DNA of 64,000 nucleotides from an uncultured Balneola sp. (GCA_913058495.1 CAJXQC010000003.1:1-64000); one strand, 5' to 3'. Positions 1 through 64,000 are shown, counted from the stretch's first letter. A program made the numbers and translations. Notes: generated by a model from the sequence alone, not told the origin.

Positions 1-46
1 AGATGTAGAGAGGTCTCGTGGGCTCGGAGATGTGTATAAGAGACAG
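1..46 (+). other. Residual Illumina Nextera adapter (P7 tail AGAT + i7 index GTAGAGAG + GTCTCGTGGGCTCGGAGATGTGTATAAGAGACAG)
   Basis: Positions 13-46 match the Nextera Read 2 transposase adapter including the 19-bp Tn5 mosaic end AGATGTGTATAAGAGACAG (28-46); 5-12 GTAGAGAG matches the N707 i7 index as written in the primer; 1-4 AGAT is the end of P7. Confidence 0.98.
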
Positions 47-1023
47 ACATTAAACAGCCCTTTGGCTCCTGCATTTCTGGCCAGATCATATTCAAAATCG
101 TAACCACCCATTTCTTCTTTTGATCGGCGATATGCTAATATCACATTATTAGCACCCATTCTGGCTGATTCTGATGCGGCATCCATAGCTGTATTCCCGC
201 CGCCAATTACGATCACGGAATCCGGGACCCTGACTTTGTGCTCAGTCATGCGGAGTTCTTCAACAAACTCTACTGCTCCGATCACATTTTCTTTATCCAC
301 TCCGGGGAGATCAAGATCAGCAGTTGGACCAAGACCAACTCCGATAAAAATGGCATCGTAATCCTTTTCAAGATCGTTTAATTGCTCTTTTGTAGTAATG
401 GCTTTGCCATAATGGATACTGAATCCAAGCTGATCTTGCAGATATTCAACTTCATCAAGAACTTCTTTGTTGGTGATCTTATAAGGAGCCGTTCCGTGTA
501 CAGCAAGCCCGGAAGGCTTGTTTTTAGCTTCAAAAATATCCACAGAAAAACCCAAAGTTCGAAGTTCACATGCACATGAAATTCCTGCAGGTCCGGCCCC
601 AATTACGGTTACTTTCTTGCCATTATCTTTGCCGGGTTTGAATATTTCTTTTTTTGATTTTATAACTTGATCAGTGGCAAAGTTCTGCAATCGTCCGATA
701 TCAATGGGTTTAACATCCTGATGGTTATAGACACAAGCTCCCTCGCACAGCACTCCGGTAGGGCAGACTTTTCCGCAGGTATTGCCAAACCAGTTTTTAT
801 CGAAGATCGTTTTTGCAGCACCTTCAGCGTTTCCTGTTTGAATTTGTTTTATAAATAATGGAATGTCAATTCCGGTTGGGCAAGCAGTGACACATGGAGC
901 ATCATAACAAAACAAACAGCGCGAACTTTCATAGAACGCTTCTGTCTTGTTCATCAGCGGTTTTTTCTGAGCAAAGTTTTTACGAAAGTCTTCGCTGGAT
1001 TCCGGTCTTTTGTATTCTGCCAT
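47..1023 (-). CDS. preT: NAD(P)-dependent dihydropyrimidine dehydrogenase small subunit (PreT-like; FAD/Fe-S oxidoreductase), C-terminus truncated by contig end
   Basis: Reverse-strand open frame from ATG at 1023: MAEYKRPESSEDFRKNFAQKK..., Cys motifs CLFCYDAPCVTACPTGID and CGKVCPTGVLCEGAC, FAD motif VTVIGAGPAGISCACELRTLGF, KPSGLAVHGTAPYKI. Absent from ORF track because it runs off the edge. Next to other pyrimidine catabolic genes. Confidence 0.87.
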
Positions 1024-1073
1024 AAATAAATCCTGTTGATCACTGATTAATTTGAATTGAATGAACTGGTTAA

Positions 1074-1940
1074 TTAGAGTTCAGTGAGTTTATCATATGT
1101 TTCAGGTCTACGATCTCTGAAGAACTGCCAGGTTGATCTCACTTCATCGATCATATCCAGATCAAATTCAGCTACTAATAATTCATCTTTGTCTTCTGAA
1201 GCTTCAGCGAAAATTTGTCCCCGCGGATCCACAAAATATGAGGTTCCGTAAAAACGACCGAGATCCCAGGGCTTTTCTTCACCCACTCGATTGATACATC
1301 CCATGAAATAACCATTGGCTGCCGCATGAGCAGGTTGTTCCAGTTTCCAGAGATACTGAGATAATCCTTCTACAGTGGCAGATGGATTATAAACGATCTC
1401 AGCTCCGTTCAGACCAAGAATTCTGGCTCCGTCAGGGAAGTGGCGATCATAACAAATATACACACCAACCTTAGCATACTTGGTCTGGAAAACGGGATAA
1501 CCGAGATTGCCGGGCTTAAAGAAAAATTTCTCCCAAAATCCGGTAGTGTGAGGAATATGATTTTTGCGATACTTACCGAGATAAGTTCCATCAGCATCAA
1601 TAACAGCTGCGGTGTTATAAAAAACCCCGGCTTGTTCCTTTTCATATACAGGGACAATAATCACCATTTGGTACTTCTTAGCATATTCCTGCATCATCTC
1701 AGTTGTTGGACCGGGAACAGTTTCTGCTGATGCGTACCATTCTTTATCCTGTCCCGGGCAGAAATAAGGCGTATTAAAAATTTCCTGCAAACAAAGAATC
1801 TGAACACCTTGCTTTCCGGCTTCTTCTATATATGGAATATGCTTATCGGTCATGGCTTTCATGATCTCTTTGATGCTTCCTTCTCCTTCGGTCATAGGAA
1901 GACTCATTTGAATAAGACCTGATTTAACTTTTCTTGGCAT
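1074..1940 (-). CDS. Beta-ureidopropionase / N-carbamoyl amidohydrolase (nitrilase superfamily)
   Basis: Nitrilase-family motifs: LCLQEIFNTPYF (Glu), YRKNHIPH (Lys), VGVYICYDRHFPDGAR (Cys). Confidence 0.9.
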   Translation of the reverse strand: MPRKVKSGLIQMSLPMTEGEGSIKEIMKAMTDKHIPYIEEAGKQGVQILCLQEIFNTPYFCPGQDKEWYASAETVPGPTTEMMQEYAKKYQMVIIVPVYEKEQAGVFYNTAAVIDADGTYLGKYRKNHIPHTTGFWEKFFFKPGNLGYPVFQTKYAKVGVYICYDRHFPDGARILGLNGAEIVYNPSATVEGLSQYLWKLEQPAHAAANGYFMGCINRVGEEKPWDLGRFYGTSYFVDPRGQIFAEASEDKDELLVAEFDLDMIDEVRSTWQFFRDRRPETYDKLTEL

Positions 1941-2003
1941 AATGTTTCTTTATTTGTTTTCAGTTTAATTGGCAGATCGGGTAAAAACTATCTGCTGAAA
2001 TTT

Positions 2004-3389
2004 TTAGATCACGTAGGATGTTTTTCCGCGCTTCACGAATTGTCCGCTACCGGGTTCTAAATGACATTCTTCATTTTCGATGGCGATTTGTCCACGGAGC
2101 AATACCGTCTCTGTTTTTCCGGTTACTTCCCAACCTTCATAGCTCGAATAATCTACATTCATGTGATGGGTGTCTTTTGAAATAACATGTTCTTTTTCAG
2201 GATCAAAGATCACGATATCTGCATCAGTTCCAACAGCAAGTGTACCTTTCTTTGGATACATTCCGAAAATTTTAGCCGGATTGGTGGCAGTTACTTCAAC
2301 AAATTTATTGAGTGAGATTTTTCCTTTCTTAACTCCTTCCGAAAAGATCAATTCCATCCGATGTTCAATAGCGGGATGTCCATTCGGAATCTTTGAAAAA
2401 TCATCTTTCCCCATTTTCTTCTGTTCCCAGGTAAAAGGGCAGTGGTCTGTTCCGATCACATTCACCAATCCCTGCTGCAAACCCGACCAAAGTGCTACCT
2501 GATCTTTTTTCTCCCGAATAGGAGGACTCATTACCCATTTTGCTCCCTCAAAATCATCTTCATAAACAGAAGCATCGACCAGTAAATACTGAGGACAGGT
2601 TTCCACAAATATGCGTTGATTTCTAAGTCCCGCTCGTTGAACGGCATTGAGCGCGCCTTCGCAAGTCATGTGAACAATATACCCGGTACATCCTGTGTAA
2701 TGAAGCATATCAGTAAAACGAGCGCTCGCTTCGGATTCAGTAACTTCAGGCTGTGAAAGATAATGGTAGAGAGGAGCGGTCTTTCCTTCCGAAAGATGTT
2801 TGGCAATCAGAGAATCAATTACGTCGCCGTTGGTGGCGTGTACTGTAACCAATCCACCATGCTTCTTAACAACTTTCATGAGTTGGATCATTTGTCCGTC
2901 ATCGATCATTAAGGCTCCTTTGTAAGCCATAAATGTTTTGAAAGATGTAATTCCTTCTTCTTCGATGAACTCCACAATTTCTTTGGCTACATCATCATTG
3001 AAATCGGTAACTGCCATATGATAGGAGTAATCACCAATGGCTTTGCCTTCTGATTTTTTTTGCCAGGTTTTTAAAGCGTTTCTGAGGGTGTCGCCCTGCG
3101 TTTGGAGGATGAAATCAATGACAGTGGTAGTTCCGCCAAAAAGAGCTGCACGTGTTCCGGTTTCATAATCATCGCTGGAGTAGGTGCCCATAAAAGGCAT
3201 ATCCAGATGAACATGAGGATCAATACCGCCCGGTAATACTAATTTGTTGGATGCATCAATGATTTTATCAGCTTTAAAGTCCAGATTTGCTCCGATAGCT
3301 GAGATCTTTCCATTTTCTACATAAAGATCAGCGATGTAATCTTCTGATGCAGTGACAATTCTACCATTTTTAATAAGTACTGATGACAT
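2004..3389 (-). CDS. hydA: Dihydropyrimidinase (hydantoinase family)
   Basis: VLPGGIDPHVHLDMPFMGTYSSDDYETGTRAALFGGTT, SFKTFMAYKGALMIDD (carbamylated Lys region), IGTDHCPF. Confidence 0.94.
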   Translation of the reverse strand: MSSVLIKNGRIVTASEDYIADLYVENGKISAIGANLDFKADKIIDASNKLVLPGGIDPHVHLDMPFMGTYSSDDYETGTRAALFGGTTTVIDFILQTQGDTLRNALKTWQKKSEGKAIGDYSYHMAVTDFNDDVAKEIVEFIEEEGITSFKTFMAYKGALMIDDGQMIQLMKVVKKHGGLVTVHATNGDVIDSLIAKHLSEGKTAPLYHYLSQPEVTESEASARFTDMLHYTGCTGYIVHMTCEGALNAVQRAGLRNQRIFVETCPQYLLVDASVYEDDFEGAKWVMSPPIREKKDQVALWSGLQQGLVNVIGTDHCPFTWEQKKMGKDDFSKIPNGHPAIEHRMELIFSEGVKKGKISLNKFVEVTATNPAKIFGMYPKKGTLAVGTDADIVIFDPEKEHVISKDTHHMNVDYSSYEGWEVTGKTETVLLRGQIAIENEECHLEPGSGQFVKRGKTSYVI

Positions 3390-3401
3390 AATACAATTAT
3401 A

Positions 3402-5147
3402 CTAAGTGAGAATTTCTTCGGTTTCTGTCCCGGTTTGATGATCCCTCATTAAATAGTAATAGAGAATAAACGCTACCCCGAAACCTGTAAACCATGATAA
3501 ACTATATAAATAACTCAGGGATGGAATCCAAAACCCGATAAGGGCTGTAAGTACACCCGCAGCTAAAGCAAACATTGCTGCTTTATTAAAACCTGATCCG
3601 CCATACGAGTATTTACCTTCAGGTTTATAAAGTTCATAAAGAGCCAGAGTCTTTTTGCGAATCAGATAATAATCACAAAGAAGTACTCCTAAAACGGGTC
3701 CCAGTAATCCGCTTACAAATACAAGAATAGCTCCGATATCATCGGCAAGCCACCATGGACATGTAATAATTCCAACAACTCCGGCGATAATTCCACCGGT
3801 TCTGAAGTTTAATTTTTGTGGAATTACATTGGCAATTGCATTTGCAGGCGCTATTATATTCGCGGCGATATTGGTACTTAATGTGGCAATTATCAAAGCG
3901 ATCTGAGCAAAAATAACTATTCTGGGATGTTCAAATTGAGCGACTAAAGAAACAGGATCCCATGGCGTATCTTCCACGATCATAACATCTTTGAAGGAAA
4001 TGATAGCAGCACAGGTCACAAAAATGGCTACGAATGAATAGAAAGTCATGGTGGTAGGTAATCCTAAAAACTGACCTTTAATTTGGTCGGTCTGGTTTTT
4101 TGAGAGACGCGTAATATCAGCGATACTGATTGCCATTGTAGCCCAAAATCCAACCATAGCTGTAAACCAGATCAGGTATGTCCAGATCGTTGGTTGTGAA
4201 TTTGAAGCAGAATCTTCAGCAAAAACAGATATTGTACTGGAATAAACTCCGTCTGCATTTTTAAACTGAACCAAAACAGGTTCTCCACCGGAGGCATAGC
4301 TTTTAGAAAATGGAATTGAAATCTTTGATGAGATCGAAGTGATGGGTTGCCAGCCAAGGTCGTCATATCCTGAAGTTGTTGGAATCTTGACAGAAACTTC
4401 GGAAGCTTTTGCATTTCCATCCAGATCAGCAACTACATTTAAATTTAAAAGATATTCTGAAGAGTTGGATTCTGAGACCTGTAACGAAGCTGTAGTTTTT
4501 TGAAGCTGAGCTCCCTGATCCAGAACAGCAGAAAAACTGCCTGCATTATTATATCCCCAGCCAATCAGGATCAGACCGATCAGAATGAGAATCGGTGCTG
4601 AGTAATTTTCCAGCCATTTTATGGACTCTGTTCCTTTCCAGATAAAATAAATGTTGATACACCAAAACAGCCCAAAACATATGAATTTCCCAAGATCCAA
4701 TTCCAGAGAGCCAGACTGTCCCGAAATAATATTCCATATAGAATAAAAAGCTAAACCACCGATCCAGGTTTGAATTCCGAACCAACCACAGGCAATAATA
4801 CCACGAACCAGAGAAGCGATATGAACACCGTAGATTCCAAATCCGGCTCTTCCGAAAACAGGAAATGGAATTCCGTATTTCACTCCGGCATGTCCACTGA
4901 GAACCATAGGAATCGTAATCACTAAATTTGCAATCGCGATAATAATGAGTGAAGCCTGCCAACTCAATCCGGATAAAATCATGTTGGAAGCCAGCAAGTA
5001 AGTAGGAATACATACCGCCATACCAACCCAGATCGCTGTCATATTCCACATCGACCAGGTTCGGTCTTCATGCGGAAGTGGAACCATATCTTCACCACTT
5101 AATGGAGAAGATTCTAATTCTGCAGGTAGTTTAAGGTTTTCATTCAT
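3402..5147 (-). CDS. NCS1-family nucleobase/cation symporter with a ~107-aa soluble insert
   Basis: Multi-TM protein with NCS1 hallmarks (WNMTAIWVGMAVCIPTYLLAS, HAGVKYGIPFPVFGRAGFG, TAMVGFWATMAISIADITRLSK); embedded in pyrimidine operon. Confidence 0.9.
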   Translation of the reverse strand: MNENLKLPAELESSPLSGEDMVPLPHEDRTWSMWNMTAIWVGMAVCIPTYLLASNMILSGLSWQASLIIIAIANLVITIPMVLSGHAGVKYGIPFPVFGRAGFGIYGVHIASLVRGIIACGWFGIQTWIGGLAFYSIWNIISGQSGSLELDLGKFICFGLFWCINIYFIWKGTESIKWLENYSAPILILIGLILIGWGYNNAGSFSAVLDQGAQLQKTTASLQVSESNSSEYLLNLNVVADLDGNAKASEVSVKIPTTSGYDDLGWQPITSISSKISIPFSKSYASGGEPVLVQFKNADGVYSSTISVFAEDSASNSQPTIWTYLIWFTAMVGFWATMAISIADITRLSKNQTDQIKGQFLGLPTTMTFYSFVAIFVTCAAIISFKDVMIVEDTPWDPVSLVAQFEHPRIVIFAQIALIIATLSTNIAANIIAPANAIANVIPQKLNFRTGGIIAGVVGIITCPWWLADDIGAILVFVSGLLGPVLGVLLCDYYLIRKKTLALYELYKPEGKYSYGGSGFNKAAMFALAAGVLTALIGFWIPSLSYLYSLSWFTGFGVAFILYYYLMRDHQTGTETEEILT

Positions 5148-5167
5148 CCGATAAAGTTTAGTTACGA

Positions 5168-6514
5168 TTAGTCACAGTATTCATCCGCAATAGAAATTGC
5201 TTGTGAGATGATGTCGAGCCCTTCATTAATTTGTTCTTTAGTTATACAAAGCGGGGGAGCGGTGAAGATCCAGTTCCAGCGCACAAAAGTGAACATACCT
5301 GCTTCTCGGATCTTTGAAGCCATACGATTTGTGGCTTCCATTTCAGATGGTTTTGCATTCCAGGGCGTAACGGGTTCTTTAGTGTCACGGTTTTTAACCA
5401 ATTCAATGCAACCAAGTAATCCGGTGTTGCGATAATCGCCAATAGAAGGATGTTTTTCCTTGAGTTTTTCAACTTTCTGTTCCATGTAAACGCCCATGTT
5501 AGCGGCATTGGCAACCATCTTTTCTTCCTGAATGATTTTTATGTTTTCCAAAGCTGCTGCACAGGAAACAGCATGAGCAGAGTAAGTGAGTCCAATTACC
5601 AAAGGGTTATCATCAAAATGTTTAGAAATAGTATCGGTCAAAATTACAGCTCCAAGTGGCAAATATCCCGATGTTAATCCCTTTGCTGTACAAATTATAT
5701 CAGGTGTAACACCGGAATGGTCGACTCCAAACATTTTCCCGGTTCTTCCAAAACCGCTCATGGTTTCATCGTCAATGAGCAGAATACCATATCTGTCTGC
5801 TATTTCACGAAGAAGTTTCCAGTAGTTAGATGGGTATTTAATACAACCCGAAGATCCTGATTCACCTTCAATTAAAATTGCAGCAATGCTATCAGGATTT
5901 TCATACTTAATAATATTCTCGATGTTTTTTGCAGCCATTTCTCCACATTCTTCCATCGATGAGGTGTTCCAGGGACAACGATAGAAGTAAGGATTTTCGA
6001 CATGAACAAATCCCGGAGCAATTTGATCATCTACCGGAAATTTTCTTGGATCTCCTCCTGCTGAAATTGCTCCATATGTTGCTCCATGATACGAGCGATA
6101 ATGAGAGATAATTTTGTGTCTGCCGGTGTACATTCTGGCAACTTTAATAGAATTTTCTACAGCTTCAGCCCCACCTAAAGTGAAAAACGTTTTTTTTAGG
6201 TTTCCGGGAGTTATTTCAGCAATTTTTTTGCCCAGTTTACCTCGCACTTCTGTTGCCATTCCAGGATATACGTAGCTTAGTTCCTGCATTTGTCTGGAAA
6301 CGGCCTCTGTAATACGTTGATCTCCATGACCAATATTTACATTCATCAGTTGAGATGAAAAATCGAGGTATTTCTTACCATCACGATCATAGAAATATAC
6401 TCCATTAGCACTTTTGGCATTCACAGGATTTAAACCTCCCTGCTTAGCCCAAGAAAAAAGAGTGTATTCCAGATTATCATTTAGAATTTGCTTGTCAGAT
6501 GATTGTGAAGACAT
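5168..6514 (-). CDS. Class III aminotransferase (probably beta-alanine:pyruvate/2-oxoglutarate transaminase)
   Basis: PLP motif LLIDDETMSGFGRTGKMFG...CTAKGLTSGYLPLGAV; operon context implies beta-alanine as substrate. Confidence 0.87.
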   Translation of the reverse strand: MSSQSSDKQILNDNLEYTLFSWAKQGGLNPVNAKSANGVYFYDRDGKKYLDFSSQLMNVNIGHGDQRITEAVSRQMQELSYVYPGMATEVRGKLGKKIAEITPGNLKKTFFTLGGAEAVENSIKVARMYTGRHKIISHYRSYHGATYGAISAGGDPRKFPVDDQIAPGFVHVENPYFYRCPWNTSSMEECGEMAAKNIENIIKYENPDSIAAILIEGESGSSGCIKYPSNYWKLLREIADRYGILLIDDETMSGFGRTGKMFGVDHSGVTPDIICTAKGLTSGYLPLGAVILTDTISKHFDDNPLVIGLTYSAHAVSCAAALENIKIIQEEKMVANAANMGVYMEQKVEKLKEKHPSIGDYRNTGLLGCIELVKNRDTKEPVTPWNAKPSEMEATNRMASKIREAGMFTFVRWNWIFTAPPLCITKEQINEGLDIISQAISIADEYCD

Positions 6515-6809
6515 TTAAAAAAGGTTTCGGGTTTCGGATTACGAGTTTTGGTTTGTAGGCATATATTAGCTCAAAAGTTTGATGATTCAGTATTCATTAT
6601 TTTTTTAGATTCTGTTGCTAATAGGTACTGCACCTAATTAATTGCCCTTTAATATGATTTCCTAAGTAATTGTTAGGAAGTGTGACTGCAACTTTTACAC
6701 AAGCATGTGCAAATTCTTTAGTACGTTTTAAAAGTTGCTCCTTCATAATCAGGATTATTTTGTTATCTGAATCAAATAATCAATAGTAAAAATTCAATCA
6801 TCAATTAAT

Positions 6810-8285
6810 TCAACTCATCCAATTTGTACGGGCTTCGGCATTCCATTTAATCGATGTCTTTTTATTCTGAGTCCAAAACTCAATAGAACTTTTACCGGTA
6901 ATATCACACACTCCAAATTTTGAGTCATTCCATCCGCCAAAAGGAAAGGGTTCTCGTGGTACAGGAACTCCAATATTAACTCCGATCATACCCGCACTGG
7001 CTCGTTCCATCACTTCTTTTGCTGCACCACCACTTTGAGTAAATACTGCAGCAGCATTTCCATATCCGGAGCTGTTTTCAATTGCAATAGCTTCATCCAG
7101 GTCTTTAGCTCTGATGATAGAAATAACCGGACCGAAAACTTCTTCTTTGGCAATGGCCATATCCGGAGTTACGTAGTCAACAACAGTTGCCCCAACATAA
7201 AAGCCACCTTCGCTACCTTTTACAGTTGCGTTTCTGCCATCAACGAGCACTTTTGCACCGGCGGCCTCAGCTTCTTCAATATATTTTTCTATTCGTTCTT
7301 TGGCTTCTTTGCTGATCACGGATCCAAGGTTATCGCCCGGAACTATTTTCTTAGCTTCATCCACCATTCGTGCAACAATATGATCTACTTTATCAACTCC
7401 AACCATTACAGCAGCTGCCATACAGCGTTGCCCGGCGCAACCAGACATTGAAGCGATTACATTCGAAGCCGTCATTTCTTCATTAGCATCCGGCAATACA
7501 ATTAAATGATTCTTAGCACCTCCTAAAGCCACACATCTTTTAAGGGAAGAAGTTGCTCGTTTGTACACAATTTTTGCCACTTTAGTAGAACCCACAAACG
7601 AAACCGCTTTAATTTCAGGATGATCGCAGATGGCTTCTACAATTTCTTTACCACCATTTACAATATTGAAGACTCCATCAGGTAATCCGGCTTCTTTTAG
7701 CAATTCAGCAATTTTGACTGCACTTACCGGAACAACTTCGGATGGCTTCAGGATCATACAATTTCCAAGAACGATCGCATTTGGGACTGTCCAGTGCGGA
7801 ACCATATTGGGAAAGTTAAAAGGAGCGATGGAAGCAACCACACCCAAAGGTTTTCTGTCGATACGAACTTCTACTCCACGGCTTACTTCCTGAACTTCGT
7901 TAGTTATGATCTGCGGCATGGAGCAGGCAAATTCCGTTAGCTCAATACTTTTTTCAACTTCTGCTTTTGATTCTCCCCAAGTTTTCCCGTTTTCAGTATG
8001 ACATATTTCTGTTAGCTCATCCATATGCTTTTCGAGCAATTCCCGATATTTATAGAAAACCTGGACTCGTTCTTTTAGTGTTCGGCCTGACCATTCGGGA
8101 AATGCATTTCTTGCAGCTTGCACGGCGTCATCCAGCTCTTTTGATGAAGAAAGAGGCACACTTGAAATTCGGGACCCATTAAGAGGACTTATTACATCAA
8201 GTCGGGGAGAGCCGTTTGAGACAAACTTTCCATTAATAAAATTATGAGTAGTTTCATCGATCTTAGTAGCCATAGCACTATGCAA
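6810..8285 (-). CDS. mmsA: CoA-acylating (methyl)malonate-semialdehyde dehydrogenase
   Basis: ALDH family, FNFPNMVPHWTVPNAIVLGNCMILKPSE, CAGQRCMA catalytic Cys, KEEVFGPV; operon context. Confidence 0.9.
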   Translation of the reverse strand: MHSAMATKIDETTHNFINGKFVSNGSPRLDVISPLNGSRISSVPLSSSKELDDAVQAARNAFPEWSGRTLKERVQVFYKYRELLEKHMDELTEICHTENGKTWGESKAEVEKSIELTEFACSMPQIITNEVQEVSRGVEVRIDRKPLGVVASIAPFNFPNMVPHWTVPNAIVLGNCMILKPSEVVPVSAVKIAELLKEAGLPDGVFNIVNGGKEIVEAICDHPEIKAVSFVGSTKVAKIVYKRATSSLKRCVALGGAKNHLIVLPDANEEMTASNVIASMSGCAGQRCMAAAVMVGVDKVDHIVARMVDEAKKIVPGDNLGSVISKEAKERIEKYIEEAEAAGAKVLVDGRNATVKGSEGGFYVGATVVDYVTPDMAIAKEEVFGPVISIIRAKDLDEAIAIENSSGYGNAAAVFTQSGGAAKEVMERASAGMIGVNIGVPVPREPFPFGGWNDSKFGVCDITGKSSIEFWTQNKKTSIKWNAEARTNWMS

Positions 8286-8434
8286 TTATGATATTTACAT
8301 TAGGGAAAGCCATTAATTAACCAATAAATGAAAAGAAATAAAAAAACTATTTCTGAAATCAGATATGCACAGGGCGTAATTTTGTCGTAATCAACTGCTG
8401 TATAGCGATGCTTTGAAGAAATGAAGGAAAACAA

Positions 8435-8466
8435 AAAAGGGACGATTCACAAGAATCGTCCCTTTA
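8435..8466 (-). terminator. Rho-independent terminator
   Basis: Perfect 13-bp stem AAAGGGACGATTC-ACAA-GAATCGTCCCTTT (8436-8465), followed on the minus strand by a T-rich run; downstream of the minus-strand amidohydrolase operon. Confidence 0.85.
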
Positions 8467-8494
8467 AATTCAAACATTCAAAAATGGAGTTTAA

Positions 8495-9820
8495 TTAACC
8501 ATCCACTTTAGTTGGGTTTTTATTAACACCCGGAGTTCTGTTTAGAAACTCATCATATAATTCAGTATGTCTGCTTGTCATCGGGATTTTATATCCGTCG
8601 ATGAAAACATCCAGAATTTTTGTAGAAGTCTGGAAAGGATCTCCGGTAGAAACAAAGATATTTGCTTTCTTACCTACTTCGATGGAACCAAGCTGATCGC
8701 CCACGCCCATGATCTCAGCAGCATTGATCGTAATGGCCTTTAGCGCTTCTTCCTTACCCATGCCATAAGTAGCTGCAAAACCAGCGTTGTATGGAAGGTT
8801 ACGAGAATTCTCAGTATCCATTGTTCGCAGAGCAACTTTAATTCCTGCTTTCTGCATCAAGCCCGGATTTTTGTATGCCATATCGTAAGCATCAGAACCG
8901 CGGGTTGGTGTTGAAAGAACAGGTCCTGTAATAACAGGAAATCCGGCTTCAGCTATTTCATCTGCTACACGCCAGCCTTCAGCCACACCTGTAAGAACTA
9001 CATTTTCGTAGCCGCGCTCTTCAATCCATTCCAACGCACTCAGAATATCTTTAGCGGAGTTTACTTCTATGTAAAGCAGCACTTCGCCGTTTACAACTTT
9101 GGCGAGAGCTTCCATCTCCGGATAATACCGGGCAGCATCAGATTCTTTGATCTTTGCATATAGTTCTGCTTTATCAAAAGCATCATTGATTGTTTCCTGA
9201 GCTTTTTCACGAGCTTTCTCGATCTGTTCAGGAGTTCTTCGTCTCCAACCGCGTTGTGCGGAAGAAGGAAAGTTCATAACCACGCCTTTAGAACCTGCAA
9301 ACATCTGATCCGGAGTGTAACCGAAAAGACTGATAGTTGCAGCTGTTCCCGGAAGCGGGCCACCTGCCGGCATAGTTAAGGCTGAAGTTACACCACTAAC
9401 TCTTGTAACCGGAATAGCTACTGAATTTGGGTTAACAGCTGTTAAAGCCTGCATATTCGGTGTTATTTCACCAAATTCTCTGAAGTCATTAGCTTCGGAT
9501 ATACTGCCGATCTCTGATAGACCTAGGCGTGTTCCTGAATCGATCATTCCCGGATAGATCTCCTGTCCGGAATAATCAATAACCTGAGCATCGCCCGGAA
9601 TGTTGATGTCAGCTCCAACAGCTTCAATAATACCATTGTTAATTATGATGGTACCATTTTCTATAACTCCGTTTGTTACGGTATAGATCTTAGCATTGGT
9701 CAATGCAAATTTTGAATTATCGGCTCGTACTATTCCCCCATCATTTTGCGCAACGGCAAATAATGGCAGCAGTACAAGTACACTTAATATGGATATAAAT
9801 TTTTTCATTTGGTTCCTCAC
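8495..9820 (-). CDS. Exported amidohydrolase-like protein lacking HxH metal motif (putative pseudoenzyme)
   Basis: Signal peptide MKKFISILSVLVLLPLFAVAQ; amidohydrolase N- and C-terminal architecture (ITINAAEIMGVGDQLGSIEVGKKANIFVSTGDP) but YPGMIDSGTRLGLSEIGS replaces PGxIDxHxH. Confidence 0.84.
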   Translation of the reverse strand: MRNQMKKFISILSVLVLLPLFAVAQNDGGIVRADNSKFALTNAKIYTVTNGVIENGTIIINNGIIEAVGADINIPGDAQVIDYSGQEIYPGMIDSGTRLGLSEIGSISEANDFREFGEITPNMQALTAVNPNSVAIPVTRVSGVTSALTMPAGGPLPGTAATISLFGYTPDQMFAGSKGVVMNFPSSAQRGWRRRTPEQIEKAREKAQETINDAFDKAELYAKIKESDAARYYPEMEALAKVVNGEVLLYIEVNSAKDILSALEWIEERGYENVVLTGVAEGWRVADEIAEAGFPVITGPVLSTPTRGSDAYDMAYKNPGLMQKAGIKVALRTMDTENSRNLPYNAGFAATYGMGKEEALKAITINAAEIMGVGDQLGSIEVGKKANIFVSTGDPFQTSTKILDVFIDGYKIPMTSRHTELYDEFLNRTPGVNKNPTKVDG

Positions 9821-11193
9821 TTGTTATTAAAGAGGTCAGTGAAATTCACAACATTAGCATCTTCCATGCATCTGTCATGATCATTAGCGTAAAGGATTTG
9901 AACATCCTCAACTGTAGATTCAGGATCTATATAGATTCTCTGGTCAGCAACATCATTCTCGATATCAAAATATTTTACACCGTCTACAAAAGTCATTTGA
10001 GGTACAGCATAAATAGACAACGGATGGTTATCAAAAATAGCAATATCGGCATCCTTTCCTTTTTCCAGGGATCCAACACGATTATCAATACCGAGTTGTT
10101 TCGCCGGGTTAAGAGTGATCAAAGCTAAAGCTTGGTTATCGGAAAGGTCTCCGTATTTCTGGGTTTTAGCTGCCTCATGGAATAAATGCCTGATTAATTC
10201 TCCTGAATCAGAGTTGATTGAAGTAGTTACTCCGTTTTCAGTTAGAATTGCTGCGTTATAAGCTGTGGAATAGTAAACTTCCAATTTATAAGCCCACCAA
10301 TCAGCGAATACAGAAGCAGAAGCTCCAAATTCAGCCAGTTCAGGAGCTACCTTATAAGCTTCGTTAGCATGTTGAAAAGTAAGTCTCTTGATTCCGAAAT
10401 CAGAGAAAACTTTCATCAGCATATAGATCTCATCGGCACGGTAAGAATGGCAATGAACCAGAACTTCACCTTCCAGAATATCAACCATAGTTTCCATACG
10501 TAAGCTGTATTCAGGAGCTACTTTTCTTGAACTCTTGTTCGAACGATATGCATTCCAGGCATCACGATATTTGATGGCGTCATTGAATGTATTTCTAAGC
10601 ATTGCTTCCACACCCATTCTGCTCTGAGGTTGAATACCTCTGGAACGTCCGCCTCTGGTCGGGTTTTCACCCAATGCAAACTTTATAGTTCTGGGAGCTC
10701 CTTCAAAGCGAAGATCTTCAGGATTTGTACTTCCCCAGCGTAGTTTTAAAGTTTCATTTTGTCCGCCTATCACATTTGCAGAACCATGCATTAAATGAAT
10801 AGATGTAACTCCACCGGCAAGTGCTCTGTAAATAGAAACATCAAGCGGATCAACAACATCTTCCATACTTACTTCAGCAGTAACCTGGCTGGTACCTTCA
10901 TTAATAGAAGTTCCTGCTATATGAGAGTGAGCGTCAATAATTCCAGGCATTACAAACTTCCCTGTTGCGTCAACTTCTTCAACGCCATTAGGAGTTTTTA
11001 GGTTTTTACCGATTCGGTCAATTTTACCATTGCGAACAAGAACATCAGTGTTCTCAAGCGTTCCGTCTGTAATAGTAATTACAGTTCCGTTCTTAATTAG
11101 TACATCTCCTTTTTTTGTTTGAGCCTGTAATGCAGAAACACACAGAAACAGAATAAAGAAGGAGGAAATTTTTATCATTTTGAATAATCTCAT
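9817..11193 (-). CDS. Exported amidohydrolase (HxH present)
   Basis: FVMPGIIDAHSHIAG; VHCHSYRADEI; TFQHANEAYK; C-terminal GSLEKGKDADIAIFDNHPLS. ORF track start (11277) overlaps the upstream gene; start at 11193 or 11178 gives a signal peptide MIKISSFFILFLCVSALQAQ. Confidence 0.88.
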   Translation of the reverse strand: MRLFKMIKISSFFILFLCVSALQAQTKKGDVLIKNGTVITITDGTLENTDVLVRNGKIDRIGKNLKTPNGVEEVDATGKFVMPGIIDAHSHIAGTSINEGTSQVTAEVSMEDVVDPLDVSIYRALAGGVTSIHLMHGSANVIGGQNETLKLRWGSTNPEDLRFEGAPRTIKFALGENPTRGGRSRGIQPQSRMGVEAMLRNTFNDAIKYRDAWNAYRSNKSSRKVAPEYSLRMETMVDILEGEVLVHCHSYRADEIYMLMKVFSDFGIKRLTFQHANEAYKVAPELAEFGASASVFADWWAYKLEVYYSTAYNAAILTENGVTTSINSDSGELIRHLFHEAAKTQKYGDLSDNQALALITLNPAKQLGIDNRVGSLEKGKDADIAIFDNHPLSIYAVPQMTFVDGVKYFDIENDVADQRIYIDPESTVEDVQILYANDHDRCMEDANVVNFTDLFNNK

Positions 11194-11194
11194 T

Positions 11195-12880
11195 TTAAGC
11201 CTCATCTTTTGTTGCTTGAATTGGGAAAGTAAAGTTAAAAGCTGCAACACTCGCTTCAGCATCGTAGTTTTTTCCATCTATAACACCTTCAACAACAATA
11301 TCCACGGATTGACCACCTGCATCAATGGAGAAGTCAAATGTAAGTTCACTATTCAGAAAACTAATGTTTTGAAGATCTACATCAGGGGTTCCGTCATTGC
11401 TTGACATTACGCCGGTTAAAATTCCGGATTCATTCTTGAAGACCATTTTCCCTGTTTGAGTTCCTTGAGGTGTAGTAAATTCGTAACTCCATGAACCAAT
11501 TACAGCTTCCATATTAGCAGGAGAGGCAGCACCATCTTCTGTTTTACGTGCGCCTGTTTTCAGATCATACTCGTATTTGTCACCATCAACAAAAACATAT
11601 TTGATTTGTGATTCCTTATCAAAATAAGCGCCTTTGGAAACAATCAGATTTCCAATTTTTCCTTCATCAAGCGTTCCTGTTATGTCGCTAATTCCCAAAA
11701 GATCAGCTGCATTAGTAGTTAAAGCAGCAAGGGCTTCATCTTCACTCAATCCATTTTCAATTATGGTAAGCAGATTATCTTTCAATTGGTTCGAGCGTGA
11801 GTCAATAGAAGAAAAACCAAATTTGATTCCGGCTTTTTGAAGATCCGCATATTGAGAAACGTACTTTTTATAAAATTCCATTCGTCGTTCTTCGAGCTGT
11901 TTCACTTCATCAGATTTATCGTCCTCTTTACTGTTCTTAGGTTCTTTCGGAAGTTCCAGAGACATAAAAACTTTTGTGCCTGAACTTTTAATTTCATCAG
12001 CTAGATCCCAGCCTTCCTGAAGATTTCCAAGCACCAGATTAAATCGGAGTTCTTTCTGTAATCTCATTGCTCTTCTTGCTTCCAAAGAATTAGAAGCGTT
12101 ATAAAAGATCGGTTGTTGTTTATCTATAACCGGATAGAAAGCTTCTGAAACTCTGTCTCTTGTAGGACGGGAAATTCCGGATGGGTTAGAAGCGTACAAT
12201 TCAGAATGATTCTTAGAAAGCTCTGCATTCTTGTACAGATCTCTAAATTTCGCCATAATTCCCAAAGTATTACCCGGGTATGCTCCGGGAGCGCCAGAGA
12301 ATTGTGAATAAAGAGAAGATCCTTCGGATAAGATCAACTTATCAGGATGGTCAGCATCCCGAAGAAGTATTAAAGCTCCTGAACCGGGAAGCATTCTTCC
12401 GTAGGGAACTGTATGAGAAACCGTAAAACCTACTTTACGCATAGCTTCAATACTGTTTTCATCTACCTTGATCTGTTCAATTACTTGATGCTCAGGTGTA
12501 ATTCCTGCATAGCTGTTTGGTGGATCCGGAGTAAATAAATTATCAGGACGTTCCGGACTTTGAGGTCTGTCAGCACCCGTATTTGACATCCCGTCAATAA
12601 ATCCTGGATAAATAAACATATCAGTGCCGTCAAGCACTTCTGCGTTACTTGGTATATTCACATTTTTGCCAATGGCAGTAATCAACCCGTCTGTAATTAC
12701 AATGGTACCCTCTTCCATTACTTTTCCGGGAGACTGAACAATCGTAGCATTAGTTATCGCGTAAGTACGAGTTGCAGGAGATTCCCCGGTAGGATCGCTT
12801 TGAGCATGTGTATTGCTCATAAATCCGATCAACGGAAGAACGAATAACAGACGAAAAAAAGTTTTTCGTATTAGTTTCAT
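11195..12880 (-). CDS. Exported amidohydrolase-like protein lacking HxH, with extra C-terminal beta-rich domain
   Basis: Signal peptide MKLIRKTFFRLLFVLPLIGFMSNTHAQ; FIYPGFIDGMSNTGADRPQSP in place of HxH; C-term ~105 aa VIGSWSYEFTTPQGTQTGKMVFKNESGILTGVMSS... Confidence 0.82.
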   Translation of the reverse strand: MKLIRKTFFRLLFVLPLIGFMSNTHAQSDPTGESPATRTYAITNATIVQSPGKVMEEGTIVITDGLITAIGKNVNIPSNAEVLDGTDMFIYPGFIDGMSNTGADRPQSPERPDNLFTPDPPNSYAGITPEHQVIEQIKVDENSIEAMRKVGFTVSHTVPYGRMLPGSGALILLRDADHPDKLILSEGSSLYSQFSGAPGAYPGNTLGIMAKFRDLYKNAELSKNHSELYASNPSGISRPTRDRVSEAFYPVIDKQQPIFYNASNSLEARRAMRLQKELRFNLVLGNLQEGWDLADEIKSSGTKVFMSLELPKEPKNSKEDDKSDEVKQLEERRMEFYKKYVSQYADLQKAGIKFGFSSIDSRSNQLKDNLLTIIENGLSEDEALAALTTNAADLLGISDITGTLDEGKIGNLIVSKGAYFDKESQIKYVFVDGDKYEYDLKTGARKTEDGAASPANMEAVIGSWSYEFTTPQGTQTGKMVFKNESGILTGVMSSNDGTPDVDLQNISFLNSELTFDFSIDAGGQSVDIVVEGVIDGKNYDAEASVAAFNFTFPIQATKDEA

Positions 12881-12996
12881 TCTTGAATGTTAAGTTAGTT
12901 TAAGTTGGTTGGCGCTAATATATCTTATTGAAGCCGTACAAGCTAAATAATCACGAACCAATTAAGTAAAAATGTGTTTAACTGATAAGTGGAATT

Positions 12997-13875
12997 TTAT
13001 TTACCACTAACAACTACTGCAAGTTTACCATCATGGTATGCGAGACGAGTGATGTCATCCAGTTGGTATTCGGACAGATCAGAAATTAACTGCCATTTCT
13101 TTTCAGTTTCTTTTGTAAGGTCGTAATAATAAAGTTCACTCCCTTTACCCATCACAATTGTGGTAGAATTTAACCAAACCATATCTTCAACTTCAGGAAG
13201 TGTATTGGCTAAGGTTTCAAAGGTCTTTGATTCGGGGTAATATGCTTTGATCAACCAATCTTCATTATTTTTGTTGATGAAACTTACAGCATCTTTTCCG
13301 GGGATTTTATGCAAGGACCTTCCCGGATTATCACCCAGCACTTTTTTTTCTCCGGTGCTTATGGTGTGTTGCTGAAAGGTGGAGGGTGTATCTGCATCGG
13401 CAAGTACAAAGCAGAAATAAATATCATTTGTATACCAGGCGTAATAACCTATAATAACTTCACTTTCAAGGATTACAGGTTCGGGTTGAGAATGAGTTGT
13501 TTTCCAGAATTGTTGTGTGCCTTCTTCTGATAAAATTATAAAGGAAACGCTAAATCTATCGGGAGTTTGTACTGGAGAATATTCACTCAATTCAGGGGTA
13601 TTATTTAGATATGCCAACTCACCGCTTTCCAAACTATAGAGTGCTATATCTGTCTGTCCGTTACGGGCTGAGGACAAGAAGATTCCTGAACCATCAACTA
13701 AAAAAGAAGGTTGATTGTCGTACCCTTCATTATCGGAAATATTTTTCGGATTACTTAATTGATATCCTTCTTGTAGTTCAGTCAGATCAAATAAATAAAC
13801 TTCAGTTGCTGGCTGTGCAAGAGCCTGGGAGGAAAGAATAAAATAAGCAAGAATCAGTAGTGAGTATATTTTCAT
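12997..13875 (-). CDS. Exported TolB/PD40-like beta-propeller protein
   Basis: Signal peptide MKIYSLLILAYFILSSQALAQ (likely start 13875, not 13908); SDNEGYDNQPSFLVDGSGIFLSSARNGQTDIALYSLESGELAYLNNTPELSEYSPVQTPD PD40-type repeat. Confidence 0.72.
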   Translation of the reverse strand: MKIYSLLILAYFILSSQALAQPATEVYLFDLTELQEGYQLSNPKNISDNEGYDNQPSFLVDGSGIFLSSARNGQTDIALYSLESGELAYLNNTPELSEYSPVQTPDRFSVSFIILSEEGTQQFWKTTHSQPEPVILESEVIIGYYAWYTNDIYFCFVLADADTPSTFQQHTISTGEKKVLGDNPGRSLHKIPGKDAVSFINKNNEDWLIKAYYPESKTFETLANTLPEVEDMVWLNSTTIVMGKGSELYYYDLTKETEKKWQLISDLSEYQLDDITRLAYHDGKLAVVVSGK

Positions 13876-14016
13876 GTTGTTATAGATATTATTATCGAAA
13901 TGATTCACATAATAATAAAGCTGAGAGTTAAAAGGGTAATTATGGCTTGTAACGTAATTTATACATTGAACAAGTGGTGCTATAAAAAAGATAAGTATTA
14001 TTAGTAACTTGTATAT

Positions 14017-15096
14017 ATGAAAATATATCTCCTCATATTTTTGTTAACTGTCTCGGCCATGCTGACGAATACCGCCTGCGATACCACCGGAACCAAAGAT
14101 GAGCCGGAATACCTCGAATTCCCTCTTCCTGTAAATGAGAAGATCTCAAAGCTATACGATTGTTGCGATAAACCCGACAGGGTGGGCTACCGGAATTACC
14201 ACTTTGCTGAATGGTATCCCGGAGAGGTGTACACAACTACTCAGATGCGAAAGTTGACCTTAGAACCCAGTATTTCTATTCCATTTGTCGTTGACGAAGA
14301 ACTCATTGAAGGGGACGTAATGTATATGACCAAAAGCGAAGCAGAAAACAGGTTATATACTGTTCGAACAAAATTTTATAAAGAATCAGAGGGTTGGCTA
14401 AATATATATGATATAGAAGCTAAAACATTTACTACCATTCGCGACAGCAGCTACAACATTTCCTCCATTCGGATTCGAGAGCTTTCCGATGGTTCTTTGC
14501 TGAAAGTCTATTACAGCTACGGCAATGAAGACACCGGGTTAGAAGCCGGTTATTACCGCCTGAGCGAGACCGGTCCACCTGATGAGTTGCTGCTTGCGCA
14601 TTCGAATCCCGATGGGCCCAAAGAAACCATTAATGGCTTTGATCTGTCTCCCGATGGTTCTACGCTGCTGTATCCGATTCAACCCGATTTAGTTCCGGGA
14701 CCTGCAGCGTATGGAGGACCACGACCTGAGCTTGCAAAGTTGAACTTGAACACAGGACTCAGGGATACACTTCCGATACAATTTGATCTGCAACAATTCC
14801 TGTGGGCACGCTACCACCCAAGCGGAGAAAAGTTGGTGGTCAGTAACTATCCGCGGAACATCGTGGGAACTGCGAGAATATCGGTGGATTTAGATTCTAT
14901 GTATGTTGTGGACTTAAATACTTTTCAGCGACGTCCTCTGGACACCCGCACCTGGGATCAGCACTACACAGCTGATATTTTTCCAAGCTGGAGCCCGGAT
15001 GGCAACTATCTGATTTACAGCAGTGGGAAGGTGAATCCTAATAGTCCTTCTATAGGTACTTACTCCATTTATACCATGGATATGACGGAAGATTAA
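14017..15096 (+). CDS. PD40-repeat lipoprotein, copy 1 of tandem pair
   Basis: Lipobox-like MLTNTAC; DLSPDGSTLLYP and SPDGNYLIYSSG PD40 repeats; strong similarity to 15164-16246. Confidence 0.75.
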   Translation: MKIYLLIFLLTVSAMLTNTACDTTGTKDEPEYLEFPLPVNEKISKLYDCCDKPDRVGYRNYHFAEWYPGEVYTTTQMRKLTLEPSISIPFVVDEELIEGDVMYMTKSEAENRLYTVRTKFYKESEGWLNIYDIEAKTFTTIRDSSYNISSIRIRELSDGSLLKVYYSYGNEDTGLEAGYYRLSETGPPDELLLAHSNPDGPKETINGFDLSPDGSTLLYPIQPDLVPGPAAYGGPRPELAKLNLNTGLRDTLPIQFDLQQFLWARYHPSGEKLVVSNYPRNIVGTARISVDLDSMYVVDLNTFQRRPLDTRTWDQHYTADIFPSWSPDGNYLIYSSGKVNPNSPSIGTYSIYTMDMTED

Positions 15097-15163
15097 CCAA
15101 AGCAACATTTAAAGAATGTGTTATTTATGTCTATTTTAATTAAGTGATTACAACCCTTATAGC

Positions 15164-16246
15164 ATGAAAACTCCCATCTATATACTATTTTGTGCAAGCT
15201 TTTTTTTACTGGCTACCGCATGCGATACCACCGAGCCGGGGGAACCTGCTGAGCTTTTCCCTGCCCCTGTTAACGAAAAGATCAGTGAATTAAGATATTG
15301 TTGCGATGATCCATTCAATGAAGGACCTCCGGTATATGGAAGCGGTGACTATCATTTAGCCGAATGGAGTCCGGGGGAGATATACACAGTAATTCAATTG
15401 CGCAAACTAACTTTAGAACCCAGAACATCTGTGCCCTTTGTTACAGGAGAAGAGTACATAGGAAGCAATGCTATGTACATGACGAAAAGTCTTACTGAAA
15501 ATAAATTATATACCGTACAAGTAGCAGTGTATGGTGAATCGGTAGGCCGGTTAGACACTTATGATTTAACCTCCAGGGAGTTTACCACCATCCGCGATAG
15601 CAGCTACAATATTTCCTCCATTCGTATACGAGAGCTTCAAGACGGTTCTCTACTCAAAGTCTACTACAGCTACGGCAATACAGACACCGGACTGGAAGCC
15701 GGCTATTACCGCCTGAGCGAGACCGGACCGCCTGATGAGTTGCTGCTTGCGCATTCGAATCCTGATGGGCCCAAAGAAACCATTAATGGTTTTGACCTGT
15801 CCCCGGACGGCTCCACGCTGTTGTATCCTGTCCATCACGCTTTCGTACGCGGAGATGTTTATGGCGGACCACCCCCAACGCTGGTGCGATTGAACCTGAG
15901 CACGGGACTCCGAGATACCCTTCCGGTAACCTTTAACCAACAACAGTTTTTGTGGGCACGCTACCACCCGAGTGGAGAGAAGTTGGTGGTGAGTAATTAC
16001 CCGCGCAATATAGTTGGAATAGGTTATAGATCAGTGGATTTAGATTCGATGTACATTGTAGACTTAAATGACTACAGCCGCCGGGCATTGGACACACGTA
16101 CTTGGGTACATTATTACTCAGCCGACATCTTCCCTGATTGGAGTCCTGATGGAAACTACCTGATTTATAGTAGTGGAGTAATATTTCAGTCAGATTTAGA
16201 TATCGGTACTTATTCCATTTACACCATGGATATGACGGAAGATTAA
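15164..16246 (+). CDS. PD40-repeat lipoprotein, copy 2 of tandem pair
   Basis: Lipobox-like LLATAC; near-identical central and C-terminal segments to the preceding gene. Confidence 0.75.
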   Translation: MKTPIYILFCASFFLLATACDTTEPGEPAELFPAPVNEKISELRYCCDDPFNEGPPVYGSGDYHLAEWSPGEIYTVIQLRKLTLEPRTSVPFVTGEEYIGSNAMYMTKSLTENKLYTVQVAVYGESVGRLDTYDLTSREFTTIRDSSYNISSIRIRELQDGSLLKVYYSYGNTDTGLEAGYYRLSETGPPDELLLAHSNPDGPKETINGFDLSPDGSTLLYPVHHAFVRGDVYGGPPPTLVRLNLSTGLRDTLPVTFNQQQFLWARYHPSGEKLVVSNYPRNIVGIGYRSVDLDSMYIVDLNDYSRRALDTRTWVHYYSADIFPDWSPDGNYLIYSSGVIFQSDLDIGTYSIYTMDMTED

Positions 16247-16282
16247 CCAAAGTAAAAAAGTGACAAAATCGCCAGAGAATTA

Positions 16283-16717
16283 TTATAGTTTAGTGGGCTT
16301 CATTCGGGAAAAGGGGTAGCCATTACATCCGGTTTTGGGATTTGATCGATCTACCACATTAACTGCTTCAGCTGAATCTGGAGTAGCGGCGTTGTAAGCA
16401 CTCAGGCAAAATCCCCATTCATAAGTAGCCATGTTTTCAAACTCTACCCAATCAATTCTGGAATACAGGTTTGGATCATATGAGTTTAAAGAATCATTTT
16501 GAGCTATAAAATACTGATCATCTAAATTCCATTTCAGGATATGGAAACGGGTACCCGGCTTCTGATAAAATACTTTTTCAGTTAATTCGTATTCAATATT
16601 GTAATCATCCTGAAAAGAACCGATCAGGTACTCAGGTACTTTTTGGGAGGTGGAGGTGCAACTGACGCATAGAGTTGCAGAAATAAACAAGAGAATAATA
16701 TGCGAAGAAGTTTTCAT
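16283..16717 (-). CDS. Small hypothetical lipoprotein
   Basis: MKTSSHIILLFISATLCVSC lipobox; 144 aa; no family recognised. Confidence 0.6.
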   Translation of the reverse strand: MKTSSHIILLFISATLCVSCTSTSQKVPEYLIGSFQDDYNIEYELTEKVFYQKPGTRFHILKWNLDDQYFIAQNDSLNSYDPNLYSRIDWVEFENMATYEWGFCLSAYNAATPDSAEAVNVVDRSNPKTGCNGYPFSRMKPTKL

Positions 16718-16827
16718 AAACGAAGGTAAAGAAACTATACTTCATATTTTAATTCATTAATTTTTACGCAGAGTTAATAAGAGAATGGTATCTTTAAATC
16801 TGTTTTCAATACACATTAAATATTTAT

Positions 16828-19425
16828 ATGAAATTATTACGCTATTCATTTTCACTTCTGTTTCTAACTTTATTATTCACTTCATTAAGTCACGCTCAGT
16901 TCTTTGAGAATTTTGATGATGGAGAAAAAACCGGTTATTCAGGCGCTTCTGTCACTCTATCCACAGGGAACTGGTTTTTAGATGACGCACTTTTAGGAAG
17001 CTTAAGTAACGATAAATTTAATGGCTCTCAAAGTGTAAGAATGGATAGGAGAGACGGTAAAACCGGAAACATCTATATGCAGTTTGATAAGCCTAATGGT
17101 GCTGATGAAGTTTCTTTCCAACTGGCTCATTATGGCAATAACGCAGAAGATGCTGCACTTCAGGTTCAGTATTCAACAGATGGTGGCTCAAGCTGGACGA
17201 ATGTCGGTGACGAAATAATAGCTCCTTCTGAGCTTACCGAGTATACTATTGCTGTAGAGGTTGAAGGAAATATCAGATTTAAGTTTGTTCAATCATCAGG
17301 AACAGACAGAATGAATATTGACGACATTCGCATAACTGATTATGTGGAAGCGGCAGCCGAAGCAACTATCAGTGTTTTAGTGGATAACGCTACAGCCAAT
17401 AACTCAGATGTGATCTCTTTCGGGGCTACATTGGAAGGAAATCAATTGACAAAAACAATGGAAATCAAGAATACAGGAAATCCTGACCTTGTTATTTCTG
17501 ATGTAACAGTGACGGGTGAAGGATTTTCATCATCAGTTCTTTCTGACAGTACTTTGGCGTTTAATGAAACTACAGAACTTACTCTGACTTTTGAACCAAC
17601 AAGTGACGGCACATTTCAAGGAAATATTACAGTAAACAGTAATGCAGATAACGCTTCAAGCTTTTCACTTACATTGAATGGAGAAGGTTTTGTAGATGGA
17701 GATGTGATTTCTATAGTTAATGCAAGACAACTTCAACTGGGAACCAGAGTTACAGTTGCAGGCCGGGTTACTGTTGCAAATCAGTTTGGCGGTCCATTAT
17801 ATATGCAGGATGGCACAGCCGGAATCGCTGTTTTTTGGGAACCACTACATTTAGCAGCTGAAATTGGAGATTCTATTCAGGTTTCGGGACCGCTTACAGT
17901 ATTCAAAGGAGGCGTGCCCGGCGCTGACGAAGATTTTTTATTACAGATCTCAGATACAGAGGAAGATGATAACATTGTATTTGAAGTATTTGATGTAGAG
18001 AAAAAAGAGGCAACTCCACGAATTGTAAATCTTGAGCAGCTTAATATGGAAGCTAACGAAGGTCAATTAGTGGTTGTTCAAAATGTAACTATTGATCATT
18101 CAGGTGCTTTTCAGGGAAATCAAAACTATGCTATTGCTGATGGAATAGGCACTGCAGAAATGAGAATAGATAACAATACAAATCTCGTTGATGCCATTGC
18201 TCCAACCGAGCCAGCAAATATAATTGGTGTAATTGGTCAGTTTGGCGGGACTTATCAACTGCTTCCAAGATTCACTGAAGATATGGGAGTTGAGGAAGTA
18301 AGTTATCCCGGAGATAATATCACTAAAGACCAGACATTAGACGTTGTAACATGGAATGTTGAGTGGTTTGGTGATGCTGGAAACGGACCTGAGGATGATG
18401 ATCTTCAACTTAGAAATGTAATAACAGTGGTAGAAACCATTGATGCAGATATTTATGCACTGCAGGAAATTTCAAGTCCTAACAGGTTTAATGCACTTGT
18501 GGACAGCCTTGAAGGATATGGCGGTTTTCTCGCAGAATATTCCCAAACTCAGGAAACAGCATTTCTGTTTAAAAGAAGTAGTATTGATTCTCTTTCAGGA
18601 GTTACATTATCATCAAGTGATGGATTTACACAGTCTAATTGGGCTAATGGTCGGTATCCGTTAATGTTTAGATTTACGGCTGATATTAATGATGAACAAC
18701 AGGAAGTTTATGCTTTTAACATTCATGCGAAAGCTTTTGGCGATCAAAGTTCATACAACCAACGTGTGGCAGCATCTGCAGAACTAAAAGAGTATTTGGA
18801 TAGAAACAGAGCCAGTGATAATGTAATAATGATAGGGGATTACAACGATGAAATTGTGAATTCTACGTTCAATGACAATGTTTCTCCGTATAAGAATTTT
18901 GATGATGATCCTGAGTACACAATCGTAACTAAAAAGCTTGAAGAGAACGGGTTTGGGTCGCAGTCAAGCGGTTCTTTTATAGATCATATAACGTTTACTT
19001 CAGAACTTAGCGACGACTATTTTGAAGGCACAGAAAGAGTTGAAAATCCATTTTATGTCGGCAGTTACTTAAGTACTACTTCGGATCACTTTCCTATTTG
19101 GATGCGATTTAAGTTCGGTGTTCTTACAAGTAACGAAGATGAGATTATTGAAACCCCGACTACTGTTTCTTTAAAACAAAATTATCCCAATCCTTTTAAC
19201 CCGAGTACAACAATTAGTTACACACTGGATTCTTCAACGAATGTAAATTTGAATGTGTATGATATCACAGGAAGAAAAGTAGCAACCTTAGTAAACGGCA
19301 GACAAACTGCAGGCGCTCAGGAAGTTAGATTTGATGCAAGCTCACTGGCATCCGGTGTGTATATTTACAGACTGGAAACAGTAACAGGAGCTAGTCTTAC
19401 TAAGAAAATGGTTCTTATTAAGTAA
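16828..19425 (+). CDS. Secreted multidomain endonuclease/exonuclease/phosphatase-family protein with T9SS type A sorting domain
   Basis: Signal peptide; ASPM/choice-of-anchor-D-like repeat (MEIKNTGNPDLVISDVTVTGEGFSSS); OB-like segment; EEP motifs (DVVTWNVEWFGD, DIYALQEIS, FNIHAKAFG, IGDYNDE, DHFPIWMRF); C-term LKQNYPNPFNPSTTISYTL...GVYIYRLETVTGASLTKKMVLIK. Confidence 0.9.
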   Translation: MKLLRYSFSLLFLTLLFTSLSHAQFFENFDDGEKTGYSGASVTLSTGNWFLDDALLGSLSNDKFNGSQSVRMDRRDGKTGNIYMQFDKPNGADEVSFQLAHYGNNAEDAALQVQYSTDGGSSWTNVGDEIIAPSELTEYTIAVEVEGNIRFKFVQSSGTDRMNIDDIRITDYVEAAAEATISVLVDNATANNSDVISFGATLEGNQLTKTMEIKNTGNPDLVISDVTVTGEGFSSSVLSDSTLAFNETTELTLTFEPTSDGTFQGNITVNSNADNASSFSLTLNGEGFVDGDVISIVNARQLQLGTRVTVAGRVTVANQFGGPLYMQDGTAGIAVFWEPLHLAAEIGDSIQVSGPLTVFKGGVPGADEDFLLQISDTEEDDNIVFEVFDVEKKEATPRIVNLEQLNMEANEGQLVVVQNVTIDHSGAFQGNQNYAIADGIGTAEMRIDNNTNLVDAIAPTEPANIIGVIGQFGGTYQLLPRFTEDMGVEEVSYPGDNITKDQTLDVVTWNVEWFGDAGNGPEDDDLQLRNVITVVETIDADIYALQEISSPNRFNALVDSLEGYGGFLAEYSQTQETAFLFKRSSIDSLSGVTLSSSDGFTQSNWANGRYPLMFRFTADINDEQQEVYAFNIHAKAFGDQSSYNQRVAASAELKEYLDRNRASDNVIMIGDYNDEIVNSTFNDNVSPYKNFDDDPEYTIVTKKLEENGFGSQSSGSFIDHITFTSELSDDYFEGTERVENPFYVGSYLSTTSDHFPIWMRFKFGVLTSNEDEIIETPTTVSLKQNYPNPFNPSTTISYTLDSSTNVNLNVYDITGRKVATLVNGRQTAGAQEVRFDASSLASGVYIYRLETVTGASLTKKMVLIK

Positions 19426-19448
19426 GAGATCTGAAAAGTTATTCTATG

Positions 19449-19478
19449 GGGGCAGATCAAAAATCTGCCCCTTTTTTT
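19449..19478 (+). terminator. Rho-independent terminator
   Basis: GGGGCAGAT-CAAAA-ATCTGCCCC followed by TTTTTTT. Confidence 0.9.
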
Positions 19479-20187
19479 ATGCTAAACGGTTTTTTAGTTG
19501 CACAATAGAAAGAACGTGCATAAAAACAGCTGAAGGCATTAAAAATCCGGCGACAATTATATATGGATAGGTAGTGAACTCGATGGGCATAAGCGCAATG
19601 TCAGAGCCATAAATTTCAGGTAAATAAATGGACGAAGTAAAGAGGAAGATAATAGAAGCGATAACGATCAGTCCAAGATAGTTCCACCGGATTATGGCAC
19701 GTTCGGATAAGAATTTAAACCTATATACAAGCAAACCAATTATTGGTGCAGTAAAGGCAAATACCAAATCATAATTATATCCTTCAATGGTTACATTGGT
19801 ATGAAGTATTCCTTGAGCTACACTAAATACAAAAAGTGTTTCAATAAAAATTCTAAAGGATTGATAGTACACCAACCAGCTTGAAGGAATAGCCTGAATC
19901 CATTCTGAGTTTCTGTATTTATAGATAAATATTCCTGTAAAAATAAACACCGGCAGTATTAAGAACAGAACAAATCTTGGTGGAAAATCAAACGATTGAA
20001 GTATTCCGGTTTGAGATACCAAAAAAATATACAGATGCCAGAGCAGGAGGTATCCAACTAATTTGATCTTTTTCTTTTTTGCTTGTCCCGAATCCTGAGT
20101 TGTTTTATTGATGGCTCTAGAGCCTATTAGTGAAATAACGATCACCATCATTATTGATAAGCCAATGAAGGCAAGTTTTAAAGCCAT
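19477..20187 (-). CDS. Multi-TM membrane protein of unknown function
   Basis: Hydrophobic 236-aa protein; start overlaps the upstream MarR stop codon (TAATG). Confidence 0.7.
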   Translation of the reverse strand: MALKLAFIGLSIMMVIVISLIGSRAINKTTQDSGQAKKKKIKLVGYLLLWHLYIFLVSQTGILQSFDFPPRFVLFLILPVFIFTGIFIYKYRNSEWIQAIPSSWLVYYQSFRIFIETLFVFSVAQGILHTNVTIEGYNYDLVFAFTAPIIGLLVYRFKFLSERAIIRWNYLGLIVIASIIFLFTSSIYLPEIYGSDIALMPIEFTTYPYIIVAGFLMPSAVFMHVLSIVQLKNRLA

Positions 20188-20612
20188 TATTTATGATTTA
20201 TTAGATTGTTGAGTAATGTACTTAGGGCTTCTTCACCGTCTTGGCCTATATAACTACGAATTTCATCCATCGCTTTTTGCCATTCAGGAATTACTTTTTC
20301 GATTAACTGTTTTCCTTCGTAAGTGATAGCAATTTTAGAAGCATCATTTTTTTTCAGATAACCTTGCTCCATCAAACGCCGAAGATTCCGGCTTAAAGTG
20401 GATTTCTCCAATTGGACGATTGTAGCAATTTGGTTCTGAATTAGTCCATCTTCATGCTTTGACAGAACAAACATTATACTGGTTTGACTGTCTGTAATAC
20501 CAAAGGGGCTTAAGTATTTTCTAAAGATGTTCCCGGTAATACGATTCAAACGCATTACTTTACCGGATATACAAGTTGAAGGGTTAAAAGATTCTATATT
20601 TTTGAAGCTCAT
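20187..20612 (-). CDS. MarR-family transcriptional regulator
   Basis: Winged-helix: LTDSQTSIMFVLSKHEDGLIQNQIATIVQLEKSTLSRNLRRLMEQGYLKK-like segment. Confidence 0.87.
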   Translation of the reverse strand: MSFKNIESFNPSTCISGKVMRLNRITGNIFRKYLSPFGITDSQTSIMFVLSKHEDGLIQNQIATIVQLEKSTLSRNLRRLMEQGYLKKNDASKIAITYEGKQLIEKVIPEWQKAMDEIRSYIGQDGEEALSTLLNNLINHK

Positions 20613-20720
20613 TCAAGAATATAAGAACTAGAGTTGTATATACAACTATCAATAAATTCCAGATTCTCTGATTTTTTCTAAAGATAGGACATGACGTTAG
20701 GGGAGAGTCAAGAAGAAAAT

Positions 20721-20755
20721 AAAAAAAGCCCGATAAAATTAATTATCGGGCTTGA
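20721..20755 (-). terminator. Rho-independent terminator of the 2-oxoglutarate dehydrogenase gene
   Basis: AAGCCCGATA...TATCGGGCTT stem with T7 tract on the minus strand. Confidence 0.85.
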
Positions 20756-20777
20756 ATATTTAACATGATCTGAGTTG

Positions 20778-23700
20778 CTATCTCTTCAGCGCGTCTTCAA
20801 CTAAAGCATTTTGCTCAGCTTCATGTATTTTCTTTTGTCCGGCTGCAGGAGAAGCAGAAGCCTGACGTCCTGCATATGTAAGGGTTTGTCCTTTTTCAAG
20901 AAGCTCAACAAAACGAGGAGCCACAAATGACCATGCACCCATGTTCTTAGGCTCTTCCTGACACCAAACTATTTCTTTCACATTTTTGAAAGTTTTCAAC
21001 TGTTCCGAAATATCATCATCAGGGAAAGGGTAGAATTGCTCAAGTCGAGCAATAGCTACATCTTTTATATCATTTTCCTGACGATATTTAAGCAGATCGT
21101 AATACACTTTTCCGGAGCAGATAACCAAACGCTCGGCATCAGTAACTTCTGTATCAGAAATAAATGGCTGGAATTTTCCTTCCGCAAGTTCCTGTGTATT
21201 TGAAGTTGCCATCGGGTGACGAAGCAAGCTTTTTGGTGTCATAAGGACAACCGGTTTTTTTGCTTCCTGGAAAGTTTGCTTTCTCAACATATGGTAATAC
21301 TGAGCCGGGGTAGTCAGATTCATTACCTGCATGTTATCTTCGGCACAAAGCTGAAGAAAACGCTCCAATCTGGCTGATGAATGCTCCGGTCCCTGACCCT
21401 CATATCCATGAGGGAGATTTAAAACCAATGAAGTGGTTTGTCCCCATTTTGCTTCGCTGGATGAAAGAAACTGATCAATAATAATTTGAGCACCGTTCAC
21501 AAAATCACCAAACTGAGCTTCCCATATAACAAGTGCATATTTTTCTTGTGCACTGTAACCGAATTCAAATCCCATTGCGGCATATTCACTCAATAAACTG
21601 TTATGAACATGGAAATATCCCTGATCATCCGACAGATTATTTAATGGCGTGAAAGTCTGGTTTGTTTCAGTTCCGTGTAATACAGAATGTCGGTGAGAGA
21701 AAGTTCCTCTTTCCACATCCTGACCGGTAATACGAATGGTTCTTCCGGATTTAAGAATGGAGCCAAATGAAAGTGCTTCAGCAAAACCCCAATCAATTTT
21801 CTTTTCATTCTTCTCAACAATATCTGCTCGTTTCGCTAATTGTTTCAGAAGCTTCGGGTTTGCATCAAAGTCTTTGGGAACAGTATTAATTTTAACTGCA
21901 ATGTCTTTTAGCTCGTCCACAGAGTAAGTGGTGTCGGGAAACTTGGTACGGCTTTTCTGATCTGTTTCTGTGCGATCGAATATATCTTCTGTGATATCTA
22001 CATTCGGTGATTTTTTTGCATCTTCAAAAGCTTCCAGAAGAAGTTTATCAAATTCATCAAAGATCTCCTGTGTCTCATCTTCTGTGAGCTCGCCGTTTTT
22101 CACTAAGAACTGAGTGTAAAGATCTCTTACCGGAGGCTGGTCGTTGATCTCTTTATACATGCCCGGTTGTGTAAATGCAGGTTCGTCACCTTCATTATGG
22201 CCATGCTTTCTATATCCGATCAAATCAATGATCACATCTTTTCCGAACTTCTGGCGGTAATCAACGGCCATTTGAATAGCATGAACTGCAGCTTCCGGCT
22301 TATCACCATTTACATGGAAGATCGGAGCTAAGATCATTTTTGCCAGATCAGAAGCATACTCAGTAGAACGTCCGTCTTTAGGAAGAGTAGTAAATCCAAT
22401 TTGGTTGTTGATGATAATATGAACAGTTCCGCCCGTTTTATATCCTTCCAGTTGAGACATATTCAATGTTTCAGGAACAACACCTTGTCCTGCAAATGCT
22501 GCGTCGCCATGCATAAGAACCGGTAAGATCTTCTTCTCAGCGTCATCACCATCATAGTGATCCTGCATTGCTCTTACAGCACCTTCAACAACAGGGTCAA
22601 CGGCTTCCAGATGACTTGGGTTTGGCATTAGTTCCAGCCGAACCTCTTTACCCTCTGCAGCTTTGTGAACGCCTTTTGTTCCAAGGTGATATTTAACATC
22701 GCCTGAACCCTGAATAGAATCCGGGTCCACACTGCCTTCAAATTCCGCGAATACTCTGTGGTACGGTTTGTTCAAGATGTTTACCAACATATTCAATCTG
22801 CCGCGGTGAGCCATTCCGAAAAATGCCTTTTCAATACCACTTTCAGCAGAGCGGTTAAGCATGAAGTGAATCATTGGGATTAACGTGTCGGCGCCTTCTA
22901 ATGAAAAACGCTTGTGACCGATATATTTTTTATGAAGAAACTCTTCAAAAGCCATGGCCTGATTCAGCTTGTGCAGGATCTGCTTTTTATCATCTTTACT
23001 AAGATCAGCTTTATTGGCACTAGACTCCATCGTATTTCTTAACCAACGGCGCTCTTCCAGATCGAGCAAGTGCATATAATCCGCACCGATATTTCCGCAA
23101 TAAGTATCACGCAGAAGTTTTACGATCTCGCGAAGAGGAGCTTTTTCTTTACCGCCGAATCCACCACAATAAAATTCACGATCCAGATCCCATAGCGAAA
23201 GTCCATAATATTCCAGATCCAGTTCCGGAACATATTTAGGGTCTTTACCGAGCGGATCAAGATCAGAAAGAACATGACCACGCATGCGGTACATATTGAT
23301 CAATCTCCAAACACCGATAGCACGTCTGTCATATTCCAGAGAGTCAGATTTTCCACCAAACGGACCTGAATAAGTATCCGTTGAATAAGGAATCGGCTCG
23401 TAAGGAATTTCAAGATCGCTGAAAATTTCTTCATAAAAATTTTCCTGTCCTGTAAGCAGATCATTGATCTTTTTCAGGAAGGAACCGGATTCTGCTCCCT
23501 GAATTACGCGGTGATCGTACGTACAAGTCACCGTCATTACTTTACTGATTCCAAGTTGGTTCAGTATTTCTTTCGACATGGACTGATATTCAGCAGGATA
23601 GTCGATAGCACCGGTTGCAATAATTGCTCCCTGTCCCTGCATCAATCTTGGAACAGAAGAAACCGTGCCTATAGTCCCCGGATTTGTGATACTTATTGTT

Positions 23701-24398
23701 GTTCCCTGATAATCGTCAATTTGCAGTTTACCGTTTCTGGCTTTATTGATCAATTCAGCGTAGGCGTGTAAGAACTCCTTAAAGTTCATTTTATTTACGC
23801 CTTTTAGATTAGGAACTACAAGATTTCTGGTACCATCTTTATTAGGAAGATCGATCGCAATTCCAAGATTTACCTGATCAGGAACAACTTTAAAATGATT
23901 GTCACCATCAAAATGGTAAGCATTATTTACAGAAGGAAATTCATCCAGAGCTTTGATAATAGCCCATGCAATAAAATGAGTGAAAGATGCTTTCGGTTCA
24001 TTGCGTTGAAGCAAATGCGTGTTGATGATGGTTCTGTCTTCGATCATCATTTTTACGGGAAGCACTCTCAATGATGTAGCCGTTGGAACCTCTAAACTGA
24101 GATCCATATTCTCAACGATCTTAGTAGCTACGCCTTTTATCTTTTCCAGCTCAGCATTTTTTGGAGCGCCTGAACTTGCCTCCGGTTTTTTGGGAGCCGG
24201 TTTTGCCTTTGGCTGAGGAGGAGTTTCAACCGCAGTAGCACTGCTTTCAGCTTTGGAGCCATTGGTTGACTTGCCATCATGCTCATCGAAAAAGTTTCGC
24301 CAATGCGCAGGTACTGAATTAGGGTTTTCTTTATACTGATCGTAAAGTTCTTCTACCAGAGCAGAGTTTGGACCGAAAACGGCTTCAAGAGATTTCAA
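20778..24398 (-). CDS. Fused dihydrolipoyl succinyltransferase catalytic domain / 2-oxoglutarate dehydrogenase E1 (OdhA/Kgd-type)
   Basis: N-terminal SucA-type leader (FGPNSALVEELYDQYKENPNSVPAHWRNFF), E2 acyltransferase domain with YDHRVIQGAESG, then E1o domain (GMAHRGRLNMLVNIL, HGDAAFAGQGVVPETLNMS, IGYRKHGHNEGDEPAFTQP). No lipoyl domain seen. Confidence 0.95.
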   Translation of the reverse strand: MKSLEAVFGPNSALVEELYDQYKENPNSVPAHWRNFFDEHDGKSTNGSKAESSATAVETPPQPKAKPAPKKPEASSGAPKNAELEKIKGVATKIVENMDLSLEVPTATSLRVLPVKMMIEDRTIINTHLLQRNEPKASFTHFIAWAIIKALDEFPSVNNAYHFDGDNHFKVVPDQVNLGIAIDLPNKDGTRNLVVPNLKGVNKMNFKEFLHAYAELINKARNGKLQIDDYQGTTISITNPGTIGTVSSVPRLMQGQGAIIATGAIDYPAEYQSMSKEILNQLGISKVMTVTCTYDHRVIQGAESGSFLKKINDLLTGQENFYEEIFSDLEIPYEPIPYSTDTYSGPFGGKSDSLEYDRRAIGVWRLINMYRMRGHVLSDLDPLGKDPKYVPELDLEYYGLSLWDLDREFYCGGFGGKEKAPLREIVKLLRDTYCGNIGADYMHLLDLEERRWLRNTMESSANKADLSKDDKKQILHKLNQAMAFEEFLHKKYIGHKRFSLEGADTLIPMIHFMLNRSAESGIEKAFFGMAHRGRLNMLVNILNKPYHRVFAEFEGSVDPDSIQGSGDVKYHLGTKGVHKAAEGKEVRLELMPNPSHLEAVDPVVEGAVRAMQDHYDGDDAEKKILPVLMHGDAAFAGQGVVPETLNMSQLEGYKTGGTVHIIINNQIGFTTLPKDGRSTEYASDLAKMILAPIFHVNGDKPEAAVHAIQMAVDYRQKFGKDVIIDLIGYRKHGHNEGDEPAFTQPGMYKEINDQPPVRDLYTQFLVKNGELTEDETQEIFDEFDKLLLEAFEDAKKSPNVDITEDIFDRTETDQKSRTKFPDTTYSVDELKDIAVKINTVPKDFDANPKLLKQLAKRADIVEKNEKKIDWGFAEALSFGSILKSGRTIRITGQDVERGTFSHRHSVLHGTETNQTFTPLNNLSDDQGYFHVHNSLLSEYAAMGFEFGYSAQEKYALVIWEAQFGDFVNGAQIIIDQFLSSSEAKWGQTTSLVLNLPHGYEGQGPEHSSARLERFLQLCAEDNMQVMNLTTPAQYYHMLRKQTFQEAKKPVVLMTPKSLLRHPMATSNTQELAEGKFQPFISDTEVTDAERLVICSGKVYYDLLKYRQENDIKDVAIARLEQFYPFPDDDISEQLKTFKNVKEIVWCQEEPKNMGAWSFVAPRFVELLEKGQTLTYAGRQASASPAAGQKKIHEAEQNALVEDALKR

Positions 24399-24647
24399 TG
24401 GGTGTTAACCTCGTGCGGATTTTGTATGCAACTAAATGAATCTGTTTGTTTATGCTGATAAATAATTTGTTCGATATCGAAGAAAATTTAAAAAGCGCTT
24501 AAAATTAAGGATTACAATCTTAAAAAACGATATTTCTTCTGTTGATTATCATCATAGGTAAACACAAAGATTTTTAAGGAATAGTTTCTCAACTAACCCT
24601 TTAATTCCCATCCTACAACTGCTATATTCAAAGCTTACATTTAATCT

Positions 24648-26456
24648 TTGAGAAAAACCTGTATGAAGGCTGAAAACGGCGCAGAAAAAATTAACTGGGA
24701 CTTGAGTGATCTTTACAAATCTTCAGACGATCCTCAATTGGAAAAAGATAAAAAAGAGGTGTTGGCAGCTGCTGATACGTTTGCTGATAAATACAAAGGT
24801 AAAATAGATTCACTTTCAGCTGTTGAGTTTAAAGAATTACTTCAGGAATATGAAGCAATTCAGGATAAAGGAGGGAAGATCGGCTCTTTCGCTTATCTGC
24901 AATGGAGTACCAATACTTCTAATTCTGATTACGGAAAGTTAGTGCAAGAATCGAATGAGCTCTCTTCTGAACTCAATCAAAAGTTGGTTTTCTTTGATGT
25001 AGAATGGCTGAAAGTGGATAAGAAAAAAGCACAGACTTTGATCAATGATCCTCAACTTTCGTTCTATTCTCATTATCTGGATTCTTCAAGACGCTACAAA
25101 AAGCATGTTCTGGAAGAGCAACAGGAACAGATCATGTCTGCAAAATCAGTGACGGGCAGAAGTGCATGGGTTCGTTTCTTTGACGAAACATTAGGCGCGG
25201 CAGAATTTCATATTGACGGTGAATCGCTGACTGAGCAGGAAGCACTGAGTAAACTGCATGAAGGCGATCAAAAGATCAGAAAAAAAGCTCATGCTGCGCT
25301 TACAGAAACATTTAACGATCTGAGCAGAACACTGACTTTTATTTTTAACACTGTTCTGGCGGATAAATCCACCAACGATCGTTTCAGAAATTATAAAAGC
25401 TGGGTTTCATCCAGAAATCTTGCCAACGAAACCGATGATGAGACAGTAGAAGCTTTAGTTGAAGCAGTTACATCAAATTACGATCTGGTTCAAAGATACT
25501 ACAAGTTAAAAACCGACTTGCTTGGTTTGGATGAAATGAAGGATTACGACCGGTATGCACCTATCATCCAAAATGAAGAAACGATTTCGTGGGATGAAGC
25601 CAAAGAAATGGTGTTGGACGCTTACACAAAATTTCATCCTGAAATGGGGGAGATCACCAAAAAGTTCTTTGAAAAAAATTGGATCGATGCAGCTATAAAG
25701 CCGGGTAAAAGAGGAGGAGCATATTCCGCAAGTACAGTTCCTTCTGTTCACCCATATGTATTTATGAATTTTGACGGTAAGATCAGAGATGTACAAACAT
25801 TGGCTCATGAATTGGGTCATGGAGTTCATCAATATCTATCCAGACAACAAGGTCCGTTGCAGGCCGGAACGCCACTTACTACTGCGGAAACGGCGTCTGT
25901 TTTTGGTGAGATGTTGGTTTTTCAAAAATTGTTGAAGGAGATCAAAGATCCCAAAGAAAAGCTGGCATTAATCACCGGAAAAATTGACGATACCATTGCA
26001 ACGGTATTTCGTCAGATCTCTATGAACAGATTTGAAGATGCGATTCACACTGCAAGAAGAGAAGAAGGCGAATTAACTACCGAGCGTTTTTCAGAATTGT
26101 GGATGGAGCAACAAGAGAAATTATACGGTGATTCGGTTACATTAACAGATGAATACGGAATCTGGTGGAGCTACATTCCTCACTTTTTACACACTCCGGG
26201 TTATGTGTATGCGTATGCATTCGGTGAATTATTGGTGATGGCTTTGTATCAGGAGTTTAGGGAGCGTCCTGATGGCTTTGCAGATAAATACATGGAACTG
26301 TTAAGCGCAGGTGGATCAGAATGGCCACATGAACTAGTAGCAAAAATGGGATTAGATATCACTGATCCGAATTTTTGGAACAAAGGGTTGAAGTCGCTTG
26401 AGATGATGATCGAAGAAGCAGAAGAGTTGAATGAGCAAATCTCAAAAAACAATTAA
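24648..26456 (+). CDS. pepF: Oligoendopeptidase F (M3 family)
   Basis: AHELGHGVHQYLSRQQGPL zinc motif; 602 aa; possible start at 24663. Confidence 0.93.
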   Translation: MRKTCMKAENGAEKINWDLSDLYKSSDDPQLEKDKKEVLAAADTFADKYKGKIDSLSAVEFKELLQEYEAIQDKGGKIGSFAYLQWSTNTSNSDYGKLVQESNELSSELNQKLVFFDVEWLKVDKKKAQTLINDPQLSFYSHYLDSSRRYKKHVLEEQQEQIMSAKSVTGRSAWVRFFDETLGAAEFHIDGESLTEQEALSKLHEGDQKIRKKAHAALTETFNDLSRTLTFIFNTVLADKSTNDRFRNYKSWVSSRNLANETDDETVEALVEAVTSNYDLVQRYYKLKTDLLGLDEMKDYDRYAPIIQNEETISWDEAKEMVLDAYTKFHPEMGEITKKFFEKNWIDAAIKPGKRGGAYSASTVPSVHPYVFMNFDGKIRDVQTLAHELGHGVHQYLSRQQGPLQAGTPLTTAETASVFGEMLVFQKLLKEIKDPKEKLALITGKIDDTIATVFRQISMNRFEDAIHTARREEGELTTERFSELWMEQQEKLYGDSVTLTDEYGIWWSYIPHFLHTPGYVYAYAFGELLVMALYQEFRERPDGFADKYMELLSAGGSEWPHELVAKMGLDITDPNFWNKGLKSLEMMIEEAEELNEQISKNN

Positions 26457-26469
26457 GACGAATAAAATG

Positions 26470-26573
26470 ACCCTCTCCTTTGTTTCCTCTCCGTGGAGAG
26501 GAAGACTTTTTAAATAGGTCATATTTATAACAAAGAGCTTCCCCTCCACCGGAGGGGATTGAGGGGTGGGTTA
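26470..26573. repeat. Intergenic palindromic REP-like element
   Basis: TTCCTCTCC-GT-GGAGAGGAA (26484-26503) and CCCCTCC-ACC-GGAGGGG (26541-26557) plus flanking ACCCTCTCC and GAGGGGTGGG. Confidence 0.65.
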
Positions 26574-26630
26574 ATACTAACTATTATGATTTGTATATTG
26601 TATTTTAAAATCAATTTCTACAGAATTTAG

Positions 26631-28094
26631 ATGGCATTAGACAGGCAGGATAAAGCACTACGGGAATTTAAACAGATCATGGAAGATCTGGTACACTTGT
26701 TGAGAACTTCAACCAGAGTGCAACTTACGTACATGTGCTGGGTAAATCATTCCAGACAACAATTTGTGTGGGAAACAAACAGCACAGTTTTGCCAAATGT
26801 GATGTTTCAGGATCGTGTGAATTTTGATCATCATTTTCTAAACGACTATAAAGAGATCGAAGAAATTACGGTCCTTAAAGTAGGCGAGGATATTGCCAAA
26901 GGTAAGTTGATGCATTATTTCGACTTTGTACAGGCGAAAACCATGGTGTTGGTACCATTCAGGAATAAAGGAGAAACAGTAGCAATTACAGTTCTTGAAA
27001 GCGATCTGGATATTGAAGTAGAGCGGATCAAAGATCAGATACTTTCATATAACAATGCTCTTGTAAATGTTTTGGACACCTATCTGGAAGTGGTAGATCT
27101 GCATGAACAACAGAAAGAATGGGAAGTGTATGAAAAATCTCTTTCGAAGTTCAATCCCCGTCAGCATAAAGTAGAAATTTTGAAAACCATGCTGAATGAA
27201 ATGCAAAGTTGTATTCCCAAGGGAAATGTTTCACTGCTTTGTCATGGAATGGATACCTGGAATGTTGTTTTGAATTCAGAAAAGTCAGCTAAACCGGGTA
27301 AAATTGGACTCAAAGTTGAGGACAAAAGTGTTGCTTACGACGCACTGGAAAAAGGAGAGCCGGTATTTTCGATGCACTTCAACAATAACCCCAAGCGAAT
27401 TTCCAGCGGAGAAGGAATTACAGAAGGGGCTAGTTATGCCATTCCGATCGTAATACATGATCGCAGACAAGCCGTGGTAGTTGTAAGTGATGAAGATCCG
27501 CTATCATTTAAAGATTCCACCAAACATAAACTTTCAAATTTAGTTCGTGTTGCAAGCTTAACCATTCAGGCTACGTTGAATAAAGCGTCAATGACCACTG
27601 ATCTTCTGACTCATAGTTTTGATGCATATATGCCGGAATTATGGGAAGCAACGGTAGATACAGAATTAAAGAGAACAGACAGTGATTCCAGAACCAAAAC
27701 ATGGTTTGGATTGATTTCTCCGGATGATATTTCAGCTTTACGAACTAAATTTCGACTTGAAGAGCTTCAGAAAATTCAGGAAGACTTTGTTCGGTTTCTG
27801 AATCCGAGTGTATATGGTTTTCCGGGGTTCATTGGCTTCAACTCGGATTACGTGTACAGCTTCATCATTCAAAGTGATAAAGAAGATGCTGTTGAGGCAT
27901 GGATTGAAAAATTTAAAACCCGACTTGCACACGGCCTCAGATTATCGAACGGACACACCATAAATATCAGGTTTAAAATTGGATTAACTCAGCTGAGTGA
28001 GGATTGCACAAACTCTTATCAGGTTCTTACAAAAGCGAAAAAAGCACATGCAGAAGCTGTAAATGATTCTGAAGTGGTGGCAGTTGTAGCTTGA
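26631..28094 (+). CDS. GAF-like protein with possible degenerate C-terminal GGDEF-like domain
   Basis: Segments like VLVPFRNKGETVAITVLES and AIPIVIHDRRQAVVVVSDEDPLSF resemble GAF sensors; C-term INIRFKIGLTQLSEDCTNSYQVLTKAKKAHAEAV resembles end of GGDEF domain, but no GGDEF motif. Confidence 0.5.
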   Translation: MALDRQDKALREFKQIMEDLVHLLRTSTRVQLTYMCWVNHSRQQFVWETNSTVLPNVMFQDRVNFDHHFLNDYKEIEEITVLKVGEDIAKGKLMHYFDFVQAKTMVLVPFRNKGETVAITVLESDLDIEVERIKDQILSYNNALVNVLDTYLEVVDLHEQQKEWEVYEKSLSKFNPRQHKVEILKTMLNEMQSCIPKGNVSLLCHGMDTWNVVLNSEKSAKPGKIGLKVEDKSVAYDALEKGEPVFSMHFNNNPKRISSGEGITEGASYAIPIVIHDRRQAVVVVSDEDPLSFKDSTKHKLSNLVRVASLTIQATLNKASMTTDLLTHSFDAYMPELWEATVDTELKRTDSDSRTKTWFGLISPDDISALRTKFRLEELQKIQEDFVRFLNPSVYGFPGFIGFNSDYVYSFIIQSDKEDAVEAWIEKFKTRLAHGLRLSNGHTINIRFKIGLTQLSEDCTNSYQVLTKAKKAHAEAVNDSEVVAVVA

Positions 28095-29281
28095 TGGGAA
28101 ATTTTTATCTCATAATAGTTGATGGATTAGGTGTCGGTACTCAGGAAGATGCTCATCTTTACGGCGACGAAGGGATGAACACGCTTGGTAATGTGAGTGA
28201 AGAAACTCAATGTAAACTTCCGAATCTGGGCAAGATGGGAATTGGAAATATTATTCCATTGTCCTCAGTTCCTGAAGAAGATAATCCCACCGCAGCTTTT
28301 GGAAAAATGAGGGAAGTTTCAGCAGGCAAAGATTCCACAACAGGACATTGGGAAATAGCAGGTATTCATCTCGAAAAACCATTTCCAACGTACCCAAATG
28401 GATTTCCTGAAGATGTGATCGAGAAATTTTGTAAAGGAATTGGAATCGAAAAAGCACTGTGTAATCTACCTTATTCAGGTACAGATGTAATTCGGGATTA
28501 TGGCGAAGAACATATTAAAACCGGTTATCCAATTGTATACACTTCAGCAGATAGTGTATTTCAGGTTGCTTGTCATGAAGATGTCGCCTCAGTTGAAATG
28601 CTTTATCAATGGTGTGAATTTGCCAGAAAAGAAATCTGTGTTGGAGAACATGAAGTTGGCAGAGTTATAGCAAGACCGTTTACCGGAACGTACCCGTACG
28701 ATCGAATTTCTGATCAGCGAAAAGACTATTCAGCAATTCCTCCTGAGAATAATATTAACGAAGTGCTACAGGCTAATGGAATCAAAACCTACTCCATTGG
28801 TAAAGTAATAGATCTTTTTGCCGGGAAAGGGTTTTCACAATACCGTAAAACCAAAAATAATGCAGAAGGAATTTCTCAGCTTCTATCCGCAATGAGTGCT
28901 GTAGAGAACAGTTTCGTTTTTGTAAACTTGATTGATACTGATCAATTGTATGGTCACAGACTTGATCCTGAGGGTTTTGCTCAGAGTCTGGAAGAATTCG
29001 ACAGAGCACTTCCGGCAATTCTTTCAAAGCTAAAGGAAGATGATGTCTTGGTAATTACAGGAGATCATGGAAACGATCCCTGTTCGAACTCCACGGATCA
29101 TTCACGAGAGTTTGTACCATTGTTAGTATATCCGGGAAGTATCCGTCAGAAGGATAACCCGTCAGACAGATCTATGAATCTTGGAACTCGAGAAACTTTT
29201 GCGGACGTTGCTGTCTCTGCAGCTGATTTCTTTGAAGTAGAATCTATTTTTAAAGGCGATTCCTTTTTGAGAATAGTATGA
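28091..29281 (+). CDS. deoB: Phosphopentomutase-like metalloenzyme
   Basis: IIVDGLGVGTQEDAHLYGDEGMNTLGNVSE..KLPNLGKMGIGNI; SAGKDSTTGHWEIAG; VITGDHGNDPCSNSTDHSREFVPLLVY; ATGA overlap with preceding gene. Confidence 0.9.
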   Translation: MMGNFYLIIVDGLGVGTQEDAHLYGDEGMNTLGNVSEETQCKLPNLGKMGIGNIIPLSSVPEEDNPTAAFGKMREVSAGKDSTTGHWEIAGIHLEKPFPTYPNGFPEDVIEKFCKGIGIEKALCNLPYSGTDVIRDYGEEHIKTGYPIVYTSADSVFQVACHEDVASVEMLYQWCEFARKEICVGEHEVGRVIARPFTGTYPYDRISDQRKDYSAIPPENNINEVLQANGIKTYSIGKVIDLFAGKGFSQYRKTKNNAEGISQLLSAMSAVENSFVFVNLIDTDQLYGHRLDPEGFAQSLEEFDRALPAILSKLKEDDVLVITGDHGNDPCSNSTDHSREFVPLLVYPGSIRQKDNPSDRSMNLGTRETFADVAVSAADFFEVESIFKGDSFLRIV

Positions 29282-29453
29282 AAACCTCCAAATTTTAAGT
29301 ACTAAAGAACTTAAAAATTCGTATATTGGGTATTGCTTTCATCAGGAGCGTTGACTTTCGAAGCTTTGAAAAAAGGTTGCAACCATTCAGCTTATTTAAT
29401 TTACGTCTCGCCCTTTGTAGCTTTAGTACTAATTTTCACCAAATATATTTACC

Positions 29454-30308
29454 GTGGCAAAAAGTTCCGGAATCTCAACTCGTGAGTCAGAATCCTTAGA
29501 TCGTTATCTGCACGAGATTGGAAAAGAGAAACTTATTACGCCAGATGATGAAGTACGTCTGGCCAAAGAAATACAGAAAGGTAGCCAACGAGCGCTGGAA
29601 GATTTAACAAAAGCCAACCTTCGTTTTGTTGTTTCTGTAGCAAAGCAATATCAAAATCAGGGTTTATCTTTAGGTGATTTGATAAACGAAGGGAATCTTG
29701 GTTTGATCAAAGCTGCAAAGCGATTCGATGAAACCCGTGGATTTAAGTTTATTTCTTATGCAGTATGGTGGATTCGTCAGTCTATTCTTCAGGCACTTGC
29801 AGAACAATCAAGAATTGTTCGTTTACCACTAAACCGTGTAGGTGCATTAAACAAAATTGGTAAAGAGCTTTCAAAGCTTGAGCAAGAATACGAACGTATT
29901 CCTTCTGCTCATGAACTTGCTGAAAGTCTTGAAATGACGGTGGGTGAAGTTGCTGATACACTGAAAATATCAGGTCGTCACCTTTCAATGGATGCACCTT
30001 TTGCTCAAGGAGAGGATAACAGGCTACTTGATGTTCTTGAAAATGAGGAAATTCCGAATCCTGATTTCGAATTGATGGGCGAATCTCTGAAAGTGGAGAT
30101 CGAAAGAGCGTTATCTAAACTAACAAAAAGAGAAGCAGAAGTTATCAGATTGTATTTTGGAATTGGTCGTGAGCATTCGCTAACCCTTGAAGAGATTGGA
30201 GAACGTTTCGATCTTACACGTGAGCGTGTTCGTCAGATCAAAGAAAAAGCATTAAGAAAACTTCGTCACCATAACAGAAGTGCTGCTCTTAGAGCTTATT
30301 TAGGATAA
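29454..30308 (+). CDS. rpoD: Primary-type sigma-70 factor (RpoD/SigA)
   Basis: [110 protein letters not shown]. Starts with GTG. Confidence 0.95.
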
Positions 30309-30332
30309 CCAATCCTGACCGAATTAGAATTT

Positions 30333-30370
30333 CAAGCCTCACCAATTAATTTTGAGTGAGGCTTTTTTTT
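30333..30370. terminator. Bidirectional-type terminator between rpoD and pstB, overlapping pstB 3' end
   Basis: AAGCCTCAC-...-GTGAGGCTT with TTTTTTT after it; right arm encodes the last pstB codons (KKSLTQN*). Confidence 0.75.
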
Positions 30371-31200
30371 GCCTTATCAAGAATAAAATTAGCAATCACA
30401 AAATTCATTTTCAGATAGTCTTTTGTTTGCTGATTATCCGGATTTTGAAATAGTTTATGTACAGGGCCTTGTTCTATGATTTTTCCATCACACAGAAATA
30501 CAAGCTGGTCAGCTATTCTTTCAGCTTGTTGAATGTTATGAGTTACAAACACAATGGTATAGTGCTCTTTTAATTTCAGGATGGTTTCTTCAATAAATCG
30601 AGTTGAAACCGGATCTAACGAAGAAGTAGGCTCATCCAGTAAAATTATTTCAGGTTTAATGGCTAGTGCTCTGGCTATACATAAACGTTGCTGTTGCCCA
30701 ATAGATAGAGAACTTGCTTCATCGTTCAGGCGGTGCGAGACCTCTTTCCATAAAGAAACTGCTTTGAGTTGGTCTTCTACAATTTTCAGCTTTTCAATAC
30801 TGTTTAGTTTCCTCTGATGCTGAACTCCAAACAGAACGTTTTCTGAAATTGATCGGGGAAAAACACAGGGCTTTTGAAATACCATTCCGATCTTGCTTCT
30901 CAATAATGCTGTATCTTTATCATTAGAATAGATCTCTATGTCATTATATTGTAAAGATCCCTGAATGTTAATCCCATTAACATCGTCGTTAATACGATTA
31001 AAACTTCTAATTAAGGTTGACTTCCCACTTCCGGATGGACCAATGATACAAGTGATTTCATTTTCAGGTATTGAAAGGTCAATGTCACTGAGAATGTGAG
31101 ATTGATCTATCCATACATTTAGCCCTGAAGCTTTAAGTACTGATTTTGGTTCAGCGTCGTTTCTTGAACGAACTACTTGCAGAGAGTTATTGCTTTTCAT
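30346..31200 (-). CDS. pstB: Phosphate ABC transporter ATP-binding protein
   Basis: Walker A GPSGSGKST, signature LSIGQQQRLCIARALAIKPEIILLDEPTSSLDP; operon with pstA/C/S. Confidence 0.93.
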   Translation of the reverse strand: MKSNNSLQVVRSRNDAEPKSVLKASGLNVWIDQSHILSDIDLSIPENEITCIIGPSGSGKSTLIRSFNRINDDVNGINIQGSLQYNDIEIYSNDKDTALLRSKIGMVFQKPCVFPRSISENVLFGVQHQRKLNSIEKLKIVEDQLKAVSLWKEVSHRLNDEASSLSIGQQQRLCIARALAIKPEIILLDEPTSSLDPVSTRFIEETILKLKEHYTIVFVTHNIQQAERIADQLVFLCDGKIIEQGPVHKLFQNPDNQQTKDYLKMNFVIANFILDKAKKSLTQN

Positions 31201-32045
31201 GATAAGGAAAATTTGTTTTTACGAACTCTTATAAAAAGTGCGGATATACTAAATAACATGACCAGAATTATAAGAATGAAACTTGAACCCCAGGCATTCT
31301 GAAGAGCCACAGGATCTGTTGCTTGTTGAGCTAATGCTAAAATATGAGTTGGTAGTGTTGAAACCGGCTCACGAAGACCTGTTGGTAACTCAACTCCTGA
31401 AAAAGCAGTTGCAATAAACATAATAGGTGCGGTTTCTCCTATTGCTCTGGCTAATCCGATCAAAAGCCCGGTTACAGCTCCCGAAAATCCCTGAGGAAGT
31501 AAAACCTTAGTAATCGTCTGCCATTTATCAAGCCCCAAAGCCAACGCACTTTCACGGTAAATTGTAGGAATATTATTGATGGATTGAAAAGTTGATAAGA
31601 TGATGGTTGGCAACATCATTATTGCAAGAATCACAGAGCCAACGAACCAGGAAATTCCAAATCCAAAAATATTTACAAATAGTATTAGCCCGAAAATGCC
31701 AAATACAACAGAAGGAATACCATTAAGACCAAATATCAAAATATCACTGAAGTTCTGACCTCTCGAGCTTTTCAAATATTCGCTTTTATAAATGGCGGCA
31801 CCAATTGAGATCGGTAAACTCAGGCAAGCAGCTACAAAAACGATCAGGACACTTCCCAAAAGTTGATATAAAACTCCTCCCTCAGATCCAAAATTAGAAG
31901 CTTTCGTAGTTATAAATTCAAAACTAATAGCAGGAACTCCATTCCAAAATATTACTCCAAAGAGAAATATAAGTACTATAAAACAAAGAGTTACAGAGAG
32001 CTGAGTAATCCGTGTAAACAATATATTTTTTGAAGCTCTATTCAT
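31197..32045 (-). CDS. pstA: Phosphate ABC transporter permease
   Basis: MNRASKNILFTRITQLSVTLCF... ; GAAIYKSEYLKSS, RAIGETAPIMFIATAFSGVELP. ORF track start (32102) overlaps pstC; likely start near 32045. Confidence 0.9.
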   Translation of the reverse strand: MNRASKNILFTRITQLSVTLCFIVLIFLFGVIFWNGVPAISFEFITTKASNFGSEGGVLYQLLGSVLIVFVAACLSLPISIGAAIYKSEYLKSSRGQNFSDILIFGLNGIPSVVFGIFGLILFVNIFGFGISWFVGSVILAIMMLPTIILSTFQSINNIPTIYRESALALGLDKWQTITKVLLPQGFSGAVTGLLIGLARAIGETAPIMFIATAFSGVELPTGLREPVSTLPTHILALAQQATDPVALQNAWGSSFILIILVMLFSISALFIRVRKNKFSLS

Positions 32046-32910
32046 ATAGTCGTTGCCCCTTTTTGGAATAATATTGAGCAGTGACTGTAAATAGTAATAC
32101 AATGGAAAGAAGAATAAAGCTCATAAAGATCATGGCACTAAAATGTACGGAACCAAAAGCTGTCTCAGCTATTTCACGACCAAGCTTAGAAGTAATAGTT
32201 TGACCGGGTGTAAGAAAGTTAAAGAATGGAGAAGCTATTTTGTCTATACTTCCTATGACTAACATTACAGCCATAGTTTCTCCTAACGCTCTGCCCAATG
32301 CTAACAAAACAGCACCAATAATATTCGATTTCGCAATTGGCAAAAGAGTGCTGATAATGACCTCATATCGATATAATCCAAGTCCTTTTGATGCTTCTCT
32401 GTATTTGGATGGGATGCTCCTGAATGCATCATCTGAAAGCGTTATTATAGTTGGTAAGATCATGATCGAAAGCAAAATACCTGCAGTCAGTAAAGTTCGA
32501 CCGGTTTGTAACTGAAAAAGATCTTGAATCCAGATACTAAAAAAAGCAATTCCTATGAGTCCATAAACGATGGAGGGGATGCCTACTAAAAGTTCTAGAA
32601 GAGATTTTACAGCATATCGATATTTTTGTGGCAGTATCTCAGCCGTAAAAACAGAAGCTGCAATCCCAAGTGGAGTTGCAAGGATGAGTGCTATGAAAGT
32701 GACAACGAATGTTCCATACACCATAGAAAGAATACCAAATTTTCCATGATATGGAGCCCATTCTAAACTCAGCAATGAAAACTTGCTAAACGTAATTGCT
32801 TCCCAACTATAAAAAAATAAAAGTACTAAAACTATAAATACTATAGCGGCGCTTAACAGAGCCGAGAATAAAACATAATTCTTCCCAAACCTACTGGTTA
32901 ATGCGGACAT
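32038..32910 (-). CDS. pstC: Phosphate ABC transporter permease
   Basis: PLGIAASVFTAEILPQKYRYAVKSLLELLVGIPSIVYGLIG; LGRALGETMAVMLVIG. Confidence 0.93.
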   Translation of the reverse strand: MSALTSRFGKNYVLFSALLSAAIVFIVLVLLFFYSWEAITFSKFSLLSLEWAPYHGKFGILSMVYGTFVVTFIALILATPLGIAASVFTAEILPQKYRYAVKSLLELLVGIPSIVYGLIGIAFFSIWIQDLFQLQTGRTLLTAGILLSIMILPTIITLSDDAFRSIPSKYREASKGLGLYRYEVIISTLLPIAKSNIIGAVLLALGRALGETMAVMLVIGSIDKIASPFFNFLTPGQTITSKLGREIAETAFGSVHFSAMIFMSFILLSIVLLFTVTAQYYSKKGQRLYE

Positions 32911-33718
32911 AACCAGCCTCTTCTACTAATGTTTGACCTTGGTCACTCAATACATAATCAATAAATTGTTTTGTGATTCCTTTAGCTGGTCCGGCTGTAA
33001 CAATCAGTAAATCACGAGTAATTGGAAAAGTCCCATTGACAATATTCTCTAATGTGGGTTCGATTTTATCACCGTTAGGCATTAAAATGGTTAAGCCTCG
33101 CACATCATCATTAAGCCATGCATTTGATAACATCCCTATGGCTGAATTACTTTGGGTAAGAGCGGTTTGTTCTTCATTATTAGATCCAAGTACCAAATCA
33201 GCTCCCGGAGCTTCCGCTTCTTTATCACCAAATACTGCTTTCATGAAGACGTGTCTGGTTCCTCTGGAAGTTTCTTTATCAATACAGAGGATGTCCATAT
33301 CAGGACCTCCAAGATCACTCCAGTTAATTATTTTTCCTGAATAAATATCTCTTATTTGTTGTAACGATAATGTGGTTATTCCTGCTTCATAAATTTCAGA
33401 AGAAACTACCGGAACAACTGCATCTTTACCGATCGATATTACATTGAAGTCAATTTCAGGATATTTAGTTTTTTCCTGTTCAGTAATATCTCTGGAAGTC
33501 ATCCCGATTTCTAATTTACCTTCTCCAACCTGATTAATTCCAACGCCCGAACCACCTGCATTCACAATTATTCTTATATCGGGATTGTTTTCACGGTAAG
33601 TTTCCGCTGCTTTTGAGATAACAGGAAGCACTGTTGTTGAGCCTCCAATATTTACGGTTTCTCTTTCGGTACAATTCAAGAGAAAAACGGAAAGAACAGT
33701 GATGGCTAGAATTCTCAT
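32891..33718 (-). CDS. pstS: Phosphate-binding lipoprotein
   Basis: MRILAITVLSVFLLNCTERETVNIGGSTTVLPVISKAAETY; SSRGTRHVF phosphate-binding motif. Likely start 33718. Confidence 0.92.
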   Translation of the reverse strand: MRILAITVLSVFLLNCTERETVNIGGSTTVLPVISKAAETYRENNPDIRIIVNAGGSGVGINQVGEGKLEIGMTSRDITEQEKTKYPEIDFNVISIGKDAVVPVVSSEIYEAGITTLSLQQIRDIYSGKIINWSDLGGPDMDILCIDKETSRGTRHVFMKAVFGDKEAEAPGADLVLGSNNEEQTALTQSNSAIGMLSNAWLNDDVRGLTILMPNGDKIEPTLENIVNGTFPITRDLLIVTAGPAKGITKQFIDYVLSDQGQTLVEEAGYVRINQ

Positions 33719-33863
33719 AGAAAATTTAGGTTTTATGTTTCTGGTACAAGTACGAAAGTATAATAAACTTAGATTGGGGTATATCAATAGACAAAGGTAG
33801 AGTTGGACCTTTTTTAAAATGAGTGAAAGGGATATAAAAGTCCTAACAATTAGATAACATTTC

Positions 33864-34973
33864 TTAGATCATATCAAACGCAGAGACAAAAGCTGGTTTG
33901 TCTTTTAATTCAGAGGAATCTTCTGAGTTCATATCAATATCACGGACCATCAGATTGGCTTTTACGACTCCGTTGATAGTATGAAGTAAACCAAGTTTAT
34001 TTTTTGTAACCAAAGATTTTGCTGTATTGGATTTTTCATCATGCCATATCATTCCCATAAAATAACCCAGATCCGAACATGCATGCTCCATAAGGTTTTG
34101 GGTCTTATTAGCATGTCCGGGTTTATACCATAGAGAGTCAAAGGCTAAAAATTTGAGTCTGTCCGGTTTAAAAAGTCTTTTAAAAAAAGGAATTTTAGGC
34201 AAAACTCTTAGCATCATAAATCCTTTCCATCCGGGCATTTCAACAATTTCCCAATGGACAGGGATTGCCCTGATTCCCGCAATTTCTTCACCATTCTGTT
34301 TAAACACATAACAAGTCCCAAAATCTTCTAAAGAGTCAGTAAATACAAAATTATGGTCGTTATAGAAATGTCGCAAAGAGCTACTAAAAGACTCATGCTT
34401 ATCCTTATCTAATGATACAACTTCATCGCGGTTTTTTGGGAAAAAACGACTGAAAAGAAAAGTATTGATTACTCTGATTTCTTTAAAACCAAAAGACTCA
34501 CACAATTCTTTTGAAAGTGAATTATCAGCTTCTACATACGCATAATAAAGTCCTTTTTGATCAACTTTTAAAAAAGGTTTTTGAAGCTCTTTCTGGAATA
34601 ATTTTTCAATATTACTTCTTAGTACGTTAGGTTTCTTTTGAGTTGATACGTTTGATCTTGTGCGCTTTTGCTTTTTTAGAGGATTGTAAACGGAGAGGTA
34701 CCTTACATAAAGTGCCTTCAGAGAAGTGGAATTAAATGTGATGTTTCTTTCGATAAATCCCGCAGTACCTAAAACCCTTTCTCTTTTTTTAATCTGGATA
34801 AAAGTTATATCCGAAATCTTTTCATCGTTTAGATTGGTTTGAACATGCCTGTATCTAAGCTTGCCGGGAGTTCCAAGAACGGTTTTGTTTAATAGATTCA
34901 GAATACTTTTAGAATGACCCTTTTTAGTGGTCACGGTTAAATCAGAATCAACTTTTCTGTGTTGGGAATTCAT
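33864..34973 (-). CDS. Hypothetical protein with GNAT-like segments
   Basis: 369 aa; KRERVLGTAGFIERNITF...KALYVRYLSVYNPLKKQ and CYVFKQNGEEIAGIRAIPVHWEIVEMPG resemble GNAT strands; divergent from the sensor kinase. Confidence 0.5.
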   Translation of the reverse strand: MNSQHRKVDSDLTVTTKKGHSKSILNLLNKTVLGTPGKLRYRHVQTNLNDEKISDITFIQIKKRERVLGTAGFIERNITFNSTSLKALYVRYLSVYNPLKKQKRTRSNVSTQKKPNVLRSNIEKLFQKELQKPFLKVDQKGLYYAYVEADNSLSKELCESFGFKEIRVINTFLFSRFFPKNRDEVVSLDKDKHESFSSSLRHFYNDHNFVFTDSLEDFGTCYVFKQNGEEIAGIRAIPVHWEIVEMPGWKGFMMLRVLPKIPFFKRLFKPDRLKFLAFDSLWYKPGHANKTQNLMEHACSDLGYFMGMIWHDEKSNTAKSLVTKNKLGLLHTINGVVKANLMVRDIDMNSEDSSELKDKPAFVSAFDMI

Positions 34974-35037
34974 TAAAAAAAGAAAGAATTATAATTACCG
35001 GTTACTATTCTGCCTTGTTTTGCGTTACATTTCACAT

Positions 35038-37914
35038 ATGAAAAATACACTTTCCCTTTTATTTATCTTAATATTTTGCAGCATTACTGTAATGGGACAA
35101 TTGTATCCATTCAGAACGTACTCAATTGAAGATGGATTAAGCGAGTCAGTAGTAAATGAAATAATCCAGGATAGTGAGGGTTTTCTTTGGTTGGCAACAG
35201 GGTATGGATTAAATCGGTTTGATGGAATTACCATTCAAAATTACTTTGAAGATCAGGGTTTGAACAGTAATAAAGTTCATTCTCTTTTTGAAGATTCGGA
35301 AGGGAAGATCTGGATTGGTACAGAATTTGGAGTTAATTATTGGTTCGATGATAGCATTTATGTTGCTGAAGAGTTGGAAGCACTTAAGAACCAAAGAGTA
35401 ATAAGCATTTACGAAGATTCAGGCGGAGATATGTGGTTTGGAACAGACGGTGACGGAGCATGGGTTCTGGAAAAAAGCGGAGAACTTTATCAATACTCAA
35501 TTTCTCAGGGTTTCAGGAATAACAGAATCCGCAGAATTAAAGAAGATGCTAATGGTGTACTTTGGTTTGCAACAAGGGGAGGGTTAACAAAATTAGAGAA
35601 TGGAAATATACGAACTTTTACCACGGCTGATGGCTTGCCGGAAAACCGTATCAGAGATATAACATTCGATGAAAATGGTCAGCTTTGGATAGCTTCAAGA
35701 GAAGGTTTGGTTCATTATAATAATGGCAGATTTATTACTTATGATGACAATGAAGGATTGAATAATGTGCGTGTCCAAACTATGGTATTCGATAAAAACC
35801 AAAGGCTTTGGGTAGGAACTGAAGGTGGAGTAAGTGTTTTTGATGAAGGCTCATTCAAGAATTTTACTTCAGAAAATGGATTGTCTAATAACATTATCTA
35901 CTCTTCTGCTCTAGACAGAGAGGGGAATTTATGGTTTGGAACATTTGGTGGTGGAGCAAACTTATTTCTGGGCGACTATTTTGAAAATCATACAATGTTG
36001 GATGGTTTAGCGAATGATGTTGTTACATCAATTACTGAAGGAGAAAATGGAGAAACCTGGCTGGCAACTTATGGTGGGGGTTTAAGTCTTCTGAAAGATG
36101 GGAAGTTCACAACCATGAGTCTAAAAGAAGGTTTATTAGACGATAAAGTATTTTCTGTGGACAAAGATTCAAGCGGTCGTATTTGGATTGGAATGAGAAA
36201 CGGGCTTGCCTATCTGGAAAATGAGTTGTTAACTATTCTGAGTGAGGATGAATTTCCTTATCGAAAAGTCCGTCAGGTATACGAAGATTCAAAAGGTATA
36301 ATCTGGATCAGTACCTATGATGACGGAATGGTAAGATACGATGGCAAAGAGTTCAGGTTGATCTCAACAGATGATGGACTATTGGATAATACCGTTCTTG
36401 GAACTGTTGAAGGGGATGACGGCAGTATGTGGATTGCTACTTATGGTGGTGTAAGCCGTTATTTTGAAGGAGAAGTTGAGAATTTTACAATTCAGGAAGG
36501 ACTTCCGAATAACGCAGTTATGATGGTAATTAAAGATGATGTGGGTCGAATTTGGGCTTCAACTTTTGGTGGAATAGCGTGGTTTGATGGTCTGAAGTTT
36601 CAAAGCATAACTACAGAAGACGGCCTTCCGAATCGCGTATGCTATTTTATTCACCAGAGTAGAGACGGATCAATTTGGGTGGGAACAAATAATGGTGTAG
36701 TGAAATTCGATGCGGATCGTTATTTCAGTGACAATCCGAATGAACGAGAACAATCATTTCAGTTGATTACAAAAGAACAAGGATTGGTTTCTGATGAAAT
36801 GAATCTTGGTGCTGTTTACGAAGATAGTAACGGACATCTTTGGTTCGGAACTGTGGAAGGGGTAAGTCACTTTTTCCCTGAAAATTATAAAGGAAACCCA
36901 CTTTCACCTAAAGTAAAAATTGATGAGGTGGTAACATCAGGCAGAGCACATAAAGGCAAGAACCATTTTAATTTAAACTACGACCAGAACTATGTGGAAA
37001 TAGCTTATTCAGGGATCAATTTTACTGCTCCAAATCAAGTTGTCTATGAGTATAAAATGGAGGGTGTTGATCCTGCATGGCAAAGAACTACTGACAGAGT
37101 TGTGAAATATCCTTCTTTACCCAATGGTGAGTATTCATTTACTGTTCATGCCAGAAACACAAATGGCTCATGGAGTGATGAAAAAACAGAGATCACTTTC
37201 TTAGTATACGCGCCTTTTTGGATGCAATGGTGGTTTATTACATTGGTTATTGTGACATTAGTAGGTATTATTTGGTTGTTTTATAACTACTATAAAGCCA
37301 GAAAACTAATTGATATCGAAAGGATAAGAGTTAGAATTGCCAGTGATCTTCATGATGATGTTGGAGCAAGTTTAACAGAGGTAGCATTGCAATCCGATTT
37401 TCTTCAGGCTAGTAAAATTGATCCTGAATTCAAACAGTCTTTAGAGCAAATTGGAAGACAGTGTAGGAAAATTGTAACAAGTCTGGATGATATAGTATGG
37501 TCTATTGACGCCAGAAATGATACCGTTGGAGATCTCACAGATCGAATGCAGGATTATATATTAAACGTATTGGAACCAAAAAATTTTCAGGTAAGCTATA
37601 ATTTTGAAGATCTTAAAATGGAGAATAAATTAGAAGTTCCTGTTAAAGAAAATCTGTACCTGATCTTTAAAGAAGCTGTTAATAATATATCGAAATACTC
37701 TAATGGTGATGAGGTTGATATTTCTATGAGAACAGAAAATGGAGGTTTTAAATTTCAAATCCACGATAACGGTACTTCAGGAGCAGGGACTAAGAAAACA
37801 GGACACGGACTACGTAACATGGTTATGCGGGCAAAAAGAATTGGATCAGATATTGATGTTTCAACGAAAAATGGCTTTACTGTTTTAGTATCCGGAAAAT
37901 TAAATAGCAATTAA
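35038..37914 (+). CDS. Two-component-regulator-propeller / Y_Y_Y-domain sensor histidine kinase
   Basis: Signal peptide MKNTLSLLFILIFCSITVMGQ; many repeats of the type EDSxGxIWxGTxxGxxxF; Y_Y_Y region; HisKA_3-type RVRIASDLHDDVGASLTEVALQSD; HATPase HDNGTSGAGTKKTGHGLRNMVMRAKRIGSDI. Confidence 0.93.
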   Translation: MKNTLSLLFILIFCSITVMGQLYPFRTYSIEDGLSESVVNEIIQDSEGFLWLATGYGLNRFDGITIQNYFEDQGLNSNKVHSLFEDSEGKIWIGTEFGVNYWFDDSIYVAEELEALKNQRVISIYEDSGGDMWFGTDGDGAWVLEKSGELYQYSISQGFRNNRIRRIKEDANGVLWFATRGGLTKLENGNIRTFTTADGLPENRIRDITFDENGQLWIASREGLVHYNNGRFITYDDNEGLNNVRVQTMVFDKNQRLWVGTEGGVSVFDEGSFKNFTSENGLSNNIIYSSALDREGNLWFGTFGGGANLFLGDYFENHTMLDGLANDVVTSITEGENGETWLATYGGGLSLLKDGKFTTMSLKEGLLDDKVFSVDKDSSGRIWIGMRNGLAYLENELLTILSEDEFPYRKVRQVYEDSKGIIWISTYDDGMVRYDGKEFRLISTDDGLLDNTVLGTVEGDDGSMWIATYGGVSRYFEGEVENFTIQEGLPNNAVMMVIKDDVGRIWASTFGGIAWFDGLKFQSITTEDGLPNRVCYFIHQSRDGSIWVGTNNGVVKFDADRYFSDNPNEREQSFQLITKEQGLVSDEMNLGAVYEDSNGHLWFGTVEGVSHFFPENYKGNPLSPKVKIDEVVTSGRAHKGKNHFNLNYDQNYVEIAYSGINFTAPNQVVYEYKMEGVDPAWQRTTDRVVKYPSLPNGEYSFTVHARNTNGSWSDEKTEITFLVYAPFWMQWWFITLVIVTLVGIIWLFYNYYKARKLIDIERIRVRIASDLHDDVGASLTEVALQSDFLQASKIDPEFKQSLEQIGRQCRKIVTSLDDIVWSIDARNDTVGDLTDRMQDYILNVLEPKNFQVSYNFEDLKMENKLEVPVKENLYLIFKEAVNNISKYSNGDEVDISMRTENGGFKFQIHDNGTSGAGTKKTGHGLRNMVMRAKRIGSDIDVSTKNGFTVLVSGKLNSN

Positions 37915-37927
37915 AAGGGCACCAAAC

Positions 37928-38560
37928 ATGGCTATCATTGGAATAGTAGAAGACAATATAAAAATCAGAGATTTAATACAGCGTTATCTTGATATGCAGG
38001 AGGATATGGATTGCCCGGTTGCGAAAGACAGTGTAGAAGAGATGCTTGAATATTTGGAGAAGCATCAGGCTCCTGACGTTTTATTGATGGATATTCAACT
38101 ACCCGGAATGACCGGTATTAAAGGAATGGAGATCATTAAATCAAAATATCCGGATATAGATATCATCATGTTGACTATTTACCATGACTCTCATAAGATA
38201 TTTGATTCATTAAAAGCAGGAGCTTCAGGATATTTATTAAAACATACTTCTTTACCGGAAATCAAAGAATCAATAGATAATTTATTGAAAGGCGGAGCTC
38301 CAATGTCACCGCAAATAGCAAGAAAAGTAATTACACATTTCAATGATCAGGCTCCCCAAAAAAATCCTGACAGTATGCTAACAGATAGGGAACAGGATAT
38401 TGTAAATGGATTGGTTGATGGTTTAAGTTACAAGTTAATTGCAGACAGATTTGATATTTCTATCGATACAGTGAGGGCGCACATCAGAAATATCTATAAA
38501 AAACTACATGTGAACTCTAAAGCGGAAGTTATCGCAAAATCCCTACGCGGAGAAATTTAG
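37928..38560 (+). CDS. LuxR/NarL-family response regulator
   Basis: Receiver domain (LLMDIQLPGMTGIKGMEII) and LTDREQDIVNGLVDGLSYKLIADRFDISIDTVRAHIRNIYKKLHVNSKAEV. Confidence 0.95.
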   Translation: MAIIGIVEDNIKIRDLIQRYLDMQEDMDCPVAKDSVEEMLEYLEKHQAPDVLLMDIQLPGMTGIKGMEIIKSKYPDIDIIMLTIYHDSHKIFDSLKAGASGYLLKHTSLPEIKESIDNLLKGGAPMSPQIARKVITHFNDQAPQKNPDSMLTDREQDIVNGLVDGLSYKLIADRFDISIDTVRAHIRNIYKKLHVNSKAEVIAKSLRGEI

Positions 38561-38647
38561 TCAGAGTAACATTATCATGTGATTTAATATGTGGGTTGAT
38601 AGCTGCATTTTTGTATTGAAATTTGAATATTCCAATGAGGATGTCTT

Positions 38648-39820
38648 ATGAAACGCTCAAATATATTATCTCTTTCCTTTATAATTACCACTTCTTTGTT
38701 TTTGTCAGGTTGCTATACTCAGTTCAGCAGCATCGACCGATACTCTTCTGATTCAAACAGGAATTCTAAATATTATTCATGGAATGATGATGAACTTTCC
38801 GAAGCAGGTTATTACTGGGATGATGAAGAACAAACAGCGAAGCCATATAGCTATTCTTCACAAACTCAGGATGATGAATATGTTTCAGCGGAAGAAGCCG
38901 GACTATACTACAAAGATTATGATGCAGAACAATGGTATAAGGATAACAACTTCGAAGGTGTTTATTGGGATGGCTATGACGAAGGATTTGAAGACGGTTA
39001 TCAGGAAGGCTATTATGATGGATACGATGATGGTAGTTGGGATAGTGAATATTATTACACGCACTTAAGATATGGATGGGTTCAGATTTATGGACATCAC
39101 TGGTACTACGATTGGAATTTAAGACATAATTCTTACTATACTTTTGGAGCTGGATTCGGATTAGGCTGGGATGTTTATAGTAATCATTACGGATTTGGAT
39201 ACCATAGGCCATATTACTACACAGCCTGGGGTTATGGACATCCATATTATCTTAATTACGGTTTCTACAGTAATCATTATTATTATGGCTATACAAACAA
39301 CTACTATTACAACAATAGCAGAAGAAACAGTAGAAATTACTCGTATGGTCCAAGAAGTAGTGGGTTAACCCAAAAGAACGACAATCGTACACGTGGGTCT
39401 TCTTTAAGAAGCAGATCTTCATCGGAAGTTACAAAAAGAGGCAGAAGTATTGACTCAATAACAAGAACTTCTTCTAGAGTAAGATCTTCAAATGTAACAA
39501 AAAGAGGTAGTTCATCTTCCGGAAATACAAGAAGTAGAGTGGGTTCTGATTCGAAACGTAGCCGTTCTTCAGGTTCCGTAAAGAGAAGTTCAAGTTCTAA
39601 ACGAAGCAGGGGTTCTTCCAACGTCAGAAGTTCTAGTTCTTCATCTAAAAGAAGTAGTGGAGTTTCAAAATCCAGGTCATCTTCAAGAGTTAAATCTTCG
39701 GGGAGCAAATCAAGAAGTTCCTCTGGCGTGAAGAGATCTTCAGGAAGCTCTTCTTCTAAGAAATCAAAGAGTTCCAGTAAAAGGTCAAAAAGTTCTTCGA
39801 GTAAGAAGAGAGGCAATTAA
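38648..39820 (+). CDS. Lipoprotein with Asp/Glu/Tyr/Gly-rich N-terminal half and Ser/Arg/Lys-rich low-complexity tail
   Basis: Lipobox SLFLSGC; WDGYDEGFEDGYQEGYYDGYDDG; tail SSKRSSGVSKSRSSSRVKSSGSKSRSSSGVKRSSGSSSSKKSKSSSKRSKSSSSKKRGN. Confidence 0.75.
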   Translation: MKRSNILSLSFIITTSLFLSGCYTQFSSIDRYSSDSNRNSKYYSWNDDELSEAGYYWDDEEQTAKPYSYSSQTQDDEYVSAEEAGLYYKDYDAEQWYKDNNFEGVYWDGYDEGFEDGYQEGYYDGYDDGSWDSEYYYTHLRYGWVQIYGHHWYYDWNLRHNSYYTFGAGFGLGWDVYSNHYGFGYHRPYYYTAWGYGHPYYLNYGFYSNHYYYGYTNNYYYNNSRRNSRNYSYGPRSSGLTQKNDNRTRGSSLRSRSSSEVTKRGRSIDSITRTSSRVRSSNVTKRGSSSSGNTRSRVGSDSKRSRSSGSVKRSSSSKRSRGSSNVRSSSSSSKRSSGVSKSRSSSRVKSSGSKSRSSSGVKRSSGSSSSKKSKSSSKRSKSSSSKKRGN

Positions 39821-39844
39821 ATTAAATATTTTAAATTCATCAGG

Positions 39845-41389
39845 ATGAAAAGAATATTACTCTTCTTTATTGGAATCAGTGTGTCTGTGCATCTTCAGGC
39901 TCAGGATGGTGAATCACCTATATCGTATCAAAGTTTAGCAATCCAAATGAGTACAATCAATACAAACGGTGACGCTCAGTCTGCAGTGATCCCTTCCGTT
40001 TCAAACTTTAATGGATTCGGAAGCTTTCTAGATAACCCGGCTGCAATGGCATTATCTGATAAAAGCTTTTATAGTATTGGTTGGTTAAATCAAAGTAATA
40101 GTAAAGAAGATATTTATTTGGGCAACTCTACGAATAATGAATATTCGAATACTGAATTTGCAAATCTTGGACTTGTATACAAAGTTCCAACAGAAAAGGG
40201 AAGTTTTGTAATTGGAGGTGGCTATAATATTATTTCAGTAGTGAATGATGAGTCTTTTATTGATGGCTTCAATAATTCAAGTTCTATAACAGATGCTTTT
40301 GCCGATCAAGGAAGTGGGTACGAAGATATAGCATTTAATGCATTTGCGACTGATTTCAGGAATGAGATGAGTAATGAGATAGTGTCTATTTTAAGAGTAG
40401 ACGACAGACCATCAGGTTTTGATGGGATTAGCCAATTCGCTGACATCTCAAATACAAAAAATACAAGTGATATATCAGTATTTACAGCCACTGAATTTCG
40501 TAAGAATTTATTAGTAGGCGTTTCTTTAGGGTTTCTTACAGGTTCAATAAACTATGATCGTAGTTTCCAGGAATTAGATGAAACAAACTTATACTCTGAT
40601 GGAGCTATTCCTGCCAGTGGATCTAATCCTTCTACAGATATACATTCTATTGAGCTTACTGAAAGATTAGATACAGAATATTATGGTTTTATCGCTCGTG
40701 CAGGATTTATATATGAGGTAAATCCATCTCTTAACATTGGAGCAAGTTTAGCTCTTCCCTCAAAGTTGTTTGTAACAGAAAATTACTTTTCAGCTATTGA
40801 GACAGAATTCGATGATGGTACTTTTACAGAAGATTCCGATGACTTCCCAACTTCGTTGAGCAGTGAATTCAAGTATGCAGTTACTAAACCTGCAGAATTT
40901 AAGATAGGAGCAACCTTACAAGATATAGGAAACTTAAGCATTTCGGCATCGGCGGAGTATATCAGTTACAGTTCTACTAAAATTGATTTTACTATTGATA
41001 CAGGAGATATGGAACCAAGTGAAGTTGCAATGCTAAAGGATGATGAAGAAGCTATAAATTCTATAATTTCTGATACATATAATGATGTTGTAAATCTGAA
41101 AATTGGTGCTTCTTATTTATTTTCGAATCAAGCTAAACTATTTGGTGGGTATGAATTTTATCCTGAGAAAGAGAATGTCTTTACCTTTGAAGAAGTTGTG
41201 TACTCTGCAGGGCTATCATTTCCTTTGTCAAACAGTATTGATTTAAATTTAAGTGGGCAATATTCAAATCGTGACGACCGTTCTATCTTATATGAGTTTT
41301 TTAATGATTCAGGTCAAGTAGCTAAAAGCGAAATATTAAAAAGCATTGAAAGAATAAACTTTCATGCTGGACTCAAGTTTAGTTTTTAA
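39845..41389 (+). CDS. Outer-membrane beta-barrel protein (OmpP1/FadL-like)
   Basis: Signal peptide; FNGFGSFLDNPAAMALSDKSFYSIGWLNQSN and alternating strands ending HAGLKFSF. Confidence 0.7.
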   Translation: MKRILLFFIGISVSVHLQAQDGESPISYQSLAIQMSTINTNGDAQSAVIPSVSNFNGFGSFLDNPAAMALSDKSFYSIGWLNQSNSKEDIYLGNSTNNEYSNTEFANLGLVYKVPTEKGSFVIGGGYNIISVVNDESFIDGFNNSSSITDAFADQGSGYEDIAFNAFATDFRNEMSNEIVSILRVDDRPSGFDGISQFADISNTKNTSDISVFTATEFRKNLLVGVSLGFLTGSINYDRSFQELDETNLYSDGAIPASGSNPSTDIHSIELTERLDTEYYGFIARAGFIYEVNPSLNIGASLALPSKLFVTENYFSAIETEFDDGTFTEDSDDFPTSLSSEFKYAVTKPAEFKIGATLQDIGNLSISASAEYISYSSTKIDFTIDTGDMEPSEVAMLKDDEEAINSIISDTYNDVVNLKIGASYLFSNQAKLFGGYEFYPEKENVFTFEEVVYSAGLSFPLSNSIDLNLSGQYSNRDDRSILYEFFNDSGQVAKSEILKSIERINFHAGLKFSF

Positions 41390-41430
41390 TTGGTTGACAA
41401 GAATTTACCCAAATACCTCCGTAGTTAGTT

Positions 41431-41468
41431 GAGACCGTTAGTTTTGAACGACTTACGGTCTCTTTTTT
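41431..41468 (+). terminator. Rho-independent terminator
   Basis: GAGACCGT...ACGGTCTC followed by TTTTTT. Confidence 0.8.
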
Positions 41469-41494
41469 GAGAAATGTATAGGAGTCTATTTCCT

Positions 41495-42580
41495 TTACAT
41501 CCAGTCTTTTCTCTTGAAGTATATAACCATTCCAATGGTAACCGAGATCATTACGCCCCATGCGATAGGATAGCTATACTGCCAACCCAGTTCCGGCATG
41601 TACTCAAAATTCATTCCATAAATTCCGGCAATAAAAGTAAGAGGTATAAAAATAGTGGCAATGATGGTAAGCACTTTCATCACCTCATTCATTCTGTTGC
41701 TGATATTTGTTTGATACATATCATGCAAACTGGAAACCATTTCACGGTTATTATCAAGACTGTCTACAATCTGTAAAGTGTGATCAGAAACGTCTCTGAG
41801 AAACAGTTTGGTTTCGTCTTTTACAAGCGGTGATTCATCTCTGGTGAGTGAGTTTATACTGTCTCTTAACGGCCAGATACTTTTTCTGAATTGAAGAAGC
41901 TGTCTTCTTATTTTGTGAATGGAAGATAAAGCATTGCTGTCATCACCCGACCAGAGTTCCTCTTCAATTATTTCGATATTTTCATTTAATTCTTCGAGAA
42001 CAGCGAAGTAGTAATCAATAATGATATCCATCAAAGCGTAAGACATATAATCAGGCCCGCCTTTACGCATACGTGTATTTTCTACTGCTAGGCGCTCTTT
42101 GATAGGAAGAAATATTTTACGTTCGGATTCCTGAAATGAAAAGATGAATTTCTCAGTAAACACTATACTAACCTGTTCCTGTTGAAGAACTCCATCTTCC
42201 ATATAGAGCATTTTTAATACGATGAAAATTTGTTCTCCGTAATCCTCAATTTTTGAACGTTGAGTAGTGTTTAGAATATCTTCCTGAATTAATGGATGGA
42301 AATCAAATTCATCCCAAAGCTGCTTCAGATATTCAATATCGTGTAATCCTTTAACTTGAACCCAGGTCGGGTTTGAAGTATCAACATAGGGCTTACATTC
42401 TTCTATGGAGGTGATTTTTTTAATATCCAGGTGAGTATTACTGTAATCATGTATTTCAATGATCATATCTTCCAGTTTTTTCTCGCCAATGTGTGTTAGC
42501 GTGCCCGGAGCGCTACCGATCTCTTTTCTGAAGAACTTATTTTTGATCCTGACAGGAGATAATTTTTTTCTAAAACTCAT
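41495..42580 (-). CDS. corA: CorA-family Mg/Co transporter
   Basis: C-terminal IPLTFIAGIYGMNFEYMPELGWQYSYP; probable start MSFRKK at 42580. Confidence 0.93.
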   Translation of the reverse strand: MSFRKKLSPVRIKNKFFRKEIGSAPGTLTHIGEKKLEDMIIEIHDYSNTHLDIKKITSIEECKPYVDTSNPTWVQVKGLHDIEYLKQLWDEFDFHPLIQEDILNTTQRSKIEDYGEQIFIVLKMLYMEDGVLQQEQVSIVFTEKFIFSFQESERKIFLPIKERLAVENTRMRKGGPDYMSYALMDIIIDYYFAVLEELNENIEIIEEELWSGDDSNALSSIHKIRRQLLQFRKSIWPLRDSINSLTRDESPLVKDETKLFLRDVSDHTLQIVDSLDNNREMVSSLHDMYQTNISNRMNEVMKVLTIIATIFIPLTFIAGIYGMNFEYMPELGWQYSYPIAWGVMISVTIGMVIYFKRKDWM

Positions 42581-42611
42581 AGATATCTGATTAATTATGA
42601 AGAAAGTAAGC

Positions 42612-42645
42612 AAAAAAAATCCCCACACATAAAAATGTGCAGGGA
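42612..42645 (-). terminator. Rho-independent terminator
   Basis: Minus-strand TCCCTGCACAT-TTTT-ATGTGTGGGGA (two G-U pairs) followed by T8. Confidence 0.75.
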
Positions 42646-42668
42646 TGAATAAAGAAAAATTAAATCTG

Positions 42669-43340
42669 TTATTCTATTTCTCCTTTCTCAGCAGCTTCTT
42701 TGAGCTTCTCATTTGCCCAAATACCTATTTCAACTCTTCGGTTTTGTTGGCGACCGGTTGCTGTACTATTATCAGCTACAGGATCTGATTCTCCATAACC
42801 TATAATAGTCATTCTTTCAGCATCCACACCTGTAAAGGCAGCGTATTCTGCTACTGACTTTGCTCTGTCTTCCGAGAGCTTTTGGTTGTATTCTTCACTA
42901 CCTGTGTTATCTGTGTACCCGGAAAACATGATATTAGTGTCTTCATATTTTTGTAGAATTTCAGATAGCTCGGCGATATTTTCTCTTGAAGCATCTTTAA
43001 GCTGATAGGAATTAACATCAAAAAGGATTCCTGAATCAAAAGTAATTTTTATTCCTTCTCCGACTCTTTCAACTTTTGCTCCTTCAAGATCTTCTTCAAG
43101 TTCTCTGGATTGTCTGTCCATGTAATTACCAATAGCCGCACCTGATGCGCCACCCACTGCAGCACCGATGATTGCTCCGTTCGTGGTATTACCTGCAGCT
43201 TTACCTATTACCGCTCCTGCAAGAGCTCCTGCTGCAGCACCAATTGCAGTTCCTTTAGCGGTTTTGCTGATGCTGTCACAGCCTATAAAAGGCAAAGTTA
43301 ATATGAGTGCAAAAATACTTAATCTGGATAATGTCTTCAT
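42669..43340 (-). CDS. OmpA-family lipoprotein with glycine-zipper region
   Basis: IGAAAGALAGAVIGKAAGNTTNGAIIGAAVGGASGAAIGNYMDRQ; OmpA C-term FSGYTDNTGSEEYNQKLSEDRAKSVAEY. Confidence 0.92.
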   Translation of the reverse strand: MKTLSRLSIFALILTLPFIGCDSISKTAKGTAIGAAAGALAGAVIGKAAGNTTNGAIIGAAVGGASGAAIGNYMDRQSRELEEDLEGAKVERVGEGIKITFDSGILFDVNSYQLKDASRENIAELSEILQKYEDTNIMFSGYTDNTGSEEYNQKLSEDRAKSVAEYAAFTGVDAERMTIIGYGESDPVADNSTATGRQQNRRVEIGIWANEKLKEAAEKGEIE

Positions 43341-43433
43341 TTCAAATGTTTTGTTAGTATTATTTACATAATGGAACTCATTCTAAGCCTATGAGTTCCA
43401 TTTATTAACATCTTATCAAGATATCATCAAATG

Positions 43434-45971
43434 CTAAGCTGCTTGATCCCGTAATATTTCCAAAGGCGGGCGTGTGTGAATTCCTCTGGTATTCAATAAC
43501 CCGATGGTGAGAACCAAACCAATTAGAATTAGTGTCTCAATTCCCAGAATGGCAAAATTCGGTACAAAGTCGATATCAAAATAGAAGTACCCTAACAGAG
43601 CGCTGGCTCCAACAGAAAGAGTGAGACCGGTTAGAGCTGCCATGATTCCCAGAAATACATATTCAATGACCTGTATTTTGATAACCTGCTTTTGTTTGGC
43701 TCCCAATGTCCTTAATAAAACAGCTTCTCGTATTCTTTGATATCTGCTGGTTGCAGCCGAACCGGCCAGCACGATCAAACCCGTAATAATGCTGAACAAA
43801 CCAATGAACTGTATCACAAATGTAATTTTATCTATGAAATCACGAACGGTTTCAAGTACTTGTCCTATATCAATTGCAGATACATTCGGGTAAGCCTGAA
43901 CGATTTTTTGCTGTAATTCTAAAGAAGCCTCTCTGCTTGGAGTATTTAATGTTGTTGCAAAAAATTGTGGAGCAGGTTCAAGTACTCCTGTTGGGAAAAC
44001 CACGAAGAAATTAGGTTGCGGTGTTTGCCAATCAACAGTTCTTGTTCCAGCGATAAAGCTGGAAATTGGAATTCCCTGAACATCCCAAATTAAGGTGTCG
44101 CCAACCTGAGCATTTAAATCACTCATTAAATCAGTGGAGACAGAAATAGGAACAAGGTCTTCCGGATCTGTAACGGTTCCTATAAATGTGCCGGAATCTA
44201 CGGTCTCAGTAGAAATCAGAGAATCTCTGTAAGTAGATCGGTATTCGCGATTCAACGCCCAGCTTCTTGGTTTACGACTGGAATCAGCCATAAACTCGGC
44301 AACGGTAGTATCATTAATGGATTGCAAGCGCATAGTTACAATGGGCACATTTTGAAGCAGCTCCATGTCATTATCCAGAATGATCTTGTTTACGCCTTCA
44401 TTCTGATCGTACTGAATATCGTAAAGTGCAAGGTTTGGAAGATCCTGACCATCATCGAAATTAATGGTTCCCAAAAGCATGTCCTGCGTCAGATAAAGAG
44501 AACTTATTAATGTTACTCCCAGTCCAAAAGTGAGAAGTAAGGTAGAGGTTTGGTTATTCGGGCGATACAGGTTTGCCAACCCCTGTCTGAATTCATAACC
44601 AAAAGATTTAGGGTTAAACTTCTGTGCTCCTTTCATTATTAAAAAAGCAATTCCTGATAATAACAAAAGACAGAAAACGAGCCCGAGAGTAAAGAAAATA
44701 GCTGCTAGAATATCATTTAGCATTAACCAAGCATATCCAACTACAGAGATACCAATCAAACCAAATAAAGAGAACCTTGTTATCCAGCTAAGGAGTTTGG
44801 AAAGGTTTATATCAACAGAACGAAGAGTAAAAAGAGGAGATATTTTGCGAACGGCGAGCAACGGAAAAAGGGCAAAAATCAGAGAAATGGAGACCCCAGT
44901 AATTATTCCAATAAAAATTGAACTCCATGAGAGTGCTAACTCTATATCAACGGGAACAAAATCTTGTACCAAAACAGGTAGATAAAGCTGAATCAATGAA
45001 CCAATAAAAGCACCGATTGAAGATCCTATAAATCCCATAAATACAGCCTGGATCAAATAAATACTCATTGCTTGATTGGATGACGCTCCAACACAGCGAA
45101 GTACAGCTACAGTACTTATCTTTTGTCGGATATAAACAAATATAGAGCTGGCAACACCAATCCCGCCGAGTAGCAATGCTATAAACCCAATCAAGTTCAG
45201 GAAGTTCGACAAATACAGGATAGCTTCGCCAACTTCTTCTTTTCGTTCGGCTACGTCATCATAACCAAAACGTACAGAATCGTTCATGGCATCCAGAGTC
45301 GCTTCCACAAGAATTGGATCTGTCCCTTCCGGATATTTTATATAGGAAATATATTCAAGCTGACTTCCGCGTTGAAGAAGTCCTGTTGCTTCGATGTTCT
45401 CTTTGGGAATATAAATTCTTGGACCAAAAAAAGAAGCAGCAACCGGTTGACCGGGAATTTCCTGTAAAGCTCCTGCAATTTCATATGTTAATAATCCGAT
45501 CTTAACAGAATCACCGGGTTGTAATCCGAACTGAAGTAAAATTGGTTCATCAACCAAAGCTCCTGCAGTTTTTTGAAAAGTTTCAGAAGCAGATTGAGGA
45601 TCGGTTTTAAGCTCGCCGTAATAAGGAAAATCGCCTTCCAAGGCAGTTATTTGAGAAAGTCTTGTAGTCCCTGATTTAGGGAAGTAAGCCATTGAAGTGA
45701 AACTTAAAGCATCCGAGCGTTCTCCACCTAAGGAATCGAGATAAGTCTCCAATTCGTCGTGGAACGGGGAATTTTTTTCAACTTCAAGATCGGCGCCAAG
45801 CAGTTCTTTTGATTGTTCATTTATACTATCATTGAGATTCTCTCTGAAGGAGCTGATCGCCACCTGAGCAGCTACACCAACGATTATAGCTGCCAGATAA
45901 AGAAATAATTTCTTTCTGTTGGAGCGGGAATCCCGCCATGCCATTTTAAAGATCCAGAATAATTTATTCAC
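43434..45971 (-). CDS. FtsX-like ABC transporter permease
   Basis: Two FtsX-type permease regions (ASSIFVYIRQKISTVAVLRCVGASSNQAMSIYLIQ; TSRYQRIREAVLLRTLGAKQKQVIKIQVIEY); overlaps ATPase gene by 4 bp. Confidence 0.9.
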   Translation of the reverse strand: MNKLFWIFKMAWRDSRSNRKKLFLYLAAIIVGVAAQVAISSFRENLNDSINEQSKELLGADLEVEKNSPFHDELETYLDSLGGERSDALSFTSMAYFPKSGTTRLSQITALEGDFPYYGELKTDPQSASETFQKTAGALVDEPILLQFGLQPGDSVKIGLLTYEIAGALQEIPGQPVAASFFGPRIYIPKENIEATGLLQRGSQLEYISYIKYPEGTDPILVEATLDAMNDSVRFGYDDVAERKEEVGEAILYLSNFLNLIGFIALLLGGIGVASSIFVYIRQKISTVAVLRCVGASSNQAMSIYLIQAVFMGFIGSSIGAFIGSLIQLYLPVLVQDFVPVDIELALSWSSIFIGIITGVSISLIFALFPLLAVRKISPLFTLRSVDINLSKLLSWITRFSLFGLIGISVVGYAWLMLNDILAAIFFTLGLVFCLLLLSGIAFLIMKGAQKFNPKSFGYEFRQGLANLYRPNNQTSTLLLTFGLGVTLISSLYLTQDMLLGTINFDDGQDLPNLALYDIQYDQNEGVNKIILDNDMELLQNVPIVTMRLQSINDTTVAEFMADSSRKPRSWALNREYRSTYRDSLISTETVDSGTFIGTVTDPEDLVPISVSTDLMSDLNAQVGDTLIWDVQGIPISSFIAGTRTVDWQTPQPNFFVVFPTGVLEPAPQFFATTLNTPSREASLELQQKIVQAYPNVSAIDIGQVLETVRDFIDKITFVIQFIGLFSIITGLIVLAGSAATSRYQRIREAVLLRTLGAKQKQVIKIQVIEYVFLGIMAALTGLTLSVGASALLGYFYFDIDFVPNFAILGIETLILIGLVLTIGLLNTRGIHTRPPLEILRDQAA

Positions 45972-46696
45972 GCTACAGCTTCCCCTGAAGATTTAAAGAC
46001 ATCAGAATCGACTTCTCCGTTTTTCAATTTTATTACCCGATCACATTTATCCGCAAGGTCAAGATCATGTGTAACCAGTACTAGTGTTGTGCCCTGTTTT
46101 CTGTTCAAGTCAAATATCAGATTTTCGATATGTTCACCTGTTTCAGAATCCAGATTCCCGGTTGGTTCATCAGCGAAAAGTATTTTCGGGTTATTAATAA
46201 AAGCTCTTGCTACTGCAACCCGTTGTTGTTCACCACCTGAGAGTTGGGTAGGGTAGTGATGGGAGCGTTCCCCTAATCCTACTTCTTCGAGAAGTTCTAT
46301 CGCTCGTTCACGAACCTGATTTGTCGCTTCGCCACGTAGCTCTAAAGGAACCATAACATTTTCAGCGGCTGTGAGGGTGGGAACTAACTGAAATGTTTGA
46401 AAAACGAATCCGACGTGTCGATTGCGAACTTCAGCTCTTTGGTCTTCATTGAGGGGTTTTAAATTGATTCCGTTTAGTGTGACATCTCCGGATGTAGGTT
46501 GATCTAATCCCGCAGATAATCCCAATAAAGTTGTTTTCCCACTTCCTGATGGTCCAACAATTGCGCAAGAGATACCTTCTTCAATTTCGAAAGTTACATT
46601 GTCCACAACGGTAAGTGTTTTGTCTCCGCTTTTAAATTGACGGGTTAAACTTTCCAGTTTTAAAATATGATTCACAAGTATGTATTTTTTTGTCAA
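45968..46696 (-). CDS. ABC transporter ATP-binding protein (LolD/YbbA-like)
   Basis: Walker A GPSGSGKTT, QLSGGEQQRVAVARAFINNPKILFADEPTGNLDSETG. Confidence 0.93.
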   Translation of the reverse strand: MTKKYILVNHILKLESLTRQFKSGDKTLTVVDNVTFEIEEGISCAIVGPSGSGKTTLLGLSAGLDQPTSGDVTLNGINLKPLNEDQRAEVRNRHVGFVFQTFQLVPTLTAAENVMVPLELRGEATNQVRERAIELLEEVGLGERSHHYPTQLSGGEQQRVAVARAFINNPKILFADEPTGNLDSETGEHIENLIFDLNRKQGTTLVLVTHDLDLADKCDRVIKLKNGEVDSDVFKSSGEAVA

Positions 46697-46843
46697 ATAA
46701 CATTCAACTAAGATATATTCATTCCAAGTTTTCAGGTTATTTTAATATTGGTTAAACATCCAAAAGGGGAACAAATCCGTACTCTTAGAATAGAAATAGT
46801 AGCATAGATACTAATTTCATTTAATAGGGTTTTCGGTTACGAA

Positions 46844-47266
46844 ATGTTGGCAAATAAGTTAGAAATAAATAAAAAGGATGAAAACTTGTCATCAAAGTTT
46901 AACATCGTTCTTATAGACCAGAACGAAATGTTGCTGGATCTATTGGATCATGAACTTACCAAGTACAAAGGCTTTTCAGTGACACATACTTCTAATGGCG
47001 CTGAGTTTTTAAATAGCAGTGAAGTTGAGCCTGATCTTATACTAATGGATATGATCATGGAAGGGGTAAATGGTATTGAATTAATAAAAAAAATTAAATC
47101 TGAGGATAGATTTGCTGAAACAAAGATCATAATCTTGTCCGAAAAACTTAATGAACCCGTTGTTGAGCAATTAAAATCATTAAATGTTCATGATGTTATT
47201 CAAAAGCCTGCTAACATAGGAGAAGTGCTTTTTAAGGTTAAAAGATCTGTAAGAGATCAGATTTAA
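46844..47266 (+). CDS. Single-domain response regulator (receiver only)
   Basis: NIVLIDQNEMLLDLLDHELTKY, PDLILMDMIMEGVNGIELIKKIK, IIILSEK, VIQKPANIGEVLFKVKR; no output domain. Confidence 0.88.
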   Translation: MLANKLEINKKDENLSSKFNIVLIDQNEMLLDLLDHELTKYKGFSVTHTSNGAEFLNSSEVEPDLILMDMIMEGVNGIELIKKIKSEDRFAETKIIILSEKLNEPVVEQLKSLNVHDVIQKPANIGEVLFKVKRSVRDQI

Positions 47267-47334
47267 CAGGGACTTATATTATCTATTCTGAATCACAAAT
47301 ACTTTTTTTACTGCTTCTTGTATCGGTTATAATT

Positions 47335-48384
47335 TTGGCAATCGGTGCTTACTTAGCATTGATGGTCATAATCTCAAGGTTTCTAACATTAAGGGACAAA
47401 AAAAAATATCGGTCCCTAAAAAACAAATATTCTACTCTTGTTTTTGAATCGATGAGAAACAACAAAGCTCGTGAAGGCTTATTCGAGTTGCTAAGAACGA
47501 AATCGAAGCACATTCCTATAGTAAAAGAAGTATGTACTGAGCTTTTAAGAGATGTTGGAGGTGAAACTAAAAACAGTGTTATAGAGATTTTAGAGCACCC
47601 TTTGATCAAAGATCATTATCTGAAGTACTTTAATAGTTATAATAAAAAAAGGAAAGTTAAGAGCCTTCTTTATTTCAGAAGTATTAAAACACTTCCGGAT
47701 GCGCAGGAATCTAGAGCGGTATCTCTACTTGATCATCGGTTACACTATTTGGCACATGCTAGTGCTTTGGTAATTTTAGCTTCTGCTAAAGATAATTTGC
47801 ATGAATCTGTTTTGATAAAAATGAGCAAAAGATCTGAGGATTGTAAGTTTACTTTTGTTGAGCTTTTATGGGAATACTGGGATAATGAATTTATATCCAA
47901 ACAAGATAAGTTTATTTGTTTTCAAGTTCTTTTGGGTTCAGAAGACATATCTGTTGAGATGAAAGCATTATTAGTTAGGATAATATCCAGCTTTAACGAA
48001 AAAGAGTTTTCTATTTACTTTCTTGATATTCTAAAATTCCTGATTGAGTTAGATTTACAAAAAAAACATTATCCTTTTATGGCTGCATTGATCAGTGCAT
48101 TAGGTAAATTTGATTTTAAAACAGCGGAAAAGGAGATAATAAAAGCAATATCAGTTGACAACAAATCGGTAAAAATAGCAGCAATAAGAGCTTTAATTAA
48201 ATTCAAAACTACCAGGGCAATTCAGGAATTAGCAACTATTTATAGTACTTCTAAAGGTTACTTAAAAAAAGAGATCAGTTATTTGATAGAACACGATTCG
48301 GATCTCTCGAAACTTATAATTGGATCAGAAGTTACAGTAAAAAATATTAAAGACACTGAACGAGAGCTTAATCATGATTTTTGA
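47335..48384 (+). CDS. HEAT-repeat-like protein with probable N-terminal TM helix (true start possibly upstream)
   Basis: Helical repeats such as AEKEIIKAISVDNKSVKIAAIRALIKFKTTRAIQELATIYSTSKGYLKKEISYLIEH; ORF track start is TTG; frame open back to 47242. Confidence 0.7.
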   Translation: MAIGAYLALMVIISRFLTLRDKKKYRSLKNKYSTLVFESMRNNKAREGLFELLRTKSKHIPIVKEVCTELLRDVGGETKNSVIEILEHPLIKDHYLKYFNSYNKKRKVKSLLYFRSIKTLPDAQESRAVSLLDHRLHYLAHASALVILASAKDNLHESVLIKMSKRSEDCKFTFVELLWEYWDNEFISKQDKFICFQVLLGSEDISVEMKALLVRIISSFNEKEFSIYFLDILKFLIELDLQKKHYPFMAALISALGKFDFKTAEKEIIKAISVDNKSVKIAAIRALIKFKTTRAIQELATIYSTSKGYLKKEISYLIEHDSDLSKLIIGSEVTVKNIKDTERELNHDF

Positions 48385-49879
48385 AACCATCTTATTTTCA
48401 AGTTTTATTGATTCATTCAGCGATTTTGTTCTTGTATATTTTACTGCAATAAATGGATTTTATCTAACATTGGTAATAATCTCATTCTTTTATTTGAAGC
48501 TATTTAATCGGCAGAGAATAGCTTATGAGAGTAAAGGATTAATGAAGTCTGATCTTTATAAATCTGTCACAATTATTGTACCTGCATATAATGAAGAAAA
48601 AAATATTATTGAGAATGTGAGGTCATTAATGCAGGTAGACTTCAACGATTTTGAAGTTATAGTATCGAATGATGGCAGTACCGACGATACGCTCCAAAAG
48701 CTAATAGACGAATATGAGTTAGAGGAGTCAGATCTCTTTGTACCTAAAGGATTGAATTCAAAACCGATAAAAAAAGTATATAGATCAGGAATACACAACA
48801 ATCTGATTGTTCTTGATAAAGACAATGGTTCAAGAGCCGATGCTGTAAATGCTGCTATTAACATAGCTCATAAAGATCTGATCTGTACTATTGATGCAGA
48901 TTCCTGGCTTGAACAAAATGTACTTCGAAAAATGTTGAGAGCATTTATTGAGGATGATAAAACTATAGGGGTTGGGGGAATTATTCGGGTATCAAATGGA
49001 TGTGAGTTTGAGAATAATACAATGAAGGAGATTAAACTCCCCAAAAAATTGGTTTCAAAAATGCAGGTTTTGGAATATATAAGATCGTTTCTATTTGGAA
49101 GAATTGGATGGGATCAATTAAATAGCTTATTAATTATTTCAGGAGCATTTGGCGTTTTTGACAGAGAAGCAGTGCTAAAAGTAGGAGGTTATGATGTGGA
49201 GTCAATTGGTGAGGATTTCGAACTTACGTTAAGACTTCATAGACATTATAAAGAAGAGGGAATAGATTATAACATTCGTTTTTTCCCGGAACCTGTTTGT
49301 TGGACAGAAGTTCCGGCTACTTGGAATGAGCTTTCAAGTCAGAGGAACAGGTGGCAAAGAGGTCTTTTTGAAACTTTGGTTAAACATAAAAAAATGATTT
49401 TTAACCCTAAATATGGTTCAGTTGGGTTAATAGGTTTGCCTTTCTATCTCATTTTTGAATTGTTATCACCCGTAGTAGAATTTCTGGGTTATGCTTTGGT
49501 ACTGTTTCTGTTGATGACAGCAACATTGAATACTTCATTTGCACTACTGTTTTTTATCGCGGCTGTACTACTGGGAGTGGTGCTTTCCCTGAGCGCTGTT
49601 CTTTCTGATGAGTTTACCTATAAACAATATCCCAAAGTTAAAGATGCGCTACAGTTGATAGGCTTGGCAGTATTTGAGAATTTGGGATATCGTCAACTCC
49701 ATACCTGGTGGAGACTCAAAGGGATGTTTCATTATTTGAGAGGTAATAAGAATTGGGATTTAAAAGAAAGTGGTCTTTGGAAAAAAATTACAGAAGTCAC
49801 TCACTGGATATGGTTAGTGGTTATAAATGTTATAATTGCATTTTTATTTTGGTTTGGAATCAACGGAGTAGGATTATGA
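48374..49879 (+). CDS. Membrane-bound family 2 glycosyltransferase (PgaC/IcaA/NfrB-like)
   Basis: VTIIVPAYNEEKNIIENVRSL, VIVSNDGSTDDT, CTIDADSW, ISGAFGVFDREAVLKVGGYDVESIGEDFELTLRLHRH, QRNRWQRGLFETL, C-terminal TM helices. Confidence 0.93.
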   Translation: MIFETILFSSFIDSFSDFVLVYFTAINGFYLTLVIISFFYLKLFNRQRIAYESKGLMKSDLYKSVTIIVPAYNEEKNIIENVRSLMQVDFNDFEVIVSNDGSTDDTLQKLIDEYELEESDLFVPKGLNSKPIKKVYRSGIHNNLIVLDKDNGSRADAVNAAINIAHKDLICTIDADSWLEQNVLRKMLRAFIEDDKTIGVGGIIRVSNGCEFENNTMKEIKLPKKLVSKMQVLEYIRSFLFGRIGWDQLNSLLIISGAFGVFDREAVLKVGGYDVESIGEDFELTLRLHRHYKEEGIDYNIRFFPEPVCWTEVPATWNELSSQRNRWQRGLFETLVKHKKMIFNPKYGSVGLIGLPFYLIFELLSPVVEFLGYALVLFLLMTATLNTSFALLFFIAAVLLGVVLSLSAVLSDEFTYKQYPKVKDALQLIGLAVFENLGYRQLHTWWRLKGMFHYLRGNKNWDLKESGLWKKITEVTHWIWLVVINVIIAFLFWFGINGVGL

Positions 49880-50655
49880 GAAAATTATTTCTTCAAATAT
49901 TCATAATGGCTCTGGTGTCTTTTTCTGCATTTGCTCAATCAGATACTGAATTTAGCAACTCTATATCTATTTCAGATGAATACGTTTTTGTAGAGGGAAT
50001 CGATAATTGGAATATTGTGCAGTTGGGATATGAAAGGAGGATGAATTCTTTAACTCTGATTTCAAGACTTCAATATGCTGATAGGTTAGGACAGAATGGG
50101 ACATTCTTATCTTTTATCGGTTATCCTGAATTTTCTGAGAATTCGTATGGATATGTGAACCTTGGTTTTTCACCTGATAATTCCAACCTTTTTCCTGAGT
50201 TGAGATTTTCGTCCGCTTTTTACCACTCAGTTACTGATCAGCTAGTTGGTGGAGCCGGGTTCCAATACACAAAAGTACCGGGAGAGGATGCGTTTGTCGC
50301 AAATATATATGCTAATTATTACTTCGGGAATTATCTGCTTTTGATCAGACCTTCTTATTTAATTGATGACTCGAACAGTTCGTTTTCAGGCGCAGTATCA
50401 CTACGGAGATACTATAATTCAGCAAAAAGCTACGGGGAATTTTTAATAGGAGCAGGCAGGAGTATAGAAAATTCTACTTTAGAAGATGCCTTTCAGCAAA
50501 CTTACCTGAACAGAATAGCCGCTTTGAAACTAGATCACTCACTTTCGGATGAATGGTCTCTTCAAAGTTCATTAACTTTAAGCCGAAATGATTTTTCAAG
50601 TGGAACGGAAAGAAATCAGTTTGGAGTTCGTTTAGGAGTTACAAGAAATTTTTAA
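49876..50655 (+). CDS. YaiO-like outer-membrane beta-barrel protein
   Basis: Signal peptide MRKLFLQIFIMALVSFSAFAQ; NIVQLGYERRMNSLTLISRLQYADRLGQNGTFLSFIGYPEF...; ATGA overlap with GT2; terminal aromatic GVTRNF. Confidence 0.78.
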   Translation: MRKLFLQIFIMALVSFSAFAQSDTEFSNSISISDEYVFVEGIDNWNIVQLGYERRMNSLTLISRLQYADRLGQNGTFLSFIGYPEFSENSYGYVNLGFSPDNSNLFPELRFSSAFYHSVTDQLVGGAGFQYTKVPGEDAFVANIYANYYFGNYLLLIRPSYLIDDSNSSFSGAVSLRRYYNSAKSYGEFLIGAGRSIENSTLEDAFQQTYLNRIAALKLDHSLSDEWSLQSSLTLSRNDFSSGTERNQFGVRLGVTRNF

Positions 50656-50666
50656 AAGTTGAAAGC

Positions 50667-51290
50667 GTGAGAATGAAATCAATAGTACTTACAATAGTTT
50701 TGTCTGTTTTGATGTGTATTAGTTTAGAAGCTCAGCAGAAAAAGTCGATCTTGTTTTTTGGAGACAGCATCTCAGCGGGATATGGCATTCAGCCTCAACA
50801 AGCATTCCCGGCTGTCATTCAGGATAAGATAGATTCTTTGGGTTTGAATTACGAAGTGATCAACGGTGGATTGAGTGGCGAGACTTCGGCAGGCGGTTTA
50901 AGACGGATCAATTGGGTTTTACAAAGAAATATCGACATAATGATCCTTGAATTGGGAGGAAATGATGGACTTCGGGGTATAGATCTTTCATCAACAAAAG
51001 ATAATCTTCAGCAAATTATAGATCGAGCTAAGGCAAAAAATCCGGAGATCGAGATCATAATTGCCGGAATGCAGGTTCCTCCTAATCTGGGAACAGACTA
51101 TACTAAGGAATTTCAGGATCTGTATCCGGAACTGGCTGAGAAGAATAATCTCACCTTGATCCCTTTAATTCTGGACGAAGTAGGAGGGAGAGATGAATTC
51201 ATGCAGCCCGATCAAATTCACCCAAATGTGAAAGGACATAAAGTTGTTGCTGAAACTGTTTGGGAAACGCTAAAGCCATTTTTAGATTAA
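50667..51290 (+). CDS. TesA-like arylesterase / SGNH hydrolase
   Basis: ILFFGDSISAGYGI, NGGLSGETSAGG, LELGGNDGLRG, DQIHPNVKGH. Confidence 0.92.
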   Translation: MRMKSIVLTIVLSVLMCISLEAQQKKSILFFGDSISAGYGIQPQQAFPAVIQDKIDSLGLNYEVINGGLSGETSAGGLRRINWVLQRNIDIMILELGGNDGLRGIDLSSTKDNLQQIIDRAKAKNPEIEIIIAGMQVPPNLGTDYTKEFQDLYPELAEKNNLTLIPLILDEVGGRDEFMQPDQIHPNVKGHKVVAETVWETLKPFLD

Positions 51291-51296
51291 TTGAAG

Positions 51297-51351
51297 TCTG
51301 ACAGGATCTATTGACTTTATAAGCATGGCTTGAAGTTTAAATCCTGTCAGA
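51297..51351. repeat. Intergenic inverted repeat
   Basis: TCTGACAGGAT (51297-51307) and ATCCTGTCAGA (51341-51351), 11-bp perfect arms. Confidence 0.75.
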
Positions 51352-51370
51352 GTCACCAAAACTTAAATAC

Positions 51371-52261
51371 ATGAAAAAAATACTTTTCTTTCTTCTTCTT
51401 CTTCTTTCACCTTTTGGAATAGAAGCTCAAGACTCAACATTAAACTACCAACCTAAGATCTTGTTGATAACAGCACATCCCGATGATGATGCTCTTTTTT
51501 CTGCCACAATTTGGAAAACGACAAGGTTGTTGGGAGGAACTGTTGATCTTGCACTTATGACGAATGGAGAAGGTGGTTACAAATACTCTACTTTGGGAAA
51601 TTATATTTACGGTAAAGATCTGGATGAAGAAGAAGTTGGAAGAGATTACTTACCCGGCATCAGAAAAAAAGAGCTGATGGCAGGTGGTGATGTTGTTGGG
51701 ATCAGGAATTATTTCTTTTTCGATCAGCAAGACTTCTACTATACACAGGATATAGAGGAAACCTTAGAAAAGTGGGACACCGAAAGTGTAGAAGCAAGAT
51801 TAGCTGATATTATGAAAGAGGAAGAATATGATTTTGTATTCATGATGTTGCCTTTTCATGGTAATCACGGACATCATAAAGCAGCTACTTTACTTGGATT
51901 AAGAGCGATTAAATCTCTTCCTGAAACTGAGCGGCCGATAGCTTTGCCATCTTTTGTAAGAAGACATGCTGAGGATGAAAGCATAGATTTTGGAATGATG
52001 GAAGGATATCCGATTACTAAAGTAAAGCCTGATATCCTGTTCGAATTTGACAGAAATCAAAAATTCGGGTTTGATGACCGGCTTGATTACAACATCATTG
52101 CAAACTGGGTTATTGCTGAACATAAAAGTCAGGGTACTATGCAGTTATTGATGAGAAATGGAGTAATCGAACAATATTGGTTTGCTGAATTAAATAGTGA
52201 TGATGACCTTGACAAAACCCGAAAGTTCTTCGAGGTCATAAATACTGTTCAACCTGACTAA
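51371..52261 (+). CDS. Exported PIG-L/LmbE-family deacetylase
   Basis: Signal peptide MKKILFFLLLLLSPFGIEAQ; LLITAHPDDDALFSATI; MLPFHGNHGHHKAATLLGLRA. Confidence 0.92.
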   Translation: MKKILFFLLLLLSPFGIEAQDSTLNYQPKILLITAHPDDDALFSATIWKTTRLLGGTVDLALMTNGEGGYKYSTLGNYIYGKDLDEEEVGRDYLPGIRKKELMAGGDVVGIRNYFFFDQQDFYYTQDIEETLEKWDTESVEARLADIMKEEEYDFVFMMLPFHGNHGHHKAATLLGLRAIKSLPETERPIALPSFVRRHAEDESIDFGMMEGYPITKVKPDILFEFDRNQKFGFDDRLDYNIIANWVIAEHKSQGTMQLLMRNGVIEQYWFAELNSDDDLDKTRKFFEVINTVQPD

Positions 52262-52280
52262 CAGTCATAGCTAGTACCAA

Positions 52281-52314
52281 TCTGTAAAAGCGTATGGCCA
52301 TACGCTTTTACAGA
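52281..52314. repeat. 34-bp perfect palindrome
   Basis: TCTGTAAAAGCGTATGG|CCATACGCTTTTACAGA; a further half-site ACCATACGCTTTTA follows at about 52326-52339. Confidence 0.93.
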
Positions 52315-52336
52315 TAAGTGTGCATACCATACGCTT

Positions 52337-53062
52337 TTATCGGGAAATTGAAAACACTATTGAAATGTTCGAAGTAACAGAAACAGTCTGTGCAAAATCC
52401 ATCATTGAAGGTGCTTCAGATTTAAATCGCACCATATCTGCTTCCATAGCCATTGGTGGATAATTTACTTGATGTTCTGAATAGTTGATGGTAGTTATCT
52501 CACCTAACTTCACACCCGATTGTTCTGCGATAAATGTGGCTCTTTCTTTAGCTTTCTGAATTGCTGAAACCAGTGCTTTATCTTTTCCTTCTTCCAGCTC
52601 TGAGGACGAAAAGCTCCCGTTAAAAGAATCAAAGCCATTCTCGATTAAACTTACTTGAATTTTTTCATAGATCTCAAAGTCGGAGAAACTGACTGAAACC
52701 TGCTGATTAGTATTAACTGTAACCTCTTCCTGGCGATTGTTATAGTTTGTTCTCTTATTTATTCTGATGGGTTCGAAGTTGATGTTCTCTTCTTTGATGT
52801 CAAATTCTTTTAATAGAGTAGTCAAGACTGCTTCTCGCTTTTTATGCGTTTCAAAAGCAGCTTCAGGTGTTTTTTCTTCGGCGTTAATATTAATGTTGAA
52901 GATGATCATATCTGCGGGAATCAATTCAGTTGCCGATATATTGATTGAAATAGTCCTTTGAGAATTTTCAATAACTGACTGAGCAGTTGTATTACAGTTC
53001 GCTAAAAAAATTAGGCAAAAACACGAGAAAATAAATTTGAATGATCTACCAGCTAATTCCAT
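52337..53062 (-). CDS. SIMPL-domain (DUF541) lipoprotein
   Basis: RTISINISATELIPADMIIFNININAEEKTPEAAFETHKKR; lipobox LIFLANC; likely start MELAGRSF. Confidence 0.82.
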   Translation of the reverse strand: MELAGRSFKFIFSCFCLIFLANCNTTAQSVIENSQRTISINISATELIPADMIIFNININAEEKTPEAAFETHKKREAVLTTLLKEFDIKEENINFEPIRINKRTNYNNRQEEVTVNTNQQVSVSFSDFEIYEKIQVSLIENGFDSFNGSFSSSELEEGKDKALVSAIQKAKERATFIAEQSGVKLGEITTINYSEHQVNYPPMAMEADMVRFKSEAPSMMDFAQTVSVTSNISIVFSISR

Positions 53063-53663
53063 ATTCTTGTTTAATTTTTTGAATTTCTTCATAGTTTTTT
53101 CCTTGATTTATCTTGAACGTTTTTTGCCCAACACTATTTGATTCATTGATATTGAGACCTTGTCTGTACCAACTATCCAAATACTCGAGATATTGTTTTT
53201 CCTGAGACTTGTTTTTAATAACAAAGCCAAAATTTGAGAATTCATCGTTCTTATCTTTCAGCACACATTGAATAATGTGATAGGCTGAAACCAAACGCAG
53301 CGAATACACATAATGAAACTGAATCTCGGTCATTTCTGTGAGCTTGACAGGAGAATCAGGTAACTCATCGACAGATTTTTTAGGTTTTAAACGGAATCCA
53401 TTTCGCTCGAAAATAACAGCCCCAAAATTCTTTGTCATTGAATAGGGAACGATGGTAATTAGTAAAGAAGCAATTGCAATTATTAATCCCGGACCTTCGA
53501 ACCATCCAAAACCAAGGTCGTCGGAGAAGGTTGCTAAAAGATAAAATAGACCATAACAAACCCATCCGATCTTATATTCTCTTGATGCAGTAAAAGTAAG
53601 CCGGCTTGAAAAGGAGTTATTATCCCAGGGCTTAATTTCTGTTAGTTGTAAAGTCATAAGCAC
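53046..53663 (-). CDS. Hypothetical membrane protein
   Basis: 205 aa with two hydrophobic segments (WVCYGLFYLLATFS; GLIIAIASLLITIVPY). Confidence 0.6.
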   Translation of the reverse strand: MLMTLQLTEIKPWDNNSFSSRLTFTASREYKIGWVCYGLFYLLATFSDDLGFGWFEGPGLIIAIASLLITIVPYSMTKNFGAVIFERNGFRLKPKKSVDELPDSPVKLTEMTEIQFHYVYSLRLVSAYHIIQCVLKDKNDEFSNFGFVIKNKSQEKQYLEYLDSWYRQGLNINESNSVGQKTFKINQGKNYEEIQKIKQEYGISW

Positions 53664-53664
53664 C

Positions 53665-54342
53665 TCATCTAGTGTTTAACATCAATTTAACTTTCGGAAG
53701 AATCAAATCAACCCATTCACTGTATTGCTTTCCCGATGGATGTAGTTGATCAGAAGCTATGTATGATGGATCTTTTTTCGCTTTTTCAGAAACCGGAGTG
53801 ATATTTACAAATGGAATATTCATTTCTGATGAAATAGAATCAGCAATTGCATCATAAACCAATAATTCTTGTCTTATTTTCTCTTCTCCTTTTTCTATAC
53901 CGAAGGGAGTTACGCCATAATTAGGTATTGAAACTACAAATACTTTAGTGGTATCTCCATCAGCGAATGCAACAGCCTGAAGCAATAACTCTTTAAATTC
54001 TTTTTTGTATTGATCAATCGGATAGCCTCGGTATTGATTGTTTACACCGATAAGCAGTGAAACAAGGTCATAATCAGTTCCCGGTTTTTTTTCTGCAATT
54101 GCTTTTTGCAACTCATCGGTTGTCCAGCCGGTCTTGGCAATAATTAAAGGATCGTCCACATGAATTCCGGCGTCATTAAGTTTTTCAGTTAATTGAACAG
54201 GCCATCGTTGATCTTCAGAAACAGCTTCTCCGATCGTATAAGAGTCTCCTAATGCCAGATATGAAATGTTGTTTTTCTGAGCACATGAAATAGTCAGACA
54301 ACAAAAAAGAAATAAGAAAGAGAGACGAGTTTTTTTAAACAT
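53665..54342 (-). CDS. SGNH/GDSL hydrolase (lipoprotein)
   Basis: LTISCAQ lipobox, YLALGDSYTIGEAV, LLIGVNNQYRG, SDQLHPSGKQYSEW. Confidence 0.9.
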   Translation of the reverse strand: MFKKTRLSFLFLFCCLTISCAQKNNISYLALGDSYTIGEAVSEDQRWPVQLTEKLNDAGIHVDDPLIIAKTGWTTDELQKAIAEKKPGTDYDLVSLLIGVNNQYRGYPIDQYKKEFKELLLQAVAFADGDTTKVFVVSIPNYGVTPFGIEKGEEKIRQELLVYDAIADSISSEMNIPFVNITPVSEKAKKDPSYIASDQLHPSGKQYSEWVDLILPKVKLMLNTR

Positions 54343-54555
54343 GAGATTATTTTAATTATTCAGACAGATAATAATGATTTAAAATGAATTAAATCATGTA
54401 TAAGCGTAGGACAGTTTTTCGATTTTTTATTTATGAAAGCGCTTGCATTATCCGACAAACCGACGTTTCTTTGCTAAAGTGTGTCATTTAATAAATTCAT
54501 CGGTGACACAAAAAAGTTTAAAAGACTACAACATTAATAAATCAGGATTAGAACT

Positions 54556-57480
54556 ATGAATAAATTGATACGATATATGCTTGGGTTAAGCATGGTTCTC
54601 GTATTTTCGTTTGTTTCTGTGGCTAATAATACTCTATCGCCAAAAGAAGCAATTACAGAAGTATCAGGCCAGGTACTGGATGTAGACGGAGAGCCACTTG
54701 CGGGTGTAAATATCCGCGTAAAGGATAAATTGATAGGAACGACTACAGACGGAAACGGAATGTTCTCACTTTCCATTAAACAAGACCCGCCACTAATTCT
54801 GGTTTTTTCTATTGTTGGTTTCCAAACTGAAGAAGTTGACATTACTAATGCCAATACCAGTGGTTTAGAGGTCAGAATGCAGGAGCAGACGTTTTTAGGA
54901 GAAGAGGTTGTAGTCTCTGCTTCAAGAGTTGAACAAAGTATTTTAAAATCTCCTGTCTCAATTGAGAAAATGGACGTTATTGAAATTCAGACTTCTGCCT
55001 CCCCAAGTTTTTACGATGGAATAGCAAACTTAAAAGGGGTTGACTTCAGTACTCAAAGTTTAACATTCAAATCTATAAACACTCGTGGATTTGGATCAAA
55101 TGGTAATACCCGTTTTGTGCAATTAATTGATGGGATCGATAATCAGGCTCCCGGACTAAATTTTGCAGTTGGTAACATTGTTGGTATTTCCGAGCTGGAT
55201 CTTGAAAGTGCGGAAATGATACCGGGTGCTGCTTCAGCACTTTATGGGCCAAATGCATTAAACGGTATTTTACTTATGAATAGTAAGAGCCCTTTTGAAT
55301 ATAAAGGACTTTCGTTCAATACTAAATTAGGCTTAAATCATTTTGACAGTAATGTTGAAGACGGACCCCAGGTCTATCAATCATATGACATAAGATATGC
55401 CGACGCTTTCAATGATAAGTTTGCATTTAAGTTTACAGCCTCCTATTTAAAAGCTCAGGATTTTGTTGCTCAGGATAGAAGAGATCAGAGTTTTGTAACA
55501 GGTGGAGTTGTAGAGCGCGGGGCTACAGAAAGAAACGGAGCACGTGTATTCAACGGTGTAAATATTTATGGTGATGATGTGTTTACTCTTGGCTCAATTG
55601 CTAATAGTCTAATAGCGGCTGGTGAAGAACCTGATGCTACTGCAGAAGAACAAGCAACTGCAGCTCAAGTTGAGGCGCTAAGATCTCTAATACCTGATGG
55701 AAGAGAAGGAGCTTTTTCAGCTTTTGGTTTTGAAGAAAATTCTTTTGTGGATAATACTACTGAAAGTTTGAAGTTAGGAGCCGCTTTACACTATCGTCTC
55801 AATGATAACTACGAACTTCTGGGGCAATATAACACAGGGTTTGGTAGTACGGTATACACAGCAAACGATCGTTTCGTATTGGATGATTTCAATATTTGGA
55901 CTGCAAAGTTAGAACTTAGAAATCCCAATTTCTTTTTAAGAGCGTATACAACTCAGGAAGACGCAGGAGATTCTTATGCAGCAAATACGGTAGCAACAAG
56001 AATTAATCAGATTGCATATCTAACTCCTTATTTTGAGACATTTTTAGGAGCAAGATCACAGGGTGCTTCGGTTGAAGAGGCTCACACACAAGCTCAAGCT
56101 TCTGCACTGGCAAAGCAAGTTGGCGACCCTAGTAATCCGAACGATGGCTTTACACCGGGTTCAGATAATTTCAACCAATTAGAAGCAAGTTTAAGAGCTA
56201 CACCTATCTCAGAAGGTGGGGCAAAATTCTTAGATAAATCCGATATGTATCATTTTGAAGGTTTATATAACTTCTCAAACGTGGTTGATCCTGAAACCTT
56301 AGAGCTAATAGGTGGTGTAAATTATCGTATATACGCACTTAATTCGGAAGGAACTCTTTTTGCACTAGACGATAATGGTGATGAGTATAGCATCAACGAG
56401 TGGGGTGCTTATCTTCAAGGATCTAAGAATCTGATGGAAGATAAACTTAATCTTTCTGCATCTGTACGATATGATAAGAATGAATACTTTGACGGTCAGT
56501 TTTCACCAAGAGTTTCTGCATTATACACTTTAGCAGATCGCCATAATTTCAGAGCTTCTTTCCAAAATGGATTTAGAATGCCGACTACTCAGGATCAGTT
56601 TATTAAACTTGATGTAGTAACCAGATTGTTAATTGGTAGCAATCAGGATTTAGTTGATCGTTATCGTTTTGAGTCAAACAGGGTGTATAGTGCTCAAAAT
56701 GTAGCGGCTGCAAGAGCTGAATTCAACGAAACTGGAGATGAAGCAGAAGCAAGAAGATTGTTAGGTAGTACTGTGGAATTTGAAGATTTCAAAACAGAGA
56801 AAATCAGCACATATGAAGTAGGCTATAAAGGCTTTTTAACGGACAGATTACTCGTTGATGCGTATTACTATTACAGCCAGTACACTGATTTTATAGCTGA
56901 AATACAATTTGTACAAGGGATTCCGGAGGGATTAACGGAGGACCCGGGTGCTTTCAATTCCACAAACGATGATGGTAAGGATGCTATTATTCAAGGGGAA
57001 GTTGAAACACAGGAATTCGGTTTTGATATTAATGCTGATGGTACTGTTGAATCTCAAGGATGGGGAGTAAGTTTAGACTATTCATTCGATGGTGGCTATA
57101 AGTTAGGTGGTAACGTAGCTTATAATGAACTGATAAGTGAGCAGGATTTACGTGATCAAGGATTCCGTTCAAGTTATAATACTCCCAAGTGGAGATATAA
57201 TGTTCGTCTTGAGAATAGAAACGTAATAGAAAATATTGGTTTCAATATGGTATACAGATGGCAGGATGCTTATTACTGGGATTCCTCCTTCGGAGATGGT
57301 GTAGTACCGGCTTATGGTACTTTCGATGCACAGGTGAGCTATAAAATTCCATCAGCAAACACCATACTTAAACTTGGTGGTAGTAACATCCTCAATGAAA
57401 GATATGAGACCTCTTTTGGGAATCCTACTTTAGGAGCTATCTACTACTTCTCTCTAACATTTGATCAATTCTTGAATTAA
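54556..57480 (+). CDS. TonB-dependent receptor with CarboxypepD_reg-like N-terminal domain
   Basis: VSGQVLDVDGEPLAGVNIRVKDKLIGTTTDGNGMFSLSI; plug domain (INTRGFGSNGNTRFVQLIDGIDNQAPG...GAASALYGPNALNGILLM); C-term barrel GGSNILNERYETSFGNPTLGAIYYFSLTFDQFLN. Confidence 0.94.
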   Translation: MNKLIRYMLGLSMVLVFSFVSVANNTLSPKEAITEVSGQVLDVDGEPLAGVNIRVKDKLIGTTTDGNGMFSLSIKQDPPLILVFSIVGFQTEEVDITNANTSGLEVRMQEQTFLGEEVVVSASRVEQSILKSPVSIEKMDVIEIQTSASPSFYDGIANLKGVDFSTQSLTFKSINTRGFGSNGNTRFVQLIDGIDNQAPGLNFAVGNIVGISELDLESAEMIPGAASALYGPNALNGILLMNSKSPFEYKGLSFNTKLGLNHFDSNVEDGPQVYQSYDIRYADAFNDKFAFKFTASYLKAQDFVAQDRRDQSFVTGGVVERGATERNGARVFNGVNIYGDDVFTLGSIANSLIAAGEEPDATAEEQATAAQVEALRSLIPDGREGAFSAFGFEENSFVDNTTESLKLGAALHYRLNDNYELLGQYNTGFGSTVYTANDRFVLDDFNIWTAKLELRNPNFFLRAYTTQEDAGDSYAANTVATRINQIAYLTPYFETFLGARSQGASVEEAHTQAQASALAKQVGDPSNPNDGFTPGSDNFNQLEASLRATPISEGGAKFLDKSDMYHFEGLYNFSNVVDPETLELIGGVNYRIYALNSEGTLFALDDNGDEYSINEWGAYLQGSKNLMEDKLNLSASVRYDKNEYFDGQFSPRVSALYTLADRHNFRASFQNGFRMPTTQDQFIKLDVVTRLLIGSNQDLVDRYRFESNRVYSAQNVAAARAEFNETGDEAEARRLLGSTVEFEDFKTEKISTYEVGYKGFLTDRLLVDAYYYYSQYTDFIAEIQFVQGIPEGLTEDPGAFNSTNDDGKDAIIQGEVETQEFGFDINADGTVESQGWGVSLDYSFDGGYKLGGNVAYNELISEQDLRDQGFRSSYNTPKWRYNVRLENRNVIENIGFNMVYRWQDAYYWDSSFGDGVVPAYGTFDAQVSYKIPSANTILKLGGSNILNERYETSFGNPTLGAIYYFSLTFDQFLN

Positions 57481-57495
57481 GAAAAGGATATAACA

Positions 57496-58998
57496 ATGAA
57501 CAAATTCTATAAAATATTTTTATTACTGATCGTCACAGGATTGATTTCATACTCTTGTGATGGAATAGAAGATTCTCTGGTTGATGACCAACTTGAGGAA
57601 AATCCGTTACCTACCACGCCTGAATATTCTTCAGGAAGCACAGACTTCTCTAGTTATGTTGCTATAGGTAACTCATTAACGGCCGGCTTTATGGATGGAG
57701 CTCTATATAATATTGGGCAAAATAATTCCATTGCGGCAATTTTGGCTTCTAGTTTTGCAGCTACTGTTGATGGAAATTATACATTTAACCAACCTTCTAT
57801 TGATTCTGAAAATGGATTTAATACTGGTATCAACCCAAATCCTAGCAATGGAATTACTTTTGGTAGGTTTAAATTAGATGCTGTTGCAAGGATTCCATCC
57901 CCGGTCATTAATGGTGAAGCCCCAACTGCATATACTGGTCCGGCTTTGAACAATTTCGGAGTTCCGGGTATAACTGTGGGACAACTAAGAGATCCTGCGG
58001 CTGCAAATAATCCTTTTTATGCCCGTTTTGCTAGTAATCCGGGAGCATCTACAGTACTAGGAGATGCAATTGATGCAAATCCAACCTTTTTCTCTTTATG
58101 GATAGGCAACAATGATGTTCTGGGTTATGCAACAAGCGGTGCTTCTAATGGCGCATTGTTAACATCCAATGCAGATTTTCAGACTAGATTTACAAACGTA
58201 GTTACAGATCTTATGACTGAAACAACGGCTGATGGAGTAGTTATTAATATACCTTTCTTCCTTGGCTTAGCTTATTTTCAAGCAGTTCCGAAAATAGCAA
58301 TTCCGATTACCAGACCTACCCAAAGAGATAGTATAAATGCAGGATATGCTCAATATAATGCTGGGCTTGATAATGCAGCATCTGCTATGGCTATAACTCA
58401 AGACGAAGCCGATAGAAGAAAGATTAACTTTGTTCTGGGCGCAAATGCTTTTGTTATGGAAGATGAAACACTTACAGATTTATCTGGTTTAGGATTACCT
58501 TCAATTAGACAGGCTGAATCGGGAGACATAACTGTTTTACCTTTAGGTTCACTCTTAGGGCAAGATTTAGGGGACGGTGTATATGGAGTTCAAGACGCTG
58601 TAGAAGATAGACACGTTCTATTAGAATCCGAACAAGTTGAAATCGAAACAAGTCGCCAAACCTTCAATGGAATTATGGCTCAGATCGTCGCTGCAAACTC
58701 AAGTAGGTTAACTTTGTATGATACAAACTCTTCAACAGGAGTTTTCGCTGACTTATTTGGTTTAAGTGATGGTGTTCCAGGAATTACTGTTGACGGTGTA
58801 GATCTAACACCAGACTTTGCTCCGACTGGAGTTCTGTCAACGGATGGAATACATCCTAATCCAAGAGGTAATGCGTTAATTGTGAACGAGATTATTGCAA
58901 CTATTGAGGCTCAGTTTGGCGCTTCTTTACCAGACATCAATGTGCTGAATAGATCAAGTGTATCTGTTTGTGCAGGTAATTGTTTGAGCCAGCAGTAA
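57496..58998 (+). CDS. SGNH/GDSL-like outer-membrane lipoprotein paired with TonB receptor
   Basis: LISYSC lipobox; SSYVAIGNSLTAGFMDG; SLWIGNNDVLGYA; STDGIHPNPRGNALIVNEII. Confidence 0.85.
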   Translation: MNKFYKIFLLLIVTGLISYSCDGIEDSLVDDQLEENPLPTTPEYSSGSTDFSSYVAIGNSLTAGFMDGALYNIGQNNSIAAILASSFAATVDGNYTFNQPSIDSENGFNTGINPNPSNGITFGRFKLDAVARIPSPVINGEAPTAYTGPALNNFGVPGITVGQLRDPAAANNPFYARFASNPGASTVLGDAIDANPTFFSLWIGNNDVLGYATSGASNGALLTSNADFQTRFTNVVTDLMTETTADGVVINIPFFLGLAYFQAVPKIAIPITRPTQRDSINAGYAQYNAGLDNAASAMAITQDEADRRKINFVLGANAFVMEDETLTDLSGLGLPSIRQAESGDITVLPLGSLLGQDLGDGVYGVQDAVEDRHVLLESEQVEIETSRQTFNGIMAQIVAANSSRLTLYDTNSSTGVFADLFGLSDGVPGITVDGVDLTPDFAPTGVLSTDGIHPNPRGNALIVNEIIATIEAQFGASLPDINVLNRSSVSVCAGNCLSQQ

Positions 58999-59017
58999 GT
59001 TTATCTTTATGATTCTA

Positions 59018-59051
59018 AACCCATCAGTCTAACGCTGATGGGTTTTTTTAT
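59018..59051 (+). terminator. Rho-independent terminator
   Basis: AACCCATCAG-TCTAACG-CTGATGGGTT followed by TTTTT. Confidence 0.9.
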
Positions 59052-59155
59052 GGGATTTATTCCCGAAACATTGTCATTAAAGAAAATGTGATCAGTACTG
59101 GCATTATATTTGCTAAATATCTTTTATAAAACAAAACCCCATTTTAAAGACATCA

Positions 59156-59737
59156 ATGAGTAATAAAGAGCAGGAAGAAATTTTAGAAAATTCTGAGAAG
59201 GAAGTACTGGAAGAGGATCAGGCAGAAATAAACGAATCGGAGTCTTCGGAAATGTCTGAAGAAGAACTTAAAGATGAGAAAGAACTCCGGATTGAGGAAT
59301 TAGAAAGCGAATTAGCGGTTGCCAAAGATTCCATCCTTCGCAAAGCTGCTGAACTGGAAAATGTGAGAAAAAGAGTTCAGAAAGAGCGTTATCAACTCAG
59401 AGAACAGGTAAAAGCAGAAGCACTACGAGATTTTTTACCCCTGAATGACGATCTACTCAGAACTCTGGACGCAAGTAAAGATTCAGCAGTTGACGAGAAT
59501 TTTCTTGCCGGTGTTGAGATGGTTTCTAGTAAATTTGAAGATATTCTTGCCAAGCATGGGATCGAAAAAATTGATGAGACCAACGTTCCTTTTGATGTGA
59601 ATCTTCATGATGCTTTATTACGTCAACCTGCAACAGATGAAAAAACTCCAAGTGATACTGTTCTTCAGGTTTTAGAGCGGGGCTACAGAATGGGAGAAAA
59701 AGTAATTAAGCATGCTAAAGTGATAGTGAGCCAGTAA
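59156..59737 (+). CDS. grpE: GrpE nucleotide exchange factor
   Basis: [44 protein letters not shown]...[15 protein letters not shown]; followed by dnaJ. Confidence 0.95.
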
Positions 59738-59739
59738 AG

Positions 59740-60918
59740 ATGACAAACAGAGATTATTACGAAATACTTGAAGTAGATAAAGGAGCTTCTGAAGCTAAGC
59801 TTAAGAAAGCCTATCGCAAAAAGGCGATGAAATATCACCCGGACAGAAATAAAGGAGATGCGGAAGCTGAAAAGAAATTCAAAGAAGCTTCAGAAGCTTA
59901 TGATGTACTCAGAGACCCGCAAAAGAGAGCTCGCTACGACCAATACGGCCATGCCGGAGTAAACGGTAATCAAGGCGGTTTCGGAGGTGGTGGAGTCGAT
60001 TTTGACGGAATGGGCTTCGAAGACATTTTCAGTCGCTTCGGGGATATTTTCGGAAGCGGATTTTTCGGAGAACAAAATTTTGGTGGCCAATCCAGAGGAA
60101 GAGGTGGAAGGAGACAACCGGGAACACCTGGCTCTGACATGAAAATCAGAATGCCACTTGAGTTAAATGAAATCGCTTTTGGTACAGAAAAGAAATTAAA
60201 GATCAAGAAGCAACTGGTATGTGATAAATGTACCGGTACCGGCGCTGAAACAGATTCAGATTTTGAAACATGCGGAACCTGTAATGGAATAGGAGAAGTT
60301 CGTCAGGTAACACGCACAATGCTTGGACAAATGGTCAATGTTCAACCATGCCCAACTTGTAGCGGTGATGGAAGGATCATTAAAACCAAATGTACTAAAT
60401 GTGCCGGTGAAGGAAGGATCAAAGGTGAAGAAACCGTAAAGATCAATATTCCTTCAGGGGTTTCAAACGGAAATTATATAACTCTTCGCAGTCAAGGAAA
60501 TGCAGGAAGAAGAGGTGGACCTGCCGGAGATCTTATTGTTCTTATAGAAGAAAAAGAGCATGAGCATTTTGAAAGAGAAGGAAACAATATCTATTACAAC
60601 TTAAATTTAAGTATACCTGATGCAGTTTTAGGAACTGAAGTTCAGGTACCGACACTTAAAGGAAAAGCTAAACTCAAGATCGAAGAAGGAACTCAACCCG
60701 GTAAACTTCTTCGCATGCGAGGCAAAGGTATAGTTGGTTTGAATAATTCAGGAACAGGAGATCAATTATTAAGAGTAAATGTCTACATGCCAAGTGAGCT
60801 TACTGCCGAGCAACGTAAAGCAATGGAAAGCTTCAGGGAATCAGAAAATTTTGATGCTGTTAATATGAAGCAGCAGGAAAAGGGTTTTTTCTCGAAAATG
60901 AAAGATGTTTTTGGGTAG
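59740..60918 (+). CDS. dnaJ: Chaperone DnaJ
   Basis: J-domain with HPD ([11 protein letters not shown]), G/F-rich region, four CxxCxGxG-type zinc motifs. Confidence 0.97.
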
Positions 60919-60924
60919 GCGATA

Positions 60925-60972
60925 AACCACAGAGGTCACAGAGAATGTTAAACTCAGTGTTCTCTGTGGTTA
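60925..60972. repeat. Intergenic inverted repeat (ACCACAGAG...CTCTGTGGT type)
   Basis: AACCACAGAGGTCACAGAGAA ... TTCTCTGTGGTT just after dnaJ; convergent with the next gene. Confidence 0.75.
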
Positions 60973-60976
60973 GATC

Positions 60977-61297
60977 TTATTCAGCAAGTACAGCAGTTCC
61001 ACTTACAGAAACCATCAGCATGCTTCCGTTAGCCCCAATTGTTTCGTAGTCAATATCGATACCGATAATTGCAGTCGCGCCAACTCTGGAGGCTTTATCT
61101 TCCATTTCTCCGAATGCTAATTTTCTTGCTTCCTGTAGTTCACGTTCATATGCTGCGGAGCGTCCACCTACGATGTCTCTGATACCTGCAAAAAAGTCTT
61201 TGAATATGTTAGCTCCCAGAATTGCTTCACCTGTTACAACTCCCAGATATTTTTTGACTTCTCTTCCGTCCAGATTGTTGGTTGTTGACATAATCAT
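60977..61297 (-). CDS. YbjQ/UPF0145-family heavy-metal-binding-domain protein
   Basis: [80 protein letters not shown]. Confidence 0.93.
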
Positions 61298-61377
61298 GAT
61301 TCTGCTCCATTGATTTAAGTTTATATTTCGGTTGAGTGATACTGTAAAAGAGAAAAAATGTTACCAAAAATTCAGGC

Positions 61378-61411
61378 ACAAAAAAACCCGACCTGAAAAC
61401 AGACCGGGTTA
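61378..61411 (-). terminator. Rho-independent terminator of RRM gene
   Basis: Minus-strand AACCCGGTCTG-TTTT-CAGGTCGGGTT (two G-U pairs) then T-tract. Confidence 0.75.
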
Positions 61412-61434
61412 AATTCTAAAAAGAAAAAAGTTTA

Positions 61435-61689
61435 TTACTTTTTGTCTTCTCTCGGGCGTGCTTCGTTTACACGAACTGCACGTCCGTCGATTTCCGCTCC
61501 GTCTAATTGATCAATAGCTGCTTGTGCTTCTGAATCATTATCCATCTCAACAAACCCAAAGCCCTTTGAACGGCCGGAATATTTGTCAGTGATTACTTTG
61601 CAAGAGCTTACTTCTCCATAAGCTTCAAATACTTCCCTTAAATTGTCTTCAGAAACTCCGTAACTAAGGTTTCCTACATAAATGTTCAT
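61435..61689 (-). CDS. RRM-domain RNA-binding protein (cold-inducible type)
   Basis: MNIYVGNLSYGVSEDNLREVFEAYGEV...RSKGFGFVEMDND: RNP2 IYVGNL and RNP1 KGFGFVEM. Confidence 0.96.
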   Translation of the reverse strand: MNIYVGNLSYGVSEDNLREVFEAYGEVSSCKVITDKYSGRSKGFGFVEMDNDSEAQAAIDQLDGAEIDGRAVRVNEARPREDKK

Positions 61690-61847
61690 GTGTATATATA
61701 TCTTGTTAAAACTAAATTTCGGAATGATCAGATCAACCCTAAACCCAAGTAGTTCAATACCGTAGTCGAGATATCAGAACCAATCCGTGCATAAAGTACG
61801 CTTAAATTATCGTATCGCCAATTATTTTTGTGAGCGGGTAATAAGTT

Positions 61848-62606
61848 TTAGAATTTTGAATTCCTTAAAAATTTTTCAACCTCGTTGAAAATTATTTCCT
61901 GTTGTTCTTCTCTTGTTATAGTGGGTGAACCCGCTCCAAGTTGGAAACCGTAGTAGCCAAATTGTGAATGGTTGCCACCTTGGATCATGACAAAGTCAGT
62001 TGAGTCAGGTAAATTATGTGCAAATTGATCGATCTCAGGTGGACTTGCCAACCCATCTTCACTAGCTGAAATTTTCAGCACAGGAAATTCCAGTCTACTC
62101 AAGTCTTTATCTTTCGGATGCGTGGTACCCATCAGAACTAAACCAGAAATAGATTCGGGATAAAGGCTTGCATAATTAGCAGCCATTCTCCCACCACGTG
62201 AATGTCCTGCAACGACCCAGTTTTCTTCTTTTGAGCTGGCGATGAATTTAGAAGTTTTTTTCAAGGCATTTTGTTCCATGTTATCAGTAATAGCGATACG
62301 GAATGGAATCTTTTGTATATAAGAAGAATAGCCTTTTTGAGCTAATTTTTTTGCCAGTGGGGCATAGGCTTCATGTTGGACCAAAGCTCCCGGAAAGAAT
62401 AATACAGAAGTATCCACAGAATCTGTTTGCGGAATAAAAGAAAGGTATTCATCGGTTTCTGCAAATAGAATATCTTGATCTGATGAGAGCATGCTGTCTT
62501 TATCAAATCCTCGTGCATTCATTTGAAAAAATTGCCACAGAATTACTGAACTCCAGAACAGCAATAAAAAGTAGCGGATAAATTTTCTTTTTTTTGATGA
62601 TGCCAT
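61848..62606 (-). CDS. Alpha/beta hydrolase
   Basis: VVAGHSRGGRMAANYASLYPESISGLVLMGTTHP nucleophile elbow; GGNHSQFG His. Confidence 0.88.
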   Translation of the reverse strand: MASSKKRKFIRYFLLLFWSSVILWQFFQMNARGFDKDSMLSSDQDILFAETDEYLSFIPQTDSVDTSVLFFPGALVQHEAYAPLAKKLAQKGYSSYIQKIPFRIAITDNMEQNALKKTSKFIASSKEENWVVAGHSRGGRMAANYASLYPESISGLVLMGTTHPKDKDLSRLEFPVLKISASEDGLASPPEIDQFAHNLPDSTDFVMIQGGNHSQFGYYGFQLGAGSPTITREEQQEIIFNEVEKFLRNSKF

Positions 62607-62662
62607 GTATTTAATCAGATTAGTTAAAATCTGACTAAAATACGCGCGGGGAAAAAATAAGT

Positions 62663-63148
62663 TTAGCTAAGGTTTTTTGTTTTCTCTCGACTCTCATCAG
62701 CAAGATTGGCATGGTAATCAGCCAGTTTATCAGCAATACCAGAGTCGTTCATACTTAACATCCTTAAAGCCAGTAAACCTGCATTTTGTGCTTTACCGAT
62801 AGCTACCGTGGCAACCGGGATTCCGTTCGGCATTTGAACGATGGAATACAGACTATCCAACCCACCTAAAGCAGAAGTTTGAATAGGAACTCCGATTACA
62901 GGTAAAGTGGTATGACTTGCCAGCATTCCCGGAAGATGTGCGGCTCCACCGGCTCCTGCTATAATTATTTGTAATCCGCGGTCACGAGCTGTTTCACCAT
63001 AATCAGCCATATCGTTTGGAGTACGGTGAGCGGAAACCACTTTCTTTTCGTAGCTGACACCAAATTGATCCAGAATATCTGTTGCTTGTTTCATGGTAGG
63101 CCAGTCGCTGTCGCTGCCCATTACTACACCGATGATTGGATTGCTCAT
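62663..63148 (-). CDS. purE: 5-(carboxyamino)imidazole ribonucleotide mutase
   Basis: [67 protein letters not shown]. Confidence 0.97.
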
Positions 63149-63195
63149 TATTAAAAAGACTTTTTATTAATTGGTTTGAATGTAATAAATAAACC

Positions 63196-63232
63196 AGGTC
63201 ATCCTGAACTTGTTTCAGGATCTTTGTAAGGT
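63196..63232. repeat. REP-like element (GTCATCCTGAACTTGTTTCAGGATCT)
   Basis: ATCCTGAA-CTTGT-TTCAGGAT hairpin (63201-63221) between purE and purK. Confidence 0.7.
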
Positions 63233-63246
63233 CTATAATCTATTAA

Positions 63247-64000
63247 TTAAATTTCAATTTTAGAGGATACTTCTTTGGCTTTATCATAAACATCTCCCAA
63301 ATCATTCCCAAGCAGCGTGTAGTGAGCCATCTTTCTTCCGACTTTACTCTGTACTTTTCCATATACGTGAAGATGCCCGTTTTTAGCTTCTAATCCCTTT
63401 TGAATGTTATCAGCTTCTGCGGGACGATTATGAGTTCCCAGTAAATTGATCATCGCAACAGCTGGTGTATTCATCTTTGTAGATCCAAGTGGAAGTCCAA
63501 GTACAGCCCGTACATGATTTTCAAATTGTGATGAGATACATCCCTCAATAGTATAATGACCGGAGTTATGTGGTCTTGGTGCGGATTCATTTAAAAGAAT
63601 ATTTCCATCTTCTGTCAGAAAAAACTCAAAAGCATAAATTCCTTTTCCGTCAATGGCTTCAACTGCTTTTACAGCAAGTTCCTGAGCTTTTTTCTGATAT
63701 TTTTTTTTAATAGGAGCGGGAGACAGAACAGCTACACAAATATGATTCTCCTGCACTGTTTCACAACAAGGATAAACTACAGTTCCTGTTTCGTTACGAG
63801 CAACCTGAACGGCAATTTCTTTAGTAAACGGTACAAATGCTTCGGCTAAGATATCTCGGTTTTGATTACCACCAAGTTTATCAAATGCTTCTTTTGCTGA
63901 TTCGAGATCCCGAACCGTTTCATTTCCATAACCATCGTAACCACCCTTGGAAGATTTAAGTAAATACGGCCAGTCATGGGTATCTCCAAAAGTTTTCAGA
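63247..64000 (-). CDS. purK: 5-(carboxyamino)imidazole ribonucleotide synthase, N-terminus beyond window
   Basis: Frame remains open past the ORF-track GTG start (63756) to the edge: ...AFVPFTKEIAVQVARNETGTVVYPCCETVQENHICVAVLSPAP; FEFFLTEDGNILLNESAPRPHNSGHYTIEGC. Confidence 0.93.
   Translation of the reverse strand, partial: LKTFGDTHDWPYLLKSSKGGYDGYGNETVRDLESAKEAFDKLGGNQNRDILAEAFVPFTKEIAVQVARNETGTVVYPCCETVQENHICVAVLSPAPIKKKYQKKAQELAVKAVEAIDGKGIYAFEFFLTEDGNILLNESAPRPHNSGHYTIEGCISSQFENHVRAVLGLPLGSTKMNTPAVAMINLLGTHNRPAEADNIQKGLEAKNGHLHVYGKVQSKVGRKMAHYTLLGNDLGDVYDKAKEVSSKIEI

Follow-up and report, generated by a model that had tools for sequence, protein, structure and literature searches.

Four consecutive genes of the window, by which the whole analysed stretch of 64,000 nucleotides from an uncultured Balneola sp. 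is meant, form a cassette that is probably a synthase-dependent exopolysaccharide system, in which a module of a HEAT-repeat protein and a receiver holds and controls the synthase. The probability of this reading was put at about 0.6. The cassette encodes a stand-alone receiver (REC), a membrane-anchored HEAT-repeat protein, an inner-membrane family-2 glycosyltransferase (GT2) and an outer-membrane beta-barrel of the YaiO family, and the grouping of the four genes in other genomes is far beyond chance. A description of this gene set was not found in the open-licence literature, where absence is weak evidence, and the family is apparently undescribed so far.

The four plus-strand ORFs lie between positions 46844 and 50655 (Table 1). 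The consecutive, partly overlapping arrangement given in the preliminary description of the region was confirmed by the ORFs and by profile matches, including the overlap of 11 bp between the HEAT and GT2 genes (48374-48384) and the ATGA shared by the GT2 and YaiO genes (49876-49879). The borders of the cassette were derived from an empty site: in about 17 relatives the gene of the YbbA-like ATPase adjoins that of the TesA-like hydrolase, with a gap of about 110 bp in the nearest of these genomes, and in the window genome and in the congeneric genome G003 exactly the four genes are located between the two. Homology to the empty site of the relative G007 ends at 46675 and picks up again near 50707, and all four genes make up a single unit at a single site. 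Because the homology resumes there and both genes are native neighbours in cassette-free relatives, the TesA-like SGNH hydrolase (143.9 bits against PRK10528, under the cut-off of 270) and the PIG-L deacetylase, which the E. coli locus yaiO-yaiX-yaiP-yaiS had suggested as members, were placed outside the unit. The window cassette itself holds no modifying enzyme or hydrolase. A defence-system reading was rejected, as PADLOC yielded just a weak match to the receiver. The cassette is carried by two of the eight sampled genomes of the genus, which may reflect a gain in the ancestor of the carriers or a loss in the others.

Table 1. Positions of the cassette, its genes and the flanking genes in the window.
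Feature	Position	Strand	Basis
Cassette, approximate extent	46676..50706	+	borders set where homology to the empty site in G007 stops
Stand-alone receiver (REC), 140 aa	46844..47266	+	Pfam PF00072 Response_reg E 7e-19; pocket residues
Membrane-anchored HEAT-repeat protein, ~368 aa	47278..48384	+	PF13646 (HEAT_2) E 7.5e-9; TM; AlphaFold2; Foldseek
Inner-membrane family-2 glycosyltransferase (GT2), 501 aa	48374..49879	+	PF00535 (Glycos_transf_2) E 2.7e-22, PF13641; catalytic residues; TM
YaiO-family outer-membrane beta-barrel, 259 aa, N-terminal signal helix	49876..50655	+	PF19413 E 1.4e-32; TIGR04390; AlphaFold2; Foldseek
YbbP-like permease, left flank with YbbA-like ATPase	43434-45971
YbbA-like ABC ATPase, left flank, outside cassette	45968..46696	-	adjoins tesA in relatives without cassette
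TesA-like SGNH hydrolase, right flank, outside cassette	50667..51290	+	PRK10528; adjoins ybbA in cassette-free relatives
PIG-L deacetylase, next after TesA-like gene, outside cassette	51371-52261

The GT2 of the window contains the motifs D100, DAD (174-176), ED (280-281) and QRNRW (323-327) as well as one N-terminal and at least three C-terminal transmembrane (TM) segments, and judged from its sequence it carries all catalytic residues of processive synthases. The catalytic columns are kept at 97-100% across 103 family members; in the family alignment, for which the domain was trimmed, the numbering is one lower than that of the window. The best curated NCBIfam match was PgaC/IcaA (TIGR03937), though with 140 bits far under the cut-off of 422.3, and the identities were 26% to PgaC, 27% over 228 aa to YaiP, 19.5% to BcsA and 23.5% over 119 aa to NfrB. 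In the GT2 tree the end branches to PgaC and YaiP amount to about 8 changes per column. Based on the identities and the TIGR03937 score, membership in any of these four families was rejected, and for NfrB, which is controlled by c-di-GMP via its own MshEN-like domain (PMC8669472), there is no full-length similarity with such a domain. The GT2 thus falls outside NfrB, the N4-receptor pathway raised in the preliminary description, and likewise outside PgaC, YaiP and cellulose synthase.

As in E. coli, a YaiO barrel is present and a PIG-L gene lies close by. Together with the identities to PgaC and YaiP, this could still be taken to mean that the cassette is a known system in diverged form, namely PNAG (PgaC), the N4-receptor glycan (NfrB) or the YaiP/YaiO system of E. 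coli. This is very unlikely in view of the low PgaC/IcaA score, the long end branches, the short match to NfrB and the position of PIG-L outside the cassette. Moreover, HEAT and receiver genes are absent at the E. coli yaiO, pga and nfrAB loci, the neighbouring cusRS being the only two-component genes by nfrAB. GGDEF, PilZ and BcsB gave no match in the whole host genome, and a search of the host genome and three congeners for GGDEF and PilZ, in which the positive controls were detected, was negative as well. The earlier remark that PilZ is lacking therefore holds genome-wide, with GGDEF and BcsB matches likewise absent.

For the YaiO barrel, of which the host genome has one copy, the ATG at 49876 was taken as start because of the ATGA overlap with the GT2 gene, and not the TTG at 49753 of the mechanical ORF list. 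The protein scores 105.9 bits against TIGR04390, above the curated cut-off of 32. The AlphaFold2 model (mean pLDDT 88.8) predicts 14 long strands, and the window copy has no TPR domain. Foldseek matched the model to OmpG (TM 0.68) and, at rank 3, to PgaA (PDB 4y25; TM 0.57), both with E <1e-7; general porins (OmpG, OmpC) are matched as much as PgaA and, because barrel folds resemble one another, this likeness supports a pore and no more. The placement of OmpC and OmpG near the top would suit a GT2 that transfers a single sugar, or a few of them, to an acceptor that is a lipid or lies on the surface, as in glycolipid or LPS modification, with YaiO as a general porin or anchor. Such a role is unlikely, given that the Q-x-x-R-W and ED motifs are conserved as in processive synthases, that PgaC/IcaA, though far under its cut-off, is the nearest curated family and that TPR-barrels, GH-like proteins and sulfatase-superfamily partners recur among the relatives. 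Synthesis and export of a polymer by the cassette are considered likely.

In the frame of the HEAT protein, no ATG, GTG or TTG start leaves the whole membrane helix intact, and the first common start codon, TTG at 47335, would halve it. The likeliest start is the ATT at 47278, which gives 368 aa rather than 349, as indicated by the alignment with the congeneric copy of G003 and by the confident first helix of the AlphaFold2 model. A single TM helix was located at residues 8-26. In the model (mean pLDDT 93.4), a helix of 56 residues (5-60) is followed by an alpha-solenoid of 18 helices, for which artificial alphaRep and armadillo (ARM) solenoids were the nearest folds by Foldseek, and the positively charged residues that follow the membrane helix suggest that the solenoid is cytoplasmic. 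The predicted combination of one long membrane helix and a solenoid fits the membrane-tethered scaffold that had been envisaged for this protein.

The receiver of the window scores 68.5 bits against PF00072 (cut-off 30.2) and has no output domain. Its pocket consists of D25, Q26 (the second acidic residue is lost), the phospho-acceptor D69, S99 and K121. Among 66 receivers of the family, the phospho-site carries Asp in 52 copies and Glu in the other 14, the second acidic position is other than Asp in 17, the window copy among them, the conserved Lys is retained in 65, and in 64 the domain ends at most 15 aa from the C-terminus of the protein. Of the earlier proposal of an output-less receiver that serves as a phospho-switch, the first part stood, and the second was weakened by the Gln of the window copy and the Glu found in other copies. 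Since Glu occupies the phospho-site in 14 of the 66, the receiver may only dock: it would be a phosphorylation-independent link between HEAT-GT2 and a signalling protein or scaffold that acts upstream, with control coming from elsewhere, in some lineages from a GGDEF domain on the receiver's own polypeptide. The altered second acidic position and the receivers fused behind GGDEF, Hpt-REC-GGDEF or ODP-GGDEF agree with pure docking. Retention of the Asp in most copies and of the Lys in nearly all, and the histidine-kinase genes that are clustered nearby in 27 loci, argue against it, and it is regarded as rather improbable. Control of the GT2 by contact, through the HEAT protein and the receiver, is slightly favoured. 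Two-component genes are common (42 receiver matches per 3.4 Mb of host genome) and the position of the receiver within the operon varies among loci; therefore, the receiver could regulate something else. At locus L017 a receiver-PglZ protein was observed.

Co-conservation of the genes was analysed within the order, across the phylum and beyond. A search of the order with the HEAT protein of the window gave 13 additional copies, spread over 10 other genomes, each with a GT2 of the same kind beside it and nearly all with a receiver. As HEAT-profile searches of the phylum were too loose below E ~1e-15, where generic HEAT proteins enter, the GT2 profile was used instead, and the GTDB genome collection, when searched with the GT2 alignment, yielded 449 relatives, from which 80 loci were kept. 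The HEAT gene is located directly upstream of the GT2 gene in 91 of 103 loci. The other 12 comprise five cut by contig ends, two Nitrospira loci with HEAT elsewhere, one ORF-calling overlap and four in which HEAT and GT2 are a single polypeptide (L055, L081, L102 and L103); L058 was dismissed as a further fusion, since the ORF extension is out of frame and a separate HEAT ORF is present. For the 86 loci with at least 4 kb of flank on both sides, HEAT was found directly upstream of GT2 in 84, and a receiver on the same strand within 4 kb in 73, whereas somewhat less than 10% of loci would be expected to have one by chance, as estimated from the receiver density of the host genome. Among Bacteroidota loci picked by GT2 score alone, HEAT was upstream in the 30 best without exception and in 19 of 20 weaker ones, the GT2 frame of the remaining locus being broken or cut. 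YaiO was present in 43 of the 86 loci and was missing from all 20 monoderm or archaeal ones, which is the distribution that a pore of the outer membrane should have; a GH72-like secreted protein was present in 19 of the 86, and most monoderm or archaeal loci have one. These locus counts are descriptive because the loci are non-independent, some coming from the same genera, and the ORFs were called mechanically, so that genes may be missed or spuriously called in GC-rich loci. The synteny analysis proposed in the preliminary description was thus borne out, the set being co-conserved across Bacteroidota and beyond.

Of 299 Bacteroidota genomes drawn evenly, 71, about a quarter, carry the GT2 at E <1e-80. 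In the GT2 tree, several rows of which are metagenome bins, 17 named phyla are represented, haloarchaea among them. With 24 changes of phylum label, compared to a least possible number of 16, the tree mostly follows the phyla, suggesting that the family is old and has undergone some transfer.

The partners of the cassette genes vary among relatives. The receiver is found elsewhere as the C-terminal domain of Hpt-REC-GGDEF-REC, HTH-REC-GGDEF-REC and ODP-GGDEF-REC proteins, and GAF- and PAS-histidine kinases adjoin several loci. TPR-YaiO fusions are frequent. A sulfatase-superfamily protein is encoded beside GT2 in several loci and is fused to GT2 in L218. In Paenibacillus, the genes follow one another as GH72-like protein, HEAT, GT2, receiver and UDP-sugar dehydrogenase, with a second GH-like protein in several loci. 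Such periplasmic or extracellular partners, TPR-YaiO fusions included, are a usual feature of synthase-dependent systems. The secreted protein F5 was also considered as BcsB-like, and this was rejected since Pfam and PDB gave nothing beyond a weak GH72 match.

Synthase-dependent systems, of which a 2020 survey counted five polysaccharides only, typically comprise an inner-membrane synthase, a c-di-GMP-binding regulatory domain or co-polymerase, periplasmic modifying enzymes, and a periplasmic TPR with an outer-membrane pore (PMC7112194). In the cassette the GT2, by its motifs and TM segments, would be the synthase; HEAT and receiver occupy the place of the c-di-GMP component, for which PilZ, GGDEF and BcsB gave no match in the host genome; sulfatase-superfamily and GH-like genes appear in many relatives and not in the window cassette; and the 14-strand barrel is without the TPR that many relatives have. 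As the published definition is worded "typically", the cassette is said to work like these systems and not to be a formal member. By gene families, the earlier statement that it matches neither cellulose, PNAG nor Wzy systems was upheld; it did not hold for the overall architecture of synthase, regulator, often-TPR barrel and periplasmic enzymes, which is that of synthase-dependent systems. PgaABCD (IcaADBC in Gram-positives) likewise has a processive-type membrane GT2 with a small membrane partner, and a TPR with an outer-membrane barrel as in many cassette relatives, whereas the cassette has the HEAT-receiver pair in place of PgaD and no PgaB-like gene. Cellulose BcsABCZ has the same D,D,ED,QxxRW motifs and the same logic of synthase, regulator, hydrolase and TPR-barrel, but differs by PilZ and BcsB, neither of which gave a match in the host genome. 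The NfrA-NfrB system, whose polymer is incompletely defined (PMC8669472), similarly pairs a membrane GT2 with an outer-membrane exporter. The E. coli yaiO-yaiX-yaiP-yaiS locus shares the YaiO-family barrel, a GT2 and a PIG-L-type deacetylase, the last being only a native neighbour in the window; a functional study of these E. coli genes was not found in the open-licence literature.

In the proposed mechanism, the GT2 would polymerise a nucleotide sugar at the inner membrane and thread the chain across it. Passage of the chain through the outer membrane of diderms would be provided by the YaiO barrel, which in many relatives bears TPR repeats. The HEAT protein would hold the synthase and dock the receiver, its one N-terminal helix serving as membrane anchor and its solenoid lying in the cytoplasm. 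The receiver, alone as in the window or as the C-terminal part of multidomain signalling proteins that in some cases include GGDEF, would signal to HEAT-GT2 when to work, possibly via aspartyl phosphorylation.

The cassette is tentatively proposed, at slightly less than even odds, to represent an old, very widespread and previously unrecognised class in bacteria and haloarchaea, in which an obligate HEAT protein and receiver replace the c-di-GMP sensors of the cellulose, PNAG and alginate systems and the receiver is connected with a diguanylate cyclase in some lineages and with a phosphorelay alone in others. The host genome, without a GGDEF match, would exemplify the latter variant. If this is true, the family would be among the commonest uncharacterised surface-polymer systems, given its frequency in Bacteroidota and its spread over about 17 phyla, and two-component signals would act directly on a synthase in organisms without c-di-GMP signalling. 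Moreover, YaiO, an orphan outer-membrane protein of E. coli, would gain a testable role as a polysaccharide pore.

Between positions 47242 and 47335 of the window, no ATG, GTG or TTG start codon of the HEAT gene was found that covers its membrane helix; the ATT at 47278, where the HEAT copy of the congeneric genome G003 aligns, is the likely start codon. The cassette is flanked by YbbP/YbbA-like and TesA-like genes in divergent orientation, and this gene order is kept, as neighbours, in about 17 relatives.

Coordinates of flanking genes in the window and of features at loci of GT2 relatives
Locus	Position	Strand	Feature
Window	43434-46696		YbbP/YbbA-like ABC transporter genes
Window	50667-51290		TesA-like gene
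L093	6509-14703		secreted GH72-like protein, HEAT, GT2, receiver, UDP-sugar dehydrogenase, GH-like protein
L093	6509-8734		secreted GH72-like protein
L033	5865-7988		secreted GH72-like protein
L048	11385-14654		secreted GH72-like protein
L068	12872-15199		secreted GH72-like protein
L102	6562-8574		ODP beta-lactamase-fold sensor domain, GGDEF and C-terminal receiver, one protein
L227	1848-4427		enlarged HEAT partner, 859 aa
L223	5548-7629		enlarged HEAT partner, 693 aa
L218	2437-5874	-	GT2-sulfatase-superfamily domain fusion, single 1145-aa protein

The gene set of the Paenibacillus locus L093, whose receiver carries Glu at the phospho-site, hints at a uronic-acid polymer. Its secreted GH72-like protein belongs to a family (700-1130 aa; further members besides the four tabulated) without any Pfam family apart from one weak GH72 match, and the loci encoding it are mainly monoderm and archaeal. 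The L102 sensor gene lies immediately 5′ of a HEAT-GT2 fusion. Both enlarged HEAT partners have an additional region outside the solenoid. Since GT2 and a sulfatase-superfamily domain are combined in one L218 protein, its sequence suggests that the polymer is decorated by a phospho- or sulfo-transferase-like enzyme.
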